A DNA stretch of 54,506 nucleotides from Methanothrix sp. (GTDB lineage: Archaea > Halobacteriota > Methanosarcinia > Methanotrichales > Methanotrichaceae): positions 1 through 54,506 of the forward strand of contig NZ_JASFYM010000014.1 in the NCBI RefSeq assembly GCF_030055635.1, read 5' to 3'. Both the position numbers and the translations under genes were made by a program. Each line of letters starts with the position of its first letter. The first letter of the stretch is position 1. Of this stretch, positions 1 to 54,506 are shown one piece after another. Under the pieces are notes generated by a model. It worked only from the letters and a program-made list of their open reading frames with translations, was not told the origin of the DNA and made no database searches.

Positions 1-42
1 TCTCTTTCGTGGCCACACCTTTGCGGTTCTGGCGAAGAATAC

Positions 43-129
43 AGCGAACCTTCGCCTGGGTCAGCTTCATATTCCGGACTATTACGCCGGAGTTAGATGA
101 GACGCGAAATAATTTCGGGACTCCACAAG
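43..129 (+). repeat. Dispersed repeat family A, copy 1
   Basis: A segment of about 87 bases recurs at 27294-27380 (same strand) and, shortened, at 35661-35720 (opposite strand). The shared core includes CGGAGTTAGATGAGACGCG followed by AAATAATTTCGGG. The reading PELDETRNN is open in all three copies, so this may be the remnant of a coding end or an element terminus. No transposase is attached to this copy. Identity was judged by eye. Confidence 0.75.
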
Positions 130-161
130 TTGAAGCAGCAGTGGAAAAGGTCAAAAATCGA

Positions 162-199
162 CGTGCTGCGAAGAAATCGAAGATTTCTGATGCAGCACG
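162..199 (+). repeat. Stem-loop abutting the tRNA-Leu fragment
   Basis: CGTGCTGC at 162-169 pairs with GCAGCACG at 192-199, and AGAAATC at 172-178 pairs with GATTTCT at 182-188 around a GAA loop. A small internal bulge separates the two stems. The direct repeat GGTCAAA lies on both sides (149-155 and 200-206), which would fit a target duplication. The hairpin sits exactly where the 5' half of the tRNA should be. Confidence 0.7.
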
Positions 200-266
200 G
201 GTCAAAGGCGCAGGATTGAGGGTCCTGTCACGTAGGTGTTCGCGGGTTCGAATCCCGTCCCCCGCA
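200..266 (+). tRNA. tRNA-Leu(GAG), 3' part only; 5' acceptor strand missing
   Basis: From the D-loop sequence GGTCAAAGGC onward this is a normal archaeal class II tRNA-Leu. The anticodon stem is CAGGA/TCCTG (211-215, 223-227) with loop TTGAGGG and anticodon GAG at 218-220. A long variable arm, a T arm with GTTCGAAT, the 3' acceptor strand CCCCCGC (259-265) and discriminator A266 follow. The required 5' strand GCGGGGG is absent from bases 1-199. It is therefore a truncated copy, for example an attachment-site remnant or an interrupted gene. A disrupted gene with a distant 5' half cannot be excluded. No CCA is encoded. Confidence 0.7.
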
Positions 267-665
267 TTCCTGCGTATCGATTTTTGAGCTATAACTCCCA
301 GAGAATTTATTACCGAAATCCAAGCACGATCATACCATATGACCAACCACAAACCCAGACACACTAACCGATGACGTATGTAAGCAACTTGCTTGCAGGT
401 AGTTTACCTTCGTTGAGTTGATCTCGATGGGCCGGCTCCTGTAGATGTTTATCTTGAACAATGTCGGCATGGAAATCGACTCATTGGACATGTTAATACT
501 TGTCCGACGCCCTGCAGCGTGGTTGATGACTGCGAACTGCCTGAAGCTATTGCTTTTGCACTTATCCACACGTGGTAGGTAGACTGCCTGCTTGCACATC
601 ACTGAAATTATTGGAGATACGATACCGATAGCAGATCGACGCATTACCATGAGTGTTCTACAGTA
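267..665. other. Gene-poor stretch between tRNA-Leu fragment and pheA
   Basis: The stretch begins with a short T-run after the tRNA fragment. A reverse-strand open frame of 106 codons (330-650) crosses most of it, but it has no recognisable domain, no clear ribosome binding site and unremarkable composition, so it is not called as a gene. No repeat or RNA gene was recognised. Confidence 0.4.
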
Positions 666-1484
666 TCACTCTAAAACCGCCTGGCCTTTCGGATACGACC
701 CCAGGACCCTGACCATGTTCGCGGCCTTTTCGATGCCTTCCAGCGCCTCCCTCACAGCATCGTCCTCCATGTGACCCTCAAGGTCTATGAAGAAGTAGTA
801 ATCCCCCAGCTCCCTCCTGCTGGGCCGCGACTCTATCCTTGTGAGATTGATGTTTCTGACCGCGAACTCTCTTAGAATAGAGAAGAGCGCTCCTGGCCTG
901 TCCTTTTCGAGGTAGACGACTATCGACGTCCTGTCATCGCCTGTTCTCCTCGACATCTCTCTTGATAGAACGACAAACCTGGTCACATTGTTCTTGGAGT
1001 CCTGTATGTCCCTGTCGAGCACCTTGAGCCCGTATGTCTTCGCAGCCTCCAGGTTCGCTATCGCGGCCATCTCCGGGAACTCCTGAGCCAGCCTGGCTGC
1101 ATGGCTTGTTGAGCCTGTGGTTCTAACCTCAACACCCGGATACCTGCGCCTTATGTACTGCCTGCACTGCGCGAGCGCCTGGGGATGTGAGAGTATGATT
1201 CTGACACTGTCAGGATCGCCTCTCCCCAGAAGACAGTGCCTTATCGGGATCACAACCTCCCCGCATATGAAGAGGGATCTTCTGAGAAGAAGATCCAGCG
1301 TCAGGGCCACAGATCCCTCCAGGCTGTTCTCCAGCGGAACAACCCCCATATCCGCATCACGGCGCTCCACGGCATCAAAGACGTCCTCTATATCATCGAA
1401 GTAAACAAGCTCTGCATCTGGAAAGCGCCTCGCTGCGGCCATCTCCGAGTATGAGCCCCTCGGGCCCAGAACGCCTATCCTCAA
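666..1484 (-). CDS. pheA: Prephenate dehydratase
   Basis: A 272-residue prephenate dehydratase, which converts prephenate to phenylpyruvate in phenylalanine synthesis. The N-terminal catalytic domain (about 1-180) starts with GVLGPRGSYSE and contains the conserved NNVTRFVVL segment with the Thr-Arg-Phe triad. A C-terminal ACT domain (about 185-265) carries the ESRP motif (IESRPSRR) linked to phenylalanine feedback binding. The length is normal for the monofunctional enzyme, and no chorismate mutase domain is present. The ATG overlaps the stop of the upstream hmgA by four bases (ATGA), so the two genes are probably co-transcribed and translationally coupled. Confidence 0.95.
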   Translation of the reverse strand: MRIGVLGPRGSYSEMAAARRFPDAELVYFDDIEDVFDAVERRDADMGVVPLENSLEGSVALTLDLLLRRSLFICGEVVIPIRHCLLGRGDPDSVRIILSHPQALAQCRQYIRRRYPGVEVRTTGSTSHAARLAQEFPEMAAIANLEAAKTYGLKVLDRDIQDSKNNVTRFVVLSREMSRRTGDDRTSIVVYLEKDRPGALFSILREFAVRNINLTRIESRPSRRELGDYYFFIDLEGHMEDDAVREALEGIEKAANMVRVLGSYPKGQAVLE

Positions 1485-2740
1485 TGGGAACCACCCAGCT
1501 CTCTTAGAAGCTCGGACGCACGCTCTATGTTTATCCTCTGCTCTGACGCCATTCTCTCAGCGATGATCTCCACCATCTCTCCCCTTGCTCCGGCCTGTAG
1601 CGCGATGTTTCTCGCGTGCAGCGACATGTGCCCGCGCTGGATGCCCTCTGTGGCAAGAGCTCTCAGCGCCGCGAAGTTCTGGGCGAGGCCGACTGCTGCC
1701 ATCACCCTGCTGAGCTCATCCGCAGATCTCACTCCGAGTATCCTCACAGCCGCCCTGGCCACGGGATGCACCCGCGTGGCCCCGCCCACAAGCCCAACCG
1801 CCACAGGAAGCTCTATCGTGCCCACAAGATCCCCGTTGCTATCGATCTCATATCTTGATAGAGATGAGTACTGCCCGGATCTGGCGGCGTATGCATGCGC
1901 TCCCGCCTCGACCGCGCGGGTATCATTGCCTGTCGCGAGAACAACAGCTGTAATCCCGTTCATGATCCCCTTGTTGTGCGTGGCAGCCCTGTAGGGATCG
2001 ACCTCGGCGAGCGCTGCGGCCTTGAAGACCGCAGAGACCGTCTCCGCTCCTCCTATTGCGTCTGCTTTGAAAACAGCCCGCGCCCTGGCGAGGCGCATGT
2101 CCGCGAGATTCGAGATTATCCGGAGATGAACCCTCCCGCCGGTAAGCCGCTCGATCTCAGGAGCCACAGCCTCTGCCATTGTGTTAACAGCGTTCGCGCC
2201 CATCGCATCCCTGCAGTCGACCAGGAGGTGAGTGACGACCATCGGGCCGGCTCTGGAATCGATGACGTGCACCTCCAGGCCCACAGCCCCCCCGCCGAGC
2301 CTGACGAGCATCGGGTCGACCTCGTTTGCGATCCTCGTTATTTCAGATGCGTGCTCCAGGATCCTGCACCTCGCTCCATGCGGATCCTTCAGATCAACAG
2401 CCTGTATCTGGGCTCTCATCACAGGCCCCGTTGAGCTGGTGAAGAATCCGCCGCCATCGCGCGCCATCCTGGCTCCGTTGCTGGCAGCTGCTATGACAGA
2501 TGGCTCCTCGGTTGCCATCGGCACCAGAACCTCGCGCCCGTCTATTATGAAGTTTGTAGCGATCCCGAGCGGAACCTGAAAGAGACCTATCACGTTCTCC
2601 ACCATCTTGTCTGCCTGCTCCAGACTCAGACCGCTCTTTATCATCTCCTTTATCTCAGCATCACCGCAGGCCTCAACGATCTTTCCAAGCCGCTCATCGG
2701 GAGGCAGCTTGTAGAATCCCGGGAGTCTTGAACTCGTCAT
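1481..2740 (-). CDS. hmgA: HMG-CoA reductase, class II type
   Basis: A 419-residue hydroxymethylglutaryl-CoA reductase, which makes mevalonate for archaeal isoprenoid lipids. The features are those of the soluble class II enzymes known from Pseudomonas mevalonii and Archaeoglobus: ENVIG (49-52), TEEPSVIAAAS (77-87) with the catalytic Glu, DAMGAN (178-183), THNKG with Lys257, GND with Asp273, and GHMSLHARN (370-378) with the catalytic His. There is no membrane anchor. It is divergent from the RFAP synthase fusion and shares an AT-rich promoter region of about 70 bases. Class II in an archaeon is usually explained by transfer from bacteria; cofactor preference (NADH or NADPH) cannot be read here. 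Confidence 0.94.
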   Translation of the reverse strand: MTSSRLPGFYKLPPDERLGKIVEACGDAEIKEMIKSGLSLEQADKMVENVIGLFQVPLGIATNFIIDGREVLVPMATEEPSVIAAASNGARMARDGGGFFTSSTGPVMRAQIQAVDLKDPHGARCRILEHASEITRIANEVDPMLVRLGGGAVGLEVHVIDSRAGPMVVTHLLVDCRDAMGANAVNTMAEAVAPEIERLTGGRVHLRIISNLADMRLARARAVFKADAIGGAETVSAVFKAAALAEVDPYRAATHNKGIMNGITAVVLATGNDTRAVEAGAHAYAARSGQYSSLSRYEIDSNGDLVGTIELPVAVGLVGGATRVHPVARAAVRILGVRSADELSRVMAAVGLAQNFAALRALATEGIQRGHMSLHARNIALQAGARGEMVEIIAERMASEQRINIERASELLRELGGSH

Positions 2741-2780
2741 CTCAATGCCCCATCCAGCCAGGATTCAGAAAGGGAAAAAC

Positions 2781-2786
2781 TTTATT
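2781..2786 (+). promoter_or_regulatory. TATA box for the chorismate lyase-RFAP synthase fusion gene
   Basis: TTTATT in an A/T-rich run lies 24-29 bases before the ATG at 2810, and no Shine-Dalgarno-like sequence lies between. This spacing places the start site at or near the ATG, so the mRNA is probably leaderless. Confidence 0.5.
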
Positions 2787-2809
2787 CTATTCCACCAGAT
2801 TCCACAAAC

Positions 2810-4339
2810 ATGTCCTTTGCCTTTCCCGTGGCCCAGGAGATAGCGAAGCTCGAGAGGATTGTTGGAAGGCTCAGTCCTGTGCAGAAGATGCTTCTGGGAA
2901 CCGACGGCTCTGTGACGAGCCTGCTGGAGGTGATCACAGGCTCGCCTGTGGGAATCGAGACGCTGGAGCAGAGGGTGGTGCCCGCGACCGGGGATGTCGC
3001 CAGGGAGCTCAACATTGAGGTCGGGGAGGAAGTCAACTACCGTGTTGTCAGGCTGAAGAACGCCCGCACAGGCGAGACGCTGATACATGCGGTCTCATAC
3101 ACCCCGCTCAAGAGGCTGGAGCCCGGGTTCAGGAACGACCTGATGCGCGCTGACATCCCGATAGGCCAGATACTCCACAAGCACCGCATAGAGTCGCGAA
3201 GGGATATAACAAAGACAGAGTGCGAGCAGGCGGACGAGAGGATGAGCCAGCTCTTCAACATCTTCCCCAGGGAGCTGATGCTCTCAAGGAGATACAAGAT
3301 CATAAGAAAGGGCGAGCCGCTGATCGCCATAAGAGAGACATTTCCATACAACATGTTCCAGGACACGCGAAGGGTGATCATAGAGACGCCTGCAAGGATC
3401 CACATGACGCTCACAGACCTCTGCGGCGAGGCCGGGCGGGTCGATGGTGGAGTGGGGATTGCGCTCGATAAGCCGAACATAGTCGTGGAGGGAGAGATCG
3501 ACAGGGATCTATCAGTCGATGGAGATCAGGCTGATAGAGCGCTGGACGCGGCGAAGAAGGTCGCAGAGAGATTCGGCCTTGGAGGGGCGCGCATATCTGT
3601 CAGAAGCTGCTACAGGACGCATGTGGGTCTGGGCAGCGGGACACAGCTCGCTGTGGCGGTCGGAAAGACGCTCTGCGAGCTTTACGGCAAGAAGGCGAGC
3701 ATCAGAGAGATAGCGTCTGCGGTGAGCCGCGGCGGGACCAGCGGAATAGGTGTCGCGGCATTCGAGATGGGCGGGTTCATTGTGGATGGGGGACACACGT
3801 TCGGCCCTGGCAGGGAGAAATCAGACTTCAGGCCGTCCTCTGCCAGCGCCGGGGTGAGACCGCCGCCTGTGATAGCGCGCCATGACTTCCCTGAGAGCTG
3901 GAATATCGTGCTTGCTGTTCCTAACATAGAGAAGGGCGCATACGGCCAGCGGGAGGTCGATATATTCAGGGAGTACTGCCCTGTCCCCCTCTCAGATGTC
4001 CAGGAGCTCTGCTACCAGATAATGGTGAGGATGCTGCCGTCTGTTATTGAGGAGGACCTCGATACGTTCGGGATGGCGGTGAACAGGATACAGCAGCTCG
4101 GCTTCAAGCGTGTGGAGGTCGAGCTGCAGCATCCTATGGTCAGAACGCTGATGCAGGAGATGGTATCGGCTGGGGCGGCATGCGCCGGCCTGAGCTCATT
4201 CGGCCCCACGGTGTATGCGATAACCGACACGAACACCAGGGAGATAGAGTCAGCAGCCCGCGATGTGATGGGCGATATCGGTGGGGAGATTATTATAACA
4301 AGATCTAGGAACGAGGGTGCCAGGATAAGAACCGCGTAG
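2810..4339 (+). CDS. Chorismate lyase-like (DUF98) / beta-RFAP synthase fusion
   Basis: A 509-residue protein with two enzyme domains. Residues about 1-178 match the archaeal DUF98 chorismate lyase-like family (LLGTDGSVTSLLE near 28-40, R-rich strand near 77-82, terminal RETFP), which should release 4-hydroxybenzoate from chorismate. Residues about 185-509 match beta-ribofuranosylaminobenzene 5'-phosphate synthase, a GHMP-kinase-fold enzyme. It begins near ETPARIHMTLTDL and has the glycine-rich loop GLGSGTQLAV. That enzyme joins the aromatic acid to phosphoribosyl pyrophosphate with loss of CO2, the committed step to methanopterin. The fusion places consecutive steps in one chain. The domain lengths fit two complete enzymes, so the frame is unlikely to be an artefact. 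Confidence 0.88.
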   Translation: MSFAFPVAQEIAKLERIVGRLSPVQKMLLGTDGSVTSLLEVITGSPVGIETLEQRVVPATGDVARELNIEVGEEVNYRVVRLKNARTGETLIHAVSYTPLKRLEPGFRNDLMRADIPIGQILHKHRIESRRDITKTECEQADERMSQLFNIFPRELMLSRRYKIIRKGEPLIAIRETFPYNMFQDTRRVIIETPARIHMTLTDLCGEAGRVDGGVGIALDKPNIVVEGEIDRDLSVDGDQADRALDAAKKVAERFGLGGARISVRSCYRTHVGLGSGTQLAVAVGKTLCELYGKKASIREIASAVSRGGTSGIGVAAFEMGGFIVDGGHTFGPGREKSDFRPSSASAGVRPPPVIARHDFPESWNIVLAVPNIEKGAYGQREVDIFREYCPVPLSDVQELCYQIMVRMLPSVIEEDLDTFGMAVNRIQQLGFKRVEVELQHPMVRTLMQEMVSAGAACAGLSSFGPTVYAITDTNTREIESAARDVMGDIGGEIIITRSRNEGARIRTA

Positions 4340-4353
4340 ATAGGAGGATCTGG

Positions 4354-5403
4354 ATGAGATCTTTGCTTGAGAGGCTCAGCAACGCCCATGGAATCTCGGG
4401 GAGGGAGGGGAGCGTGATGGAGATCATAAGAGATGAGCTGGCTCCCCACGTCGATGAGGTTAAGAGGGACACGCTGGGAAACCTGGTCGCTACCAGGAGG
4501 GGCAAGAGGCCGTCTGTGATGATAGCAGCACACGCCGATGAGATAGGCCTGATGGTCAAGTTTGTGGATGAGAAGGGCTTCGTGTACTTCGTTAAGATCG
4601 GCGGATGGTTCGACCAGACGCTTCTTAACCAGAGGGTGGTACTTCACACAAAGAACGGCCCCGTCTTCGGCGTCATCGGGTCAAAGCCGCCGCATGTGAT
4701 GAAGGAGGAGGACAGGAAGAAGCCTGTCGAATCCAGGGACATGTTCATAGATGTCGGGGCGAGGGACCAGAACGAGGCGAGGGTGATGGGGATCCTTCCC
4801 GGGGTGCCCATAACAATCGACAGAACATTTGTCTCCCTCAGAGGGGACAGGGTCACAGGAAAGGCGTTTGATAACCGTGCCGGTGTGGCGATGATGATAG
4901 AGGCCATGAAGAGAACCAGGACTGAGTGCACGGTGTATGCGGTCAGCACAGTGATGGAGGAGGTCGGCCTGAAGGGCGCGAAGACATGCGCGTTCGGCAT
5001 CAAGCCCGATCTAGCAATAGTCACGGACACGACGATCCCAGGGGATCATCCGGGCATAGAGAAGAAGGACTCCGCCCTCGAGATGGGGAAGGGGCCGGTC
5101 ATAACAGTCGTGGACGCATCCGGTCGCGGGCTGATAGCAGATCAGGATGTCCTCAACTGGCTCCAGGAGACAGCAGATCAGTTCAGCATACCCGTACAGC
5201 TCGATGTCTCAGGTGGCGGCACGACTGATGCGACCGCTATCCAGCTCTCGAGAGAGGGGGTGAAGACAGGAGTTGTGAGCATCGCCACGAGGTACATCCA
5301 CTCGCCTGTGGAGGTTCTGAGCCTGGAGGATCTAGATAAGGGAGCGGAGCTGATAGCCAGGGCGCTCGAGACCGCTCCGAGGTACTTCAGGCGTGAAGGT
5401 TAA
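4354..5403 (+). CDS. M42 family metal-dependent aminopeptidase
   Basis: A 349-residue TET/FrvX-type aminopeptidase that trims peptides in the cytoplasm, usually as a dodecamer. Metal and catalytic motifs are visible in order: AAHADEIG (first His), KAFDNRAG (bridging Asp), VMEEVGLKGA (Glu-Glu pair), IVTDTT (Asp) and the C-terminal RYIHSPVE (last His). A PDZ-like apical insertion follows HADEIG, as in the family. AGGAGG lies just upstream of the ATG, 14 bases after the fusion gene stop, so the two probably form one transcript. The family is sometimes annotated as endoglucanase or cellulase, which is probably incorrect. Confidence 0.92.
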   Translation: MRSLLERLSNAHGISGREGSVMEIIRDELAPHVDEVKRDTLGNLVATRRGKRPSVMIAAHADEIGLMVKFVDEKGFVYFVKIGGWFDQTLLNQRVVLHTKNGPVFGVIGSKPPHVMKEEDRKKPVESRDMFIDVGARDQNEARVMGILPGVPITIDRTFVSLRGDRVTGKAFDNRAGVAMMIEAMKRTRTECTVYAVSTVMEEVGLKGAKTCAFGIKPDLAIVTDTTIPGDHPGIEKKDSALEMGKGPVITVVDASGRGLIADQDVLNWLQETADQFSIPVQLDVSGGGTTDATAIQLSREGVKTGVVSIATRYIHSPVEVLSLEDLDKGAELIARALETAPRYFRREG

Positions 5404-5525
5404 CCAACAGCAGATCATCGCTGCCTAGACAGTCCCGGGCCGAGACAGTCTCGAACCGTTTTACATCCGGGATGGCGTTGCCGTCAGCAGGAAGATCCGC
5501 TGGGCATATCTCTTTTTCGGGAAAC

Positions 5526-5596
5526 GCTCATGGCGCAGGTCACCCATCTGGATGAAAATTGGTCTGCATTCAATGACCATTTCCGTACCAAAACCC
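5526..5596 (-). repeat. Dispersed repeat family B, copy 1
   Basis: About 70 bases recur in inverted orientation at 32199-32268, and as two separated halves at 28287-28320 and 28434-28472. Shared landmarks, read on the reverse strand, are TTGGTACGGAAATGG, GAATGCAGACCA and ATGGGTGACCTGCG. This copy touches the 3' end of hisS. No open frame is conserved among the copies, so it looks non-coding. Confidence 0.75.
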
Positions 5597-6975
5597 TATT
5601 TTTGCGGTGTAATAGTTCGACCAAAAGCGCTTCGCAGTCGCTCCTCGATCTCCTCTATGCCCAGCTCCTCCTGAGAGCCTCTCACCATATCCCTGAGAAC
5701 CAGCTTCCCGGAGTCGAGCTCCCTTCTTCCCACGATTATGACATGCTCAGCACTGATCGCGGATGCGGATTTCAGCTGAGCGCTCAGGGAGCGTCCCATG
5801 ACATCTATGATTACAGGAAAAACATTCCTGAGGCGCTTCGCGATTCTGATGGCATCGATCTTCACATCGGGAGTAAATGCAAGAACCACAGGGGGCTTTG
5901 GTCGATCGACCTCGCCGACGACCTCCATTATCCTGTCGAATCCGATGCCAAATCCTGTGGAGAACGTCTCCGATCCGCCGAAGAGGCTGGCCAGCTCATA
6001 CGATCCGCCGCCGCATATCTGGTTCTGGGCTCCCAGACCGGAGGCGTATATCTCGAAGACCGTGCCGGTGTAGTACTCGAGACCGCGCACTATCTCGAAG
6101 TCGACGGTCGCCTCAACACCGTATGCGTCCAGAAGCTCCAGAGTCTCCCTGAATTCGCCCAGGTTCATCTCAGACTCCGGAGATCTGCCGGCTCTCGCAG
6201 ATGCACGTCCTCCCTCTCTGCCGGCCGCACCAGCTGCCTCCTCCACAGAAGAATGCGCAGTGCCGGTGCCTTCTGTTGAGATCTCGATCGATGAGAGATC
6301 TGAGATCAGCTCCTCGGCTCTGTCAAGCGCACCCCTTCCCTTCAGGCTGATCAGCTCCATGATCCCGAGATCCTCAGCCCCGATGCTCTGGAGCAGCTCC
6401 CTGAGCGCATCCCTCTCCTTCTTGTCGATGAGCCTCATTATGCCCTGCCTGTGCGCCTCAGGGACCATCTTCAGCATGGATCTTATCAGTCCCAGATAAC
6501 CGATGTGGATATCCCCTCTGATCCCAACCGCTCTTAGGGTCTCATCAGCCATCGCTATGACCTCTGCCTCGGAGTCGGAGCGCCTCCCGCCGATGAGCTC
6601 GCAGCCGAGCTGCCAGAACTCCCTGAACCTGCCCTTCTGCGGCCTCTCGTACCTGAAGCAGTTGGCGAAGTAGTAGAGCCTCAGTGGCTTTGGAGCGCTG
6701 TGGAGCTCGCTGACGTACATCCTCATCACAGGCGCTGTGAGCTCCGGCCTGAGGGCGATATCCCTGCCGCCCTTGTCCCTGAAGCTGTATATCTCCTCTA
6801 TGACCCCCTCACCTGATTTGAGCGTGAAGAGCTCCAGATGTTCGAAAGTCGGGGTCGCGACCTCGCGGTAGCCCCATCTCTCCATCACATCGATCATTTT
6901 CTCCCTGACTGCACGCCTTCTGTGGGCCTCCTCAGGCGGGAAGTCCCTGGTTCCTCTGGGTCTCTGGATCATCAC
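5596..6975 (-). CDS. hisS: Histidyl-tRNA synthetase
   Basis: A 459-residue class II histidyl-tRNA synthetase. It begins with the typical RPRGTRDFPPEE. Motif 2 is visible in FRYERPQKGRFREFWQ, the histidine-binding loop in RGLEYYTGTVFEI, and motif 3 in STGFGIGFDRI. The C-terminal anticodon-binding domain follows (about 365-459). An Ala/Gly/Glu-rich low-complexity insertion of about 40 residues (near 240-275) separates the catalytic core segments and is probably a surface loop. The start MMIQRPRG was kept; the second Met is equally possible. Confidence 0.96.
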   Translation of the reverse strand: MMIQRPRGTRDFPPEEAHRRRAVREKMIDVMERWGYREVATPTFEHLELFTLKSGEGVIEEIYSFRDKGGRDIALRPELTAPVMRMYVSELHSAPKPLRLYYFANCFRYERPQKGRFREFWQLGCELIGGRRSDSEAEVIAMADETLRAVGIRGDIHIGYLGLIRSMLKMVPEAHRQGIMRLIDKKERDALRELLQSIGAEDLGIMELISLKGRGALDRAEELISDLSSIEISTEGTGTAHSSVEEAAGAAGREGGRASARAGRSPESEMNLGEFRETLELLDAYGVEATVDFEIVRGLEYYTGTVFEIYASGLGAQNQICGGGSYELASLFGGSETFSTGFGIGFDRIMEVVGEVDRPKPPVVLAFTPDVKIDAIRIAKRLRNVFPVIIDVMGRSLSAQLKSASAISAEHVIIVGRRELDSGKLVLRDMVRGSQEELGIEEIEERLRSAFGRTITPQK

Positions 6976-6996
6976 CCACGAATTCGCAAAAATGCC

Positions 6997-7004
6997 TTTA
7001 TATC
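6997..7004 (+). promoter_or_regulatory. TATA box for DUF131 gene
   Basis: TTTATATC lies 22-29 bases before the ATG at 7026, consistent with a start site close to the start codon. The same short spacer also separates this gene from the divergent hisS. Confidence 0.5.
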
Positions 7005-7025
7005 TTGCGGCTATACTGTGGATGA

Positions 7026-7241
7026 ATGCTCCGCCTGATCGGCTGGTCTCTGATACTGATTGGGATCTTCGTCACAATCATGTCGCTCCTCTCCATCGAT
7101 CTCGGAGAAAGCGAGTTCGGGGGAGTGATCCTCATAGGCCCGATACCGATCGTCTTCGGCTCCACGCCGAGCATGGCGTTTGCAGCCATGATTCTCGCGA
7201 TAGCGCTCATGCTGATCTCGATAGCGCTCTGGAGGAGATAG
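7026..7241 (+). CDS. DUF131 (TIGR00304) small membrane protein, first copy
   Basis: A 71-residue protein with two hydrophobic helices (about 4-24 and 48-67) around a conserved loop containing GGVILIGPIPIVFGS. This pattern is that of the archaeal TIGR00304/DUF131 family, whose function is unknown. A homologous gene follows immediately with the same GP-P-V-GS loop. The second gene starts three bases after this stop, so the pair is surely one operon. It probably inserts in the cytoplasmic membrane; no catalytic residues can be named. Confidence 0.85.
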   Translation: MLRLIGWSLILIGIFVTIMSLLSIDLGESEFGGVILIGPIPIVFGSTPSMAFAAMILAIALMLISIALWRR

Positions 7242-7243
7242 AC

Positions 7244-7513
7244 TTGCTGCTTCTTGGGATCCTCATGATCGTCTCTGGAATCATGCTTCTGATGGTGGAG
7301 AGCATGATGCGTGAGCGTAGATATGATACTGAGAAGACAGAGATGCCTGCAGACCGCAGGGGAGAGATCCGGGGCGGAGCGGTTGTCATGATCGGACCTC
7401 TACCAGTGGTGATAGGCTCGGATCAGAGAATGGCTGCAATGCTCATGGCCCTGGCCATCGCCCTCATGGCCCTCTGGCTGGTATCAGCGTATCTGGGAGA
7501 CCTCAAACCATAA
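7244..7513 (+). CDS. DUF131 (TIGR00304) small membrane protein, second copy
   Basis: An 89-residue paralogue of the preceding gene: a hydrophobic helix at the N-terminus, a charged loop with RRYDTEKTEMPADRR, the signature GGAVVMIGPLPVVIGS, then a second helix. The start chosen is TTG at 7244, because GGAGGAG lies seven bases upstream at the end of the first gene and because the first helix would be cut by using the ATG at 7265. The charged loop is longer than in the first copy. Tandem duplication is the simplest origin. Confidence 0.8.
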   Translation: MLLLGILMIVSGIMLLMVESMMRERRYDTEKTEMPADRRGEIRGGAVVMIGPLPVVIGSDQRMAAMLMALAIALMALWLVSAYLGDLKP

Positions 7514-7692
7514 AGTTCTCATCTCAGGCGTGATGTGGATGCGATCTCCTGGGAGAGTATCGATGAGATCAGGTTTTGCATAGTGCGAAATTGTACGATC
7601 TTGTTTTGGAATATCCTACAGATCGGAGACCGCATAAAGGCTAAATAGAGCATCACCAAATGGTCCAGAGCTGCTTTACTGGAGGACTGGGT

Positions 7693-10600
7693 GTGATCGT
7701 CGAGGTTCCAGGACAGTACAACCCCAAGAATGTCGAGGATGAGGTCAGAGAGCTCTGGCATAGAGAGGATACCTACCACAAGGTCAGGAGACTGAGGTCA
7801 GGTGGAAGGCGGTTCTTCTTCGTCGATGGCCCGCCGTACACGACCGGCAGGATTCACCTCGGCACAGCCTGGAACAAGGTGATCAAGGACTCCATTCTAA
7901 GATACATGTCCATGAGGGGACATGAGCTCAAGGACCGGGCCGGATGGGACATGCACGGACTACCCATAGAGGTCAAGGTCGAGGAGCACCTCGGATTCGG
8001 GAGCAAGAGGGACATCGAGACATACGGAGTGGACAGGTTCATCGAGCAGTGCAAGAGCTTCGCATTGAGACAGAAGGATGAGATGACGGAGCAGTTCAAG
8101 TCCCTCGGGGTATGGCTCGACTGGGACAACCCGTACATGACGCTCAAGAACGAGTACATCGAGGCGGCATGGTGGACTCTGAAGAGAGCACATGAGAGGG
8201 GACTGCTCGAAAGAGGTTTGAGGGTGGTGAACTGGTGCCCGAGGTGCCAGACCGCCATCGCCGACTCCGAGGTCGAGTACTGGGATGAGAGAGACCCCTC
8301 GATATACGTCAAGTTCCCTGTGGAGGGAGAGGAGAACACATACATCGTGATATGGACGACAACACCCTGGACGATTCCAGCGAACGTTGCTGTCGCTGTT
8401 CATAAGGACTTCATGTACTCAAAGGTCAGGGCATGGCGCAGGGATGGCACATATGATATTCTCATAATGGCAACTGATCTCATAGAGAATGTCCTGAAGC
8501 AGGGGAGGTACGTGGATTATGAGATACTCGAGAGCATGCGGGGAGAGGACCTGCTCTCGCTGACCTACAGAAACCCGCTAGAGGATCTGGTCCCACCTCA
8601 GAGGGATTTCGTCCATGGAGTTCATCTTGCTGATTTTGTAACCGCTGAGAACACGGGAATCGTGCACATAGCCCCGGGCCACGGCCTCGAGGATTACGAG
8701 CTCGGCCTCGAGAAGAAACTCCCGATATTCTGTCCTGTCGGGGAGGACGGGAGATACACATCAGAGGCAGGCGAGAAGTATGAGGGGAAGTACGTGAGGG
8801 ACGCGAACCCAGAGGTAGTGGAGGATCTCATGGAGAGGGGCGCGCTCCTTGCGAGTGGGGAGCTGGTGCATCGATACGGCCACTGCTGGAGGTGCAAGAC
8901 GCCGATAATATTCATAGCCACAAGGCAGTGGTTCATCAGGATATCTGATCTGAGGGAGCAGATGCTACAGGAGATCGAGAGGGTCTCCTGGTATCCGGAG
9001 TGGGCAGGGTCTGCGAGATTCAGGGACTGGATATCGAACGCCCGCGACTGGTGCATATCCAGGCAGCGGTACTGGGGAATTCCCCTGCCGATCTGGATCT
9101 GCAGGAGCTGCGGCTCCATGGATGTCATCGGCACAGCCGCGGAGCTTGAGATGAGGGCTGGCCGGAGTGTGGAGGATCTGCACCGGCCCGCAGTGGACGA
9201 TGTGAAGCTGAGATGCAGCTGCGGAGGCGAGATGGAGAGGGTGCCGGATGTCTTCGATGTGTGGTTCGACAGCGCTGTCGCCTCGTGGGCAACGCTGAAC
9301 TTCCCGAGAGAGGAGAGGGATTTCGATATCTGGTGGCCTGCTGACTTCATAACAGAGGGGCATGACCAGACCAGAGGCTGGTTCTACTCGCAGCTCGGCG
9401 CGAGCATGGTTGCATTCGGCAGGGCCCCGTACAAGAGCGTGTTGATGCACGGGTTCACCCTCGACGAGCAGGGCAGGAAGATGTCAAAGAGCATAGGGAA
9501 TGTTGTGCATCCAGAGGATGTCGTTGGTAGATACGGCGCCGACACCCTGCGCTTCTACGTCCTTTCATCTAATGCACCCTGGGAGGATCTACACTTCAGC
9601 TGGGAGGGGGCGATGAATGTCAACCGCATGCTCAACATTCTCTGGAACGCATACCGCTTCCCACTGCCCTACATGATACTGGACAGGTTCGACATCTCGA
9701 AGGCTGATACAAGCAGGTACAATCTCAGGCCTGAGGACCGCTGGATCATCTCAAGGGTGAACTCGCTCGCAAAGGAGATCGAGGAGAACATGGCGGGGTA
9801 CATGCTCCACAGGGTGACGAGATCGCTGCAGAATTTCATTCTTGAAGATCTATCGAGATGGTACATCCAGCTGGTGCGCCCAAGGACCTGGATCGAGACC
9901 GATGATCCCGACAAGCTGGCGGCTTATGCAACCCTCTACAGCGTCATGTCGACCCTGGTCAAGCTCATGGCGCCGTTCACGCCGTTCCTGGCTGAGAGCA
10001 TCTACCAGAACCTCGTGAGGGGTCTGGATCCGGGTGCGCTGGAGTCTGTTCACATGTGCGACTGGCCCGGCTACAGGGAGGATCTGATAGATAAAAGGCT
10101 CGAGGAGAGCATGAGCTACGTCAGAGAGATCTCGGAGGCTGTCTCCAATGCAAGGCAGAAGGGCGGAAGAAAGCTCCGCTGGCCGGTCTCCAGGATAATA
10201 ATCTCATCCGATGAGCAGCTTGATCTCAGGGATCTCGTCCATGTTCTCAGGACGCAGACCAACTCCAAGGATGTGATAGTCCTGCCTCCGGGAGAGAAGC
10301 CTGAGATGAACCTGGAGGTCTCAGTTGTTCAGAAGAAGATAGGTCCTGTGTTCAAGGGAGAGTCAAAGGATGTGGTCGAGGCTCTCACATCCATGGATCC
10401 GAGGGAGGTGAAGCGGATCATAGATGGAGGAGAGCCACTGGAGTGGAAGGGCAGGAGCTACACGATCACAAGCGAGATGGTCGAGTTCAGGGAGATACCT
10501 CCTGCGAACCTCATACCGGCCGAGTTCTCGAAGGGCATTGTGTACGTGGACATAACGCTCACTGACGAACTCAAAGCCGAGGGGTACGCGCGCGAGATCA

Positions 10601-10842
10601 TACGGAGGATACAGGACATGAGGAAGGATCTGGATCTGAAGGTGGACGAGATGATCCGGGTGTCCGTCGCGCTGGACAGCAGTGAGGTTCTCGGGCTTGT
10701 ATCCAGCTGGAAGGACCACATAAGCAGCGAGGTAAGGGCGACTCTTTTAAGAATGGGAAATGATTTAGATATTGAGGGAGAACTCACAAAGGACTGGGAG
10801 GTGGACGGCGTAAATATAAGGGTCTCAGTGGCAAGAGCCTGA
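7693..10842 (+). CDS. ileS: Isoleucyl-tRNA synthetase
   Basis: A class I isoleucyl-tRNA synthetase of about 1049 residues, of the archaeal/eukaryotic type. The HIGH-equivalent HLGT lies near residue 55 in GPPYTTGRIHLGTAWNK, and KMSKS lies near 595 in GRKMSKSIGN. The large CP1 editing domain contains the TTTPWTIPANVAV motif. CxxC pairs in the CP1 region (WCPRCQT, CWRCKT, ICRSCGS) look zinc-binding. A C-terminal anticodon-binding domain of about 300 residues follows. The GTG at 7693 is preferred over the upstream ATG at 7660 because GGAGG at 7681-7685 sits seven bases before it and the ileS N-terminus then matches the family. Confidence 0.95.
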   Translation: MIVEVPGQYNPKNVEDEVRELWHREDTYHKVRRLRSGGRRFFFVDGPPYTTGRIHLGTAWNKVIKDSILRYMSMRGHELKDRAGWDMHGLPIEVKVEEHLGFGSKRDIETYGVDRFIEQCKSFALRQKDEMTEQFKSLGVWLDWDNPYMTLKNEYIEAAWWTLKRAHERGLLERGLRVVNWCPRCQTAIADSEVEYWDERDPSIYVKFPVEGEENTYIVIWTTTPWTIPANVAVAVHKDFMYSKVRAWRRDGTYDILIMATDLIENVLKQGRYVDYEILESMRGEDLLSLTYRNPLEDLVPPQRDFVHGVHLADFVTAENTGIVHIAPGHGLEDYELGLEKKLPIFCPVGEDGRYTSEAGEKYEGKYVRDANPEVVEDLMERGALLASGELVHRYGHCWRCKTPIIFIATRQWFIRISDLREQMLQEIERVSWYPEWAGSARFRDWISNARDWCISRQRYWGIPLPIWICRSCGSMDVIGTAAELEMRAGRSVEDLHRPAVDDVKLRCSCGGEMERVPDVFDVWFDSAVASWATLNFPREERDFDIWWPADFITEGHDQTRGWFYSQLGASMVAFGRAPYKSVLMHGFTLDEQGRKMSKSIGNVVHPEDVVGRYGADTLRFYVLSSNAPWEDLHFSWEGAMNVNRMLNILWNAYRFPLPYMILDRFDISKADTSRYNLRPEDRWIISRVNSLAKEIEENMAGYMLHRVTRSLQNFILEDLSRWYIQLVRPRTWIETDDPDKLAAYATLYSVMSTLVKLMAPFTPFLAESIYQNLVRGLDPGALESVHMCDWPGYREDLIDKRLEESMSYVREISEAVSNARQKGGRKLRWPVSRIIISSDEQLDLRDLVHVLRTQTNSKDVIVLPPGEKPEMNLEVSVVQKKIGPVFKGESKDVVEALTSMDPREVKRIIDGGEPLEWKGRSYTITSEMVEFREIPPANLIPAEFSKGIVYVDITLTDELKAEGYAREIIRRIQDMRKDLDLKVDEMIRVSVALDSSEVLGLVSSWKDHISSEVRATLLRMGNDLDIEGELTKDWEVDGVNIRVSVARA

Positions 10843-10882
10843 AACCCCCAGGCGGGATCTCCCTTTCCGGAGAGGAAGTCAA

Positions 10883-11368
10883 ATGTCAGATGAAACCTAT
10901 GAGGATGCTGGTGAGGATAGCATTGTGCCTGTGCGCGTGAAGGGTGTTTACATAGCAGAGACGCTGGGCGGAGCCCCCTCACCCGTGGTCCTCCTCGAGG
11001 ACGAGAGATCGCGGATAGTTCCGATCTTCGTCGGGCTCTCAGAGGCTATATCCATCCACAACGCCCTCTCCGGGGAGGTCTCGCCCAGGCCGATGACCCA
11101 CGACCTCTTCATATCAGTCCTGGAATGCCTGGAGGCGACGATCTCGGATGTGCTCATAGACGACCTCGAGGGAGGAATATACTATGCCAGGCTCTCGCTC
11201 GTGCACGGCTCCAAGAGGAGCGAGCTCGATGCGAGGCCGAGCGACTGTCTGGCACTGGCGATAAGGGCCAAGGCGCCGATACACATCCAGGAGAGGATCA
11301 TAGAGATCTCTGGGATGGACAGGAGCGAGATGGAAGGTCTCAGGCGGCTCGACAGCTACATGCACTGA
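10883..11368 (+). CDS. Bifunctional nuclease (BFN/DUF151) domain protein
   Basis: A 161-residue protein consisting almost entirely of one BFN (DUF151) domain, about residues 18-145. Typical segments are PVVLLEDERSRIVPIFVG, SVLECLEATISDVLIDDL and DARPSDCLALAIRAKAPI. Related proteins in plants have been reported as nucleases and in bacteria as regulators, but the archaeal role is not established. A strong purine-rich site (GGAGAGGAAG) precedes the ATG. It is followed at 16 bases by RNase Z, so it may share a transcript and possibly an RNA-related function; that link is inference. Confidence 0.85.
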   Translation: MSDETYEDAGEDSIVPVRVKGVYIAETLGGAPSPVVLLEDERSRIVPIFVGLSEAISIHNALSGEVSPRPMTHDLFISVLECLEATISDVLIDDLEGGIYYARLSLVHGSKRSELDARPSDCLALAIRAKAPIHIQERIIEISGMDRSEMEGLRRLDSYMH

Positions 11369-11383
11369 CGTGATGGTGATCTT

Positions 11384-12301
11384 TTGCTCCAGGTCATCTT
11401 TCTGGGCACAGCCGGCTCTCTGCCCACACCTGACAGGAGCCTGCCGGCCATTCTCGTGAACCGGGAGGGCGAGCTTCTTCTTTTCGACTGCGGTGAGGGC
11501 ACTCAGAGGCAGATGATGATCGCGAGGACCGGCATGATGCGGCTTAGCCACATATTTTTGACCCACCTTCACGCGGACCACATACTTGGGATACCCGGGC
11601 TCCTGGAGACGATGGCCTTCCAGGGGAGGGAGGATCCGCTCGTGATAGCCGGACCGCCGCGCACGGCGAGGATGGTGAGCATCCTGAACGGCCTCGGATG
11701 CTGCGCGCGGGATTTCGAGGTCAGGGCGCTGGAGCTTAAGCCCGGGGATGCTGTGCGGATGAATGGATACACTGTAAAGGCGATCGCAACCCAGCACAGC
11801 GTGCCGAGCCTGGGGTACATGCTCCTGGAGGACATGAGACCCGGGAGGTTCAACAGGGAGCGCGCGATAGAGCTCGGTGTTCCTGTCGGGCCCATGTTCG
11901 GGAGGCTCCAGAGAGGGGAGAGCGTGGAGATTGATGGGCGGTTGGTGAGGCCGGAGGACGTCCTTGGCGCTCCCAGACCCGGCAGGAAGATCGTGTACAG
12001 CGGGGACACCAGGCCGACGCGGGAGATCGAGGAGGCGAGCAGGAACGCGGACCTGCTCATACACGATGGAGCGCTGGCCGATGATATGCTCGACTGGGCT
12101 GTGGAGACGAAGCACACAACCGCAGGAGAGGCTGCTGCGCTCGCCGCAAGGGCCGGTGTGAGAAGGCTGGTTCTGACACACATAAGCTCCAGGTACTCAG
12201 AGGATACAACACCACTTCTGAACGATGCCCGGAAGGTGTTCCCTGAGACGCTCATAGCATCGGACCTGATGAGGCTCGATGTACCTCTTAGGGATGAGTA
12301 G
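11384..12301 (+). CDS. rnz: Ribonuclease Z (tRNA 3' endonuclease)
   Basis: A 305-residue metallo-beta-lactamase-fold RNase Z of the short (dimeric) type, which removes the 3' trailer from tRNA precursors. Residues about 60-66 are THLHADH, the metal signature; FDCGEGTQRQ (34-43) is the usual second motif. YSGDTRPT supplies the bridging Asp, and LTHISSRY the last His. The exosite segment lies around 150-170. The start is TTG at 11384, giving MLQVIFLGTAGSLPT, which fits the family. No CCA is encoded in the window's tRNA fragment, consistent with 3' processing before CCA addition. Confidence 0.94.
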   Translation: MLQVIFLGTAGSLPTPDRSLPAILVNREGELLLFDCGEGTQRQMMIARTGMMRLSHIFLTHLHADHILGIPGLLETMAFQGREDPLVIAGPPRTARMVSILNGLGCCARDFEVRALELKPGDAVRMNGYTVKAIATQHSVPSLGYMLLEDMRPGRFNRERAIELGVPVGPMFGRLQRGESVEIDGRLVRPEDVLGAPRPGRKIVYSGDTRPTREIEEASRNADLLIHDGALADDMLDWAVETKHTTAGEAAALAARAGVRRLVLTHISSRYSEDTTPLLNDARKVFPETLIASDLMRLDVPLRDE

Positions 12302-12350
12302 TGGCCGGCGAAGCACAGATCTGATACGTCCAAACACTACAGCTGAGACA

Positions 12351-13016
12351 TCAGACCAGACCGCTTGATGTTATCAGAAAATCTGCCACCTCACCCTCAG
12401 GCTGCGACCTGTGCTTCACCACGCGCATCCTCCTCCGCCCCTCGCCCAGTCTCTCCAGTGCAAGTATCGCCTTGCAGAGGTGCTCCATCGATGTGCCTCC
12501 AACAGGTCTGAGGACCCCCGTGTCGACATCCATGTACACCTGATTTGTTATAACCACAGGCATGCTGTGCCTTCTGGCGATCTCCTGGAGCTCTGATAGC
12601 TGTGCTGTCAAAGATCTCTTTATCTGGCGGTTATCATTTGCTTCAAGGGCAGCTCTGTAAAGTGATGTCGCGGAATCTAGAACAACGAGCCCGAAGCCCT
12701 GCCCGACGATCCTGGACGCATCCCTTATCGCCATGTGCTGCTGCTCGAGGCTGAGCGGCTGGAAGACCACGATCTTCGAGGCGATCTCCTTCGCATTCTC
12801 TCCAGCTATCTGGACGAACCGATCCGGAGAGAATCCCTCGGTATCTATGAAGATCACACGCGATCCGAGTTTCACGGTCTGCACTGATAGCTGTATCACT
12901 ATGTTGGTCTTTCCGGTGCCGGATTCGCCGTATATCTGTGTGATTATTCCCGCCTCGAATCCGCCACCGAGGAGCTCATCGATGCTCTTGCATCCTGAGG
13001 GAATTCGTTTGATCAT
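12351..13016 (-). CDS. radB: DNA repair and recombination protein RadB
   Basis: A 221-residue RecA/RadA-superfamily ATPase found only in euryarchaea. It lacks the N-terminal helix-hairpin-helix domain of RadA, which makes RadB the better call. Walker A is GESGTGKT (30-37), Walker B is FGLVVLDS, and an ITNQVYMD segment occurs near the loop regions. The C-terminus is short. RadB is thought to assist RadA in recombination rather than to catalyse strand exchange itself. It converges with RNase Z, with about 50 bases between the two stops. Confidence 0.94.
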   Translation of the reverse strand: MIKRIPSGCKSIDELLGGGFEAGIITQIYGESGTGKTNIVIQLSVQTVKLGSRVIFIDTEGFSPDRFVQIAGENAKEIASKIVVFQPLSLEQQHMAIRDASRIVGQGFGLVVLDSATSLYRAALEANDNRQIKRSLTAQLSELQEIARRHSMPVVITNQVYMDVDTGVLRPVGGTSMEHLCKAILALERLGEGRRRMRVVKHRSQPEGEVADFLITSSGLV

Positions 13017-13212
13017 CTGCGAGAAGATGATGGTGAAATACTATAAGTGTTCCTGCGTGTTCCTGCACCGGTGAGGCTGAAGATCCGTGTGCTGTTGTGA
13101 GTTAAAGCCCCATGCTTTCCAAAGCGCATGCACAGAGAGCTGGGCATGGCATTCTTTCGCAAGCATACCATGAGCGTTTTTCTGGGGAGACGTGGTGGCT
13201 GCCATTTCTGTG

Positions 13213-13319
13213 CGACTTCCTCTCCGGCCTGAAGGCCCAGAGCTTCCTGCGCTTCGACTTTGTCGAAGCCTCTCGATTGCATCGAGAGCTGTCGAAGCCC
13301 TTCGACGAAGTCGAAGGTT
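13213..13319 (+). repeat. Hairpin array; solo copy of the TnpB-end repeat
   Basis: Four stem-loops follow one another. These are CTCCGGCCTGAAGGCC with partner CAGAG (13222-13242), GCTTCGAC-TTT-GTCGAAGC (13251-13268), CTCTCGAT-TGC-ATCGAGAG (13270-13288) and CTTCGAC-GAA-GTCGAAG (13300-13316). The first, with its flanks GACTTCCT and GAGCTTCCTG, matches the hairpin beside tnpB at 54338-54374 and the copy at 32317. It lies downstream of the convergent... that is, 3' of the UPF0212 gene and upstream of radB. No transposase frame remains here. The rest of 13017-13332 holds no recognised gene. Confidence 0.75.
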
Positions 13320-13332
13320 TCATTACAGGCCT

Positions 13333-13677
13333 TCACTTCAGCCTCTCGACCTCTATCACTCGCAGCGGGACTGATCCGAGAGCCTTCCCTATCATCGCCT
13401 TTGCGATCCTTCCCGCGTGCTCCTCGCTCTCGGCGTTGAATATCTTTATCTCGAATATCAGTCCGACCAGGGCGGTTCCTGCGACAAGAAGAACACCCTC
13501 CAGCGGCTCCTCGCAGCTCGGGCAGTAGCTCTGGCCGACCTCGACCTCGACGTACTCCATGCTGCACTGGTTGAGCCTCTTTCCGGCCTCGGAGATCGCA
13601 ACACCGATTGCATCATCAGCAGACTTCACGTCCCTGACTATCCACGCTCCCTCTAGAACTACCAAGAAGTTGGACAT
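13333..13677 (-). CDS. UPF0212 (DUF555) family protein
   Basis: A 114-residue protein of the archaeal UPF0212/DUF555 family, of unknown function. It has one Cys pair, [10 protein letters not shown] (Cys52 and Cys55), that may bind metal, perhaps between subunits. It is soluble, with no signal or membrane helix apart from a hydrophobic core strand ([19 protein letters not shown]). It is divergent from the amphi-Trp gene, with about 60 bases between the starts. The 3' end abuts the hairpin array at 13213-13319, which could serve as a transcription end. Confidence 0.85.
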
Positions 13678-13743
13678 CTCATCGCTCCTGGAGATCGATA
13701 AGGTTATCTAAGTTGCGGATCGAGTATCCAAAAGGTGATGCGA

Positions 13744-14016
13744 ATGGTCCAGATACCAGGCAGGGTCGGAAAGAGCTCCGGAATGCCTCTGAGCACTGAG
13801 AATGAGTTCGAGCAGGAGATATACGTAACGCGCGGCGAGATGGCGGGCTTCATTCGTGAGCTTGCATCTGCGATAGAGGCTGGCGGCAGGGTTGATGTCT
13901 CCAGGGACGACTGGACGCTGGGCGTCACTCCTATGGAACCCCTGAAGATCGAGATACAGTACAAGGGTAACAAGAGGGAGCTGGAGATCCAGCTCAAGCT
14001 GAAGGAGTCGCCGTAA
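13744..14016 (+). CDS. Amphi-Trp domain protein
   Basis: A protein of about 90 residues matching the small amphi-Trp domain family: a helical segment ENEFEQEIYVTRGEMAGFIRE... around residues 18-40, then strands containing WTLGVTPMEPLKIEIQYKG and the amphipathic ELEIQLKL end. Function is unknown. Three possible starts exist (GTG 13735, ATG 13738, ATG 13744). The last was chosen because GGTGAT at 13734-13739 can act as its ribosome binding site. Confidence 0.75.
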   Translation: MVQIPGRVGKSSGMPLSTENEFEQEIYVTRGEMAGFIRELASAIEAGGRVDVSRDDWTLGVTPMEPLKIEIQYKGNKRELEIQLKLKESP

Positions 14017-14376
14017 GCGTGTTGGTGAGCATGCCAGGTGCAGGACGACGCGCCTGGTATGGATTATAGCTGAAATCGCAGGTATTATGCAGGATTGGCT
14101 GCGCAATCCTACGCAGGGAGCCTGCATCTGATACCATCACAGAGCGGCACAAAGCTGATGCAGGCTACCTGCATGTGTTGTGAATATTTTCATACTTATG
14201 CGGTCGAATCGCCGGAGCGGCGAACTGTGGAACTCCAATAAACCGCATCAGACGCCATCTCCTCCTGCTAAATTACCGGGCCGCCAGATCACCTGATGGC
14301 CTACGTTCGCAGCGGCCCCTCGCATCGGCGTCCATGAAATTATTCAACTGCACCGTCTCTTCCGGAGTTGCGAGAC
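14017..14376. other. Intergenic stretch with Cys-codon-like GCAGG/CCTGC repeats, no gene seen
   Basis: The stretch holds several CCTGCAT/ATGCAGG elements, for example ATGCAGGCTACCTGCAT near 14158-14174, which is an imperfect inverted repeat and could be a binding site or terminator. AT-rich patches occur near 14180-14200. No open frame with a ribosome binding site and no RNA gene was recognised between the amphi-Trp gene and the HARP gene, which converge on this stretch. Confidence 0.4.
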
Positions 14377-15084
14377 TCAGACCATCCGGTCCTCCAGCTC
14401 CTCTGTATGGAGGGGAACAAAGCTCATGTACTCCCGGACCATCTGCGGGAAGGCCCTAGCCTCCATGAACCTGAGCCCAAGCTGCTCTGCCCATCTCTGA
14501 ATGCCGAGATCCTGGGATACGACTGCGGCATCCAGATCCTTGGCGAGCAGCAGAACATCTATGTCCGGGGCGCTGTCGAGTATGCCGTATCTCAGGGCCG
14601 CCCTGTACTTCTCCCGGAACTTTCTTATTATGCTCCCCACCACCTCCCTCTCGATCTCCTCCCTCATCTGATCCAGGCTCTCACCTGTCGCGCTGATGGA
14701 GATGCATCGCGAGACAGCCTCCCATATCGCCTCCTCCGACACATTCATCCCCTTGTTTATCCTGCTCCTCATGTAGTCCACGTACTCGTAGAAGATCTTC
14801 GAGGGTATCTTGACCCTGTACCTGTCGGGAGTCTTCTTGACGAGCCAGGTATCGACCTTTCCCATTATCGCTATGTCGCAGTTGTTGTTCCTGACAAAAT
14901 CCCTTATCTCGTTGTAAACCGAGGGGTACGGGACGTAACAGCTTATACCAAGATGCAGCCTAGCCTGTGCGACTCTATGCAGGATCGCAGACATGCCATC
15001 GCATAGAGTGCTGCAGCCCTCGCTCTCCCACGCCTGCGAGTCTGTGAGGGCGGTGGTATCGAAAACAAACCTCTGGCGCAACAT
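14377..15084 (-). CDS. HARP-type RNA-free RNase P homologue (PIN domain, UPF0278)
   Basis: A 235-residue PIN-domain protein of the family first named RNA ligase partner protein (TIGR03875/UPF0278) and later shown, for the Aquifex member, to be a protein-only RNase P that removes tRNA 5' leaders. Candidate metal ligands are Asp9 (VFDTTAL), the pair Asp174/Asp176 ([11 protein letters not shown]) and Asp192 ([15 protein letters not shown]). A helical insertion occupies about 60-165. RNase P subunit Rpp21 is also in this window, so this HARP is probably not essential for 5' maturation. No RNA ligase gene is adjacent. A TATA-like box 24-31 bases upstream suggests a leaderless mRNA. Confidence 0.88.
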
Positions 15085-15107
15085 CTGCTGGCTTTATGGA
15101 TGACAAA

Positions 15108-15115
15108 CTATTAAG
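15108..15115 (-). promoter_or_regulatory. TATA-like box for the HARP gene
   Basis: Read on the reverse strand the sequence is CTTAATAG, 24-31 bases before the ATG at 15084. No ribosome binding site is visible between the box and the start, which fits a leaderless transcript. Confidence 0.45.
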
Positions 15116-15121
15116 ATGTGA

Positions 15122-15149
15122 CTGGTCACAGGCAGCCTGTCCTGGTGAC
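15122..15149. repeat. Inverted repeat upstream of the HARP gene
   Basis: TGGTCACAGG at the left and a partner ending CTGGTGACCA at the right form a 7-bp perfect outer stem with a partly paired interior. It lies between the TPR gene's 3' end and the HARP promoter, so it could be an operator for HARP or a transcription end for the TPR gene. Its function is unknown. Confidence 0.45.
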
Positions 15150-15280
15150 CAATCTCAAGGAGTCAGCCCGCCTGGCTGATCTGAGCTCCTCCGCAAGCTG
15201 CATGATCCTGCCCTAAGACAGGACCAATCCGTTGTACATCCGCTCTACGGCGCAGTTTGTGAAAACATCACATGCGAAGA

Positions 15281-17437
15281 TCACAGGATTCCCAGGATCA
15301 CATGCATTATCGCGTATGCTGTCCCTGCCAGTGCGATCAGCCCCAGAAGTATCCTTGCGGCGACCGACTCCCTCAGAGAGCTTCTGTGAGCCACAGGGGC
15401 AGCCCCTGAGTAAACGGCGTCGGCTGTGGCATCCGAGCTCTCAGATCTCAGCGGCTCATCGTAAGATGCTTCATCATGCTCATAATCCGCAAAGCTCTCG
15501 ATGACGTATGGACCCTCCAGAGCGATCTCCGGGCGGATGGTCTCCGTACGAGCCAGAAGCGATGGTGCCGCGGCTGACACAAGCACGGTCTGCGCGGGCA
15601 CGATGGATGTGCTCCCGACAGTCCGCTCCTCAGATACATCAGCTGCAGATCCCCTGAGATTCGCTGAACCCACCTCGACCACAGGCACCTCCCTGATCTC
15701 CGCGATGCTCTCCGCCTTTCTCCTTATCCGCTCGGTCCTGCCAACCGGTCCGGCTTCTGAGAGGTTCATGGACTCGTCCCATGCGTATATCCAGCCGGTC
15801 CTGTCGATCTCAGAGAGCAGGCTCTCTGCTGCTGCCCAGCCGATGCTCAGCAGGGCCTTTCTGTGAGCACCGTAGTTCAGTATGTCAGATGGGCTCATTC
15901 CCTGTACGAGCTCAGATCTTCCAGCCATCTCTAACGTCTCGGCGATCTTCTCGAAGCCCTCCACCTGCGATGCCCGGAGGTGCTCAGCCGCTCTTCTCAG
16001 GTTCGCGGAGGAGTCCCTCCGCTGCTTCTCATCATCCAGCGCTCCGTTGATGGCGACAAGCGCTTCGTACATCTCCTTATACGATCCAGGACTCCTGGCA
16101 AGCTCCCGAATGCCCCCCATCAGGTACTCGCATGCCACAGAGACCATGCCGAGTATCCGCCACGGCTCCGCTGCGTAGAGGTCTATGCTCCATAGCTCCT
16201 TTATCCCCTGCAAGCAACGGACAAGTGAGGCGACCTTCTCTCTCTCCTTCGATGCTGTGCTGGCGATCGTGCTCTCGAGCGCTGAGATGGCTCTCTCGCA
16301 CAGGGCGACGGCCTCGTCCTCGCGGGGGTCCGCGCGGAGCTTCACAAGATAAGAGAGAGACCTCGCCTGACCTGCAGCCGCCCTCAGCTCGGAGATGAGG
16401 ATCCTGGGGTGGAGAGATAGCTCACTGAAGCAGTCGGATGCTCTTGAATAAAGCTGAGATGACTGCTTCACATCCCCTTCAGCCGCGTACCTTCTTGCGA
16501 GCAGGCTGTAAGCGGCTGCGAGCGCTGCAACCGTGTTCGGGTATACGGGAAGCATCTCCTTTCTCAATATCTTCAGCGCACGCTCCAGAGAATCCCTGGC
16601 GGAATCGGGATCCTCCTTATCGAGATAGAAGCGGCCCATATTCGAGAGAACTATGCCCGCGTTCTGGCTCTGGCCGAGGTCCTCGAAGATGGAGAGGCTC
16701 CTCTCGAAGCATCTCTTCGCGTCATCCCACCTCCCCTTCTCTGCGTATACCCTGCCAAGACGGCTCAGAAGCCAGGCTGCACTCCTGCGATCCCCAAGCT
16801 GCTCAAACATCCTCAGGCTCTTCTCGTAATAGAGCACAGCCAGCTCCTTCTCGCCCATCTCCGCGTATACCCTTCCAAGAGATCCGGTCATCTGGGCGAC
16901 GCCGAAGCTGTCGTTGAGCTTCTCGAACCCCTTCAGACCCTTGAAGTAGCACTCCACGGCACGATCCCACTGGTACGCGCGCCTGTAGGCAGATGCGAGG
17001 TTCCCCATGACATGGGCAGCGCTGCCCGGATCCCCTGCGTACTCGAACCCCTCCAGCGCTTTTTTGTAGTAGACGATGGCCTTGCCCAGGTCGCCCTTCT
17101 GCGCATGGACCTGGCCGAGGTTGTTCATCAGCACAGAGCGCACATGCGGCTCCTCTGTCTGGGAGAGGGCCTTCGAGTAGCATTTCATCGCGATCTCCGG
17201 CATGCCCGCCCGCCGGCATATGTCGCCCAGCCTCTTCAGCTCGTAGATGTTGCTCAGGCACTCGGAGAGCTCGCGACACACCTCCTCATCGATATCACCA
17301 TCGAGACAGCTCTGCAGGAGCTTCACAACAAGACTGGCGCACCTGCCCTCGACAGATCTGGGCTCGATATCGCGAAGGGCGCCGGTGCCCCTGGAGAACG
17401 ACTCGAATATCTCATGAAGCACTACTAATTGGTCCAT
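15281..17437 (-). CDS. Large TPR protein with C-terminal membrane anchor
   Basis: A 718-residue protein. Residues about 50-360 carry at least seven tetratricopeptide-like repeats in the 34-40 residue form, with recurring LG.vYaekG..d.A...yekSL.if..lGd (examples near 95, 135, 175, 215, 255). The middle (360-590) is helical without clear repeats. Residues about 590-690 are low-complexity and acidic/Ser-rich. One hydrophobic helix (about 696-716) ends the chain, and there is no signal peptide. This looks like a tail-anchored cytoplasmic scaffold. The TTTAAATA box 24-31 bases before the ATG suggests leaderless transcription. Its partner proteins cannot be deduced. Confidence 0.82.
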   Translation of the reverse strand: MDQLVVLHEIFESFSRGTGALRDIEPRSVEGRCASLVVKLLQSCLDGDIDEEVCRELSECLSNIYELKRLGDICRRAGMPEIAMKCYSKALSQTEEPHVRSVLMNNLGQVHAQKGDLGKAIVYYKKALEGFEYAGDPGSAAHVMGNLASAYRRAYQWDRAVECYFKGLKGFEKLNDSFGVAQMTGSLGRVYAEMGEKELAVLYYEKSLRMFEQLGDRRSAAWLLSRLGRVYAEKGRWDDAKRCFERSLSIFEDLGQSQNAGIVLSNMGRFYLDKEDPDSARDSLERALKILRKEMLPVYPNTVAALAAAYSLLARRYAAEGDVKQSSQLYSRASDCFSELSLHPRILISELRAAAGQARSLSYLVKLRADPREDEAVALCERAISALESTIASTASKEREKVASLVRCLQGIKELWSIDLYAAEPWRILGMVSVACEYLMGGIRELARSPGSYKEMYEALVAINGALDDEKQRRDSSANLRRAAEHLRASQVEGFEKIAETLEMAGRSELVQGMSPSDILNYGAHRKALLSIGWAAAESLLSEIDRTGWIYAWDESMNLSEAGPVGRTERIRRKAESIAEIREVPVVEVGSANLRGSAADVSEERTVGSTSIVPAQTVLVSAAAPSLLARTETIRPEIALEGPYVIESFADYEHDEASYDEPLRSESSDATADAVYSGAAPVAHRSSLRESVAARILLGLIALAGTAYAIMHVILGIL

Positions 17438-17460
17438 CAGTATATCAAATGAGTTATATC

Positions 17461-17468
17461 TTTAAATA
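17461..17468 (-). promoter_or_regulatory. TATA box for the TPR protein gene
   Basis: On the reverse strand this reads TATTTAAA within a strongly A/T-rich spacer (17440-17610), 24-31 bases before the ATG at 17437. No ribosome binding site follows. Confidence 0.45.
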
Positions 17469-17640
17469 GTTTTTGAATGAAAGAGATTCTAATCATTATA
17501 TTCCAAGACTGATTTTAATTTAATTCATTATCTATTTAAAAATACAGAATATATATCATTTTCATACTAATATAACATTAGTTTCTTTAAACAAAAATAA
17601 AATTCAGTGTTCACGCTGCTGCCCGTTCGAGGGGCGGGAA

Positions 17641-17649
17641 TATATTAAG
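17641..17649 (+). promoter_or_regulatory. TATA box for the UbiD-family gene
   Basis: TATATTAAG lies 21-29 bases before the ATG at 17670. The intervening bases lack any purine-rich ribosome binding site, which suggests a leaderless mRNA. Confidence 0.55.
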
Positions 17650-17669
17650 CATGCTTTTAACTACCGATC

Positions 17670-18923
17670 ATGAGCCTCAGATCTTTCCTGGAGGATCTCC
17701 GCTCGGGTGGCGTTCTGGAGGAGATCCACGAGCATGTATCCACAGAGTATGAGCTGGCAATGCGCGCATCCGGAAGGGGACCCATGCTCTTCCACAATGC
17801 AGATGGACACATGTGCTGCATAAACATACTTGGGAGCAGGGAGCTTCTCGCCCGTGCCCTGAGGATGGACGCCAGGAACCTTGCGCGCGATCTATCAGCT
17901 GTTGGATATGAGGGACGTGTCAGAGAGGTCAACTCATCGCAGTTCCAGGAGAACATCCTGGAGCCGGATCTCTCGCAACTGCCAGTGCTGAGACACTTCA
18001 GGGGGGACGGCGGGCGGTACATAACATCGGGCGTTGTCGTGTCGAGGCTGGATGAGAGGATCAACGCATGCGTTCACAGGCTGATGGTTTTGGATGAGAG
18101 AAGGCTGGCTGCCAGGCTTGTCCCGGGAAGGCACACGCACCAGATGTACTCCAGAGCAATCGAGGCAGGCAGGAGGCTGCCGGTGGCGATCGCAATCGGC
18201 GTTGATCCCGTGGTCCTAATAGCAGCCTCAACAAGGGTGCCTGAGAGCAAGGAGTTCGAGTACGCATCCGCTCTCAGAGGGGATGTGGTTGAGGTCGTGA
18301 CCCTCGGCAACGGCGTTCCGGTCCCGCATGCAGAGATCGTTCTGGAGGGTTACCTGACGGAGAAGAGGGCTCCGGAGGGGCCGTTTGTGGACATCACCGG
18401 CACGATGGATCTTGTGAGGGAGGAGCCCGTCATAGAGATCACGAGGATGATGATGAGGGATGACGCGATCTATCACGCGCTTCTTCCAGCAGGCGGGGAG
18501 CACAGGATGCTGATGGGCGTGCCCTACGAGCCGCTGATATACAGAGAGGCATCAAAGGTCGTGAGTGTCAAGAACGTGCTTCTGACAGAGGGCGGGTGCA
18601 CGTACTTCCACGCGGTTGTTCAGATAGATAAGAGGGACGAGGGAGATGGCCTGAAGGCAATAAAGGCTGCGATGGCAGCTCACGGGAGCCTGAAGCATGT
18701 GCTTGTTGTCGACACGGATATTGATATCCACGATCCGAGGGATCTGGAGTACGCGATCGCCACCAGGGTTCGCGGCGATCAGGACATCTACGTGTATCCG
18801 AATGTGAGGGGAAGCACGCTGGATCCGAGATCTGTGGATGGGATAACGACAAAGGTAGGGGTCGATGCGACCGCAAAGCTAGACAGGCTCTGGAAGTTCA
18901 GGCGCGTGGCCAGACCATGGTGA
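17670..18923 (+). CDS. UbiD-family prenylated-FMN decarboxylase
   Basis: A 417-residue UbiD-family protein covering the full N-terminal prFMN domain and the C-terminal oligomerisation domain. Characteristic segments are GRHTHQMY, LPVAIAIGVDPVVLIAAST, AEIVLEGYL and APEGPFVDITG (Glu236 is the likely catalytic-region acid). In archaea one branch decarboxylates trans-anhydromevalonate 5-phosphate in the modified mevalonate pathway; others act on aromatic acids or in menaquinone synthesis. A mevalonate role is attractive because HMG-CoA reductase is also in the window, but the genes are 15 kb apart. No UbiX partner is in view. A TATA box sits just upstream. Confidence 0.88.
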   Translation: MSLRSFLEDLRSGGVLEEIHEHVSTEYELAMRASGRGPMLFHNADGHMCCINILGSRELLARALRMDARNLARDLSAVGYEGRVREVNSSQFQENILEPDLSQLPVLRHFRGDGGRYITSGVVVSRLDERINACVHRLMVLDERRLAARLVPGRHTHQMYSRAIEAGRRLPVAIAIGVDPVVLIAASTRVPESKEFEYASALRGDVVEVVTLGNGVPVPHAEIVLEGYLTEKRAPEGPFVDITGTMDLVREEPVIEITRMMMRDDAIYHALLPAGGEHRMLMGVPYEPLIYREASKVVSVKNVLLTEGGCTYFHAVVQIDKRDEGDGLKAIKAAMAAHGSLKHVLVVDTDIDIHDPRDLEYAIATRVRGDQDIYVYPNVRGSTLDPRSVDGITTKVGVDATAKLDRLWKFRRVARPW

Positions 18924-18978
18924 GAGATGCAGAGCATCCATGCACCTGAGCATCCGCATTGCGATCGTCAGGATCAGA

Positions 18979-19536
18979 TCATGCGAGTTCAACGTCGCGG
19001 CCGCCAGGGATCGAGAATGGCTTTCCATGGCCTGGAATCACAATCCTGGCGATGCCGGCGATCCTGTGCATGCTCTTCATGGCGAGAGCCCTGTCCACAT
19101 GTAGCCTCGGCGGAAGATCCTTGATGTGGTTGTCAGCGGTTGGCAGAGCATCGCCGGCGATTACTATCTCACCGCTGCAAAGAACAGATATGCTGTCCAG
19201 GGTGTGACCGGGTGTTTCGATGACCCTCACGCCCCGCGCCAGAACGCAGCCCTCGCGGAGACCTGTATGGTAGGAGAGCACATCTGCGCTGCGGAAGATA
19301 CCGTTGCAGCCCGTATGATCCTCATGGAGATGCGTGTTAACCACGATCTCTATGTCGTCTGGCGATGCCCCTGCTCTTCTCAGGCCATCAAAAACAATAT
19401 CCTTCTCATCAGCGGATCCTGTATCCACCACCAGAATCCTGTCTGAGATGATCAGCGTCACGGACGAGCTTGCGTAAAGGATGTTTCCGGCCTCGTCCCT
19501 CTTGAGAGAGCCCGGCTTTACGAGCACGATTCTCAT
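18979..19536 (-). CDS. Metallo-beta-lactamase-fold hydrolase
   Basis: A single-domain MBL-fold protein of about 185 residues. HLHEDH (69-74) is the metal motif; TPGHTLDSISV supplies the next His, VIAGDAL the bridging Asp, and IVIPGHGKPF the final His. The start at 19536 (MRIVLVKPGS) was chosen over a Met eight codons upstream because it lines up with the first strand of the fold. The substrate is unknown. It lacks the beta-CASP domain and exosite, so it is neither RNase J/CPSF-like nor RNase Z. It converges with the UbiD gene. Confidence 0.85.
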   Translation of the reverse strand: MRIVLVKPGSLKRDEAGNILYASSSVTLIISDRILVVDTGSADEKDIVFDGLRRAGASPDDIEIVVNTHLHEDHTGCNGIFRSADVLSYHTGLREGCVLARGVRVIETPGHTLDSISVLCSGEIVIAGDALPTADNHIKDLPPRLHVDRALAMKSMHRIAGIARIVIPGHGKPFSIPGGRDVELA

Positions 19537-19636
19537 GGAACAGATCCCTACTGTGCTCAAAACTTAATGGCTGAGAACCCCGATCTTTGATTTCACCGAC
19601 TCTTCGATCCATCAGGGCTCTTCTTAGCTCCTGTGA

Positions 19637-19981
19637 TTACAGCTTTGCTATATCCGAGGGCCTGCGCACCTCTATCTCGCTTCTGCCCATGTACTCTGAG
19701 ATGCGTCCTCTGACCTCGATGCGATCACCCGGTGAAAGGCTCCCTCTGACCCTCTCTGCAACCCTCGCGGGGAGGAAGATCTGCATCGGGGTTGAGTCCA
19801 GCGTGATTATGAGATGGCCGCCGGTGCGGGTCTCTCTGATGCTGACAATACTTCCGCTCAGAGAGATCTCGTCATCGGATCCAGAGGCTCCAAATGCCCA
19901 GTAAGCGACTGCCAGAGAGGAGAGGGCCATCAGAAGCAGGACTACCGCTATCTTCTCCTCCCTCTGAAGCCAGATGCCCAC
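19637..19981 (-). CDS. Membrane-anchored OB-fold protein
   Basis: A 114-residue protein. A single N-terminal hydrophobic helix (about 10-30, IAVVLLLMALSSLAVAYWAF) serves as anchor or signal. A domain follows with the strand pattern of an OB-fold (SGSIVSIRETRTGGHLIITL ... GDRIEVRGRISEYMGRSEIEVRR), like the tRNA_anti/YgiW type nucleic-acid or ligand-binding domain. Most of the protein probably faces outside. It lies 16 bases after a 57-residue zinc-type protein on the same strand and may be co-transcribed with it. Function is unknown. Confidence 0.75.
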   Translation of the reverse strand: MGIWLQREEKIAVVLLLMALSSLAVAYWAFGASGSDDEISLSGSIVSIRETRTGGHLIITLDSTPMQIFLPARVAERVRGSLSPGDRIEVRGRISEYMGRSEIEVRRPSDIAKL

Positions 19982-19996
19982 TGCCCCCCGCAGCTC

Positions 19997-20170
19997 TTAC
20001 TTCTTGTTCTCCTTGGGACCGAACCGCTCCATCCACGCAGCGTTGAGCGCCTCGAGACAGCTCTCACAAACGCCCTTGTATGCGCCCTCGGGATTAGCAA
20101 GCGTGTGCACCTTGACCTTTATCGGTATCAGAGTCGGCTTTGCCACAGTACAGAGATCACAGTCTGCCAT
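19997..20170 (-). CDS. Small two-CxxC protein, 57 residues
   Basis: A short open frame with an excellent ribosome binding site (AGGAGGAG, six bases before the ATG). Four cysteines form two CxxC knuckles (Cys4/Cys7 in CDLCTV and Cys35/Cys38 in VCESCLEALN), probably one zinc site. The C-terminus is Lys-rich. There is no homologue I can name. It shares its strand with the OB-fold gene downstream and probably its transcript. The Cys spacing and the ribosome binding site are the reasons to call it real. Confidence 0.75.
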   Translation of the reverse strand: MADCDLCTVAKPTLIPIKVKVHTLANPEGAYKGVCESCLEALNAAWMERFGPKENKK

Positions 20171-20497
20171 AGAGAACTCCTCCTGCTAGACCTGCTGGCG
20201 CTAATACAAATTTAAGCTTTCTCTCGCCAGGTGCGAGCACCTCCAACAGACTCGCTGGCTGGAACATATTTTGCCTCAGGCAGAGCAGGCCAAAAAAGGC
20301 ACATCTCTGCAATTCGGTGGATCAGTAACATTACAGGGTTATGGTGCCAGGTGGCTTCTGTGCCGTCCTGGACGAGCACCATCCATGGCGGCGGTTCGTC
20401 ATATTGTGCAGCAAATGCTGTAACAACGAGTGCATATAAAAAATAAAATATGCCGGTGCCGAAAGCTTAATCTCAAGATAGAAACAATCTCAAAAAG
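20171..20497. other. Intergenic stretch with TATA box for the beta-CASP gene
   Basis: A clear TATA element (GCATATAAAAAATAAAATA, 20432-20450) faces the beta-CASP gene, giving a leader of about 30 bases. Bases 20306-20340 resemble 26600-26640 (AATTCGG.GG.TC.GTAAC), a short weak repeat. No gene was recognised. Confidence 0.45.
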
Positions 20498-21871
20498 ATG
20501 AATCTAGAGTTCCACGGTGCAGCGGGTGGTGTTACAGGTTCGCACATGGTTCTGGATGCCGACGGCATGCGAATCGGAATTGATGCGGGTCTCTTTCAGG
20601 GCAATGAGGCATCCAGGGACCAGGCAGATCTCGGTCATGATCCGCGCTCGATGCGAGTGCTACTGCTCACGCATGCACATATCGATCACAGCGGACGCGT
20701 GCCGCTATTGATCAAAAGGGGCTTCTCAGGTAAGATCATCTCAACCGCCGCTACGGTAGACCTCTGCGAGATCATGCTCAAGGACTCTGCACACCTTATG
20801 ATGGAAGCAGCAGAGCATGAGATCCAACACAGTGATCAGCGACGCAACCCATTCGACCGACCACTTTACGAGGAGAAGGACGTTTTAGCGGCCATGAAGC
20901 ACTTCACAGCGATTAGATATGATAAAGAGCACGACCTGGGTCGGTTTTCGATCAGATTCAGGGACGCTGGTCACATCCTGGGATCGGCGATTATCGAGTT
21001 ATCATTCGGCAAGAAGAGGCTGGTCTTCAGTGGCGATCTCGGACGGCCAGGTGCTCCATTTCTTCGCGATCCTGAAAAGATTGATGGGGCAGACTGGCTG
21101 GTGCTTGAATCCACCTATGGCGATATGGATCATGGGGATATCGCCGAGAGAGGCAAGATGCTGCTGGATATCATTCTTGAGACGCTGGACCGAGGCGGAA
21201 ATGTCGTGATTCCAGCCTTTGCCGTCGGGAGGACGCAGGAGATACTGTACGAGCTGAATCCATATGCTGAAAGGGGAATGCTAAATGGGGTGAGCTGCTT
21301 CGTTGACAGTCCGATGGCGATCTCTGCGACCGAGATCTACGCTCGTCACCCAGAATGCTTTGATGAGGAGACGCTCTCTCTGTTGAGAAGTGGAGACAGC
21401 CCGCTTGAGTTTCCTGGAATCCGGTATACAAGGTCGCGGGATGAGTCCAAGGCCATATACGATCACAAAGGGCCTCGCATCATAATCTCAGCGAGCGGAA
21501 TGTGCACCGGCGGCCGGGTTCTGCATCATCTGATAAAGAATCTGGAGCATAAGGACTCCACGATACTCTTTGTGGGTTATCAGGCGGATGGAACGATAGG
21601 TAGAAAGCTACTGGACGGGGCAAGAAAGATTCGAATAATGGATAAAGATCTGGATGTTAAGGCCCAGATCAAGTCACTTGATGCATTTTCAGCTCATGCC
21701 GGCCGAAATGAGATCTTGAGCTGGCTGCGCTCGTTCAGGCAGTTCCCGGACAAGATCTTCCTCAACCATGGAGAGCATCGAGCAACCAGAGCACTTGCAG
21801 AGGCGATAGGAACCGAGTTCGGCTCAGAGGTCGTCATCCCGGCGAGGGGGCAGAGGTACAGGCTGTGCTGA
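20498..21871 (+). CDS. Beta-CASP metallo-beta-lactamase RNA nuclease (COG1236-like)
   Basis: A 457-residue MBL/beta-CASP protein resembling Ysh1-type exonucleases. THAHIDHSG (58-66) is the metal motif, DAGHILGSAIIEL follows, and FSGDLGRPG gives motif 3. The beta-CASP segment includes PAFAVGRTQEILYEL. The C-terminal motifs are ISASGMCTGGR, FVGYQADGTIGR, DAFSAHAGR and FLNHGEHRA. It lacks the N-terminal KH domains of archaeal aCPSF1, so it is an aCPSF2-like or bacterial-type paralogue. The third codon positions look more AT-rich than in neighbouring genes, and the flanks hold repeats, so transfer is possible; this needs a computed comparison. Confidence 0.9.
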   Translation: MNLEFHGAAGGVTGSHMVLDADGMRIGIDAGLFQGNEASRDQADLGHDPRSMRVLLLTHAHIDHSGRVPLLIKRGFSGKIISTAATVDLCEIMLKDSAHLMMEAAEHEIQHSDQRRNPFDRPLYEEKDVLAAMKHFTAIRYDKEHDLGRFSIRFRDAGHILGSAIIELSFGKKRLVFSGDLGRPGAPFLRDPEKIDGADWLVLESTYGDMDHGDIAERGKMLLDIILETLDRGGNVVIPAFAVGRTQEILYELNPYAERGMLNGVSCFVDSPMAISATEIYARHPECFDEETLSLLRSGDSPLEFPGIRYTRSRDESKAIYDHKGPRIIISASGMCTGGRVLHHLIKNLEHKDSTILFVGYQADGTIGRKLLDGARKIRIMDKDLDVKAQIKSLDAFSAHAGRNEILSWLRSFRQFPDKIFLNHGEHRATRALAEAIGTEFGSEVVIPARGQRYRLC

Positions 21872-21969
21872 GCCATAGCTGGAGAAATCAATCTTCATCG
21901 GGGTATTTTTGGCGTTTGGCGCTGGTTTCTGCTGGTATTACAAGTTCAGACGCATGCCTCCTTGTGGGA

Positions 21970-22135
21970 TCTATGTCGCATCATGCCAGTACACGCTGAT
22001 TTCTGACAACTTTTAAGTTACGCTCTTATCCATATGATGACTTGCCAGAAGAGGCACCGGCCCAGCTATGCGTTCTTGGATGACGAACATGTGCCTACAA
22101 CAACCTGCTGCTTGACCTCTAAGTTGCTGAACACA
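21970..22135 (+). repeat. Dispersed repeat family C, copy 1
   Basis: About 145-165 bases resemble 26740-26885 on the other strand. Shared landmarks include GCTCTTATCCAT, GGCACCGG, CAACCTGC and CTAAGTTGCTGAA. A piece near its left end (ATGCC-GT-CAC-CTGATT-CTGA) also resembles 28371-28396. No open frame is conserved. The copies are clearly decayed, so this looks like an old mobile or non-autonomous element. Confidence 0.65.
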
Positions 22136-22229
22136 CAAGAGCGTTAAGTTATTCAAGACCAGGGCCCGAGATAGAATCTTAGCACAAATTTATTAAGTGA
22201 TGAGGGTGAGATTAACGTGGGGGATATCA

Positions 22230-22358
22230 TTGAAAGTAACATATACAGATAAAAGTGGGAAAAAGGTAGAGCAGACATTTAGTACCGAGGAAGAGGGCAA
22301 GAAGCTGAAGGAGAAGTTCAAGGCGCTGGGAATAACAGATGCAAAGTGGGAATGGTAA
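22230..22358 (+). CDS. Small basic/acidic protein of about 42 residues
   Basis: The frame reads KVTYTDKSGKKVEQTFST, then a charged helix EEEGKKLKEKFKALG, then ITDAKWEW and a stop. This beta-beta-alpha-beta pattern is compact and protein-like. GGGGGAT lies about six bases before a TTG at 22230, the start chosen. An in-frame ATG at 22200 would add ten residues (MRVRLTWGIS) and lacks a ribosome binding site. No family is recognised. Confidence 0.6.
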   Translation: MKVTYTDKSGKKVEQTFSTEEEGKKLKEKFKALGITDAKWEW

Positions 22359-22497
22359 CCAGAGACTATCTCAGCAGAAAGGGATTTGCTTCCTGCATCA
22401 TCGCCCATAAGTATCTTTAAAAGATCAGTTTCGCTCCGAATACAGGCGGATCTTCGCCTTATTCGGAACATGTATTTGAGACTAGGCTGGTGAGATT

Positions 22498-23010
22498 GTG
22501 AATAGATTGGCCATATTAGTGGCGATTTTTGCACTGCTTGGATGCTCGGCTGCCCTTGACGCGAAGGTGATCACACCATGCGAGAGGACCCTTGTAGTCG
22601 ATCTTGGAGAGGGTTACTACATTAATGCGGGCGACATCGATACATCCTCTGGTATCTTCATGGAGAACTTCACGATAAGCGGTGAGGCCGGTAAAGCAGA
22701 TGCGGTGGTGTTCACGCCATACGATGAGATCCTGAAGATGTTGAGCAAGGAATCATTCCTGGATATAATGTCGGTGGCGCTGATGGTCGAGGCCACAAAG
22801 GAGGGATACGAGACCGGAAACTGGACCGCTTCCAGCTACTACGGAGCGCCTGTGATCGTGCATAACATGACATTCACCTCAGGTACCCTTGCGGGCAGCG
22901 ATGGATACCTTGCGGTATGGCACGCGGGAGATGAGAGCTACATAATGCTGTTATCCATGCTGGACAGCAACACCACATCACGGATTATCAGCACTGCAAG
23001 GATAGTCTAG
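22498..23010 (+). CDS. Secreted protein of unknown function
   Basis: A 170-residue protein starting at GTG. The first 20 residues are a signal peptide (MNRLAILVAIFALLGCSAAL) with a plausible cleavage after SAAL or a lipobox-like LLGC. The mature part is beta-rich with several Asn-X-Thr sequons (NFT, NWT, NMT, NTT) that could be glycosylated. No known domain was recognised. It converges with the dUTPase-like gene, overlapping by four bases at the stops. Confidence 0.72.
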   Translation: MNRLAILVAIFALLGCSAALDAKVITPCERTLVVDLGEGYYINAGDIDTSSGIFMENFTISGEAGKADAVVFTPYDEILKMLSKESFLDIMSVALMVEATKEGYETGNWTASSYYGAPVIVHNMTFTSGTLAGSDGYLAVWHAGDESYIMLLSMLDSNTTSRIISTARIV

Positions 23011-23498
23011 ATGTTCTCCCCCTGGTAGGCTCCGCTGTAGGCTCTCTCCGCAGCGCCCTTCATGGTGATGAAGACGAGCTGCATGAGCCTTGCGTTCTTT
23101 TTGATGCGTATACCATGCGGGTTGTGAACCACGAGAAGCGACTGGGATCTACCATTGTACCCGGGATCCCAAACCGCAGCGGAGAGACTCGCCCCGCATC
23201 TAAGAAGGCTTGATCTGGGAAGCGCGAAAGCCATCATATCCATGGGCATCCTGACGATCTCGTTGAACGTCACCAGATAAGCGCCCTGCTCCAGGAACGC
23301 CCATCCATCTTCATCATACTGAACGACCTCGGTCTCTGCGACCCTGCGCTCGCTGTTGTCGAGGTCGATTGATCCCGACGACACAAACCTCTCGATGCTT
23401 CTGGCAGTGAGATCAATACCACATATCTGCTCCTGGATCTCTCTGTCTGCAAACGACTCCAGGTAGCTCAGAGCATCCCTTCCAGAGATCACCGACAT
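23007..23498 (-). CDS. dUTPase/dCTP deaminase superfamily protein
   Basis: A protein of about 163 residues from the trimeric dUTPase/dCTP deaminase fold. Recognisable motifs are ALPRSSLLRCGASL (PRSS, motif 2), AAVWDPGYNGRSQSLLVVHNP (motif 3, with the water-activating acid), and the C-terminal YSGAYQGENI (motif 5-like). These fit archaeal dUTP diphosphatase, which keeps uracil out of DNA. A bifunctional deaminase cannot be excluded. The start at 23498 (MSVISGRDAL) is preferred over a Met four codons upstream (23510) because a GGGGATG site then precedes it. Confidence 0.82.
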   Translation of the reverse strand: MSVISGRDALSYLESFADREIQEQICGIDLTARSIERFVSSGSIDLDNSERRVAETEVVQYDEDGWAFLEQGAYLVTFNEIVRMPMDMMAFALPRSSLLRCGASLSAAVWDPGYNGRSQSLLVVHNPHGIRIKKNARLMQLVFITMKGAAERAYSGAYQGENI

Positions 23499-23578
23499 GA
23501 CCATCCCCAAGGGTTAAATTCGATGAGACCTTAAATATCATGGGGTGCTCCGGACCGGTCTCTTTCTGGGGGTGAAGC

Positions 23579-23929
23579 GTGTCTGTGCATCCCGGGGATG
23601 GAAGTTTGGATGGAATGATAGTATTCGAGGTGGAGATCGAGGATCCCACCGTCATGCGCTCGAGAATAATCTGGCCGACCGCAGAGGGCCCGTGGATAGA
23701 GGGCGGCGTGGATGAGCTTGTTGTTCATCTCATCTACGCGATGTGGTCTGCATATAACACAGCCTGGGCCCTGTCTCTCGTGATATCAAGCCGGTATGCG
23801 GATCTCGGCATCTCGGTCTCAGAGTCCCTCTCGAAGCTCATCTGCACGCTGGGCGCTGTGGAGATAAGCGAGATACGAATGGACAAAAACGCCCTCGAGG
23901 AACTCAGGAACAGCAGAATAGAGCCGTGA
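23579..23929 (+). CDS. Conserved-looking protein of unknown function, 116 residues
   Basis: Starts at GTG 23579 with GGGGGTGA immediately upstream; ATG at 23615 is an alternative. The sequence (MIVFEVEIEDPTVMRSRIIWPTAEG, then WSAYNTAWALSLVISSRY, then a charged end ELRNSRIEP) suggests a mixed alpha/beta soluble protein with an amphipathic helix. It is divergent from the dUTPase-like gene, with TTAAATAT about 45 bases before the start as a probable TATA box. No family was recognised. Confidence 0.65.
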   Translation: MSVHPGDGSLDGMIVFEVEIEDPTVMRSRIIWPTAEGPWIEGGVDELVVHLIYAMWSAYNTAWALSLVISSRYADLGISVSESLSKLICTLGAVEISEIRMDKNALEELRNSRIEP

Positions 23930-24263
23930 CAATTGGGACACAGAAATCCGGTATGCATCGGCAGCATGAAACCTGTCGGGTGCAGATTTTGTACTTACAT
24001 TGAGACCATAAGCCCTCGACCCGCTGAATCTATGCGGTACTGCGTCAGATAAAAGATCACGATTTCCGCGAGGTTGTATGGTTCCCTATTGATACAGAAT
24101 CGGTATCTCGATGATGATCTCCGTGTGGATCGCGGTGTTTCCTGGATTTCCGCATGCAGCGATGCTGCTCATCACCTAGATCATCTGTAGATCGCTTCTA
24201 GATCTTATCTGACTCACATATAAAAATCAACCTTTTATTCCCTGGCGCACCCTCTCTGCATGT
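23930..24263. other. Intergenic stretch with TATA box for the Tyr/Trp-rich secreted protein
   Basis: A TATA box (CATATAAAAAT, 24216-24226) lies 38-48 bases before the ATG at 24264. The rest shows nothing I can identify: no open frame of note, no tRNA, no repeat that I found elsewhere in the window. Confidence 0.45.
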
Positions 24264-25013
24264 ATGATGCTTAAAGAACTGATCATCGGACTGGTGATCG
24301 TCGCAGGCCTTTCTGCTGCGATGAACCCAGAGGATTATGATGCTCTTTACCCAACAGAGTATCCGGATCAGCCGGCTGACTATTACCAGCCGCCGCCTGA
24401 TAGCGCATATTTCACAAATGAGGAGCCTGCAGATGCCGGCAGCCTGGTTGATCAGGGCGCTGTGGATGACCCATCTGTCCTGAGCAGCGTGCCAGAGGGA
24501 AACGGGCTGTGGATAGTTGATGGTTTGAATTATGAGCACACGGTCAGCCTGAACGTGCCGCCAAAGAGCTGGGCGAACCAGGAGATAGTGCCATCGGTAG
24601 GTGGTGACCTGGTCATATACTACGAGTACCCGACCGGCCAGATAGTCACACAGCATCTGGGTCGCGTGCGCCCATACCACAGATACTGGGCATGGTTCTA
24701 CGGGCCGTTCCCCGGCGTCTACAAGGTATGGTACGTGATTGATGGCGTCTACAGGAGCAACTACGTCTGGTACTACGTCCGCGAGGACTGGCCGTGGTGG
24801 TACGGAGGCTACACGTTCACAACATACTATTACACGCTTCCGGTCAGGTACTACTACAGGCCAATAGTGTATGAGCCGATACGATGGACCTACAAGTACA
24901 CATGGGAGTGGAGGTCAACAGGGCACACATGGCATGACGGCCGGCACGATGGACATCATGACGGCAGACCTGGCGGAAGGCGCGAGTTTGTCACAACTAT
25001 CATAGATCCGTGA
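24264..25013 (+). CDS. Tyr/Trp-rich secreted or surface protein
   Basis: A 249-residue protein with an N-terminal signal peptide (about 1-19, ending SAAMNPED). After an acidic, Pro/Tyr-rich segment (25-60) comes a domain exceptionally rich in Tyr and Trp, especially residues 140-215 (WAWFYGPFPGVYKVWYV, then WPWWYGGYTFTTYYYTLP). A His/Gly/Asp/Arg tail repeats HDGRHDGHHDGRPGGR. The aromatic density suggests a beta-sandwich or an adhesion/sheath-associated role, but no family is recognised. Methanothrix-type cells have an unusual proteinaceous sheath, so a sheath role is a speculation worth testing. Confidence 0.75.
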   Translation: MMLKELIIGLVIVAGLSAAMNPEDYDALYPTEYPDQPADYYQPPPDSAYFTNEEPADAGSLVDQGAVDDPSVLSSVPEGNGLWIVDGLNYEHTVSLNVPPKSWANQEIVPSVGGDLVIYYEYPTGQIVTQHLGRVRPYHRYWAWFYGPFPGVYKVWYVIDGVYRSNYVWYYVREDWPWWYGGYTFTTYYYTLPVRYYYRPIVYEPIRWTYKYTWEWRSTGHTWHDGRHDGHHDGRPGGRREFVTTIIDP

Positions 25014-25078
25014 GGATCTCCTTCCATAAAGACTTTCTTCGCGAAGTACGCAGGCTGTTCATATTTTATACTATAATT

Positions 25079-25459
25079 TTAAGCGTACAACATTATGACG
25101 AAGATTCTTGAAAGAATAATAAAATATATGAATATAAAGCTACTTATCAAACATAGCAGATCAATTGCAACAAAAAGATAGCATTTATTATCATTATATT
25201 TCAGAATTGTTTTATCCACACCGAGTCCCACTATGCCAAGCGACTTTACATTCTCAGGTTTGTAATCCAGGGACTCCTTGAATCGTGTGATCCAGTAATG
25301 CACACTTGACTTACCCACACCAAGAACTGCTGCCGTCCTCCTAACGCTGGATGAGACCACGTAGGTAGCTATCGCGAAAAGCTTAACTTCTAAAGGCACC
25401 TTATTTCTGCTGAAGAGAGGTAAGCTGGATAACGCAGAAATCAGAGTGCTGGATGTCAT
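25079..25459 (-). pseudogene. Transposase N-terminal fragment (truncated)
   Basis: An open frame of 126 codons that begins like an archaeal DDE transposase. A helix-turn-helix region is RNKVPLEVKLFAIATYVVSS and RRTAAVLGVGKSSVHYWITRF. The first part of the catalytic core has VDKTILK (first Asp) and YLFVAID (second-Asp region). After LFVAID the sequence changes to a hydrophobic non-homologous tail, and the remaining core and the C-terminus are lacking. It is therefore a broken copy, probably inactive. It sits in an AT-rich stretch between the Tyr/Trp-rich gene and nadA. Confidence 0.75.
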
Positions 25460-25640
25460 CCGGCATCACCTCTCTAAATTTCAGTGAGCTAATTTTATAC
25501 TCAGTTCTGTTTTTTATCTTATTCGGACAGGTCCGATTCGAGTAATACGCAGCGCAACTATCATGGAAGCATCGAGATGTACGGCATGTGGCTGACAGCA
25601 GCCTTTTTAAACAATGACCTATCACCAGATCCGGACTATT

Positions 25641-26534
25641 ATGCTTGAGAAGGAGATACTGAGGCTGAAGTCTGAGAGAAATGCCATCATACTCGCGCAT
25701 AACTACCAGCCAGCGGACGTGCAGGACATCGCCGATCTCACCGGCGACTCCCTGGAGCTGAGCAGGGCAGCAGCCACAATCGACTGCAAAGTTCTCGTCT
25801 TCTGCGGCGTGGACTTCATGGCGCAGACAGCAGCCATACTCTCTCCTGAGAAGATCGTCGTACATCCGGACAGGAGCGCCTGCTGCCCGATGGCGCAGAT
25901 GATCTCGCCCCAGGATGTGAGGTCGCTGAGAGAGAGGTATCCTGATGCTGCGGTGGTCTGCTACGTCAATTCCTCAGCCGAGGTCAAGGCTGAAAGCGAT
26001 ATATGCTGCACATCCGCGAATGGTGTGCAGGTCGTCAACGCCCTGGATGCTGATGAGATCCTGTTCATACCGGACAGGAACCTCGCAGCTTACATCGCCA
26101 GGCACACTGATAAAAGGATAATCCCCTGGAACGGTTACTGCTACGTCCACGACAGATACAACGCATCAGACGTCCTGGAGGCCAGGAGAAAGCATCCTGA
26201 TGCTGAGCTTCTCGTCCATCCCGAGTGCAGGCCTGAGGTCATAGAGCTGGCAGATGGCGTGTACAGCACCTCAGGTATGCTGAAGCATGCGAGAGCCAGC
26301 GGCGCGGACGAGTTCATAATAGGGACTGAGATCGGTATCCTCCACAGGCTCTGCGCTGAGAACCCGCGGAAGAGGTTCTACCCGCTCAGCACAGGTGCTG
26401 TATGCGAGGACATGAAGAAGACATCGCTGAAGAAGGTCCTGAGAGCTCTGGAGACGCTTTCCCCCCGAGTCGAGGTCCCACAGAGCACAGCGGTCAGGGC
26501 GAGACGTGCGATAGAGAGGATGCTCGCTGTCTGA
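25641..26534 (+). CDS. nadA: Quinolinate synthase A
   Basis: A 297-residue quinolinate synthase that condenses iminoaspartate with dihydroxyacetone phosphate in NAD synthesis, using one oxygen-sensitive 4Fe-4S cluster. The three cluster cysteines are placed in SACCPMA (about 81-82), HPECRPE (196) and GAVCEDM (255). The triplicated fold is complete (AHNYQPADVQDIADLTGDS, CYVNSSAEVKAESDICCTSAN, TSGMLKHA). The start at 25641 (MLEKEILRL) was chosen over a Met nine codons upstream, because TTTTTAAAC at 25604-25612 then gives a short leader. nadB or an aspartate dehydrogenase and nadC are not adjacent. Confidence 0.95.
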   Translation: MLEKEILRLKSERNAIILAHNYQPADVQDIADLTGDSLELSRAAATIDCKVLVFCGVDFMAQTAAILSPEKIVVHPDRSACCPMAQMISPQDVRSLRERYPDAAVVCYVNSSAEVKAESDICCTSANGVQVVNALDADEILFIPDRNLAAYIARHTDKRIIPWNGYCYVHDRYNASDVLEARRKHPDAELLVHPECRPEVIELADGVYSTSGMLKHARASGADEFIIGTEIGILHRLCAENPRKRFYPLSTGAVCEDMKKTSLKKVLRALETLSPRVEVPQSTAVRARRAIERMLAV

Positions 26535-26739
26535 GATCCGCAAAAACAAAGGTTCACCTTTTTGATGTGCAGGAAATTATATAAAGAAGATGACAGATCC
26601 CTGCGAATTCGGCGGGTCGGTAACCTTGCAAAAAGAGGCGAATTCGATTGCTTTGAAGTTACCAGCGCTTGCCTCTCCTACGGTTCGACTAAATGAGCCA
26701 GACCAGATCGATATGGCTCATCAATGATACCCCTATTGT

Positions 26740-26885
26740 TTAATACACTCATCTATTCAGCAACTTAGGGGTCGAGAGGCAGGTTGCCGAAAGCCCTCAT
26801 TCTATAGGAGCGCGTAGCAGGACCGGTGCCGCTACAGGCGAGTTATCAGATGGATAAGAGCGACAAATGTTACTTCTTTCCGGGA
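26740..26885 (-). repeat. Dispersed repeat family C, copy 2
   Basis: The inverted counterpart of 21970-22135. On the reverse strand it reads GCTCTTATCCATCTGATAAC, GGCACCGGTCCTGCTA, CAACCTGCC and CCCCTAAGTTGCTGAA in the same order and near-identical spacing as copy 1. The spacing match over about 130 bases argues against chance. Confidence 0.65.
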
Positions 26886-27293
26886 ATTTCTCTACTTCAG
26901 CATAGTTACTTCTGCAACGCCAGGATAGGAGATATCGGCCGTTTGGTTGAAGCCAATGGTTAGCGGGCGCTCAGGCCATATTCGGTACATTCATGTGGGC
27001 CGCGTTCATACGACGTTCGCGAGAAAGTACATGAGGTGATGGAGGTGGTGCTTCGAGGCGCGCCTGAGTTTGGCGGATATCACGAGTTACATTTCCATCC
27101 TGCTCGCCATTGCAAGAGCATAATCCTCCTTTGATCTGCCCCTGCTCTCCGTCAGTGCAGCCTTCAGCATCGATCCATGCTCCTTCAGCCAGTCGAACTT
27201 TGTGCAGGATTCAAGGTCATCACATCCAAGAGGTATTTATATTGACCTGCCAGCTCGCTGTAGCACAGAGCATCATTCAAGCCCATAACAGTA

Positions 27294-27380
27294 AAGCGAA
27301 CCTTCTCCCGGGTCGGCTTCATATTCCGGACTACGATGCCGGAGTTATATGAAACGCGAAATAATTTCGGGCCTCCACAA
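27294..27380 (+). repeat. Dispersed repeat family A, copy 2
   Basis: Matches 43-129 with about fifteen differences by eye, including AGCGAACCTTC, GGTC.GCTTCATATTCCGG and ACGCGAAATAATTTCGGG. It ends just after the 3' end of the K+ channel gene (27406, reverse). Confidence 0.75.
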
Positions 27381-27405
27381 AGGTGCCTTGGCGGAGCAAT
27401 AGATA

Positions 27406-28203
27406 TCATCTCCTCTTTATCGGCTTTCCACAGTGAGGACACACCATCTCGTGGCTCTCCCTTCTCCTCTGAAGGGCCTCGCTGAAGCCGGATGCGATTA
27501 TGCCAGCTGGCAGAGCGAAGAGACCTATTCCAAGCATAACTACCACAGAGCCTATGAGCTTGCCAGCGGGCGTTACAGGGTACACATCGCCGTAGCCTAC
27601 GGTTGCCAGAGTCACCAGACCCCACCACATGGCTGCGGGTATCGATGAGAACTTATCGGGCTGTGCATCATGCTCCACCTCGTACATAAGCGTGGATGAG
27701 ACCAGGAGAAGTATCAGCAGCGAGACAAAGACCAGTACAAGCTCATCCTTCTTCATCCTGATGACATCCTCGAATAGATCGATCGACTCTGTGTATCTCA
27801 CGAGCTTCATGATCCTGAGCAGCCGGAAGAGGCGTACCACTCTGAGAACCCTCATGTCCGGAAACACGAATGGCAGATAGAATGGCAAAAACGCAAGCAG
27901 GTCAGCAACCGCAAGCGGCGTTCTCATGAACCTGAATCTTCCCCGTATGGGGTCGCTGAAGCGGGGATCGACTGTGCACGACCAGACCCGGAGAATGTAT
28001 TCTACGGTGAAAACGGCAACAGAGAACATCTCGAAGAGATCGAAGAGATGCGCAAAGCGCGCGTTTATCCACCAGACGGTCTCAAGCACCACTGCCGTAA
28101 CGTTTAGGACTATGAGACATATTATGAAGACGTCGAACCATCTCCCCTCATCGTCCCCGGGCTCAAGAAGCCTGTGGACATGATGCTTGATCCCTGAGCT
28201 CAT
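27406..28203 (-). CDS. Voltage-gated potassium channel with C-terminal Cys knuckle
   Basis: A 265-residue six-helix channel. Helices S1 to S3 occupy about 22-112, and the voltage sensor S4 is near 118-136 (RVLRVVRLFRLLRIMKLVR, Arg every third position). S5, the pore helix and the selectivity filter TVGYGD (201-206) follow, then S6 with a PAG gating bend (LPAGIIASGF). The last residues hold one CxxC (CPHCGKPIKRR), half of a zinc ribbon. The filter is the K+ consensus. It resembles KvAP-like archaeal channels. A second, diverged channel with a complete zinc ribbon is at 53457-54332. Confidence 0.93.
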   Translation of the reverse strand: MSSGIKHHVHRLLEPGDDEGRWFDVFIICLIVLNVTAVVLETVWWINARFAHLFDLFEMFSVAVFTVEYILRVWSCTVDPRFSDPIRGRFRFMRTPLAVADLLAFLPFYLPFVFPDMRVLRVVRLFRLLRIMKLVRYTESIDLFEDVIRMKKDELVLVFVSLLILLLVSSTLMYEVEHDAQPDKFSSIPAAMWWGLVTLATVGYGDVYPVTPAGKLIGSVVVMLGIGLFALPAGIIASGFSEALQRRRESHEMVCPHCGKPIKRR

Positions 28204-28609
28204 TCGCGGGAGCTGAGGTAATCTCCAGATAAAACACTTTCCTCCAGGTGGGTTGGGAGATGTGCACTCCTCTCAGGTCATGAGTGTTTGGTACGAAAAT
28301 GTCCTTTGATGCGGTCGTGGACCCGTATAACCGAATTCAGATCATGTTTCCTCATTTCATGTAGCATTATGCCGGTGTACTCTGATTCCTGAAAGCCACT
28401 TCAGCTATTCAAGCACACAGCCCTTTGACGCCATACCATTTCATCCACATGGGTGACCCCGCGTTGTGAGCAGTTTTATCCAAAAAATTAATAAATCATG
28501 TAACTCATTTCATACTTGTAACATCAAACGAGTGACATATTAATTATAGTAATAATACATTTAAATTATCTAACAATCATAAAATTAAGTTATATCAGGT
28601 GGTTGTAGT
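28204..28609. other. Intergenic stretch: split copy of repeat family B and AT-rich promoter region
   Basis: 28287-28320 (TTTGGTACGAAAATG, GATGCGGTC) and 28434-28472 (TTTCATCCACATGGGTGACC) are the two halves of repeat family B, separated by about 115 bases. Within the insert, 28371-28396 resembles family C. The last 130 bases (28480-28600) are strongly A/T-rich and hold the promoter of the ABC transporter operon, with AGGTGG seven bases before its TTG start. No binding-protein gene is present. Confidence 0.6.
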
Positions 28610-29629
28610 TTGGCTGTTCATATGCCCATTTCGCTAAAAAAATATGATTGCATCATCAAGATAGATCACATCTGGCTATCCAATTACGCCGTATCATTTC
28701 TGCTCATACTCATCCTCAACTTTGTGCTTCCCAGAATGATGCCTGGCGATCCGCTGCATGCCATCTACGGGGAGGAGGCGCTGATAGCAATGACCCCGGA
28801 GATGGAGGCTGAAATAATAAAGAGATTCGCCCTCGACCAGCCATGGCACGCACAGCTGCTCACATACATTGTTGCACTGCTCAGGGGTGATCTCGGATAC
28901 TCCTACTACTACAGAACCGGTGTCTCGGATGTGATAATAAGCTTCCTCCCATGGACTCTGCTCCTGACAGGTCTTGCGTTCATCATCTCATCGTGCATAG
29001 GAGTGGTTCTGGGCATAGAGTCCGGCTACAGAAGGGGCTCGAAGCTGGATGGTTGCATGCTTTCAGGAATGATGTTCCTGGGAGGCATGCCCGACTTCTT
29101 CATCGGAATAGTTCTCCTGCTGCTCTTCGGCGTGACTCTGGGATGGGCCCCTCTGGGAGGGGCGATGAGTCCATACGCCGGGCATGATGGGATTGATCTG
29201 GTTCTGGATCTCGCCCATCACCTTGTTCTCCCTCTGATTTCTCTTGTGCTCGTACAGCTCGCCCCCACATACCTGCTCACAAGAAATGCCATGCTAACAA
29301 CGCTCAGGGCCAGGTTCATAATGACGGCGAAGGCGACGGGTTTGAAGGAGGGGGCGATAAGATACAGACATGCCGGCAGGAACTCGCTTCTGCCTGTCGT
29401 GACAGCGATGGGAATGCGCGTGCCGAACATGATAACAGGTGCCCTCTTCCTGGAGATAGTCTTCTCTTACCCCGGCGTTGGAACGCTGCTCAACACCGCG
29501 CTCAGCGCCCGGGACTACCCGCTCATACAGGGGGTGCTGCTGATCGTCACGGTAACCGTACTGGTGACGAACTTTCTGGTGGATATGACCTACGTCCGCC
29601 TGGATCCGAGGGTGAGATATGCACGTTGA
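28610..29629 (+). CDS. Dpp/Opp/Nik-type ABC transporter permease (DppB-like)
   Basis: A 339-residue permease of the peptide/nickel family with six membrane helices. The N-terminal segment RMMPGDPLHAIYG and the EAA-like loop (LTTLRARFIMTAKATGLKEGAIRYRHAGRNSLLPVVT) that contacts the ATPase are typical; the end is ARDYPLIQGVLL...FLVDMTYVRLDPRVRY. The start is TTG at 28610 with AGGTGG as its site; ATG 28622 is an alternative. It overlaps the next permease by eleven bases. No solute-binding protein gene lies upstream, which is unusual for this family; one encoded elsewhere probably serves it. Confidence 0.88.
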   Translation: MAVHMPISLKKYDCIIKIDHIWLSNYAVSFLLILILNFVLPRMMPGDPLHAIYGEEALIAMTPEMEAEIIKRFALDQPWHAQLLTYIVALLRGDLGYSYYYRTGVSDVIISFLPWTLLLTGLAFIISSCIGVVLGIESGYRRGSKLDGCMLSGMMFLGGMPDFFIGIVLLLLFGVTLGWAPLGGAMSPYAGHDGIDLVLDLAHHLVLPLISLVLVQLAPTYLLTRNAMLTTLRARFIMTAKATGLKEGAIRYRHAGRNSLLPVVTAMGMRVPNMITGALFLEIVFSYPGVGTLLNTALSARDYPLIQGVLLIVTVTVLVTNFLVDMTYVRLDPRVRYAR

Positions 29630-30452
29630 TCTCTGGAATGAGATGAGATCCAGCTCTGCTGGAGTATTCGGGATGGTGATAGTTGCGGTAATCGCAGGCC
29701 TTGCGTTATCCGCTCCTATCATAGCTCCATCATACAGGGATATCGGGCCGGTCTTCAGCCCGCCGTCGGAGGAGCATCTGCTCGGCACAGACGATCTCGG
29801 TCAGGATATCGCGGCCAAGCTGATACATGGAGCGAGGACATCGCTGATAATCGCATTGGGGGTGTCACTCCTCTCAGTGGTGATAAGCGTGATCATGGGG
29901 GGAAGCGCAGCGATGCTCGGCGGCACATACGACAGGGTCTGCATGAGGGCTGTGGATGCTGTGATGTCTTTACCCTCAGTGGTCGTGATGATACTTGTGG
30001 CAGCCTATATCCGCCCGAATCTGTGGCTGCTTATAATCCTGATTTCTCTCTTCAGCTGGCCGGGCGGTGCGAGGATCGTTAGATCGCAGACGCTATCGCT
30101 CCGGGAGAGGCTGCATGTCATGGCTGCCCGCACCTTCGGCGCCTCCCGGAGATACCTTCTCTGGAGACACATCCTCCCTGACCTGGGGCCGGTCCTCGTG
30201 GCAATAATGATACAGGATGCCAGGCGCGCTGTTCTCATGGAGGCTGGCCTGGCATTTCTTGGTGTCTCAGACCCGATGGTGGTGAGCTGGGGCAGGATGA
30301 TGAAGCAGGCGATGTCATTCACGTATCTGGATGTATGGAAGTGGTGGCTGATTCCAGCGGGTGCTCTGCTCTCGTTAACGCTTGTAGGTTTGAGCCTGAT
30401 CGCCGCATCACTCGAGAGGGCGATGGATCCGAGGCTGCAGGAGGATGTCTGA
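29619..30452 (+). CDS. Dpp/Opp/Nik-type ABC transporter permease (DppC-like)
   Basis: A 277-residue partner permease. It has the DppC hallmark HLLGTDDLGQDIAAKLIHGARTSL after the first helix, five further helices, and the EAA loop (HVMAARTFGASRRYLLWRHILPDLGPVLVA). It begins inside the end of the first permease, and its stop (TGA) shares bases with the ATG of the ATPase gene (TGATG at 30450-30454). All three proteins are thus translationally coupled. The substrate is not deducible from the permeases: peptides, nickel or other metal chelates are possible. Confidence 0.9.
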   Translation: MHVDLWNEMRSSSAGVFGMVIVAVIAGLALSAPIIAPSYRDIGPVFSPPSEEHLLGTDDLGQDIAAKLIHGARTSLIIALGVSLLSVVISVIMGGSAAMLGGTYDRVCMRAVDAVMSLPSVVVMILVAAYIRPNLWLLIILISLFSWPGGARIVRSQTLSLRERLHVMAARTFGASRRYLLWRHILPDLGPVLVAIMIQDARRAVLMEAGLAFLGVSDPMVVSWGRMMKQAMSFTYLDVWKWWLIPAGALLSLTLVGLSLIAASLERAMDPRLQEDV

Positions 30453-32146
30453 TGCTGGAGATATCTGGACTCAGAGCGCGGTATGGAGAGCATGAGGTCC
30501 TGAGAGGCATAGATCTCAGGCTTGAAAAGGGCGACTCCCTGGCGGTCGTCGGAGAGTCCGGAGCGGGCAAGACAACGCTGGGGCTGGCGATAATGCGGCT
30601 CACCGGCGCCCGGCTCGACGGCGATATGGTCTTCGATGGTATGAACCTCCTCGAGCTCTCAGAGGGTGAGATGAGGCGTCTGCGTGGGGACAGGATGGCA
30701 ATGGTATTCCAGAACGTCGAGGATGCGCTCGATCCGGTTTACACCGCAGAGGAGCAGGTCTCCGAAGCGATATCGGCTCACAATAAATGGAGCAGGACGC
30801 GTGTGAGGGAGAGGGCACGCGCACTGCTCACCGCAGTCGGCCTAGACGAGATGAGGTACAGGCTTTATCCTCATCAGCTCAGCGGAGGGGAGAGGCAGAG
30901 GGTTCTCATCGCCATGGCTCTTGCCAACGACCCGGATCTTCTGATCCTAGATGAGCCGACAGCTTCTCTTGATGCGCTCACGAAGGCTGATATCGTGGAG
31001 CTTCTCAGATCCGCAACCTCAGATCGCATTTCTATAATAATCACACACGACATATCGCTCGCATCGTCGCTATCCAAAAAGATGGCAGTGCTCTACTCCG
31101 GCGTGATCATGGAGATGGGCAGGACGGGAGATCTGATAAGAAACCCTAGACATCCGTACACCAGAGGTCTTCTGCGATCATTTCCGAGCATGAGAACAAC
31201 AAAGGACCTCCAGGGGATTCCGGGGAGGACCATCCCTGGGATCGGTGGATGTCCATTTCACCCGCGCTGCACTCAGAGGATAGAGATATGTGAGGTGGAA
31301 ATACCGAGACCCGCGGAATTGAACGGCAGGCTGATCGCGTGCCACAGGGGTGGCATAGTCCCGCTGCTGGAGATCAGGGATGTGAGCAGGAGTTTCAACG
31401 GTTTTCCCGCGGTATCGCATGTCAGCCTCACGCTCTACGAGGGCGAGACGATCGCGCTTGTGGGCGAGAGCGGATCCGGAAAGACCACGCTTGCAAAGAT
31501 CATCATGGGTCTCGTCGAGCCCGACTCTGGAGAGATACTTCTTGAGGGCCAGAGGGCAAGATGGGACGCTGGATTTTACAGGCGCGTGCAGATGGTATTC
31601 CAGAACCCGAAGGAGTCGATAAGCCACAGGCTGAACGTGCTTCAGGCTGTGAGGGAGCCCCTGGACGTGCAGAAGATCGGAAGCGAGGAGGAGAGGATCA
31701 CAAGAGCGATGAGGGCTCTGGAGAGCGCCGAGCTGCCCACAGATCCTGAGTTTCTCAGGAGGTATCCGCACCAGCTCAGCGGTGGCGAGGCGCAGCGTGT
31801 CGCCATTGCGCGGGCTCTGGTCATGCATCCAAAGCTCCTCATTGCTGATGAGCCCACATCAGCGCTGGATCCGAGCGTCCAGGCGAAGATCCTGAAGCTG
31901 CTCATGAACCTGCAGGAGCGTATGGGTCTATCGATCATTTTCATAACGCACGACATCGCCCTGGCGAGAAAGGTGAGCGACAGGGTCGCGGTCATGCTCA
32001 GAGGCAGCATAGTTGAGGAGGGACCGTCGGGCGAGGTTCTAAGAGAACCAGCGCATCGGTACACAGCCTCGCTTGTGGAATGCGCATCCATTTGCACCAG
32101 GATGATGGAGGCACATGCCGTGGAGCGGCAGCATGCTGACTTTTGA
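30452..32146 (+). CDS. Fused DppD-DppF ABC ATPase
   Basis: A 564-residue protein with two complete nucleotide-binding domains, replacing the usual separate D and F subunits. Domain 1 has Walker A GESGAGKT (34-41), signature LSGGERQRV and Walker B LLILDEPT, and ends in the OppD-type tail CPFHPRCTQRIEICEVE. Domain 2 begins near residue 305, with Walker A GESGSGKT near 338, signature LSGGEAQRV and Walker B LLIADEPTSALD. Its C-terminal tail is short. The tail after domain 1 has a Cys pair, as in peptide/nickel ATPases. Fused ATPases of this type are known (GsiA-like). The gene starts inside the DppC stop codon. Confidence 0.92.
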   Translation: MLEISGLRARYGEHEVLRGIDLRLEKGDSLAVVGESGAGKTTLGLAIMRLTGARLDGDMVFDGMNLLELSEGEMRRLRGDRMAMVFQNVEDALDPVYTAEEQVSEAISAHNKWSRTRVRERARALLTAVGLDEMRYRLYPHQLSGGERQRVLIAMALANDPDLLILDEPTASLDALTKADIVELLRSATSDRISIIITHDISLASSLSKKMAVLYSGVIMEMGRTGDLIRNPRHPYTRGLLRSFPSMRTTKDLQGIPGRTIPGIGGCPFHPRCTQRIEICEVEIPRPAELNGRLIACHRGGIVPLLEIRDVSRSFNGFPAVSHVSLTLYEGETIALVGESGSGKTTLAKIIMGLVEPDSGEILLEGQRARWDAGFYRRVQMVFQNPKESISHRLNVLQAVREPLDVQKIGSEEERITRAMRALESAELPTDPEFLRRYPHQLSGGEAQRVAIARALVMHPKLLIADEPTSALDPSVQAKILKLLMNLQERMGLSIIFITHDIALARKVSDRVAVMLRGSIVEEGPSGEVLREPAHRYTASLVECASICTRMMEAHAVERQHADF

Positions 32147-32198
32147 TGAGCCCGTCTCAAAACTGCATCAGCAAATGCTGCTATGGGGCAGCGTCTCC

Positions 32199-32268
32199 GG
32201 TTGGTACGAAAATGGTTATTGAATGCAGACCACTTTTCATTCACATGGGTGATCTTGCGTCATGTGCG
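32199..32268 (+). repeat. Dispersed repeat family B, copy 2
   Basis: Reads GGTTGGTACGAAAATGG, then GAATGCAGACCACTTTTCAT, then ACATGGGTGATCTTGCG, the same order and spacing as the reverse of 5526-5596. It lies shortly after the ABC operon and before the hairpin repeat at 32317. Confidence 0.75.
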
Positions 32269-32316
32269 TTTTTCCAGAACCTCCACTTGACGGCTGTTTT
32301 TGAGAAAGGCTCGATG

Positions 32317-32369
32317 TGACTTCCTTCCCTGATGGGGAAGAGCTGCCTGCGCTTCGACAAAGTCGAAGG
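32317..32369 (+). repeat. Hairpin repeat; second solo copy of the TnpB-end element
   Basis: TGACTTCC, then a stem CTTCCC-TGATG-GGGAAG (32324-32340), then GAGCTGCCTGCG, then CTTCGAC-AAA-GTCGAAG (32352-32368). The flanks match the copies at 13213 and 54338, while the first stem has changed on both sides and still pairs. Further short palindromes follow (GCTTC...GAAGC at 32395-32414, GGCCTTCAGGCC at 32429-32440). The remainder of 32147-32625 has no recognised gene. ATTTATAT near 32567-32574 is a probable TATA element for the next gene. Confidence 0.7.
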
Positions 32370-32625
32370 TTTCACAGATCCGGTTATCCGGTATGCTTCT
32401 GCTAGCGTGGAAGCAGTTACAAGCCCTGGCCTTCAGGCCTGAGCAGTTGCGTACTCGAAGTTACGAGCTGCTGCAGATGAGCATCTCAATTCGCCAGATG
32501 ATCATGCATCAGTGACACTCAGATGCACACTTTCTATAAATATCTACAAGTTTCAAAACAAATTATTTATATGATTACGTTATTTCCATTATATGTAAAA
32601 GCTCTTTGGTTAATGGTGGTCGTGG

Positions 32626-33006
32626 ATGAAGGATTACACTGTAAAGGTGCTGGACGATCGGGATCTGGAGTTCATCGAAGCGCTCAGAAGCCTCGGAGTG
32701 CAGAGGAATGTCGCAGCTCTGGTCACATATCTCTCAAACGCAAAGGAGGTCTCCTCGAGGGAGATTGAGATGGGCACAGGGCTGAGGCAGCCGGAGGTCA
32801 GCATAGGGATGAGGTTCCTCAGACAGAACGGCTGGATCGAGGAGCGCGATGTCAAGGGCGAGGGCAAGGGCAGGCCCATGAAGGTGTACGCCCTTAAGGT
32901 CTCGATAGACGAGATCATAAAGCATTTCGAGGATCAGAAGCTGAAGGAGTCTGCCAAGGCGATGGAGTCGATAAGGAAGCTCAGGGAGCTGACCTCCACC
33001 GCCTGA
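32626..33006 (+). CDS. Winged helix-turn-helix transcriptional regulator
   Basis: A 126-residue protein with a winged-HTH fold: helices VAALVTYLSNA and SSREIEMGTGL, recognition helix RQPEVSIGMRFLRQNGW, then a wing rich in Gly and basic residues (ERDVKGEGKGRPMKVYAL). A C-terminal helix (IDEIIKHFEDQKLKESAKAMESIRKL) could form a coiled-coil dimer. It resembles archaeal TrmB/ArsR/MarR-like regulators, without an effector domain. It precedes herA by about 75 bases, with AATATAATTA in between, so herA may have its own promoter. The target genes are unknown. Confidence 0.82.
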   Translation: MKDYTVKVLDDRDLEFIEALRSLGVQRNVAALVTYLSNAKEVSSREIEMGTGLRQPEVSIGMRFLRQNGWIEERDVKGEGKGRPMKVYALKVSIDEIIKHFEDQKLKESAKAMESIRKLRELTSTA

Positions 33007-33082
33007 TCTCCTTAGAGAGAAAATATAATTAAGGTGGAGCACAAATTGATCAGAGGGAGTAGCTGAGCAGCGGTGATGATTC

Positions 33083-34609
33083 TTGCGAGGTTCTGTTGGT
33101 GTGATAGTGGGTGAGACAAGCCCACTGCAGTTCAAATTCATGATTCACGGCGCTGTGGGCAGGGGCGACTACGTGAAGGTGAGGGGGGAGGGCAAGAGCT
33201 GGATACTCGCTCAGGTCGAGGAGATAAGGAGATCGAACACCGCGTACAGCATCGCCCACATGGAGAGGGGCTGCACACAGACATGCAGGGAGTGGGTTGT
33301 TGCGGATGCGCGTGTTATAGGTGTGCCCTCGGACGGTCGCATAAGATCGCCCGCAACGCCACCCAGGCCTGGTGAGGAGGTTTTTGCAGCCGATGAGAAG
33401 ATGATAGCTGCTGCACTTGGTCTCTCCAAAGGCGATATGTACATAGGCATCCTGAAAGGCCACGATCTGAGGGTGGAGCTGGATGCCAACACTCTTGTGC
33501 AGAAGCACTGCAGTGTTCTGGCCAAGACCGGCAGCGGCAAATCGTACACCGCTGCGGTGATCCTGGAGGAGCTGCTCGATAAGGGTGTGGCGCTTCTCGT
33601 GATAGACACGCACGGCGAGTACGGCTCGATGAGGTACCCGAACAGGGAGGGGGACTTCAGCAGGTTCGGGGTGAAGCCAAAGGGCTACAACATAACTGTA
33701 TACACTCCAGCGAATCTCGCAGTAAACCCGAGGGCTGACAGGCCGTTCAGGTTCGACGGACTGAACCTCTCTGCCAGAGATATCTCCAGGATGCTTCCAG
33801 ATGACCCGACGAACGGCTCTGTGGCGCTTCTCTACGAGGCGATAGCGGCTCTGAAGGCTGAGAGGGAGAGCTACGATCTCGAGGACATACTGAGACAGGT
33901 CGAACGGTCCAGCTCCAAATCGAAGTGGACGCTTATCGGGCAGCTCGAGCAGCTCCTCGAGATGGGGATCTTCTCAGGGGAGCCGACGAGGCCTGAGGAG
34001 CTGCTCCAGCGGGGCCATGCGTCTGTGATCGACATGACCGGGGTCCCACAGGAGATGCAGCCGATGATAGTTGCAAAGCTTCTCACAGATTTATTCGAGG
34101 CACGGAAGCTTGGAAGGGTCTGCCCCGGGATGGTCGTCATAGAGGAGGCACACAACTACATACCCGAGAGGGGAACGGGCAAGGCAGCGTCAACATCTAT
34201 AATAAGAACGATCGCTGCAGAGGGGCGCAAGTTTGGCATGGGTCTGATGATAATAAGCCAGAGGCCTGCAAGGGTCGATAAGAATGTTCTGTCCCAGTGC
34301 AACACCCAGATAATAATGCGTGTGACTAATCCGAATGATCTCAAAGCCCTCTCGAAGGGGCTGGAGGGGATGAGCTCCGAGCTCGAGGAGGAGATCAAGA
34401 GGCTTCCTCCAGGGACAGCGATGATAGTGAGCAACGAGATCGAGAGGCCCATTGTGGTTAACATAAGACCCAGAAGGTCGCGGCATGGCGGCGTGAGCAC
34501 CCCTATAGTGATGACCGAACAGGGAGTGAAAGGGCCTGCGCCCAGGAGAGAGCCGCAAAAGGGCCCCGGTGTGTTCCTGAGAAAGGTCCTCGGTCCGAGA
34601 GGCGCTTGA
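33083..34609 (+). CDS. herA: HerA-family hexameric DNA translocase/helicase
   Basis: A 508-residue HerA/FtsK-superfamily ATPase. An N-terminal HAS-barrel (about 1-110) is followed by Walker A AKTGSGKS (147-154), Walker B VVIEEAHN (351-358), a sensor segment (LMIISQRPARVDKNVLSQCNTQIIMRV) and an arginine-finger-like region near 385. In archaea HerA works with NurA and the Mre11-Rad50 complex in DNA end resection. NurA is not adjacent here. The start is TTG at 33083 after GGTGAT; the next in-frame Met would remove part of the barrel. The C-terminal basic tail (RPRRSRHGG...RREPQKGPG) is unstructured. Confidence 0.88.
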   Translation: MRGSVGVIVGETSPLQFKFMIHGAVGRGDYVKVRGEGKSWILAQVEEIRRSNTAYSIAHMERGCTQTCREWVVADARVIGVPSDGRIRSPATPPRPGEEVFAADEKMIAAALGLSKGDMYIGILKGHDLRVELDANTLVQKHCSVLAKTGSGKSYTAAVILEELLDKGVALLVIDTHGEYGSMRYPNREGDFSRFGVKPKGYNITVYTPANLAVNPRADRPFRFDGLNLSARDISRMLPDDPTNGSVALLYEAIAALKAERESYDLEDILRQVERSSSKSKWTLIGQLEQLLEMGIFSGEPTRPEELLQRGHASVIDMTGVPQEMQPMIVAKLLTDLFEARKLGRVCPGMVVIEEAHNYIPERGTGKAASTSIIRTIAAEGRKFGMGLMIISQRPARVDKNVLSQCNTQIIMRVTNPNDLKALSKGLEGMSSELEEEIKRLPPGTAMIVSNEIERPIVVNIRPRRSRHGGVSTPIVMTEQGVKGPAPRREPQKGPGVFLRKVLGPRGA

Positions 34610-34680
34610 TGTCTAATTTATTCCTGCTCCTCCCGTGAATATTTTTGAAATGCACTGTAGATGACTCGCTTGGTGGCTCG

Positions 34681-34707
34681 CCCTAAAAAAGCGGCTTTTT
34701 TCCAGGG
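34681..34707. terminator. A/T stem hairpin between convergent genes
   Basis: CCCTAAAAAAG-CGG-CTTTTTT-CC-AGGG forms a long stem ending in a U-run on either strand. It lies between herA (ending 34609, forward) and the secreted repeat protein (ending 34831, reverse), as expected of a shared transcription end. Confidence 0.5.
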
Positions 34708-34830
34708 ACTCGCTGGCAGCCCTCATCCCGCTTTTTGTCTGTATGCGCCCACTCTGGAAAACCTCGATACACTGAGCATGAGCACCCGGCCCTGCATCAG
34801 GTCATGCTGCAGGGCCCGTCCCTGGATGCT

Positions 34831-35589
34831 CTACGCGGTAAGACGCACATCGTTGACTGAGACAACCCCGGGCGACAGCGGCGAGAACGGGACGTCTATG
34901 TAGACAGGATCCTCGTAATCATAGATTGGTATGCCGTTCATCGTGTTGCCTTTTACATTGTAGAATCTGATCGTCGCTATGCTCTCCTGCCAGACAGGCG
35001 GATATATTGGGAATCCGATTATCATCGGGATTATGAGCCTGTTGTGATCATCATTGTAGTCCAGAACCTTGGTGCCTGCAGGTAGAAGAGTGCCGGTTTT
35101 TTCCATAACATCGCTCAGTCTCACATCGTTTGTCACTGTAATCCCACCTGGAAGCAGGATCTTGAGGTAAATCAGATCCTCAAAATCATATCCAGGAGAA
35201 GAGCCGCCTAAATCCATAAAGTATATGCCTGCGGTCATCGGTGGTGCTGGAAGGGGTTTCAGGTTCTTCCCATAATCTATATCACCTTCCTTTACCTTGG
35301 TGCCCGCCTTCAGTTCCCCTCTAGTTGTCAGACGAATATCATTTGCACTGATCTCGGCAGGAACTGCACTTCCGAAGTGAAGATAGACCATATCATCCTT
35401 ATCGAAGATGTGTGGATTCGACCCGGTATCCCTGTATCCTATGTCTATCGGCACCTGGTAACCCCCAAAGTCGACCAGAGGATAACCCAGGTCTGGCGAG
35501 GTGTTATCGACCTTCGATCCGAAACCTGCTGATGCGACTCCAATCAGTATCACAAAGCCAACTGTGAGATACAGAGTACTGCTGGACAT
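34831..35589 (-). CDS. Secreted protein with three internal repeats
   Basis: A 252-residue protein with a signal peptide (about 1-20, YLTVGFVILIGVASAGF). Three copies of a motif recur about every 75-80 residues: FDKDDMVYL...ISANDIRL, YDFEDLIYL...VTNDVRL and YDYEDPVYI...VSVNDVRL. The aspartate-rich FD.(D/E)D start could bind Ca2+, but this is inference. AGGAGG precedes the ATG at 35589. The frame continues open upstream to 35727 through repeat family A, so that extension is probably not translated. No family was recognised. Confidence 0.78.
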   Translation of the reverse strand: MSSSTLYLTVGFVILIGVASAGFGSKVDNTSPDLGYPLVDFGGYQVPIDIGYRDTGSNPHIFDKDDMVYLHFGSAVPAEISANDIRLTTRGELKAGTKVKEGDIDYGKNLKPLPAPPMTAGIYFMDLGGSSPGYDFEDLIYLKILLPGGITVTNDVRLSDVMEKTGTLLPAGTKVLDYNDDHNRLIIPMIIGFPIYPPVWQESIATIRFYNVKGNTMNGIPIYDYEDPVYIDVPFSPLSPGVVSVNDVRLTA

Positions 35590-35660
35590 GGAAGCCTCCT
35601 TTTTGAAATAGGCTAAACTTAATTTTAAAGTTTTCTTATAAATGGCTTTTGGTTGCGCTT

Positions 35661-35720
35661 GTAGGGTCCCGAGATTATTTCGCGTCTCATCTAACTCCGG
35701 CGTAATAGTCGTAATCCGGA
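35661..35720 (-). repeat. Dispersed repeat family A, copy 3
   Basis: On the reverse strand it contains ACTATTACGCCGGAGTTAGA, then TGAGACGCGAAATAAT and CTCGGGACCCTACAA, matching 71-129. It lies directly upstream of the secreted repeat protein and next to family D (35725-35815). Confidence 0.75.
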
Positions 35721-35724
35721 GACG

Positions 35725-35815
35725 CATCCATGTGAATTAGCGGACTGGTGAGAATGACGAAAAAGGAAGCATCAACGATACCGAAAATCCGGTTCAGTCC
35801 AGCTTTCCGATAAAT
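35725..35815 (-). repeat. Dispersed repeat family D, copy 1
   Basis: On the reverse strand it shares ATTATCGGAA.GCTG, CCGGATTTTCGG.ATCGTTGA and GTCATTCTCACCA.TCCGC with 53236-53325. One frame reads GLNRIFGIVDASFFVILTS without a stop in this copy, while the other copy is interrupted. It may be the end of a former coding sequence or of an insertion element. Confidence 0.7.
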
Positions 35816-35822
35816 CTCGGGG

Positions 35823-36086
35823 ATGAGCATCGAAAAATACGGCATTAAGCCAATACTGGCCAGAGTAAAGCATCCCCAGACCAACAGGAAGCTAGAACAG
35901 TTCTTTGGAGAATATAACAGGCATAGATCAGCTTTTTCTTCATTTGAAGATTTTATACGATGGTATAACGACAGAACTCATGGAAGCCTGGATTTAGAAC
36001 GAATTGGGACTCCTGAAATGACTTTCAGGCGAAAAATGCCTTTAGAAGCCTATTTTGCAATCACACACAGGTTGTTCTGGTTGTGA
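35823..36086 (+). pseudogene. C-terminal fragment of an integrase-core (rve/IS481-like) transposase
   Basis: 87 codons that read as the C-terminal end of a DDE transposase: KHPQTNRKLEQFFGEYNRHR (with the catalytic Glu in a helix), FEDFIRWYNDRTHGSLDLER and TPEMTFRRKMPLEAYF. The N-terminal DNA-binding part and the first two catalytic Asp residues are missing, because the sequence upstream is repeat families A and D. It is therefore inactive. It is not the other half of the 25079-25459 fragment, as that one has a different family signature. Confidence 0.8.
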
Positions 36087-36199
36087 ATAAAATATAAATA
36101 ATTCAAACTGCATACAATTGGAACGACAGCGATATAATCTCAGGACTTTACAAATCTCAATTTCGAGCAATGGAAAAAGGTGGCGAAGATGCTCACCCC

Positions 36200-36319
36200 T
36201 TATGTCGTCCTGATGCCTCCGCTTCTTGAGTCAGCGAACCTGTTGAGCAGCCCGGGCAGGAGAGTCACCAGCAGGCCGAAGATGATCACCGCAATCACCT
36301 GGCTTGTGAATGCATCCAT
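36200..36319 (-). CDS. Small single-helix membrane protein, 39 residues
   Basis: A very short open frame with a near-perfect ribosome binding site (GGGGAGGTGA, five bases before the ATG) and an AT-rich stretch upstream (AATAATTAATAAT near 36361-36375). The product has one hydrophobic helix (about 8-24, VIAVIIFGLLVTLLPGLL) followed by a short basic/Ser tail (NRFADSRSGGIRTT). It is likely inserted in the membrane. No family is recognised; small accessory subunits of transporters have this size. Confidence 0.65.
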   Translation of the reverse strand: MDAFTSQVIAVIIFGLLVTLLPGLLNRFADSRSGGIRTT

Positions 36320-36734
36320 CCCATTCACCTCCCCATATGTTTTTACATGTTAATGTAGCGCAATAATAATTAATAATCATTACGGTGTTGGGTGGCACGC
36401 TGAATATGCAACGTGTTACTGCTTGCGGACCTGAGCGGTTACGATCTGCGCATGGATTGAGTCGCCATGGATGCGAGCGTGGTGACTCCACTGTGACAAA
36501 TCGACGCCTTCCGATCATGCTATCTTCATAGATGGATCAGACGCAGATCCACAGCGTGCGGCGCGACTGCACACAGTCAGCAGCTGGTTGCCTGTACCCA
36601 TGCTGTCGATGTCTTCGTGTGGCTGTGCTGCAGGATGATCGGGCAGATCTTACCGCGGTTATAAGGCACATGATTGCTTTGGATCACCGTGGACCGCACA
36701 GATTTTAATAGTTCCCTTTCCAACTCTCAGCAGC
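36320..36734. other. Intergenic stretch with promoter of thrC
   Basis: The left end holds the AT-rich promoter of the small membrane protein. TTTTAATA at 36703-36710 lies 25-32 bases before the thrC ATG and is its likely TATA box. The middle shows no open frame with a ribosome binding site and no repeat that I could match in the window. Confidence 0.45.
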
Positions 36735-38081
36735 ATGACCAACCTTATGTTCTGCAGCACAAACGGCTCGCCGGAGCGTGTCGACTTCAGGCAGGCACTT
36801 CTATCAGGCCAGGCTCCAGATATGGGCCTTTACATGCCGGAGCACATCCCGAGGATCAGCGCAGAGGAGATCTCGCGTTTCTCAGAAATGAGGTATCCTG
36901 AGATTGCATACAGTGTTGTGAGCCCCTACATCGGTGATCTCATCCCAGAAAAGGATCTCATCTCCATATTAGAGGACGCATACAACTTCGATGTCCCGAT
37001 CGAGAGGGTCTTCGATCAGGCTCATATCATGCGTTTGGATCGGGGGCCAACCTGCTCATTCAAGGACTTTGCTGCCAGGCTGATGGGCAGGCTCGTTCAG
37101 TACTTCCTGGAAAGGGAGGGCAGGAGCATAATCATACTGACCGCGACTTCAGGAGACACGGGCAGCGCCGTGGCCCATGCATTCTACGGCCTGAGCAACG
37201 TTCGGGTTGTCGTTCTCTACCCGAGGGAGGAGGTCACCGAGCGGCAGAGAAAGCAGATGACCACTCTCGGCGGGAACGTGCACGCTCTGGCAGTGGACGG
37301 CAAGTTCGATGACTGCCAGGCTCTTGTCAAGAGAGCATTCGCAGATCCTGATTTGAGAGACCTCAACCTCTCCTCGGCGAACTCGATAAACGTCGGAAGG
37401 CTCCTGCCGCAGGCGGTCTACTACTTCTACGCATACTCCAGGATCTCTGATGGAGATGAGATCGTGGTATCAGTGCCGAGCGGCAACTTCGGCAACCTGA
37501 TGGGCGGGCTCATCGCGATGCGTATGGGTTTACCCGTAAGGCGGTTTGTCGTGGCGACAAACGAGAACGATGAGTTTCCCGTGTTCATGCGCACAGGCGT
37601 TTACAGACCGATTCGACCCAGCAGGAACTGCATCTCAAATGCGATGAACGTGGGCCATCCGAGCAACCTCGCCAGGGTATTCGCGCTTTACGGCGGCTGG
37701 ATGGATGAGAAGGGTGAGGTGAGAGGAGAGCCGGATCTCGATGCGATGCGCAGGGATATGTTCGCGGTCTCTGTGAGCGATGAGGAGACGAGAAAGACGA
37801 TAAAGGAGGTGTACGAGCGTTACAGGGTGCTCCTGGAGCCGCATGGCGCTGTTGGATGGGCAGGGCTCATGAGATACTTTGAGGAGATAGAGCGCTGGGA
37901 GCCATCAGTCTCGCTGGAGACCGCGGATCCAGCGAAGTTCCCTGAGGAGATCGTTCGCGTGCTTGGAGTGGTGCCACCCATTCCGAGGGCGATGGCAGAG
38001 CTCGACAGCCTGGAGGAGCACATAGAGCGGATAAGCGGATCGTACGAGTCCCTGAAATCATATCTGAGAGGTCTGCGATGA
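36735..38081 (+). CDS. thrC: Threonine synthase
   Basis: A 448-residue PLP enzyme that converts O-phosphohomoserine to threonine. It belongs to the longer bacterial/fungal-type branch, with an N-terminal FCSTNG.....F..ALL.G.APDMGLYMPE segment. The PLP lysine is Lys110 in PTCSFKDFAARL; SGDTGSAV and the phosphate loop PSGNFGNLMGG are present. The C-terminus (ERISGSYESLKSYL) is typical. A TATA box 25-32 bases upstream suggests a leaderless mRNA. The stop overlaps the start of the MetE-like gene by four bases, so the pair is an operon. Confidence 0.95.
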   Translation: MTNLMFCSTNGSPERVDFRQALLSGQAPDMGLYMPEHIPRISAEEISRFSEMRYPEIAYSVVSPYIGDLIPEKDLISILEDAYNFDVPIERVFDQAHIMRLDRGPTCSFKDFAARLMGRLVQYFLEREGRSIIILTATSGDTGSAVAHAFYGLSNVRVVVLYPREEVTERQRKQMTTLGGNVHALAVDGKFDDCQALVKRAFADPDLRDLNLSSANSINVGRLLPQAVYYFYAYSRISDGDEIVVSVPSGNFGNLMGGLIAMRMGLPVRRFVVATNENDEFPVFMRTGVYRPIRPSRNCISNAMNVGHPSNLARVFALYGGWMDEKGEVRGEPDLDAMRRDMFAVSVSDEETRKTIKEVYERYRVLLEPHGAVGWAGLMRYFEEIERWEPSVSLETADPAKFPEEIVRVLGVVPPIPRAMAELDSLEEHIERISGSYESLKSYLRGLR

Positions 38082-39040
38082 GATTCGATGATATAGGAAG
38101 CTTTCCGCATGCCAGGATTGACGGGATGAGCGGAGAGGAGTACCTCTCTCTCGTGAGGAGCATAATGGAGATGAAGATCTCCGCTGGCGTCCAGGTGCCG
38201 ACGTACCCGCAGCTCAGGGATATGATAGGCATGTTCCTGGACCCCATGAGATCCCCTGAGACCACAGAGGGGCCGTATCTGATCCGCAGGGATGCAGCCG
38301 AGATAATGGAGCTCGACGCCCTCAGATCGATCGGACGAAACATCCGGGTGTGTGTCACCGGACCTCTCGAGCTCTACATATCGGAATTCGGATCGACAGA
38401 GTACGAGGATCTGCTTTTCAACATGGCGGAGAGCGTCTCACGCTTCATAGAAAGCGCCATCGATAAAGCACGGCTGCTCGGCATCGATGTGGCTGTCATC
38501 TCGATCGACGAGCCGAGCCTGGGGATCAGCTCCAGCATAGTCTTCTCGGAGGATGTGATCATCAAAGCGCTCGATGTGGCTACCAGAGGATGCGCTGGAA
38601 GGGTTGATGTTCAGGTGCATCTACACTCTCCGGTTTACGCGGAGCTCTGCGCACGCGTTCCCGGCATAAATGTAATAGGCGTGGAGTCAGCGTCGCATCC
38701 TGATTATCTTGATATCATCGATCGCAAGGTGCTCGAGGAGAATGATGCGTTCCTGAGAGCCGGGATAGCCAGAACAGACATACTCTCGATGGTTGCGAGG
38801 CTCAACGATAGGCTCGGCACAAACCTCTGGGAGCAGCCGGAGAGGCTCGAGTCCGAGATACTCAGGATGGAGTCCCCGGAGGTCATCAGGAAGAGGCTCG
38901 AGCGGGCTGTGCGGATGTTTGGTGATCTAGTAAGATACGCAGGTCCCGACTGCGGCCTTGGCTCCTGGCCTTCTCAGAATCTCGCAGCAGGGCTTCTGAG
39001 GAACTGCGCGAGGGCGATCGAGATGTTCCAAAAGATGTGA
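38078..39040 (+). CDS. Core MetE-like methionine synthase homologue
   Basis: A 320-residue TIM-barrel protein homologous to the C-terminal half of MetE, like the short folate-independent methionine synthases of archaea that use a methyl-corrinoid donor. It starts with FDDIGSFPHARIDG and has the DEPSLG motif (144-149). Probable zinc ligands are His181 or His183 (VHLHSP), Glu203 (GVESASHP) and Cys292 (GPDCGLGSW). The usual His-x-Cys pair of MetE appears as His-Ser-Pro, so one ligand seems changed. Overlap with thrC fits a shared homoserine/homocysteine theme. The methyl donor is unknown. Confidence 0.8.
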   Translation: MRFDDIGSFPHARIDGMSGEEYLSLVRSIMEMKISAGVQVPTYPQLRDMIGMFLDPMRSPETTEGPYLIRRDAAEIMELDALRSIGRNIRVCVTGPLELYISEFGSTEYEDLLFNMAESVSRFIESAIDKARLLGIDVAVISIDEPSLGISSSIVFSEDVIIKALDVATRGCAGRVDVQVHLHSPVYAELCARVPGINVIGVESASHPDYLDIIDRKVLEENDAFLRAGIARTDILSMVARLNDRLGTNLWEQPERLESEILRMESPEVIRKRLERAVRMFGDLVRYAGPDCGLGSWPSQNLAAGLLRNCARAIEMFQKM

Positions 39041-39135
39041 GTTTGAGTTCAGGCTGAGATGCTCCTCACACCTGTCCATGTATGCCGACGGAATCCTGAT
39101 CGATGCATTATCACATGAGAGCGATGATAGAAATG

Positions 39136-40869
39136 CTACAGCCCTGCTTTCTTCAGCTCCTCCATCAGCGCGGGAAGTCTCCGGTTGCGCTCGCGGAGAT
39201 CGCGTATGCATCTCTCCCATTCCTCTTCCCTACCTGAATGCCGGTGGAGATCACGCATGCGGGTGAGGTACCTGCAGGCCCGCTGGTAGTTGTCCCGCCC
39301 ACGTGCGTCGATCAGCTTCTCCGAAAGGGCGCGGTAGATCTCCAGCGCAGCATCCGGGCGCTCATCCTCCGCGGCCCGCGCCGCGCTCTCGATGAGATCT
39401 GCATCCGATGTGTTAAGGACACCTCTCTCCAAGAGCATCTTCGCCGATTCGATCGCCCGATCGATCTCCCCTTCGTCCAAATAGATCTTCAGGAGAAGAT
39501 CGTGCTTGCCTTCTGTGATAACAGGATCGAGCAGCTGCGCTCTCAGATGCTCCCATGTGCCGAGCTCCCTGGCGATGCCCCGCAGATCCTGATACCTCGA
39601 AAATGTCCGGTGCATCTTAAAGAGCTGCTTGCTCAGCTCCAAAGCGCCGGAGAGCTCACCCTTCTCAAGATACCGATCTTTGAGCCAGTCCATCAAGATC
39701 CAGCTGCCTGTGGCCCCAATTTGCTCCGCAACAAACCGCTCCGCGATGTCCCTGTGTCCGTGGGCCACGAAGATATCCGCAATCCTGAGCAGCCTCTTGT
39801 CATCCACTCTCTTCGTCTCGGCGACCGCCTCATCCAGCCGACCGATGGCGATCAGCCGATCCACCATCTGCTCCACGAGCCCCATCTTCCTGCACAGCTC
39901 CAGAAACCTCTCATCATCCAGATCCTCGCCCTCCAGCCTGAGCAGAAGCTCCCCATATGTGCGGCTCTGCCAGTCATCCAGCGCATCGCCATCTGAAACA
40001 TGGTGAATCCAGGACGCGAAGACACGCCGCTCCTCGGGGGATGCATGCTCTAAGATGATATCAACCACATCGTCGCTCAGCCCGACACCGCCGAGGTCCA
40101 TATCATATCTTACGATCTCGAAGAGCGTCCGCAGCATATTCGCTCTGAGCGTGGGATCGTCAGAGCCCTGCAGGCATAGCCCCAGCCCCTCAGCGCAATC
40201 CTGCACCACCTCGCAGAGGCGACCCTCTGCATCCTGGAACTCCTCGTACCTGGAGAGGATCTCAAGGACCACACCGGTGTAGACAGCTGCAGCGCTGGCG
40301 GGATCCTCCTGTGCCAGGAAGCCTGAGCCGGCCTCGAGGATATCCTTCAGCTCATTCGCGATGGCTTCCTCGACACTCCAGCCGTAATCCGCGCGCCGAA
40401 ATACCGCTGCTGCGCGGCTGCGATACACCTCCGGCTTCATAGGCATGCGGCGCTTGCCTCCTTCTGGGGATACCACCAGCGCTTCCAGCTCCGGCCGCCG
40501 GGCCAGCATTCGCCTGACGAGCGCGATCAGCTCCTCTCTGCTCATCCTCCCCAGAACCGCATCCGTATCCTCGACCTCTCTGAACTCGTCCCTGCGATGG
40601 ATCCATGTGAGGAGCAATGCTGCGATGTGCTTGCAGTCGCCATCACCGCCCACTGGACAGGAGCAGCGGGACTCTTTAATCCCATCAGGACCAAATGTGA
40701 CATGTACCCTGTATGGCTGGGGCTGTGAGCCCTCGCAGTAGGCCCTGAGTCTCATTCCCTGGAGACGGGTATCGAAGACAGCGCCATCAAGAAAATAGCG
40801 GTAGCCGCGCTCGAAGCTCCTCGGACCCACAAGAGCTCGAACATCATCCTCGCTCAGATCGGGAAGCAT
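39136..40869 (-). CDS. SWIM zinc-finger protein with helical repeats
   Basis: A 577-residue protein. The N-terminus (about 1-90) has the SWIM domain: GPRSFERGYRYFLDGAV and then CSC...CKH, with ligands Cys69, Cys71, Cys79 and His81. The rest is all-helical with TPR/HEAT-like pairs (for example FLELCRKMGLVEQMVDRLIAIGRLDEAVAETKRV and LIDARGRDNYQRACRYLTRMRDL). Similar bacterial proteins carry a SWIM finger before long helical repeats, with no known enzyme activity, and sometimes sit beside SNF2 helicases; none is seen here. The start at 40869 is supported by MLPDLSEDDVRAL. Confidence 0.85.
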   Translation of the reverse strand: MLPDLSEDDVRALVGPRSFERGYRYFLDGAVFDTRLQGMRLRAYCEGSQPQPYRVHVTFGPDGIKESRCSCPVGGDGDCKHIAALLLTWIHRRDEFREVEDTDAVLGRMSREELIALVRRMLARRPELEALVVSPEGGKRRMPMKPEVYRSRAAAVFRRADYGWSVEEAIANELKDILEAGSGFLAQEDPASAAAVYTGVVLEILSRYEEFQDAEGRLCEVVQDCAEGLGLCLQGSDDPTLRANMLRTLFEIVRYDMDLGGVGLSDDVVDIILEHASPEERRVFASWIHHVSDGDALDDWQSRTYGELLLRLEGEDLDDERFLELCRKMGLVEQMVDRLIAIGRLDEAVAETKRVDDKRLLRIADIFVAHGHRDIAERFVAEQIGATGSWILMDWLKDRYLEKGELSGALELSKQLFKMHRTFSRYQDLRGIARELGTWEHLRAQLLDPVITEGKHDLLLKIYLDEGEIDRAIESAKMLLERGVLNTSDADLIESAARAAEDERPDAALEIYRALSEKLIDARGRDNYQRACRYLTRMRDLHRHSGREEEWERCIRDLRERNRRLPALMEELKKAGL

Positions 40870-40952
40870 TGATATTGCTTCCTGTGAGGGTGGTATTTAA
40901 GGAAAATGATAAAAGGGATGCATCCAGCTGCCAGATGGGGAAACCTTTCTCG

Positions 40953-42059
40953 TCAATCGCCCAGCAGCCTGTCCACGAGCCACTGCGGGTCGAACTTCAC
41001 GAGGTCCGGGTAGTCCTGGCCCACACCCAGGAATATGATGGGCTTTCCTGTGACATGGGCGATCGATATCGCGGATCCGCCCTTCGCGTCAGCATCTGTC
41101 TTCGTCAGTATCGTGCCCGTGATCGGGACAGACTCGTTGAACAGCCTGGCCCTCTCGACCGCGTCATTTCCAGCGATCGCCTCGTCCACGAATATGAGCA
41201 TGTCAGGCTTCGTGACCCTCACGATCTTCTTCATCTGGTCCATGAGGTTTATATTCGTGTGAAGCCTGCCGGCCGTATCAGCAAGCACAACATCCTTCTT
41301 GTGGGCCTTCGCATACTCGATGGCATCGAATATCACAGCAGCCGGATCCCCGCCGGTCTTGTGCTTTATGACCTTGAGGTCCAGACGCTGACCATGGGTC
41401 TCGAGCTGCTCTATCGCCCCTGCCCTGAATGTGTCGCCAGCCGCGAGAACCACAGAGTAGCCGCGATCCCTGAGGTATCTGGCGACCTTCGCTATGCTGG
41501 TGGTCTTGCCTGTGCCGTTGACCCCCACGAACAGGATCTTCACGGGTTTTGGAGCGTTTTTTATGAACTCATCAAAGTCGAAGACGTTCTTCGATAGGAC
41601 CTTGAGAAGTGCCGCCCGGAGCGCGTTCTCAACCAGATCGCCTGTATCAGATCCGATCTTCTTCCTGCTTCCCACGAGAGAGCTCTTCACGGAGCTCACG
41701 ATCTCCTCTGCGACAGGCAGAGCCACATCGCTCTCGAGGAGAGCCATCTCCAGACCCCAAAGCGGCTCCTCGAGATCCTTCTCGTCGAGAATGACCTCCC
41801 TCTCGAAGATCAGGGACCTGGCCTTGTCCACAATCGATACCCTGGGAGGCTGGACCGCCTCCACCTGTGGATTTGGAGCGGCTGATCTGCTCTCAGAGGT
41901 TTTCACGGGAATCTCCGGCGCAGGTCTCATCTCCTGCTGAGCTGCCGCGGGCTCTGATCTGTTGCCTATTATCGGTATGCTTCCCGCAGCCTTCTCCAGG
42001 ATCTTGGTTGTTATGGATTCCTTGAAGCCCGAGAGCTTCTCCTTTAGCTTATTGAACAA
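40953..42059 (-). CDS. ftsY: Signal recognition particle receptor FtsY
   Basis: A GTPase of about 368 residues that docks the SRP-ribosome complex on the membrane. The N-terminal helical bundle spans about 65-130 and the G domain follows: G1 GVNGTGKTTSIAK, G3 DTAGRLHTN, G4 TKTDADAKGG, ending with the FDPQWLVDRLL amphipathic helix. An acidic and Pro-rich linker (about 35-60) precedes the N domain. Starts at TTG 42059 (LFNKLKEKLSGF) and GTG 42074 are equally plausible; the former matches the family start MF.KL. The gene overlaps the end of pfdA in a different frame. Confidence 0.93.
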   Translation of the reverse strand: MFNKLKEKLSGFKESITTKILEKAAGSIPIIGNRSEPAAAQQEMRPAPEIPVKTSESRSAAPNPQVEAVQPPRVSIVDKARSLIFEREVILDEKDLEEPLWGLEMALLESDVALPVAEEIVSSVKSSLVGSRKKIGSDTGDLVENALRAALLKVLSKNVFDFDEFIKNAPKPVKILFVGVNGTGKTTSIAKVARYLRDRGYSVVLAAGDTFRAGAIEQLETHGQRLDLKVIKHKTGGDPAAVIFDAIEYAKAHKKDVVLADTAGRLHTNINLMDQMKKIVRVTKPDMLIFVDEAIAGNDAVERARLFNESVPITGTILTKTDADAKGGSAISIAHVTGKPIIFLGVGQDYPDLVKFDPQWLVDRLLGD

Positions 42060-42510
42060 ACCCTTCGCTCCCACCCTGCTTCTGCAGCTCTCTCTCAAGC
42101 CTCTCAAGAGCGAGCTGGATTCTGGCCATCTCCTGCTCGATCTTAGCCAGCGCCTCGTTTATCTTCTTCGAGCTCTCAGATATGGCGTTCCTCCTGGCCC
42201 TGAGCATCTCCATCGCCTCGCCAGCGGGCTTCTCTATGGAGACGCCACCGCCCACATTAACCACGACTCTGTCTTTGGAGGATAGCTTCGCATAGGCGAA
42301 CGATCCGGAGCCGATCGGAACGAGCATCTCCTGCCCTTCAGCTGCCTTTGAGAGGGCTCCTATGGCGCTTATGGCCTTGTCCAGACCCTCTGCGGTCATC
42401 TGTATTAGTCCCAGCTCCCTCACGAGGGATTCGGCCTCCGCCTGGTACTGCTGGTATGCGACTATGAGCTGGCGCGCCTGGTTCTCAGGCGACTGTGGCT
42501 TACCACTCAC
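42049..42510 (-). CDS. pfdA: Prefoldin alpha subunit
   Basis: A 153-residue prefoldin alpha chain. Two long coiled-coil helices (about 12-50 and 100-145) flank the beta-hairpin core (MLVPIGSGSFAYAKLSSKDRVVVNVGGGVSIEKP). Prefoldin alpha2beta4 holds nascent proteins for the group II chaperonin. It overlaps rpl18a upstream by 11 bases and ftsY downstream by a few, in the conserved archaeal order rpl18a-pfdA-ftsY. Confidence 0.93.
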   Translation of the reverse strand: MSGKPQSPENQARQLIVAYQQYQAEAESLVRELGLIQMTAEGLDKAISAIGALSKAAEGQEMLVPIGSGSFAYAKLSSKDRVVVNVGGGVSIEKPAGEAMEMLRARRNAISESSKKINEALAKIEQEMARIQLALERLERELQKQGGSEGFVQ

Positions 42511-42691
42511 CAGCCCTCACCTCATCGATCTTTATCAGGCCGCGCTTCAGACCATGCTTGCTTCCCATCAGAGAGTATGCCCACTCTATGGCTACCCTCT
42601 CGTTCGGGCACTCCAGAACCTTGGTGAACTTCTGCCAGACATTGCCGATGAAGCTGGCCTTGTAACGCCCGGTTACGATATACTTACCCAT
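42500..42691 (-). CDS. rpl18a: Ribosomal protein L18a (L20e/LX)
   Basis: A protein of about 63 residues, MGKYIVTGRYKASF...AGEW, with the short archaeal LX fold (half of eukaryotic L18a). The start at the ATG 42691 was preferred over the GTG at 42700, which overlaps the eif6 stop; GGAGTGAT lies upstream. Neighbouring genes (eif6 before, pfdA after) match the conserved cluster. Confidence 0.9.
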   Translation of the reverse strand: MGKYIVTGRYKASFIGNVWQKFTKVLECPNERVAIEWAYSLMGSKHGLKRGLIKIDEVRAGEW

Positions 42692-42696
42692 ATCAA

Positions 42697-43389
42697 TCAC
42701 TCCAGAAATCCAAGAGCATCCTCAATCCTGCCGAGCTCGGGCCCTGTGGTCTCCAGACCTGCCATGTACCCCCGGCTGTTCGCCAGCAGCCCGGAGCCGA
42801 CGAGGGGTGAGCCGAAGTTTACCGTGCCTACATCGACCGGAAGCCCGAAGAGATCCTCAAGCACGTTTATCTCCTCTGCAGATATCCTGGGATGTGCAAG
42901 TATGCCCTTGTTCGTCGCCACAGCCGTCATCCCGACGGTCTTCAGCCCGCCAATGGTGCCCCTGCGCACGACGACGCCCAGCGTATCAGAGATGACCTCA
43001 CATGCGCTGTCGCTGAGGCCCGGATGGACGAGCGCAGCGTTGTCATTAGCCAGTATGACATTCCCCGCAGCTGTTATCTTGCCAGGCAGCCTTGCAACCC
43101 TGCCGTGCTCCTCAAGCACCCTGATCTCGTCGTCTGTGGCGTACCTGGTCACCACGAAGCCCTCGGAGTTCGCACATATCAGGGAGCCGAGCACTGAGCT
43201 GCAGCCGATGACGGTGACCACTGGCTCCACATCCAAGCCGGCACTGAGCATCTCCACGCTCCGCTCGCTCGCCTCCGGCGGCACCAGAACGAGCGACTCG
43301 GTGCATCTCGCAAATACCCCAAGGAGGGAGCTCCCGGCGACCTGTGTGCGTCTATCTGCCACCTGCAAACTCCGCCTCAACTCTGCCAT
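42697..43389 (-). CDS. eif6: Translation initiation factor aIF6
   Basis: A 230-residue five-fold pseudo-symmetric (pentein) protein that binds the large ribosomal subunit and prevents premature joining. Repeats are visible as NSLVG-like units: ANSEGFVVTRYATDDE, ANDNAALVHPGLSD, ATNKGILAHPRISAEE, GSGLLANSRGYMAGLETTG. Its start overlaps the end of rpl31e by 38 bases, in another frame, and its stop is next to rpl18a. The order rpl39e-rpl31e-eif6-rpl18a is standard in euryarchaea. Confidence 0.94.
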   Translation of the reverse strand: MAELRRSLQVADRRTQVAGSSLLGVFARCTESLVLVPPEASERSVEMLSAGLDVEPVVTVIGCSSVLGSLICANSEGFVVTRYATDDEIRVLEEHGRVARLPGKITAAGNVILANDNAALVHPGLSDSACEVISDTLGVVVRRGTIGGLKTVGMTAVATNKGILAHPRISAEEINVLEDLFGLPVDVGTVNFGSPLVGSGLLANSRGYMAGLETTGPELGRIEDALGFLE

Positions 43390-43615
43390 CGTCGAACCTT
43401 ACCGCCTTCACCCTGATCCTGCTTGGGGGCTTCTCATTGCTCCTGGCCCAGATCATCTCATTCAGTGTGTTGTCTATGCTGATCTTATTTAGCGGGGCCT
43501 TCATGTGCCTGGAGAGATAGCTCTTCAGCTCTGAAACCGCCCTTTTCGCCCTTCTCCACCTCGGCACTCGCTTGACGTGCCTGAGTGGAACTGTATATAC
43601 CTGCTCAACCTCCAT
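43352..43615 (-). CDS. rpl31e: Ribosomal protein L31e
   Basis: An 87-residue protein (EVEQVYTVPLRHVKRVPRW, then RAKRAVSELKSYLSRHMK). It belongs to the large subunit near the exit tunnel rim. It follows rpl39e at six bases and overlaps eif6. Confidence 0.94.
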   Translation of the reverse strand: MEVEQVYTVPLRHVKRVPRWRRAKRAVSELKSYLSRHMKAPLNKISIDNTLNEMIWARSNEKPPSRIRVKAVRFDDGRVEAEFAGGR

Positions 43616-43621
43616 AAATGC

Positions 43622-43771
43622 TCACTCCAACGAGCTCCTTCTCCAGTGGCGCCTCTTCGGGTGTGATACAACCCTGCGCTTCGTCTTCATTATGACCCAG
43701 AGAGGCACCCTCTGGTTCTGCCTAAGAGCCTTGGCAAGCCGTATCTTCTTCGGCTTCATCTTCTTGCTCAA
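43622..43771 (-). CDS. rpl39e: Ribosomal protein L39e
   Basis: A 49-residue basic protein ([20 protein letters not shown], then [19 protein letters not shown]) that lines the exit tunnel. The start is TTG at 43771 (MSKKMKPKK) with GGAGGAA seven bases upstream; an ATG four codons later is the alternative. The start overlaps the end of the PP-loop gene by four bases. It is too short to be found by length-based gene calling. Confidence 0.93.
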
Positions 43772-44367
43772 AACAACTTCCTCCGAACAACTCTGGAATG
43801 CGTGTGATTTGCAGGGAATATCCTGTCTACCTCGCTCTGGCCATACCGCTCTGCGAGCGCATATCTAAGGCCGACCTCGAAATCAGAGGCCGGATACCTG
43901 TCGCTCGGCAGCACCTCGAACTCGAGGTACTTGCTGGCCATCTCGTTTATCGCCCTCCAGCCCCAGCCCGCAAGCGGTCTCAGATAGTGCATTTTGTGCC
44001 TGTCCTCCAGGCTTCTTATGGAGCTTGCGGTCATGACCGGGGCTCTGTCATCCCTGCGTGTGCCGTCTGCGACATACTCGCAGCTCTCCGCCAGGATCTC
44101 GACAGCGCACATGTGAACGTAGTTCAGGGCATTGTTCGGGTACCCATCCCTCCGGAGCATCTCTAGACCAGTCTCCAGAACCTCCCCTTCCAGGATCTCG
44201 ACCCGATGGGGATGGCCTATGGCCCTGGCTGCCCTTGCAGCCACCTCCCATGCTCTGTCATGCCCGAAGCTGAACGTCACAAGCTCGATCTCGTCGAAGA
44301 ACGGCTCAAGCAGTATCGCAGTCAGCCCGCTATCCTTCCCGCCGCTGAACAGAGTGGTGACCTTCAT
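43768..44367 (-). CDS. PP-loop ATP pyrophosphatase (DUF7411/COG2117-like)
   Basis: A 199-residue PP-loop ATPase of the alpha-hydrolase/asparagine-synthase fold. SGGKDSG (8-14) is the pyrophosphate loop, followed by [12 protein letters not shown]. An [12 protein letters not shown] segment is typical of thiolation-type enzymes, and a Cys lies at [13 protein letters not shown]. Archaeal relatives are annotated as predicted tRNA thiolation subunits, but activity is not proven. It sits between pdcd5 and rpl39e, so a role in tRNA or ribosome maturation is plausible. Confidence 0.8.
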
Positions 44368-44369
44368 CC

Positions 44370-44708
44370 TCAGATCCGCCGGATGTTGATATCTCTCTTC
44401 TTCGGCTGGGCCTGCTTCAGTATGGCCTTCAGCTGCTCATCTGTTATCGCTGATCTTATGCGTCCGCTCTGGGCGAGCATGATAAGCTGGGCCTCTATCT
44501 GAGCTACAAACTCAGGCCTCGTCATGCGGATGCTGCTCAGCCGCTCTCTGGCCTCGGGCGTCAGTATGGCCCTGAGTATCGCCTGCTTCTTGGCCTCGAG
44601 CTCCTGCTGCATCTGCTCCTGCTGCGCTGCATACAGCTGGGACTCCAGCTGCCGTCTCTGCAGCTCCTCAAGCCTCTTGCGTCTCAGATCTGCCAGCTCA
44701 TCGTCCAT
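44370..44708 (-). CDS. PDCD5-family DNA-binding protein
   Basis: A 112-residue protein of the archaeal/eukaryotic PDCD5 (TFAR19) family: a long charged N-terminal helix ([19 protein letters not shown], then [15 protein letters not shown]) and a three-helix core ([20 protein letters not shown], then [14 protein letters not shown] and [10 protein letters not shown]). It follows rps19e by three bases, the usual archaeal arrangement. Confidence 0.92.
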
Positions 44709-44711
44709 ATC

Positions 44712-45170
44712 TCAATACCTCGCCAGTTCGGGAATCTTCTCCACCAGTCTCATCTTGACCCTGTGGGCGATATCGTCCAGAAAGGCCTGGCCCTCAGGTG
44801 TGATATGTCTCCCGTCCTTCTGCTTCTTGACGTATCCGGCCTTTTCGAGCTGCTGAAGCGCCTCTCTTATAACAGAGCCGCTTCCCTTGACCGATCTGCC
44901 TGTGGCCACCCGGTTCTTGGTCTTCCCACCGTAATGCGTCCTGAGCCTGGACACGCCCACTGGCCCGTCGACATAGACATGGCGGAGTACCGATGCACAT
45001 CTCACGTACCACCAGTCAGCATTGCTGGGTGGCATCTCCGTATGCACTCCAGTCTTCACGTACGCGGCCCATGCAGGCGGCGTGATCTTGCCGCTCGCCT
45101 TCAGCTCCTCAGCAACCGCGTTTATCAGATCAGCTGGAGGCACATCATAAACAGTTGTCAAATCCTTCAA
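44712..45170 (-). CDS. rps19e: Ribosomal protein S19e
   Basis: A 152-residue small-subunit protein with the canonical start TTVYDVPPADLINAVAEEL and the motif WWYVRCASVLRHVYVDGPVG. It is the first gene of the cluster that runs to ftsY; all spacers are shorter than 15 bases or overlapping. A probable TATA box is at 45219-45226. Confidence 0.95.
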   Translation of the reverse strand: MKDLTTVYDVPPADLINAVAEELKASGKITPPAWAAYVKTGVHTEMPPSNADWWYVRCASVLRHVYVDGPVGVSRLRTHYGGKTKNRVATGRSVKGSGSVIREALQQLEKAGYVKKQKDGRHITPEGQAFLDDIAHRVKMRLVEKIPELARY

Positions 45171-45218
45171 TCCTCCACGATGATAAGGAACGGACCAGGA
45201 AACTTAAAAACAAAACAA

Positions 45219-45226
45219 GTATAAAT
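45219..45226 (-). promoter_or_regulatory. TATA box of the rps19e-ftsY operon
   Basis: On the reverse strand this reads ATTTATAC, within GCATTTATACTTG, 49-56 bases before the ATG of rps19e, giving a leader of about 25 bases. TTTTTAAGT at 45202-45210 is an alternative. Confidence 0.5.
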
Positions 45227-45410
45227 GCTTTTTCCGTAGGCAGCTGGGCATCTCCAGATGGGCATTTTGGGTATCAACAGAGCAGTTCAGCCCGGGTTCA
45301 TGGAACCTCCGGGTGAGCATAGCGGATCGGGAAGGAGCAGCTGACGCAACTGGGCTGCGAGCGAATACGATCGCCAGGCGGAATGCATGTCGTTATTGTA
45401 AGATGAAACT

Positions 45411-46262
45411 TCAATCTCCTGTCATCCTCTGGTACACACGTTCCAGAAGCGGGAGGGGAGATATGCTGTTCATCTCCAGGGCCAGCTCCTCAGGGCCAAG
45501 ACCGAGGGCGATGCCGGCAAGCTGTGTGATGTAGAGCACAGGCATCCCGAGATCAACGCCGTAGCGCCGCTCGATCGCGCCCTGCTTCGCATCCAGCATG
45601 AGATGGCATAGAGGGCACACCACCATAATCGCATCCGCGCCCGCCCGCTTCGCGCTCTGAAGTATGTGATACACGCTCTCCAGCGCTGCATCCTCTCTGG
45701 GCATGAATATCGGGCCGCCACAGCAGAGCATCTTGAGCGGCGACTCGACAGGCTCAGCGCCCAGCATTCTCACCATATCCTCAAGCACTTTTGGATGCTC
45801 GGGGCTGTCGATGCCGTTGCCAGGTCTGGTGAGAAGACAGCCATAATAGGGAGTGACCCTGAGACCGCTGAGCTTTATGGGGAGTTCTCTGTTCCTGAGA
45901 GACTCTGATAGCATCTCAACGACATGCATGACCCGCGCGCCTTTGTATTTCCTCTCCAGCACCGAGTTCACGCGCGCGCGCAGGCCGTTATCCTCAAGGC
46001 GGCGAACCGCAGTGCGCAGGTTGCTGTAGCATATGGAGCACGTTGTCATCACCGGCAGCTCGGTCTGTGTGAGATTCCTGGCAGCGAGGCCGATGGCGAG
46101 CGTCTCGTTCGGCACATGGGTGGCTCCGCAGCAGCTCCAGTCATCCAGCTCGATCAGCTCTATTCCGAGAGCCCTTGCGACGGATCTCGTGGAGATATCG
46201 TACTCGCGTCCTGTCGCCTTTGACACGCAGCCGGGGTAGTATGCGATCTCAGTCATTCCCAA
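45411..46262 (-). CDS. hdrB: CoB-CoM heterodisulfide reductase subunit B
   Basis: A 283-residue subunit with two CCG domains, each a CX(n)CCGX(n)CXXC-type pattern: YYPGC...WSCCG...TTCSICYSN, and YYGCLL...MLCCGGPIF...CPLCHLM. These bind the pair of non-cubane 4Fe-4S clusters that reduce the CoM-S-S-CoB heterodisulfide. The start MGMTEIAYY was kept; Met3 is possible. It overlaps hdrC by 14 bases and is last in the operon. Confidence 0.93.
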   Translation of the reverse strand: MGMTEIAYYPGCVSKATGREYDISTRSVARALGIELIELDDWSCCGATHVPNETLAIGLAARNLTQTELPVMTTCSICYSNLRTAVRRLEDNGLRARVNSVLERKYKGARVMHVVEMLSESLRNRELPIKLSGLRVTPYYGCLLTRPGNGIDSPEHPKVLEDMVRMLGAEPVESPLKMLCCGGPIFMPREDAALESVYHILQSAKRAGADAIMVVCPLCHLMLDAKQGAIERRYGVDLGMPVLYITQLAGIALGLGPEELALEMNSISPLPLLERVYQRMTGD

Positions 46263-46773
46263 GCTCCCTGAAGATGCGCTCGATCTCGTCCATGCCCTTA
46301 ACAGTGCCCGGATCCAGTGACACCTTGCCCCTGCTGAGAAGCTCTATCCCCATCTCCATTATCGGAACCGCTGCATCTGGATTCCTCAGAGCATATGCAG
46401 CTGAGAGGAGAACCTCGGATATCCTGCCCTTGCTCCTGATCTGATCCATGAAGATCCTCTCAAAGGATGCATCCCTGCTGCTGATCCCCTCACGCTCGCA
46501 GATCTGCCTCAACGCAGAGACCACCGCCTTCGGCCTTATACCCCGGGGGCATCTGACCGTGCATAGGAGACAGGATGTGCAGAGCCATATGGATTCGCTG
46601 GCAAGCGCCTCTCTCCTTCTGCCCTCAAGAACCAGGCGGATCAGCTTTCTTATGCTGTTGTCCATCAGATGAGCGGTGGAGCAGCTCGAGGAGCACGTGC
46701 CGCACTGGATGCATGTCCTGATCTCATCTCCTGCAAGCCTGACGACCTCCTCCCTGAATGCGGCATCGCTCAT
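46249..46773 (-). CDS. hdrC: CoB-CoM heterodisulfide reductase subunit C
   Basis: A 174-residue ferredoxin-like subunit with two 4Fe-4S motifs, CIQCGTCSSSC and CTSCLLCTVRCP, passing electrons between HdrA and HdrB. The typical end follows, and the overlaps with hdrB and the polyferredoxin suggest translational coupling. It is soluble, unlike the membrane HdrE/D system used by acetoclastic methanogens for energy conservation. Confidence 0.93.
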   Translation of the reverse strand: MSDAAFREEVVRLAGDEIRTCIQCGTCSSSCSTAHLMDNSIRKLIRLVLEGRRREALASESIWLCTSCLLCTVRCPRGIRPKAVVSALRQICEREGISSRDASFERIFMDQIRSKGRISEVLLSAAYALRNPDAAVPIMEMGIELLSRGKVSLDPGTVKGMDEIERIFRELGND

Positions 46774-48062
46774 CCGGATTCCTCCTGAGCGATCCTGGCA
46801 GCGATCTTTCTCCTCGCCTCATCGACAGGCGCCCTCTCCCAGAGGTACCTGACCTTCGGCTTCCTCATCGCCACGTCTATTCTTCGCAGAGATTCATCGA
46901 TCCGCCTGAGAAGCTCAGGATCGCGCTCTGGCGCTTCGATCTTCGGCGGTGGGGGCCTTTCAAGGACAGGAGGCACCAGCGTTCCTGAGACATCATACCG
47001 CCTCTTCTCGCCTGTGAGTATCGCATTTATCGCATCCCGCCACTCCGAGGCCCATGGCGTCTCCTTTACCGGTGTGTGAGAGACCTTTGTCCTTGTCACA
47101 TCTATGCCGAAGAGGTGACATGCTCTTGAGCAGGCGCCGCAGAGTATGCACTGGTCCTCGACAACTCCAATCCTGCCCTGATCATCGACATACCAGCAGT
47201 CGGTGGGGCAGACGTTGAAGCACCCGTGGCATCCGATCGGATCGCACTTCACCAGGCGATCGCTCACGAGCCTGATCTCACCCTCGAATGGCTTCACGAC
47301 ATCCATCGCGTCGTACGGGCAGACTATAGCGCATCTGCCGCATCCGATGCACCTCTCCTGGTCCACATCTATGCTGCCCTTGAGATCAAGGGTCGCATCG
47401 AGAGGCTCTCCCTTTACAGATATCGCCTCCTCAGGGCATATGCCCACGCAAAGCCCGCAGTAGTCGCACATATCCTCATCGACGAGGAGCTGCTCATACG
47501 GCCTGAGATCCCTAGGATCGGGCTTCTTTTCGAGGAGCACAAAGGCCCTGCAGAACCTGGCGCATATCCCGCAGAGGTTGCACTTCTCCCTGTCGACAGA
47601 GATCTCACCCTCGATGCCCTCCCTGAGCGGCCCGAAGTCCTCTCTTGTTCTGTTGAACACAACGGTTATCGCCTCTGTCGGGCAAACAGGCTCGCATAAT
47701 GTGCACGGCAGGCACCTCTCGTTCGGCTCCGCTTTTCTGAGAAGTCTTGGGTACCGGTCATCGGTCTTGATATCCACATCGTTTACCGTGAACCTGTACG
47801 CATTCACCGGACAGAAGTTCGCGCACATCCCGCAGAAGACGCATGCATCAAGATCTATGAGCACTGGCGGAGCATCCAGGCCTGTTGCTATCTCCAGAAG
47901 GGGCCCCGGCTGGAGGGCCTTCGTCGGGCAGAGGGAGATGCATATGCCGCAACCGTTGCATTTTTTGTAATCGTAGTCCAGGATCTTGGTGATATCCCCG
48001 CTCCTCTGCCTGCATACTACATGGGAGCCCTCAACATCCATATCCTTCTGTATTTCCAGCAT
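46770..48062 (-). CDS. Polyferredoxin with eight 4Fe-4S motifs in the hdr operon
   Basis: A 430-residue polyferredoxin. Eight cysteine motifs follow in order: CNGCGICISLCP, CVFCGMCANFCP, CLPCTLCEPVCP, CNLCGICARFCR, CDYCGLCVGICP, CIGCGRCAIVCP, an irregular CDPIGCHGCFNVCP and CILCGACSRACH. The architecture resembles FwdF-type polyferredoxins of formylmethanofuran dehydrogenase. The C-terminal 70 residues are charged and Pro-rich. The ATG at 48062 (MLEIQKDMD) was chosen; the frame is open upstream within the hdrA end. Its position between hdrA and hdrC suggests electron transfer from or to HdrA, with ferredoxin as partner. Confidence 0.9.
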   Translation of the reverse strand: MLEIQKDMDVEGSHVVCRQRSGDITKILDYDYKKCNGCGICISLCPTKALQPGPLLEIATGLDAPPVLIDLDACVFCGMCANFCPVNAYRFTVNDVDIKTDDRYPRLLRKAEPNERCLPCTLCEPVCPTEAITVVFNRTREDFGPLREGIEGEISVDREKCNLCGICARFCRAFVLLEKKPDPRDLRPYEQLLVDEDMCDYCGLCVGICPEEAISVKGEPLDATLDLKGSIDVDQERCIGCGRCAIVCPYDAMDVVKPFEGEIRLVSDRLVKCDPIGCHGCFNVCPTDCWYVDDQGRIGVVEDQCILCGACSRACHLFGIDVTRTKVSHTPVKETPWASEWRDAINAILTGEKRRYDVSGTLVPPVLERPPPPKIEAPERDPELLRRIDESLRRIDVAMRKPKVRYLWERAPVDEARRKIAARIAQEESG

Positions 48063-48064
48063 GC

Positions 48065-50425
48065 TCAGACCTTCCCTGAGGGCAGCGCGGCCGCAAGCTC
48101 TGTTCCGACCGGACCGAGATCCCTGAGCTCCTCGACGAACTCCTGTATTTTCCTCGCAAGTACATCCCCCTCGCTCGCCGCGCACCATGCCACCTTGAGC
48201 CGCCTCGGATCGATCCCGATCTCCCTGAGAAGACCCCTGAGTACCTCCACCCGCTGGAGGGCATGCAGGTTTCCGCTTACGTAATGGCACTCCCCTATGC
48301 GGCATCCTGCTACGAGAACGCCGTCAGCGCCGCGCCTGAACGCCTCGAGCACAAAGCTGGGGTCGACCCTGCCCGCGCACATCACTCTAATTATGCGGAT
48401 GTTCGTCGGATACTGTATCCTGGAGGTGCCTGCGAGATCCGCTCCGGCGTAGCTGCACCAGTTGCAGAGAAACCCAACTATGAATGGATACTCGCCCTTT
48501 ACAGCTGTGGCAGCCCTGATCTGGGCGAGGATCTGCTCATCCGAGAACAGACGCATCTCTATCGCATCAACAGGGCATGCTGCTGCACATGTCCCGCACC
48601 CCTTGCATCTCGCCTCATCGACGAAGGCTGTGTCCTTCACGCTTATCGCCCTGCTCGGGCATGTGTCGACGCAGAGCTTGCAGCCTATGCATTTCTCCCT
48701 GTCCACGAATGCGACTGTTGGATCCAGTTCGATCTCACCCTTGAAGAGCAGCTGCATCGCCTTCGATGCTGCAGCGCTCCCCTGGGCTATCGAGACCTGT
48801 ATCTCCTTCGGTCCGGATGCGCATCCTGCTATGAAAACACCATCTATGTGGGCCTCCACAGGCCGCATCTTCGGGTGGGCGATCTCGAAGAACCTGTCAG
48901 GCCTTCTCGATAATCCAAGGAGATTCCCCACGACCTCGGCATCCCTGTTCGCCTCGAGCCCGATGGAGAGCACAACGAGATCGTATCTTTTCATGAGGGT
49001 CTTTCCCAGAAGGGTGTCCTCGTAGTGGACGTAGAGACCATCGTCGCCCTCCTCCACAGAGGAGACACGCCCGCGGATGAAGTTTATGCCGAGCCTCTGC
49101 GCACGGAGGTAGAACTCCTCGTACCCCTCGCCCCCGGCCCTTATGTCTATGTAGTGTATCGCTACATCCGCATCAGGATATCTTTCCTTGATGAGCTGTG
49201 CGTTCTTCAGGGACGCCATGCAGCAGATCCTTGAGCAGTACGGGTTACCCACAGTATGGTCTCTTGATCCCACGCACTGGATGAATGCAATGGATCTCGC
49301 GATCTCCCCTGTGGAGGGTCTTACGATCTCTCCTCTTGTGGGGCCCGCCGCATTCAGCATCCTCTCTATCTGGAGAGTGGTCACGACATCCCTGTACCTT
49401 CCGAAGCCGTACTCCTCCTTCCTGGATGCATCGAACGGCTGCCATCCGGTGGCGACTATTATCGCGCCGACATCCAGCTTGAACTCCTCAGATTGCTGAT
49501 CGTACTTAACCGCGTCCGCAGGGCAGGCCTCTGCGCAGAGCCCGCAGCCTATGCATGCGTCTGTGTCTATGCATGCCACAAGAGGCACAGACTGCGGGAT
49601 CGCCATGTAAATCGCCTTTCTCTTCCCCAGACCAAAATCGTACTCGTTCGGAACCTCCACAGGGCACGCTCCAGAGCACTCATTTATGCAGCCCTTGCAC
49701 AGCGTCGGATCCACGTACCGCGGCTTTGTGACCCCTGTCACCCTGAAGTGGCCCACGGTCCCCTCGATCGCGAGTATCTCAGAGTATGTCATGAGCTTTA
49801 TCATGGGGTTTGCGTAGACCTCGGCCATCTTGGGCGCGAGGACGCAGATCGAGCAGTCGTTTGTCGGGAACACATCTGTGAGAAGAGCCATGTAGCCGCC
49901 GATGGTGGGCCTGCGCTCTACCAGGTACACCCTCAGGCCCGCATTCGCAAGATCGAGCGCGGCAGAGATCCCGGCGACGCCCCCGCCTATCACGAGCACG
50001 TCCCTGCTAACGGGCACGCTCTCCGTCTCGAGCGGGCGGAGCAGAGCTGCCTTGGCGACTGCCATCGCTATGAGATCCTTGGCCTTCTGGGTCGCCAGCG
50101 CCGGCGAGTCCATGTGGACCCAGGAGCACTGCTCCCTGATGTTCGCCATCTCAAGCATGTACTGGTTGAGTCCGGCCTCGGTTATGGTCCTGCGAAATGT
50201 GGGCTCGTGAAGCCGCGGGGAGCATGCTGCAACCACGACCGCATCGAGCTTGAGCTCTGCTATATCGCTCTTGATCGTGTTCTGGCCTGCATCAGAGCAT
50301 GTGAACTGTATGTCGCGGGCCACAACCACATTCGGGAGCGTCTCGGCAAAGCGCCTCAGCTCCTCGACATCGAGGGTAGCTGCTATGTTGAGCCCGCAGT
50401 GGCAGATGTAAACCCCAATGCGCAT
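48065..50425 (-). CDS. hdrA: HdrA fused to an MvhD-like domain
   Basis: A protein of about 786 residues. The N-terminal domain (ICHCGLNIAATLD) is followed by the FAD-binding Rossmann motif GGGVAGISAALDLANAG (near 147). An iron-sulfur insert has CKGCINECSGACP and CIGCGLCAEACP, and further ferredoxin motifs (CIGCKLCVDTCP, CKGCGTCAAACP) lie near 580-620. From about residue 643 the chain is an MvhD domain (FIVGFLCNWCSYAGADL, RIIRVMCAGRVDPSFVLEAF, AGCRIGECHY). HdrA is the bifurcating flavin subunit; the fused MvhD connects to a hydride- or F420-dependent partner. The start MRIGVYICHCG was preferred, with GAGAGG upstream. Confidence 0.93.
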   Translation of the reverse strand: MRIGVYICHCGLNIAATLDVEELRRFAETLPNVVVARDIQFTCSDAGQNTIKSDIAELKLDAVVVAACSPRLHEPTFRRTITEAGLNQYMLEMANIREQCSWVHMDSPALATQKAKDLIAMAVAKAALLRPLETESVPVSRDVLVIGGGVAGISAALDLANAGLRVYLVERRPTIGGYMALLTDVFPTNDCSICVLAPKMAEVYANPMIKLMTYSEILAIEGTVGHFRVTGVTKPRYVDPTLCKGCINECSGACPVEVPNEYDFGLGKRKAIYMAIPQSVPLVACIDTDACIGCGLCAEACPADAVKYDQQSEEFKLDVGAIIVATGWQPFDASRKEEYGFGRYRDVVTTLQIERMLNAAGPTRGEIVRPSTGEIARSIAFIQCVGSRDHTVGNPYCSRICCMASLKNAQLIKERYPDADVAIHYIDIRAGGEGYEEFYLRAQRLGINFIRGRVSSVEEGDDGLYVHYEDTLLGKTLMKRYDLVVLSIGLEANRDAEVVGNLLGLSRRPDRFFEIAHPKMRPVEAHIDGVFIAGCASGPKEIQVSIAQGSAAASKAMQLLFKGEIELDPTVAFVDREKCIGCKLCVDTCPSRAISVKDTAFVDEARCKGCGTCAAACPVDAIEMRLFSDEQILAQIRAATAVKGEYPFIVGFLCNWCSYAGADLAGTSRIQYPTNIRIIRVMCAGRVDPSFVLEAFRRGADGVLVAGCRIGECHYVSGNLHALQRVEVLRGLLREIGIDPRRLKVAWCAASEGDVLARKIQEFVEELRDLGPVGTELAAALPSGKV

Positions 50426-50571
50426 CGGCCTCTCAGATGGACCCATCCATCACTGAGTTCACCTTATCAAACATATAGCTGGCGGTGCAGGGTGAATTCA
50501 ACTTCATGGAGAGCAGCAGGGCGCAAACTCAGGAGTTCAGGCCGGAGAGGTCATTCAGCGGTACACTAACC

Positions 50572-51072
50572 TCACATCCTGTGAGAAGATTGAGCGTACT
50601 CGCTGAGCTTCGAGTGCATGAACTCGCCTGTTATCACAGTCCCCCTGCAGGTTCCGAGATTTATTGCGATCAGCATCCCCACAACTGCGCCATCCTGGAA
50701 TACAGGGGTGCCGCTGTCTCCAGGACCCGGGAGGTTTCCGGGCTGGAGCACGACATATGCTATGCTCCAGGAGGCATCGGTTATCCTGCAGCCCATGCGC
50801 CTGGCGCTGTTGATGAGCTCTGCGTCCCCCAGCCTGGGCCTGGCGAACCTTGTGGGCTCGCATGGCCCGAGAACCAGAAAGAATGCGATGTCCGCATCGC
50901 TGCAGTAATGAATGACCCTGGCGCGGTGAGGGCCTATCCTGAGCATGTCTGTCCCGGAGTATCGAAATACGTGGGCCGGTGCCACCCCCAGGTAACCCCC
51001 TCTGTAGGGGTAGAATGCCGAAACCACCCCGCCGGATCTGCCGGATATGAACTGATCGCCGGCCCTGAGCAT
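50572..51072 (-). CDS. Trypsin-fold serine protease without signal peptide
   Basis: A protein of about 166 residues. The chymotrypsin-fold catalytic set is recognisable in order: APAHVF (His34), SDADIAFF (Asp61) and PGPGDSGTPVF (Ser120, oxyanion loop GDSG). The length is close to a minimal single beta-barrel pair. No signal peptide or membrane helix is visible, so it would act inside the cell unless exported otherwise. It sits about 145 bases upstream of hdrA on the same strand. The substrate is unknown. Confidence 0.8.
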   Translation of the reverse strand: MLRAGDQFISGRSGGVVSAFYPYRGGYLGVAPAHVFRYSGTDMLRIGPHRARVIHYCSDADIAFFLVLGPCEPTRFARPRLGDAELINSARRMGCRITDASWSIAYVVLQPGNLPGPGDSGTPVFQDGAVVGMLIAINLGTCRGTVITGEFMHSKLSEYAQSSHRM

Positions 51073-51242
51073 GATCAAGACCCTCTTGTTGTTCCTCAGA
51101 TCTGCGGTCTCAAAGATTTATTGCCCCTGAGCTGGTGCAGATGGACCATGTGAACCTGCAGGATTCACGATCCCATGTACCGGGAGCAGGTGACATGGGC
51201 TGCGCTCTCCACAGATTCTGTCACCAGTCCCATCACTGGAAC

Positions 51243-51542
51243 CTACCTGTATCTCATTCTCGAGATGTGGCCGCATCGCATGCATCTTATCACAAGAATG
51301 CCATCTCGCAGCCTGACCATTCTCTGCGCGGGCGACAGAAAACCCCTGCAGCTCTTGCAGAACATGCGCTTCATCTCTTTTGTTGGCCTCACCCTGAGAC
51401 GCATCCCGATTCTCAGAGCCAGCTCGACGTACCTGTCGCTCCTCTCCGGATGAGTCTCTGCATTGACCCTGGCCAGCTCGAAGAGCCTCTCCATGCGCTG
51501 CCGTGCGATATCCTTCAGTAGATGAGCCTGCCGCCTCTTCAC
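51243..51542 (-). CDS. rnp4: RNase P protein subunit Rpp21 (RNP4)
   Basis: A 99-residue zinc-ribbon protein of the archaeal RNase P holoenzyme. The N-terminal helices (LLKDIARQRMERLFELAR) precede two CxxC pairs, Cys62/Cys65 (FCKSCRGFL) and Cys87/Cys90 (RCMRCGHISRMRYR). It partners with Rpp29 in the family. Its presence shows that the organism has protein components of the RNA-based enzyme in addition to the HARP homologue at 14377-15084. Confidence 0.92.
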   Translation of the reverse strand: MKRRQAHLLKDIARQRMERLFELARVNAETHPERSDRYVELALRIGMRLRVRPTKEMKRMFCKSCRGFLSPAQRMVRLRDGILVIRCMRCGHISRMRYR

Positions 51543-51563
51543 ATCCGACCAGGGGGATGATTT

Positions 51564-51573
51564 GATATAAAAG
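51564..51573 (+). promoter_or_regulatory. TATA box for the 82-residue protein
   Basis: GATATAAAAG lies 21-30 bases before the ATG at 51594, so the start site is probably close to the start codon. It also lies just upstream of the divergent rnp4. Confidence 0.5.
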
Positions 51574-51593
51574 CTATTTCCAGTGAGATCTGG

Positions 51594-51842
51594 ATGAAGA
51601 GAGTCAACGTGTGGATAGAGCCTGAGATGCTGGAGTACATAAAATCCAAAAAGACAGATCTTCGGATAGCAACGACCTGCGAGGGTCCTCTGATCTTCTC
51701 CATCAAGACGAGCCCTCCGAAGGAGACAGATTTCTACATGGAGGTCGAGGGGAAGAAGATATACATCTCAGCGGTTCAGGCACCACTGATAAAATCAATA
51801 AACAGGAGGATGCTGCCCCGCTGCGCTCTTGAGAGGAGATAG
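51594..51842 (+). CDS. Small basic protein of unknown function, 82 residues
   Basis: The chain (MKRVNVWIEPEMLEYIKSKK, then TTCEGPLIFSIKTSPPKETD, then VEGKKIYISAVQA) has the look of a small alpha/beta domain with many charged residues. It is divergent from rnp4. No family was recognised. A TATA box sits just upstream, and the composition matches neighbouring genes, so it is likely real. Confidence 0.7.
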   Translation: MKRVNVWIEPEMLEYIKSKKTDLRIATTCEGPLIFSIKTSPPKETDFYMEVEGKKIYISAVQAPLIKSINRRMLPRCALERR

Positions 51843-51870
51843 TCCAGGTATGCGTGATCCACGGAGAGGA

Positions 51871-52404
51871 TCACCGGCTCTCAAGCCATCTCTTCAGCGC
51901 TTTCATGGATCTCCCCCTGTGAGAGATCATGTTCTTCTCCTCGAGGTCCATCTCAGCAAGAGTCCTGCCATCGACCTCGAATATCGGATCGTAGCCGAAC
52001 CCACCGGCGCCACGGGCCTCGAAACCTATCCCCCCGTGGAGCTCTCCTTTAAACAGAACCGGCTCCATTCCCGGCGCTGAGTATCCCACGACAGATTTGA
52101 AGAACGCGGCGCGATTCTCAATCCCATCCATGAGCCTGAGTATGCCGCTGTTACCTATCGTCCTCTGGACGTAAGCGGAATAGACCCCGGGAAACCCATT
52201 CAGAGCCTCTATAAAGAGTCCGGCATCCTCTATGATGAACGGTGAGTCCAGCCTGGACGACAGCTCCTTCAACCCAAAAAGCACAACCTCCTCCAGCGTA
52301 TCAGCCTGGATCTCAGTATAACCCAGATCGGCCTGAACAATGTCCCCCAGTATCCTCTGCGCCTCAACGAACTTTCCTCTGTTGCTTGTAATAAATAAAA
52401 TCAT
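51871..52404 (-). CDS. Non-canonical purine NTP pyrophosphatase (RdgB/HAM1 family)
   Basis: A protein of about 177 residues that hydrolyses XTP/dITP to remove deaminated purines from the nucleotide pool. Motifs: [12 protein letters not shown] (N-terminal Ser-Asn and Lys), [13 protein letters not shown] (general base/metal Asp), [20 protein letters not shown] and [12 protein letters not shown]. The start [11 protein letters not shown] (52404) was chosen over a Met five codons earlier. It is divergent from the tlyA-like gene. Confidence 0.94.
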
Positions 52405-52456
52405 GATACCATGCACCATCCATCAGTATTTTATCTAACAGGTGGAGGCAATGATG

Positions 52457-53170
52457 ATGCGGCTCGATATCTACCTTGTGGAGATCGCAGGCTCCAGATC
52501 AAAGGCTGTGCACCTGATCAAGAGCGGAAAGGTCATGGTGAATGGTGTTATTTGCAGGAAGCAATCCTACAGGGTGAAGCCTGCTGACAGAATCGAGATC
52601 GTGGAGGGCTTCAGGTATGTCAGCAGGGGAGGCTACAAGATAGAGGCCATCTTCCAGGAAAGATTGGATGAGCTGATAGACCTGAGCGTCCTGGATGTGG
52701 GATGCTCTGCGGGCGGATTCTCAGACTTCTTCCTTCAGCATGGCGCGGCCAGGGTTGTGGGGATCGATATCGCAGAGGAGTGCGTGGACCCCACAATACT
52801 CAGCGATCCCAGGTTCAGGTTCATTGGCGGGGTCGATGCGGGATCTTCCGAGGAGCTTTTAAGGCATCTGGATGGCGAGAAGTTCGACCTGATCTCGGTG
52901 GATGTGAGCAATGTCTCTCTGAGAGAGGTCCTGCCGAACCTGAGGGGGTTTCTGAGGAGCAAAGGAAGAATAGTGGCGCTCTTCAAGCCGCCGTATGAGA
53001 TCGATGGCGGCCACAGAGAGGAGGATGTTGAGATGGCGAGGAACAGCTTCGAGAGGTGGCTCGAGCCGGATTTCGAGGTGATTCATGCATGCCCCTCACC
53101 AATTCGTGGAGGACCGAAGAACAGGGGCACGATCGAGTACCTGTATCTGCTGAGGCCCAGGCAGGGATGA
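52457..53170 (+). CDS. S4-domain plus FtsJ-type methyltransferase (TlyA-like)
   Basis: A protein of about 237 residues. An S4 RNA-binding domain (MRLDIYLVE, then SRSKAVHLIKSGKVMVNGV) is joined to a SAM-dependent methyltransferase of the FtsJ/RrmJ fold: LDVGCSAGGFSDFFLQHGA is the SAM loop, FDLISVDVSNVS the Asp motif, and IVALFKPPYEI the catalytic Lys. The family 2'-O-methylates ribosomal RNA in bacteria; archaeal activity is not established. Three in-frame ATGs (52451, 52454, 52457) follow GGAGG at 52444-52448; the third gives normal spacing and the family start. Confidence 0.9.
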   Translation: MRLDIYLVEIAGSRSKAVHLIKSGKVMVNGVICRKQSYRVKPADRIEIVEGFRYVSRGGYKIEAIFQERLDELIDLSVLDVGCSAGGFSDFFLQHGAARVVGIDIAEECVDPTILSDPRFRFIGGVDAGSSEELLRHLDGEKFDLISVDVSNVSLREVLPNLRGFLRSKGRIVALFKPPYEIDGGHREEDVEMARNSFERWLEPDFEVIHACPSPIRGGPKNRGTIEYLYLLRPRQG

Positions 53171-53235
53171 GGAACATGATGGAGCTGGAGATCGATCGTT
53201 GATGCTGGTTGTGAAACCGTATGGATCGCCTCCGC

Positions 53236-53325
53236 GAATTATCGGAAGGCTGAATTGAGCCGGATTTTCGGCATCGTTGAAGCTTCTTTTTGTCATTCTC
53301 ACCAATCCGCAAATTCACTGGATGA
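53236..53325 (+). repeat. Dispersed repeat family D, copy 2
   Basis: The counterpart of 35725-35815 on the other strand, sharing about 75 of 90 bases by eye. It lies in the 286-base spacer between the TlyA-like gene and the second K+ channel (convergent). Confidence 0.7.
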
Positions 53326-53456
53326 GCCACCCTATCATTGATATCAGCATGCAGGCATAAACAGCATTTGATCCTGGAGATTGGAGCTCTCAGCGTCGGG
53401 CACAGACTCCTGAGAGACCTCCTCCAATCCGGCTCATGACCTCCATCCAGATGCTC

Positions 53457-54332
53457 TCACGCTTGAGCATCTTCTTCGCATGCTGCTACAGCCGACCCAT
53501 CCTCAAGAGGGCTGCCGCATATCCTGCAGTATCTCGCATCCTCCTCGTGCCACTCCTGACCGCATCCACTGCAGGTATACCTCTTTCGCGGGGCTGAGAT
53601 CCACTCTCTGAAGATCCTGCTCACCTGTATGGGTATCAGAATTATGCCCGATATGATCATCATCAGCGTGACGAGACGACCTGCTCCTGATACAGGGACG
53701 ATATCGCCAAAGCCGACGGTCGCGACTGCAACCACTGTGAAGTAGAACGCATCGCCGAAGTTGTTGACATCGGGATTCAAAGGGCTCTCGGCAAAGTAGA
53801 AGAGACCGGAGTATATAAAAAATATTATTATTACAATGAAGACAAGCCTTGCGACGTTCAGCATCCTCAGGCTGATTATTCCAAATAGCAGATGGTCCTC
53901 GGCTATGAACCTGAGGAACCTGAATATCCTGAAGACTGCCATGATTCTTATGGTCTGGATGAAGCGCAGATCCACGTAAAAACCGGAGAGCGGAAGCACC
54001 AGCAGTATGAGAGTCGGCATTATGGCTACGAGGTCTATAATGCTGTAGGCGTCCTTAACGTAACTCCAGCGATCTGGTGCACCATAGAACCTGAGAAGGT
54101 ACTCGATCACGAATATGAATATGATCGCAACCTCAAGCCTCCAGAGCGTCGATGATATATGTGGCGGCAGCGGATACGTCTCGATGACAAAGAGCGCCAC
54201 AACCAGTATGTTCAGTGTGATGATGGCTATGTCTATGGCCCTGCCCAGAGGCGTCTGGAAGTCTATCATGTAGAACTGTATCGTCTCCCTGAGGCTCCTG
54301 GTGCCTGCGCACCTATCCTGCTTTTCTGACAT
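53457..54332 (-). CDS. Voltage-gated potassium channel with C-terminal zinc ribbon
   Basis: A 291-residue six-helix channel: S1 to S3 (about 30-115), S4 with Arg repeats (RFIQTIRIMAVFRIFRFLRF, 123-142), and pore loop with selectivity filter TVGFGD (205-210). The last part is a complete zinc ribbon, CSGCGQEW and then YCRICGSPLED (Cys254, 257, 269, 272). The start at 54332 (MSEKQDRCAG) was chosen. The longer frame to 54392 runs through the TnpB-end hairpin and is probably not translated. It is a distant paralogue of the channel at 27406. Confidence 0.9.
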   Translation of the reverse strand: MSEKQDRCAGTRSLRETIQFYMIDFQTPLGRAIDIAIITLNILVVALFVIETYPLPPHISSTLWRLEVAIIFIFVIEYLLRFYGAPDRWSYVKDAYSIIDLVAIMPTLILLVLPLSGFYVDLRFIQTIRIMAVFRIFRFLRFIAEDHLLFGIISLRMLNVARLVFIVIIIFFIYSGLFYFAESPLNPDVNNFGDAFYFTVVAVATVGFGDIVPVSGAGRLVTLMMIISGIILIPIQVSRIFREWISAPRKRYTCSGCGQEWHEEDARYCRICGSPLEDGSAVAACEEDAQA

Positions 54333-54337
54333 GCAGG

Positions 54338-54374
54338 TGACTTCCTCTCCGGCCTGAAGGCCGGAGCTTCCTGT
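54338..54374 (-). repeat. Hairpin at the end of the TnpB element
   Basis: CTCCGGCC-TGAA-GGCCGGAG (54347-54366) is a perfect 8-bp stem flanked by TGACTTCCT and CTTCCTG. It begins about fifteen bases after the tnpB stop, where IS200/IS605-type elements carry a right-end hairpin and where the 3' end of the guide-like RNA is located in other TnpB systems. Solo copies are at 13213 and 32317. Confidence 0.7.
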
Positions 54375-54388
54375 CTCACTGATCTGTT

Positions 54389-54505
54389 TCATCCAGCATC
54401 TCCACAGGCTCTGCCCCTCAGTCCGAGGGTGAGAATGTTTAATGCCGCGTTGAGATCCCGATCAAGCCTGAGCCCGCATCGCGGGCACTCGTGGACTCGA
54501 TCCTT
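54389..54505 (-). CDS. tnpB: TnpB (IS200/IS605 OrfB) C-terminus, runs off the window
   Basis: The last 38 codons read KDRVHECPRCGLRLDRDLNA, then ALNILTLGLRGR, then ACGDAG and a stop. This is the second half of the TnpB zinc finger (CPRCG) followed by the conserved DRDLNAALNI segment that contains the last RuvC Asp. The rest of the gene is outside the window. TnpB is an RNA-guided nuclease in other organisms. The partner TnpA, if any, is not visible. Confidence 0.88.
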   Translation of the reverse strand, partial: KDRVHECPRCGLRLDRDLNAALNILTLGLRGRACGDAG

Positions 54506-54506
54506 C

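Follow-up and report, generated by a model that had tools for sequence, protein, structure and literature searches.

The segment 13214–13323 of the window (the whole 54,506-nucleotide stretch of Methanothrix sp. DNA analysed here) is very probably the 5′-truncated right end (RE) of an IS200/IS605-family transposon of the IS1341 type (tnpB-only), later invaded by twin-hairpin elements, with solo copies of such ends produced by hairpin-to-hairpin deletion and/or by TnpA acting in trans. The preliminary description reported three hairpin copies with shared flanks, at 13213, 32317 and 54338, and all three are present, with the flanks GACTTCC and GAGCTNCCTG common to each. A 251-base query taken from 13213 matched 34 places in the 1.76 Mb genome from which the window comes (G000), and many of these matches lie immediately downstream of tnpB genes or their relics, which identifies the flagged hairpin as a tnpB-element RE, oriented along the minus strand of the window. 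The three hairpins are copies of one RE of an IS200/IS605-family, IS1341-type tnpB element (Table 1).

Table 1. Features assigned in the window, with the basis of each assignment, and in-frame TH1 inserts outside the window
Feature	Position	Strand	Basis
RE terminal tail AGGAAGTC, outer end of relic	13214–13221	-	Identical in tnpB-linked copies
RE hairpin, one-base bulge in stem	13222–13242	-	R3 match 13212–13265, E 9.5e-7; DNA fold
TH1 twin hairpin (two 8-3-8 hairpins)	13251–13288	-	TH1 model, E 1.8e-11
Older twin-hairpin remains, host of inner TH1	13289–13317	-	C18/C26/13213 comparison; weak TH1 match 13292–13317
ATGAAA, truncation point, inner border of tnpB 3′ flank homology	13318–13323	-	Copy comparison
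Family A RE without gene, stem CTTCCC/GGGAAG	32316–32341	-	251-base query match 32315–32368, E 1.1e-4
Single remaining TH1-type hairpin, CTTCGAC/GTCGAAG	32352–32368	+	TH1 model, E 0.15; reading of sequence
tnpB 3′ flank homology (GATAACCGGATCTGTGAAAC)	32368–32396	-	Visual comparison with the C26 and C5 copies
Possible TH2 remnant	32394–32427	-	TH2 model, E 0.53 (weak)
Degenerate family B RE, back to back with RE(A)	32412–32449	+	By eye against family B RE; R3, E 0.145 (weak)
Terminal-only ~50-bp element (LE arm, hairpin, RE tail)	50504–50554	+	Two model matches, E 1e-5 and 9.9e-7
RE of contig-end tnpB element, perfect stem	54337–54373	-	R3 match 54337–54391, E 5.3e-11
tnpB (family A) 3′ end, cut off by contig end	54389–54506	-	PF07282, E 9.4e-8
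In-frame TH1 insert in family B DNA polymerase gene	L085 1501–1538 (G000:C3:132228); also L327, L302		
In-frame TH1, 39 nt, in IS256-family transposase gene	L073 1500–1538 (G000:C1:159980)		

The RE stem reads CTCCGGCC/GGCCGGAG at 54338 and CTTCCC/GGGAAG at 32317, and between these two sites the compensatory changes that had been described hold; in the decayed RE stem at 13213 a single base is bulged (CTCCGGCC TGAA GGCC-c-AGAG). Compensatory changes are to be expected in a hairpin that is read as single-stranded DNA, as this sub-terminal one would be by a Y1 (HUH) transposase, TnpA. Covariation within the solo copies alone is weak, and the automatic alignment of RE hairpins was so gappy that a small hand-picked set, including left-end (LE) hairpins and congeners, was used, with pairs taken in order from the loop to the foot of the stem. 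Folded as DNA, the segment 13210–13325 does show in its centroid structure the four hairpins noted earlier at this site, but the extra ones do not belong to the element end: they are separate twin-hairpin elements, whose clean insertions occur in tnpB 3′ regions and within one another. Folding of this segment is strong (z = -4.9 for DNA and z = -4.3 for RNA, with 0 of 200 shuffles equalling the native sequence) and that of 32312–32455 is weaker (z = -2.9, 1 of 200 shuffles).

In tnpB copies the RE hairpin would lie at the 3′ end of the omega-RNA, an expressed RNA bound by TnpB, the scaffold of which comes from the tnpB 3′ end together with that hairpin, and 13213 keeps none of this tnpB coding sequence. 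A structured RNA, as first suggested, would make the solos and relics functional noncoding RNAs (orphan omega-RNAs or others) kept by selection; the strong folding of 13210–13325, the compensatory stem changes and the high transcription of one haloarchaeal PATE end (PMC10544981) are in keeping with this, but it is rendered very improbable by the lack of any Rfam match in the window, by the absence of tnpB 3′ sequence beside the RE in the ~50-bp copies as well as in 13213, by the polymorphism of the sites across the genus and by the decay of many of the copies read. The copies behave instead as transposon-end DNA, with insertion 3′ of TGAY, no target duplication and separate LE and RE halves, and are best regarded as an element end, not as a family of structured RNAs.

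Nearly full-length copies of the parent element were found at C1 and C5, with an LE reading TGATAGAGAATA(A/G)CAGGGCGCAAACTCC... and an RE reading ...CTCCGGCCTTCAGGCCGGAGAGGAAGTCAC. As in the IS200/IS605 family, sub-terminal hairpins are present at both LE and RE (in C1, C5 and C17; those of the C5 copy differ at one of 20 bases), and the solo members are inserted 3′ of a fixed short target without target duplication. The gene between the ends of C1 gives OrfB_IS605, Cas12f1-like TNB and guided_TnpB matches above cut-off, and its product is predicted to be a TnpB of the RNA-guided-endonuclease type. No PF01797 (Y1 transposase) match was obtained in the genome itself, and no Y1 transposase was detected in the congeners G001, G003, G004 and G005, although draft assemblies could hide one; several contigs of the draft G000 assembly terminate in tnpB. 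Among the congeners, G002 alone has one Y1 tnpA, which lies beside a tnpB start in an element with a similar LE (GATAGCAGGGC, a hairpin and CAGCCCGTGCC).

A covariance search, the check proposed with the preliminary description, recovered further copies: the R3 model (54 nt, built from 11 hits of the 251-base query) matched the 1.76 Mb genome at 87 or more places (E ≤ 1e-4; the E-values are rough). At most 150 candidates were scored per genome, so that all per-genome counts are lower bounds. Roughly 70 of the 87 places are gene-less elements of ~50 bp, each composed of an LE arm, one hairpin and an RE tail, and one of them lies in the window (50504–50554). The corresponding R3 counts in congeners are at least 60 (G004), 37 (G001), 15 (G003), seven (G005) and five (G002); a few matches occur elsewhere in the family, outside the genus, and with at most 150 candidates scored per genome there were none in the eight genomes of the same class and none in 11 of the 20 relatives searched. 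Of 66 solos read in G000, 52 start with TGAT or TGAC and 43 finish with TCAC. Clean alignments from an empty-site panel of 17 loci, mostly best-scoring copies, gave GAGTGAT/GCAGA (L106), CTAAT/CTCAC (L105) and TGAC/GAGC (L109) in G004, with the slash at the junction, indicating that the element enters 3′ of TGAY without target duplication. The gene-free spread proposed earlier is thus borne out for the family, by the ~70 gene-less copies and several empty sites in congeners, but not for 13213 and 32317, which look truncated. Directly after the TGTGAT that precedes the G000 solo L107, congeners have a different single hairpin (L301, L304, L305 and L313), which hints that the site has been used more than once or that the sequences have diverged strongly. 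One solo (L124 1501–1556, G000:C18:42836) is chimeric, combining the LE arm and hairpin of family A with the RE tail of family B. In the solos, diagnostic bases of LE type and RE type showed no informative linkage (A/T 16, G/T 9, A/C 8 and G/C 6).

In the preferred explanation, elements would first be transposed as single-stranded DNA by TnpA acting in trans; deletion from the LE hairpin to the RE hairpin would then leave a gene-less element of ~50 bp, and twin-hairpin elements would subsequently invade the element ends. The solos would accordingly arise by deletion between two hairpins and/or move by means of TnpA in trans. A competing possibility, given somewhat less than an even chance, is that the ~50-bp elements multiply independently, with TnpA supplied in trans carrying complete units to new TGAY targets, and that most of them never were full tnpB elements. 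Solo and tnpB numbers are unlinked (at least 60 solos and one tnpB fragment in G004, at least 15 and none in G003, at least five and 15 tnpB matches in G002), which is compatible with independent mobility; loss of tnpB copies after deletion would give the same counts. Characterised TnpA acts as a dimer on the LE and RE hairpins, so that in a self-multiplying solo one hairpin would have to do both, and TnpA is absent from most of these genomes as searched. Several G000 sites do lack the solo in congeners, and in Haloquadratum six strain-specific 52-bp ISHwa23 copies suggested mobility (PMC3119063).

It is very improbable that the hairpins instead owe their position at the 3′ ends of genes to placement or retention as REP-like elements serving as mRNA ends or stops. 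The TGA closes an open frame of at least 60 codons in 17 of 53 TGA-starting solos, compared with 13% for random TGAY (these being raw frames of unverified gene status), but TGAY target choice combined with removal of gene-breaking insertions would yield the same pattern; the copies are also polymorphic between congeners, and in those read the hairpin has no downstream T-run.

Within the transposon-end explanation, both 13213 and 32317 are better described as truncated RE relics than as transposed solo elements, because no LE was found at either site, whereas a terminal-only PATE has both LE and RE termini. The 13213 relic retains the RE and nested twin hairpins without tnpB codons and stops ~10 bp from the stop codon of a DUF555 gene. 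At 32317, the assignments other than RE(A) come from by-eye reading and weak model matches. No exact empty site could be accepted for 13213: the spacer aligns poorly in G001–G003 and the radB block is inverted. This block (12351–13056 of the window) is inverted relative to G001, G002 and G003, and one breakpoint of the inversion falls inside the spacer harbouring the relic.

These transposon-end remnants belong to a type of archaeal mobile DNA that is already known. In Haloquadratum walsbyi, terminal-only PATEs of 52 bp result when the stretch between two identical near-terminal palindromes of an IS605-type element is deleted; whether they move was left open (PMC3119063). The ~50-bp solos, including 50504–50554, are a close match in anatomy: they have fused IS605-type termini with a near-terminal palindrome, no terminal inverted repeats, no target duplication and no gene-sized space, and the Haloquadratum elements (the 52-bp forms of HqIRS46 and ISHwa23) are likewise IS605-derived with near-terminal palindromes, lack a target duplication, have a short targeting sequence on the 5′ side and retain ~50 bp after deletion between identical palindromes of 19–22 bp (PMC3119063). 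The differences are the archaeal lineage and sequence, the target TGAY and the presence of up to ~70 single-hairpin copies per genome. REP/REPIN sequences and their TnpA_REP (RAYT) (PMC6006769) likewise consist of hairpins akin to IS200/IS605 ends that are scattered through the genome, for the most part between genes; the solos, in contrast, have two distinct ends (LE arm and RE tail), with no GT[AG]G hairpin foot in the copies read and no Y1 gene (PF01797) in their own genome. None of the papers searched pairs Methanothrix with TnpB. The solos provide a second archaeal lineage with terminal-only, IS605-derived elements of ~50 bp at high copy, and the congeners with precise empty sites make the self-movement of minimal ends, the question raised in PMC3119063, directly testable.

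The twin-hairpin elements are of two kinds, TH1 (38 bp) and TH2 (43–44 bp). TH2 is located in tnpB genes and relics, with clean insertions at GGTATA/CGTCAC and GGAGA/TACTGG in copy comparison, and in the C18 copy a TH1 is nested within an older TH1. Five congeners contain TH1, often beside an RE, and none was found in seven other genomes. Paired stem positions of TH1 covary, with 53 double-changed cells where 1000 shuffles gave 19 on average and 34 at most, by a control that ignores relatedness and with one row read out of register. TH1 also occurs in frame in protein genes. A family B DNA polymerase has a TH1-type insert at the same codon in G000, G004 and G001, of 12 codons in the first two and longer in G001, which is absent from G002, G003 and G005; a gene with no Pfam or NCBIfam match contains an in-frame TH1 in G000 and G001 (L074 and L333) but not in G002.

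SMR-A, a small mobile repeat of Haloquadratum (PMC3119063), is similar in lacking a transposase and a target duplication and in preferring IS605-type elements and PATEs, at their near-terminal palindromes, as insertion sites, as the TH elements prefer tnpB elements, but it is ~110 bp long with terminal inverted repeats, whereas TH1 and TH2 are 38–44 bp twin hairpins and TH1, unlike SMR-A, occurs in frame in host genes. Compared by anatomy alone, the Rickettsia palindromic elements (PMC10969869) resemble TH1 in being palindromic inserts in frame in unrelated protein genes, but are ~150 bp long, and TH1 is 38 bp, archaeal and mostly found in tnpB ends; in-frame REP insertions have been reported in tnpA_REP genes (PMC6006769). 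It is tentatively proposed that the 38–44 bp twin hairpins form a separate class of mobile elements, so far from one archaeal genus. They would invade tnpB ends, insert into one another and survive in frame in genes such as that of PolB, and the ~50-bp single-hairpin elements would spread in genomes that contain neither tnpA nor a full-length tnpB. The TH elements are an archaeal case of a tiny palindrome adding 12–13 in-frame codons to protein genes. In G005 (L352–L358), TH1 copies lie inside a longer repeat with the conserved flanks GCTGAAAGCATTCATTGCCAC ... GTAAGTCGAAACG, and related-looking GCAACTTGGAG... CAGGTTGCTGAAAGCAC sequences are seen near several tnpB ends in G000.
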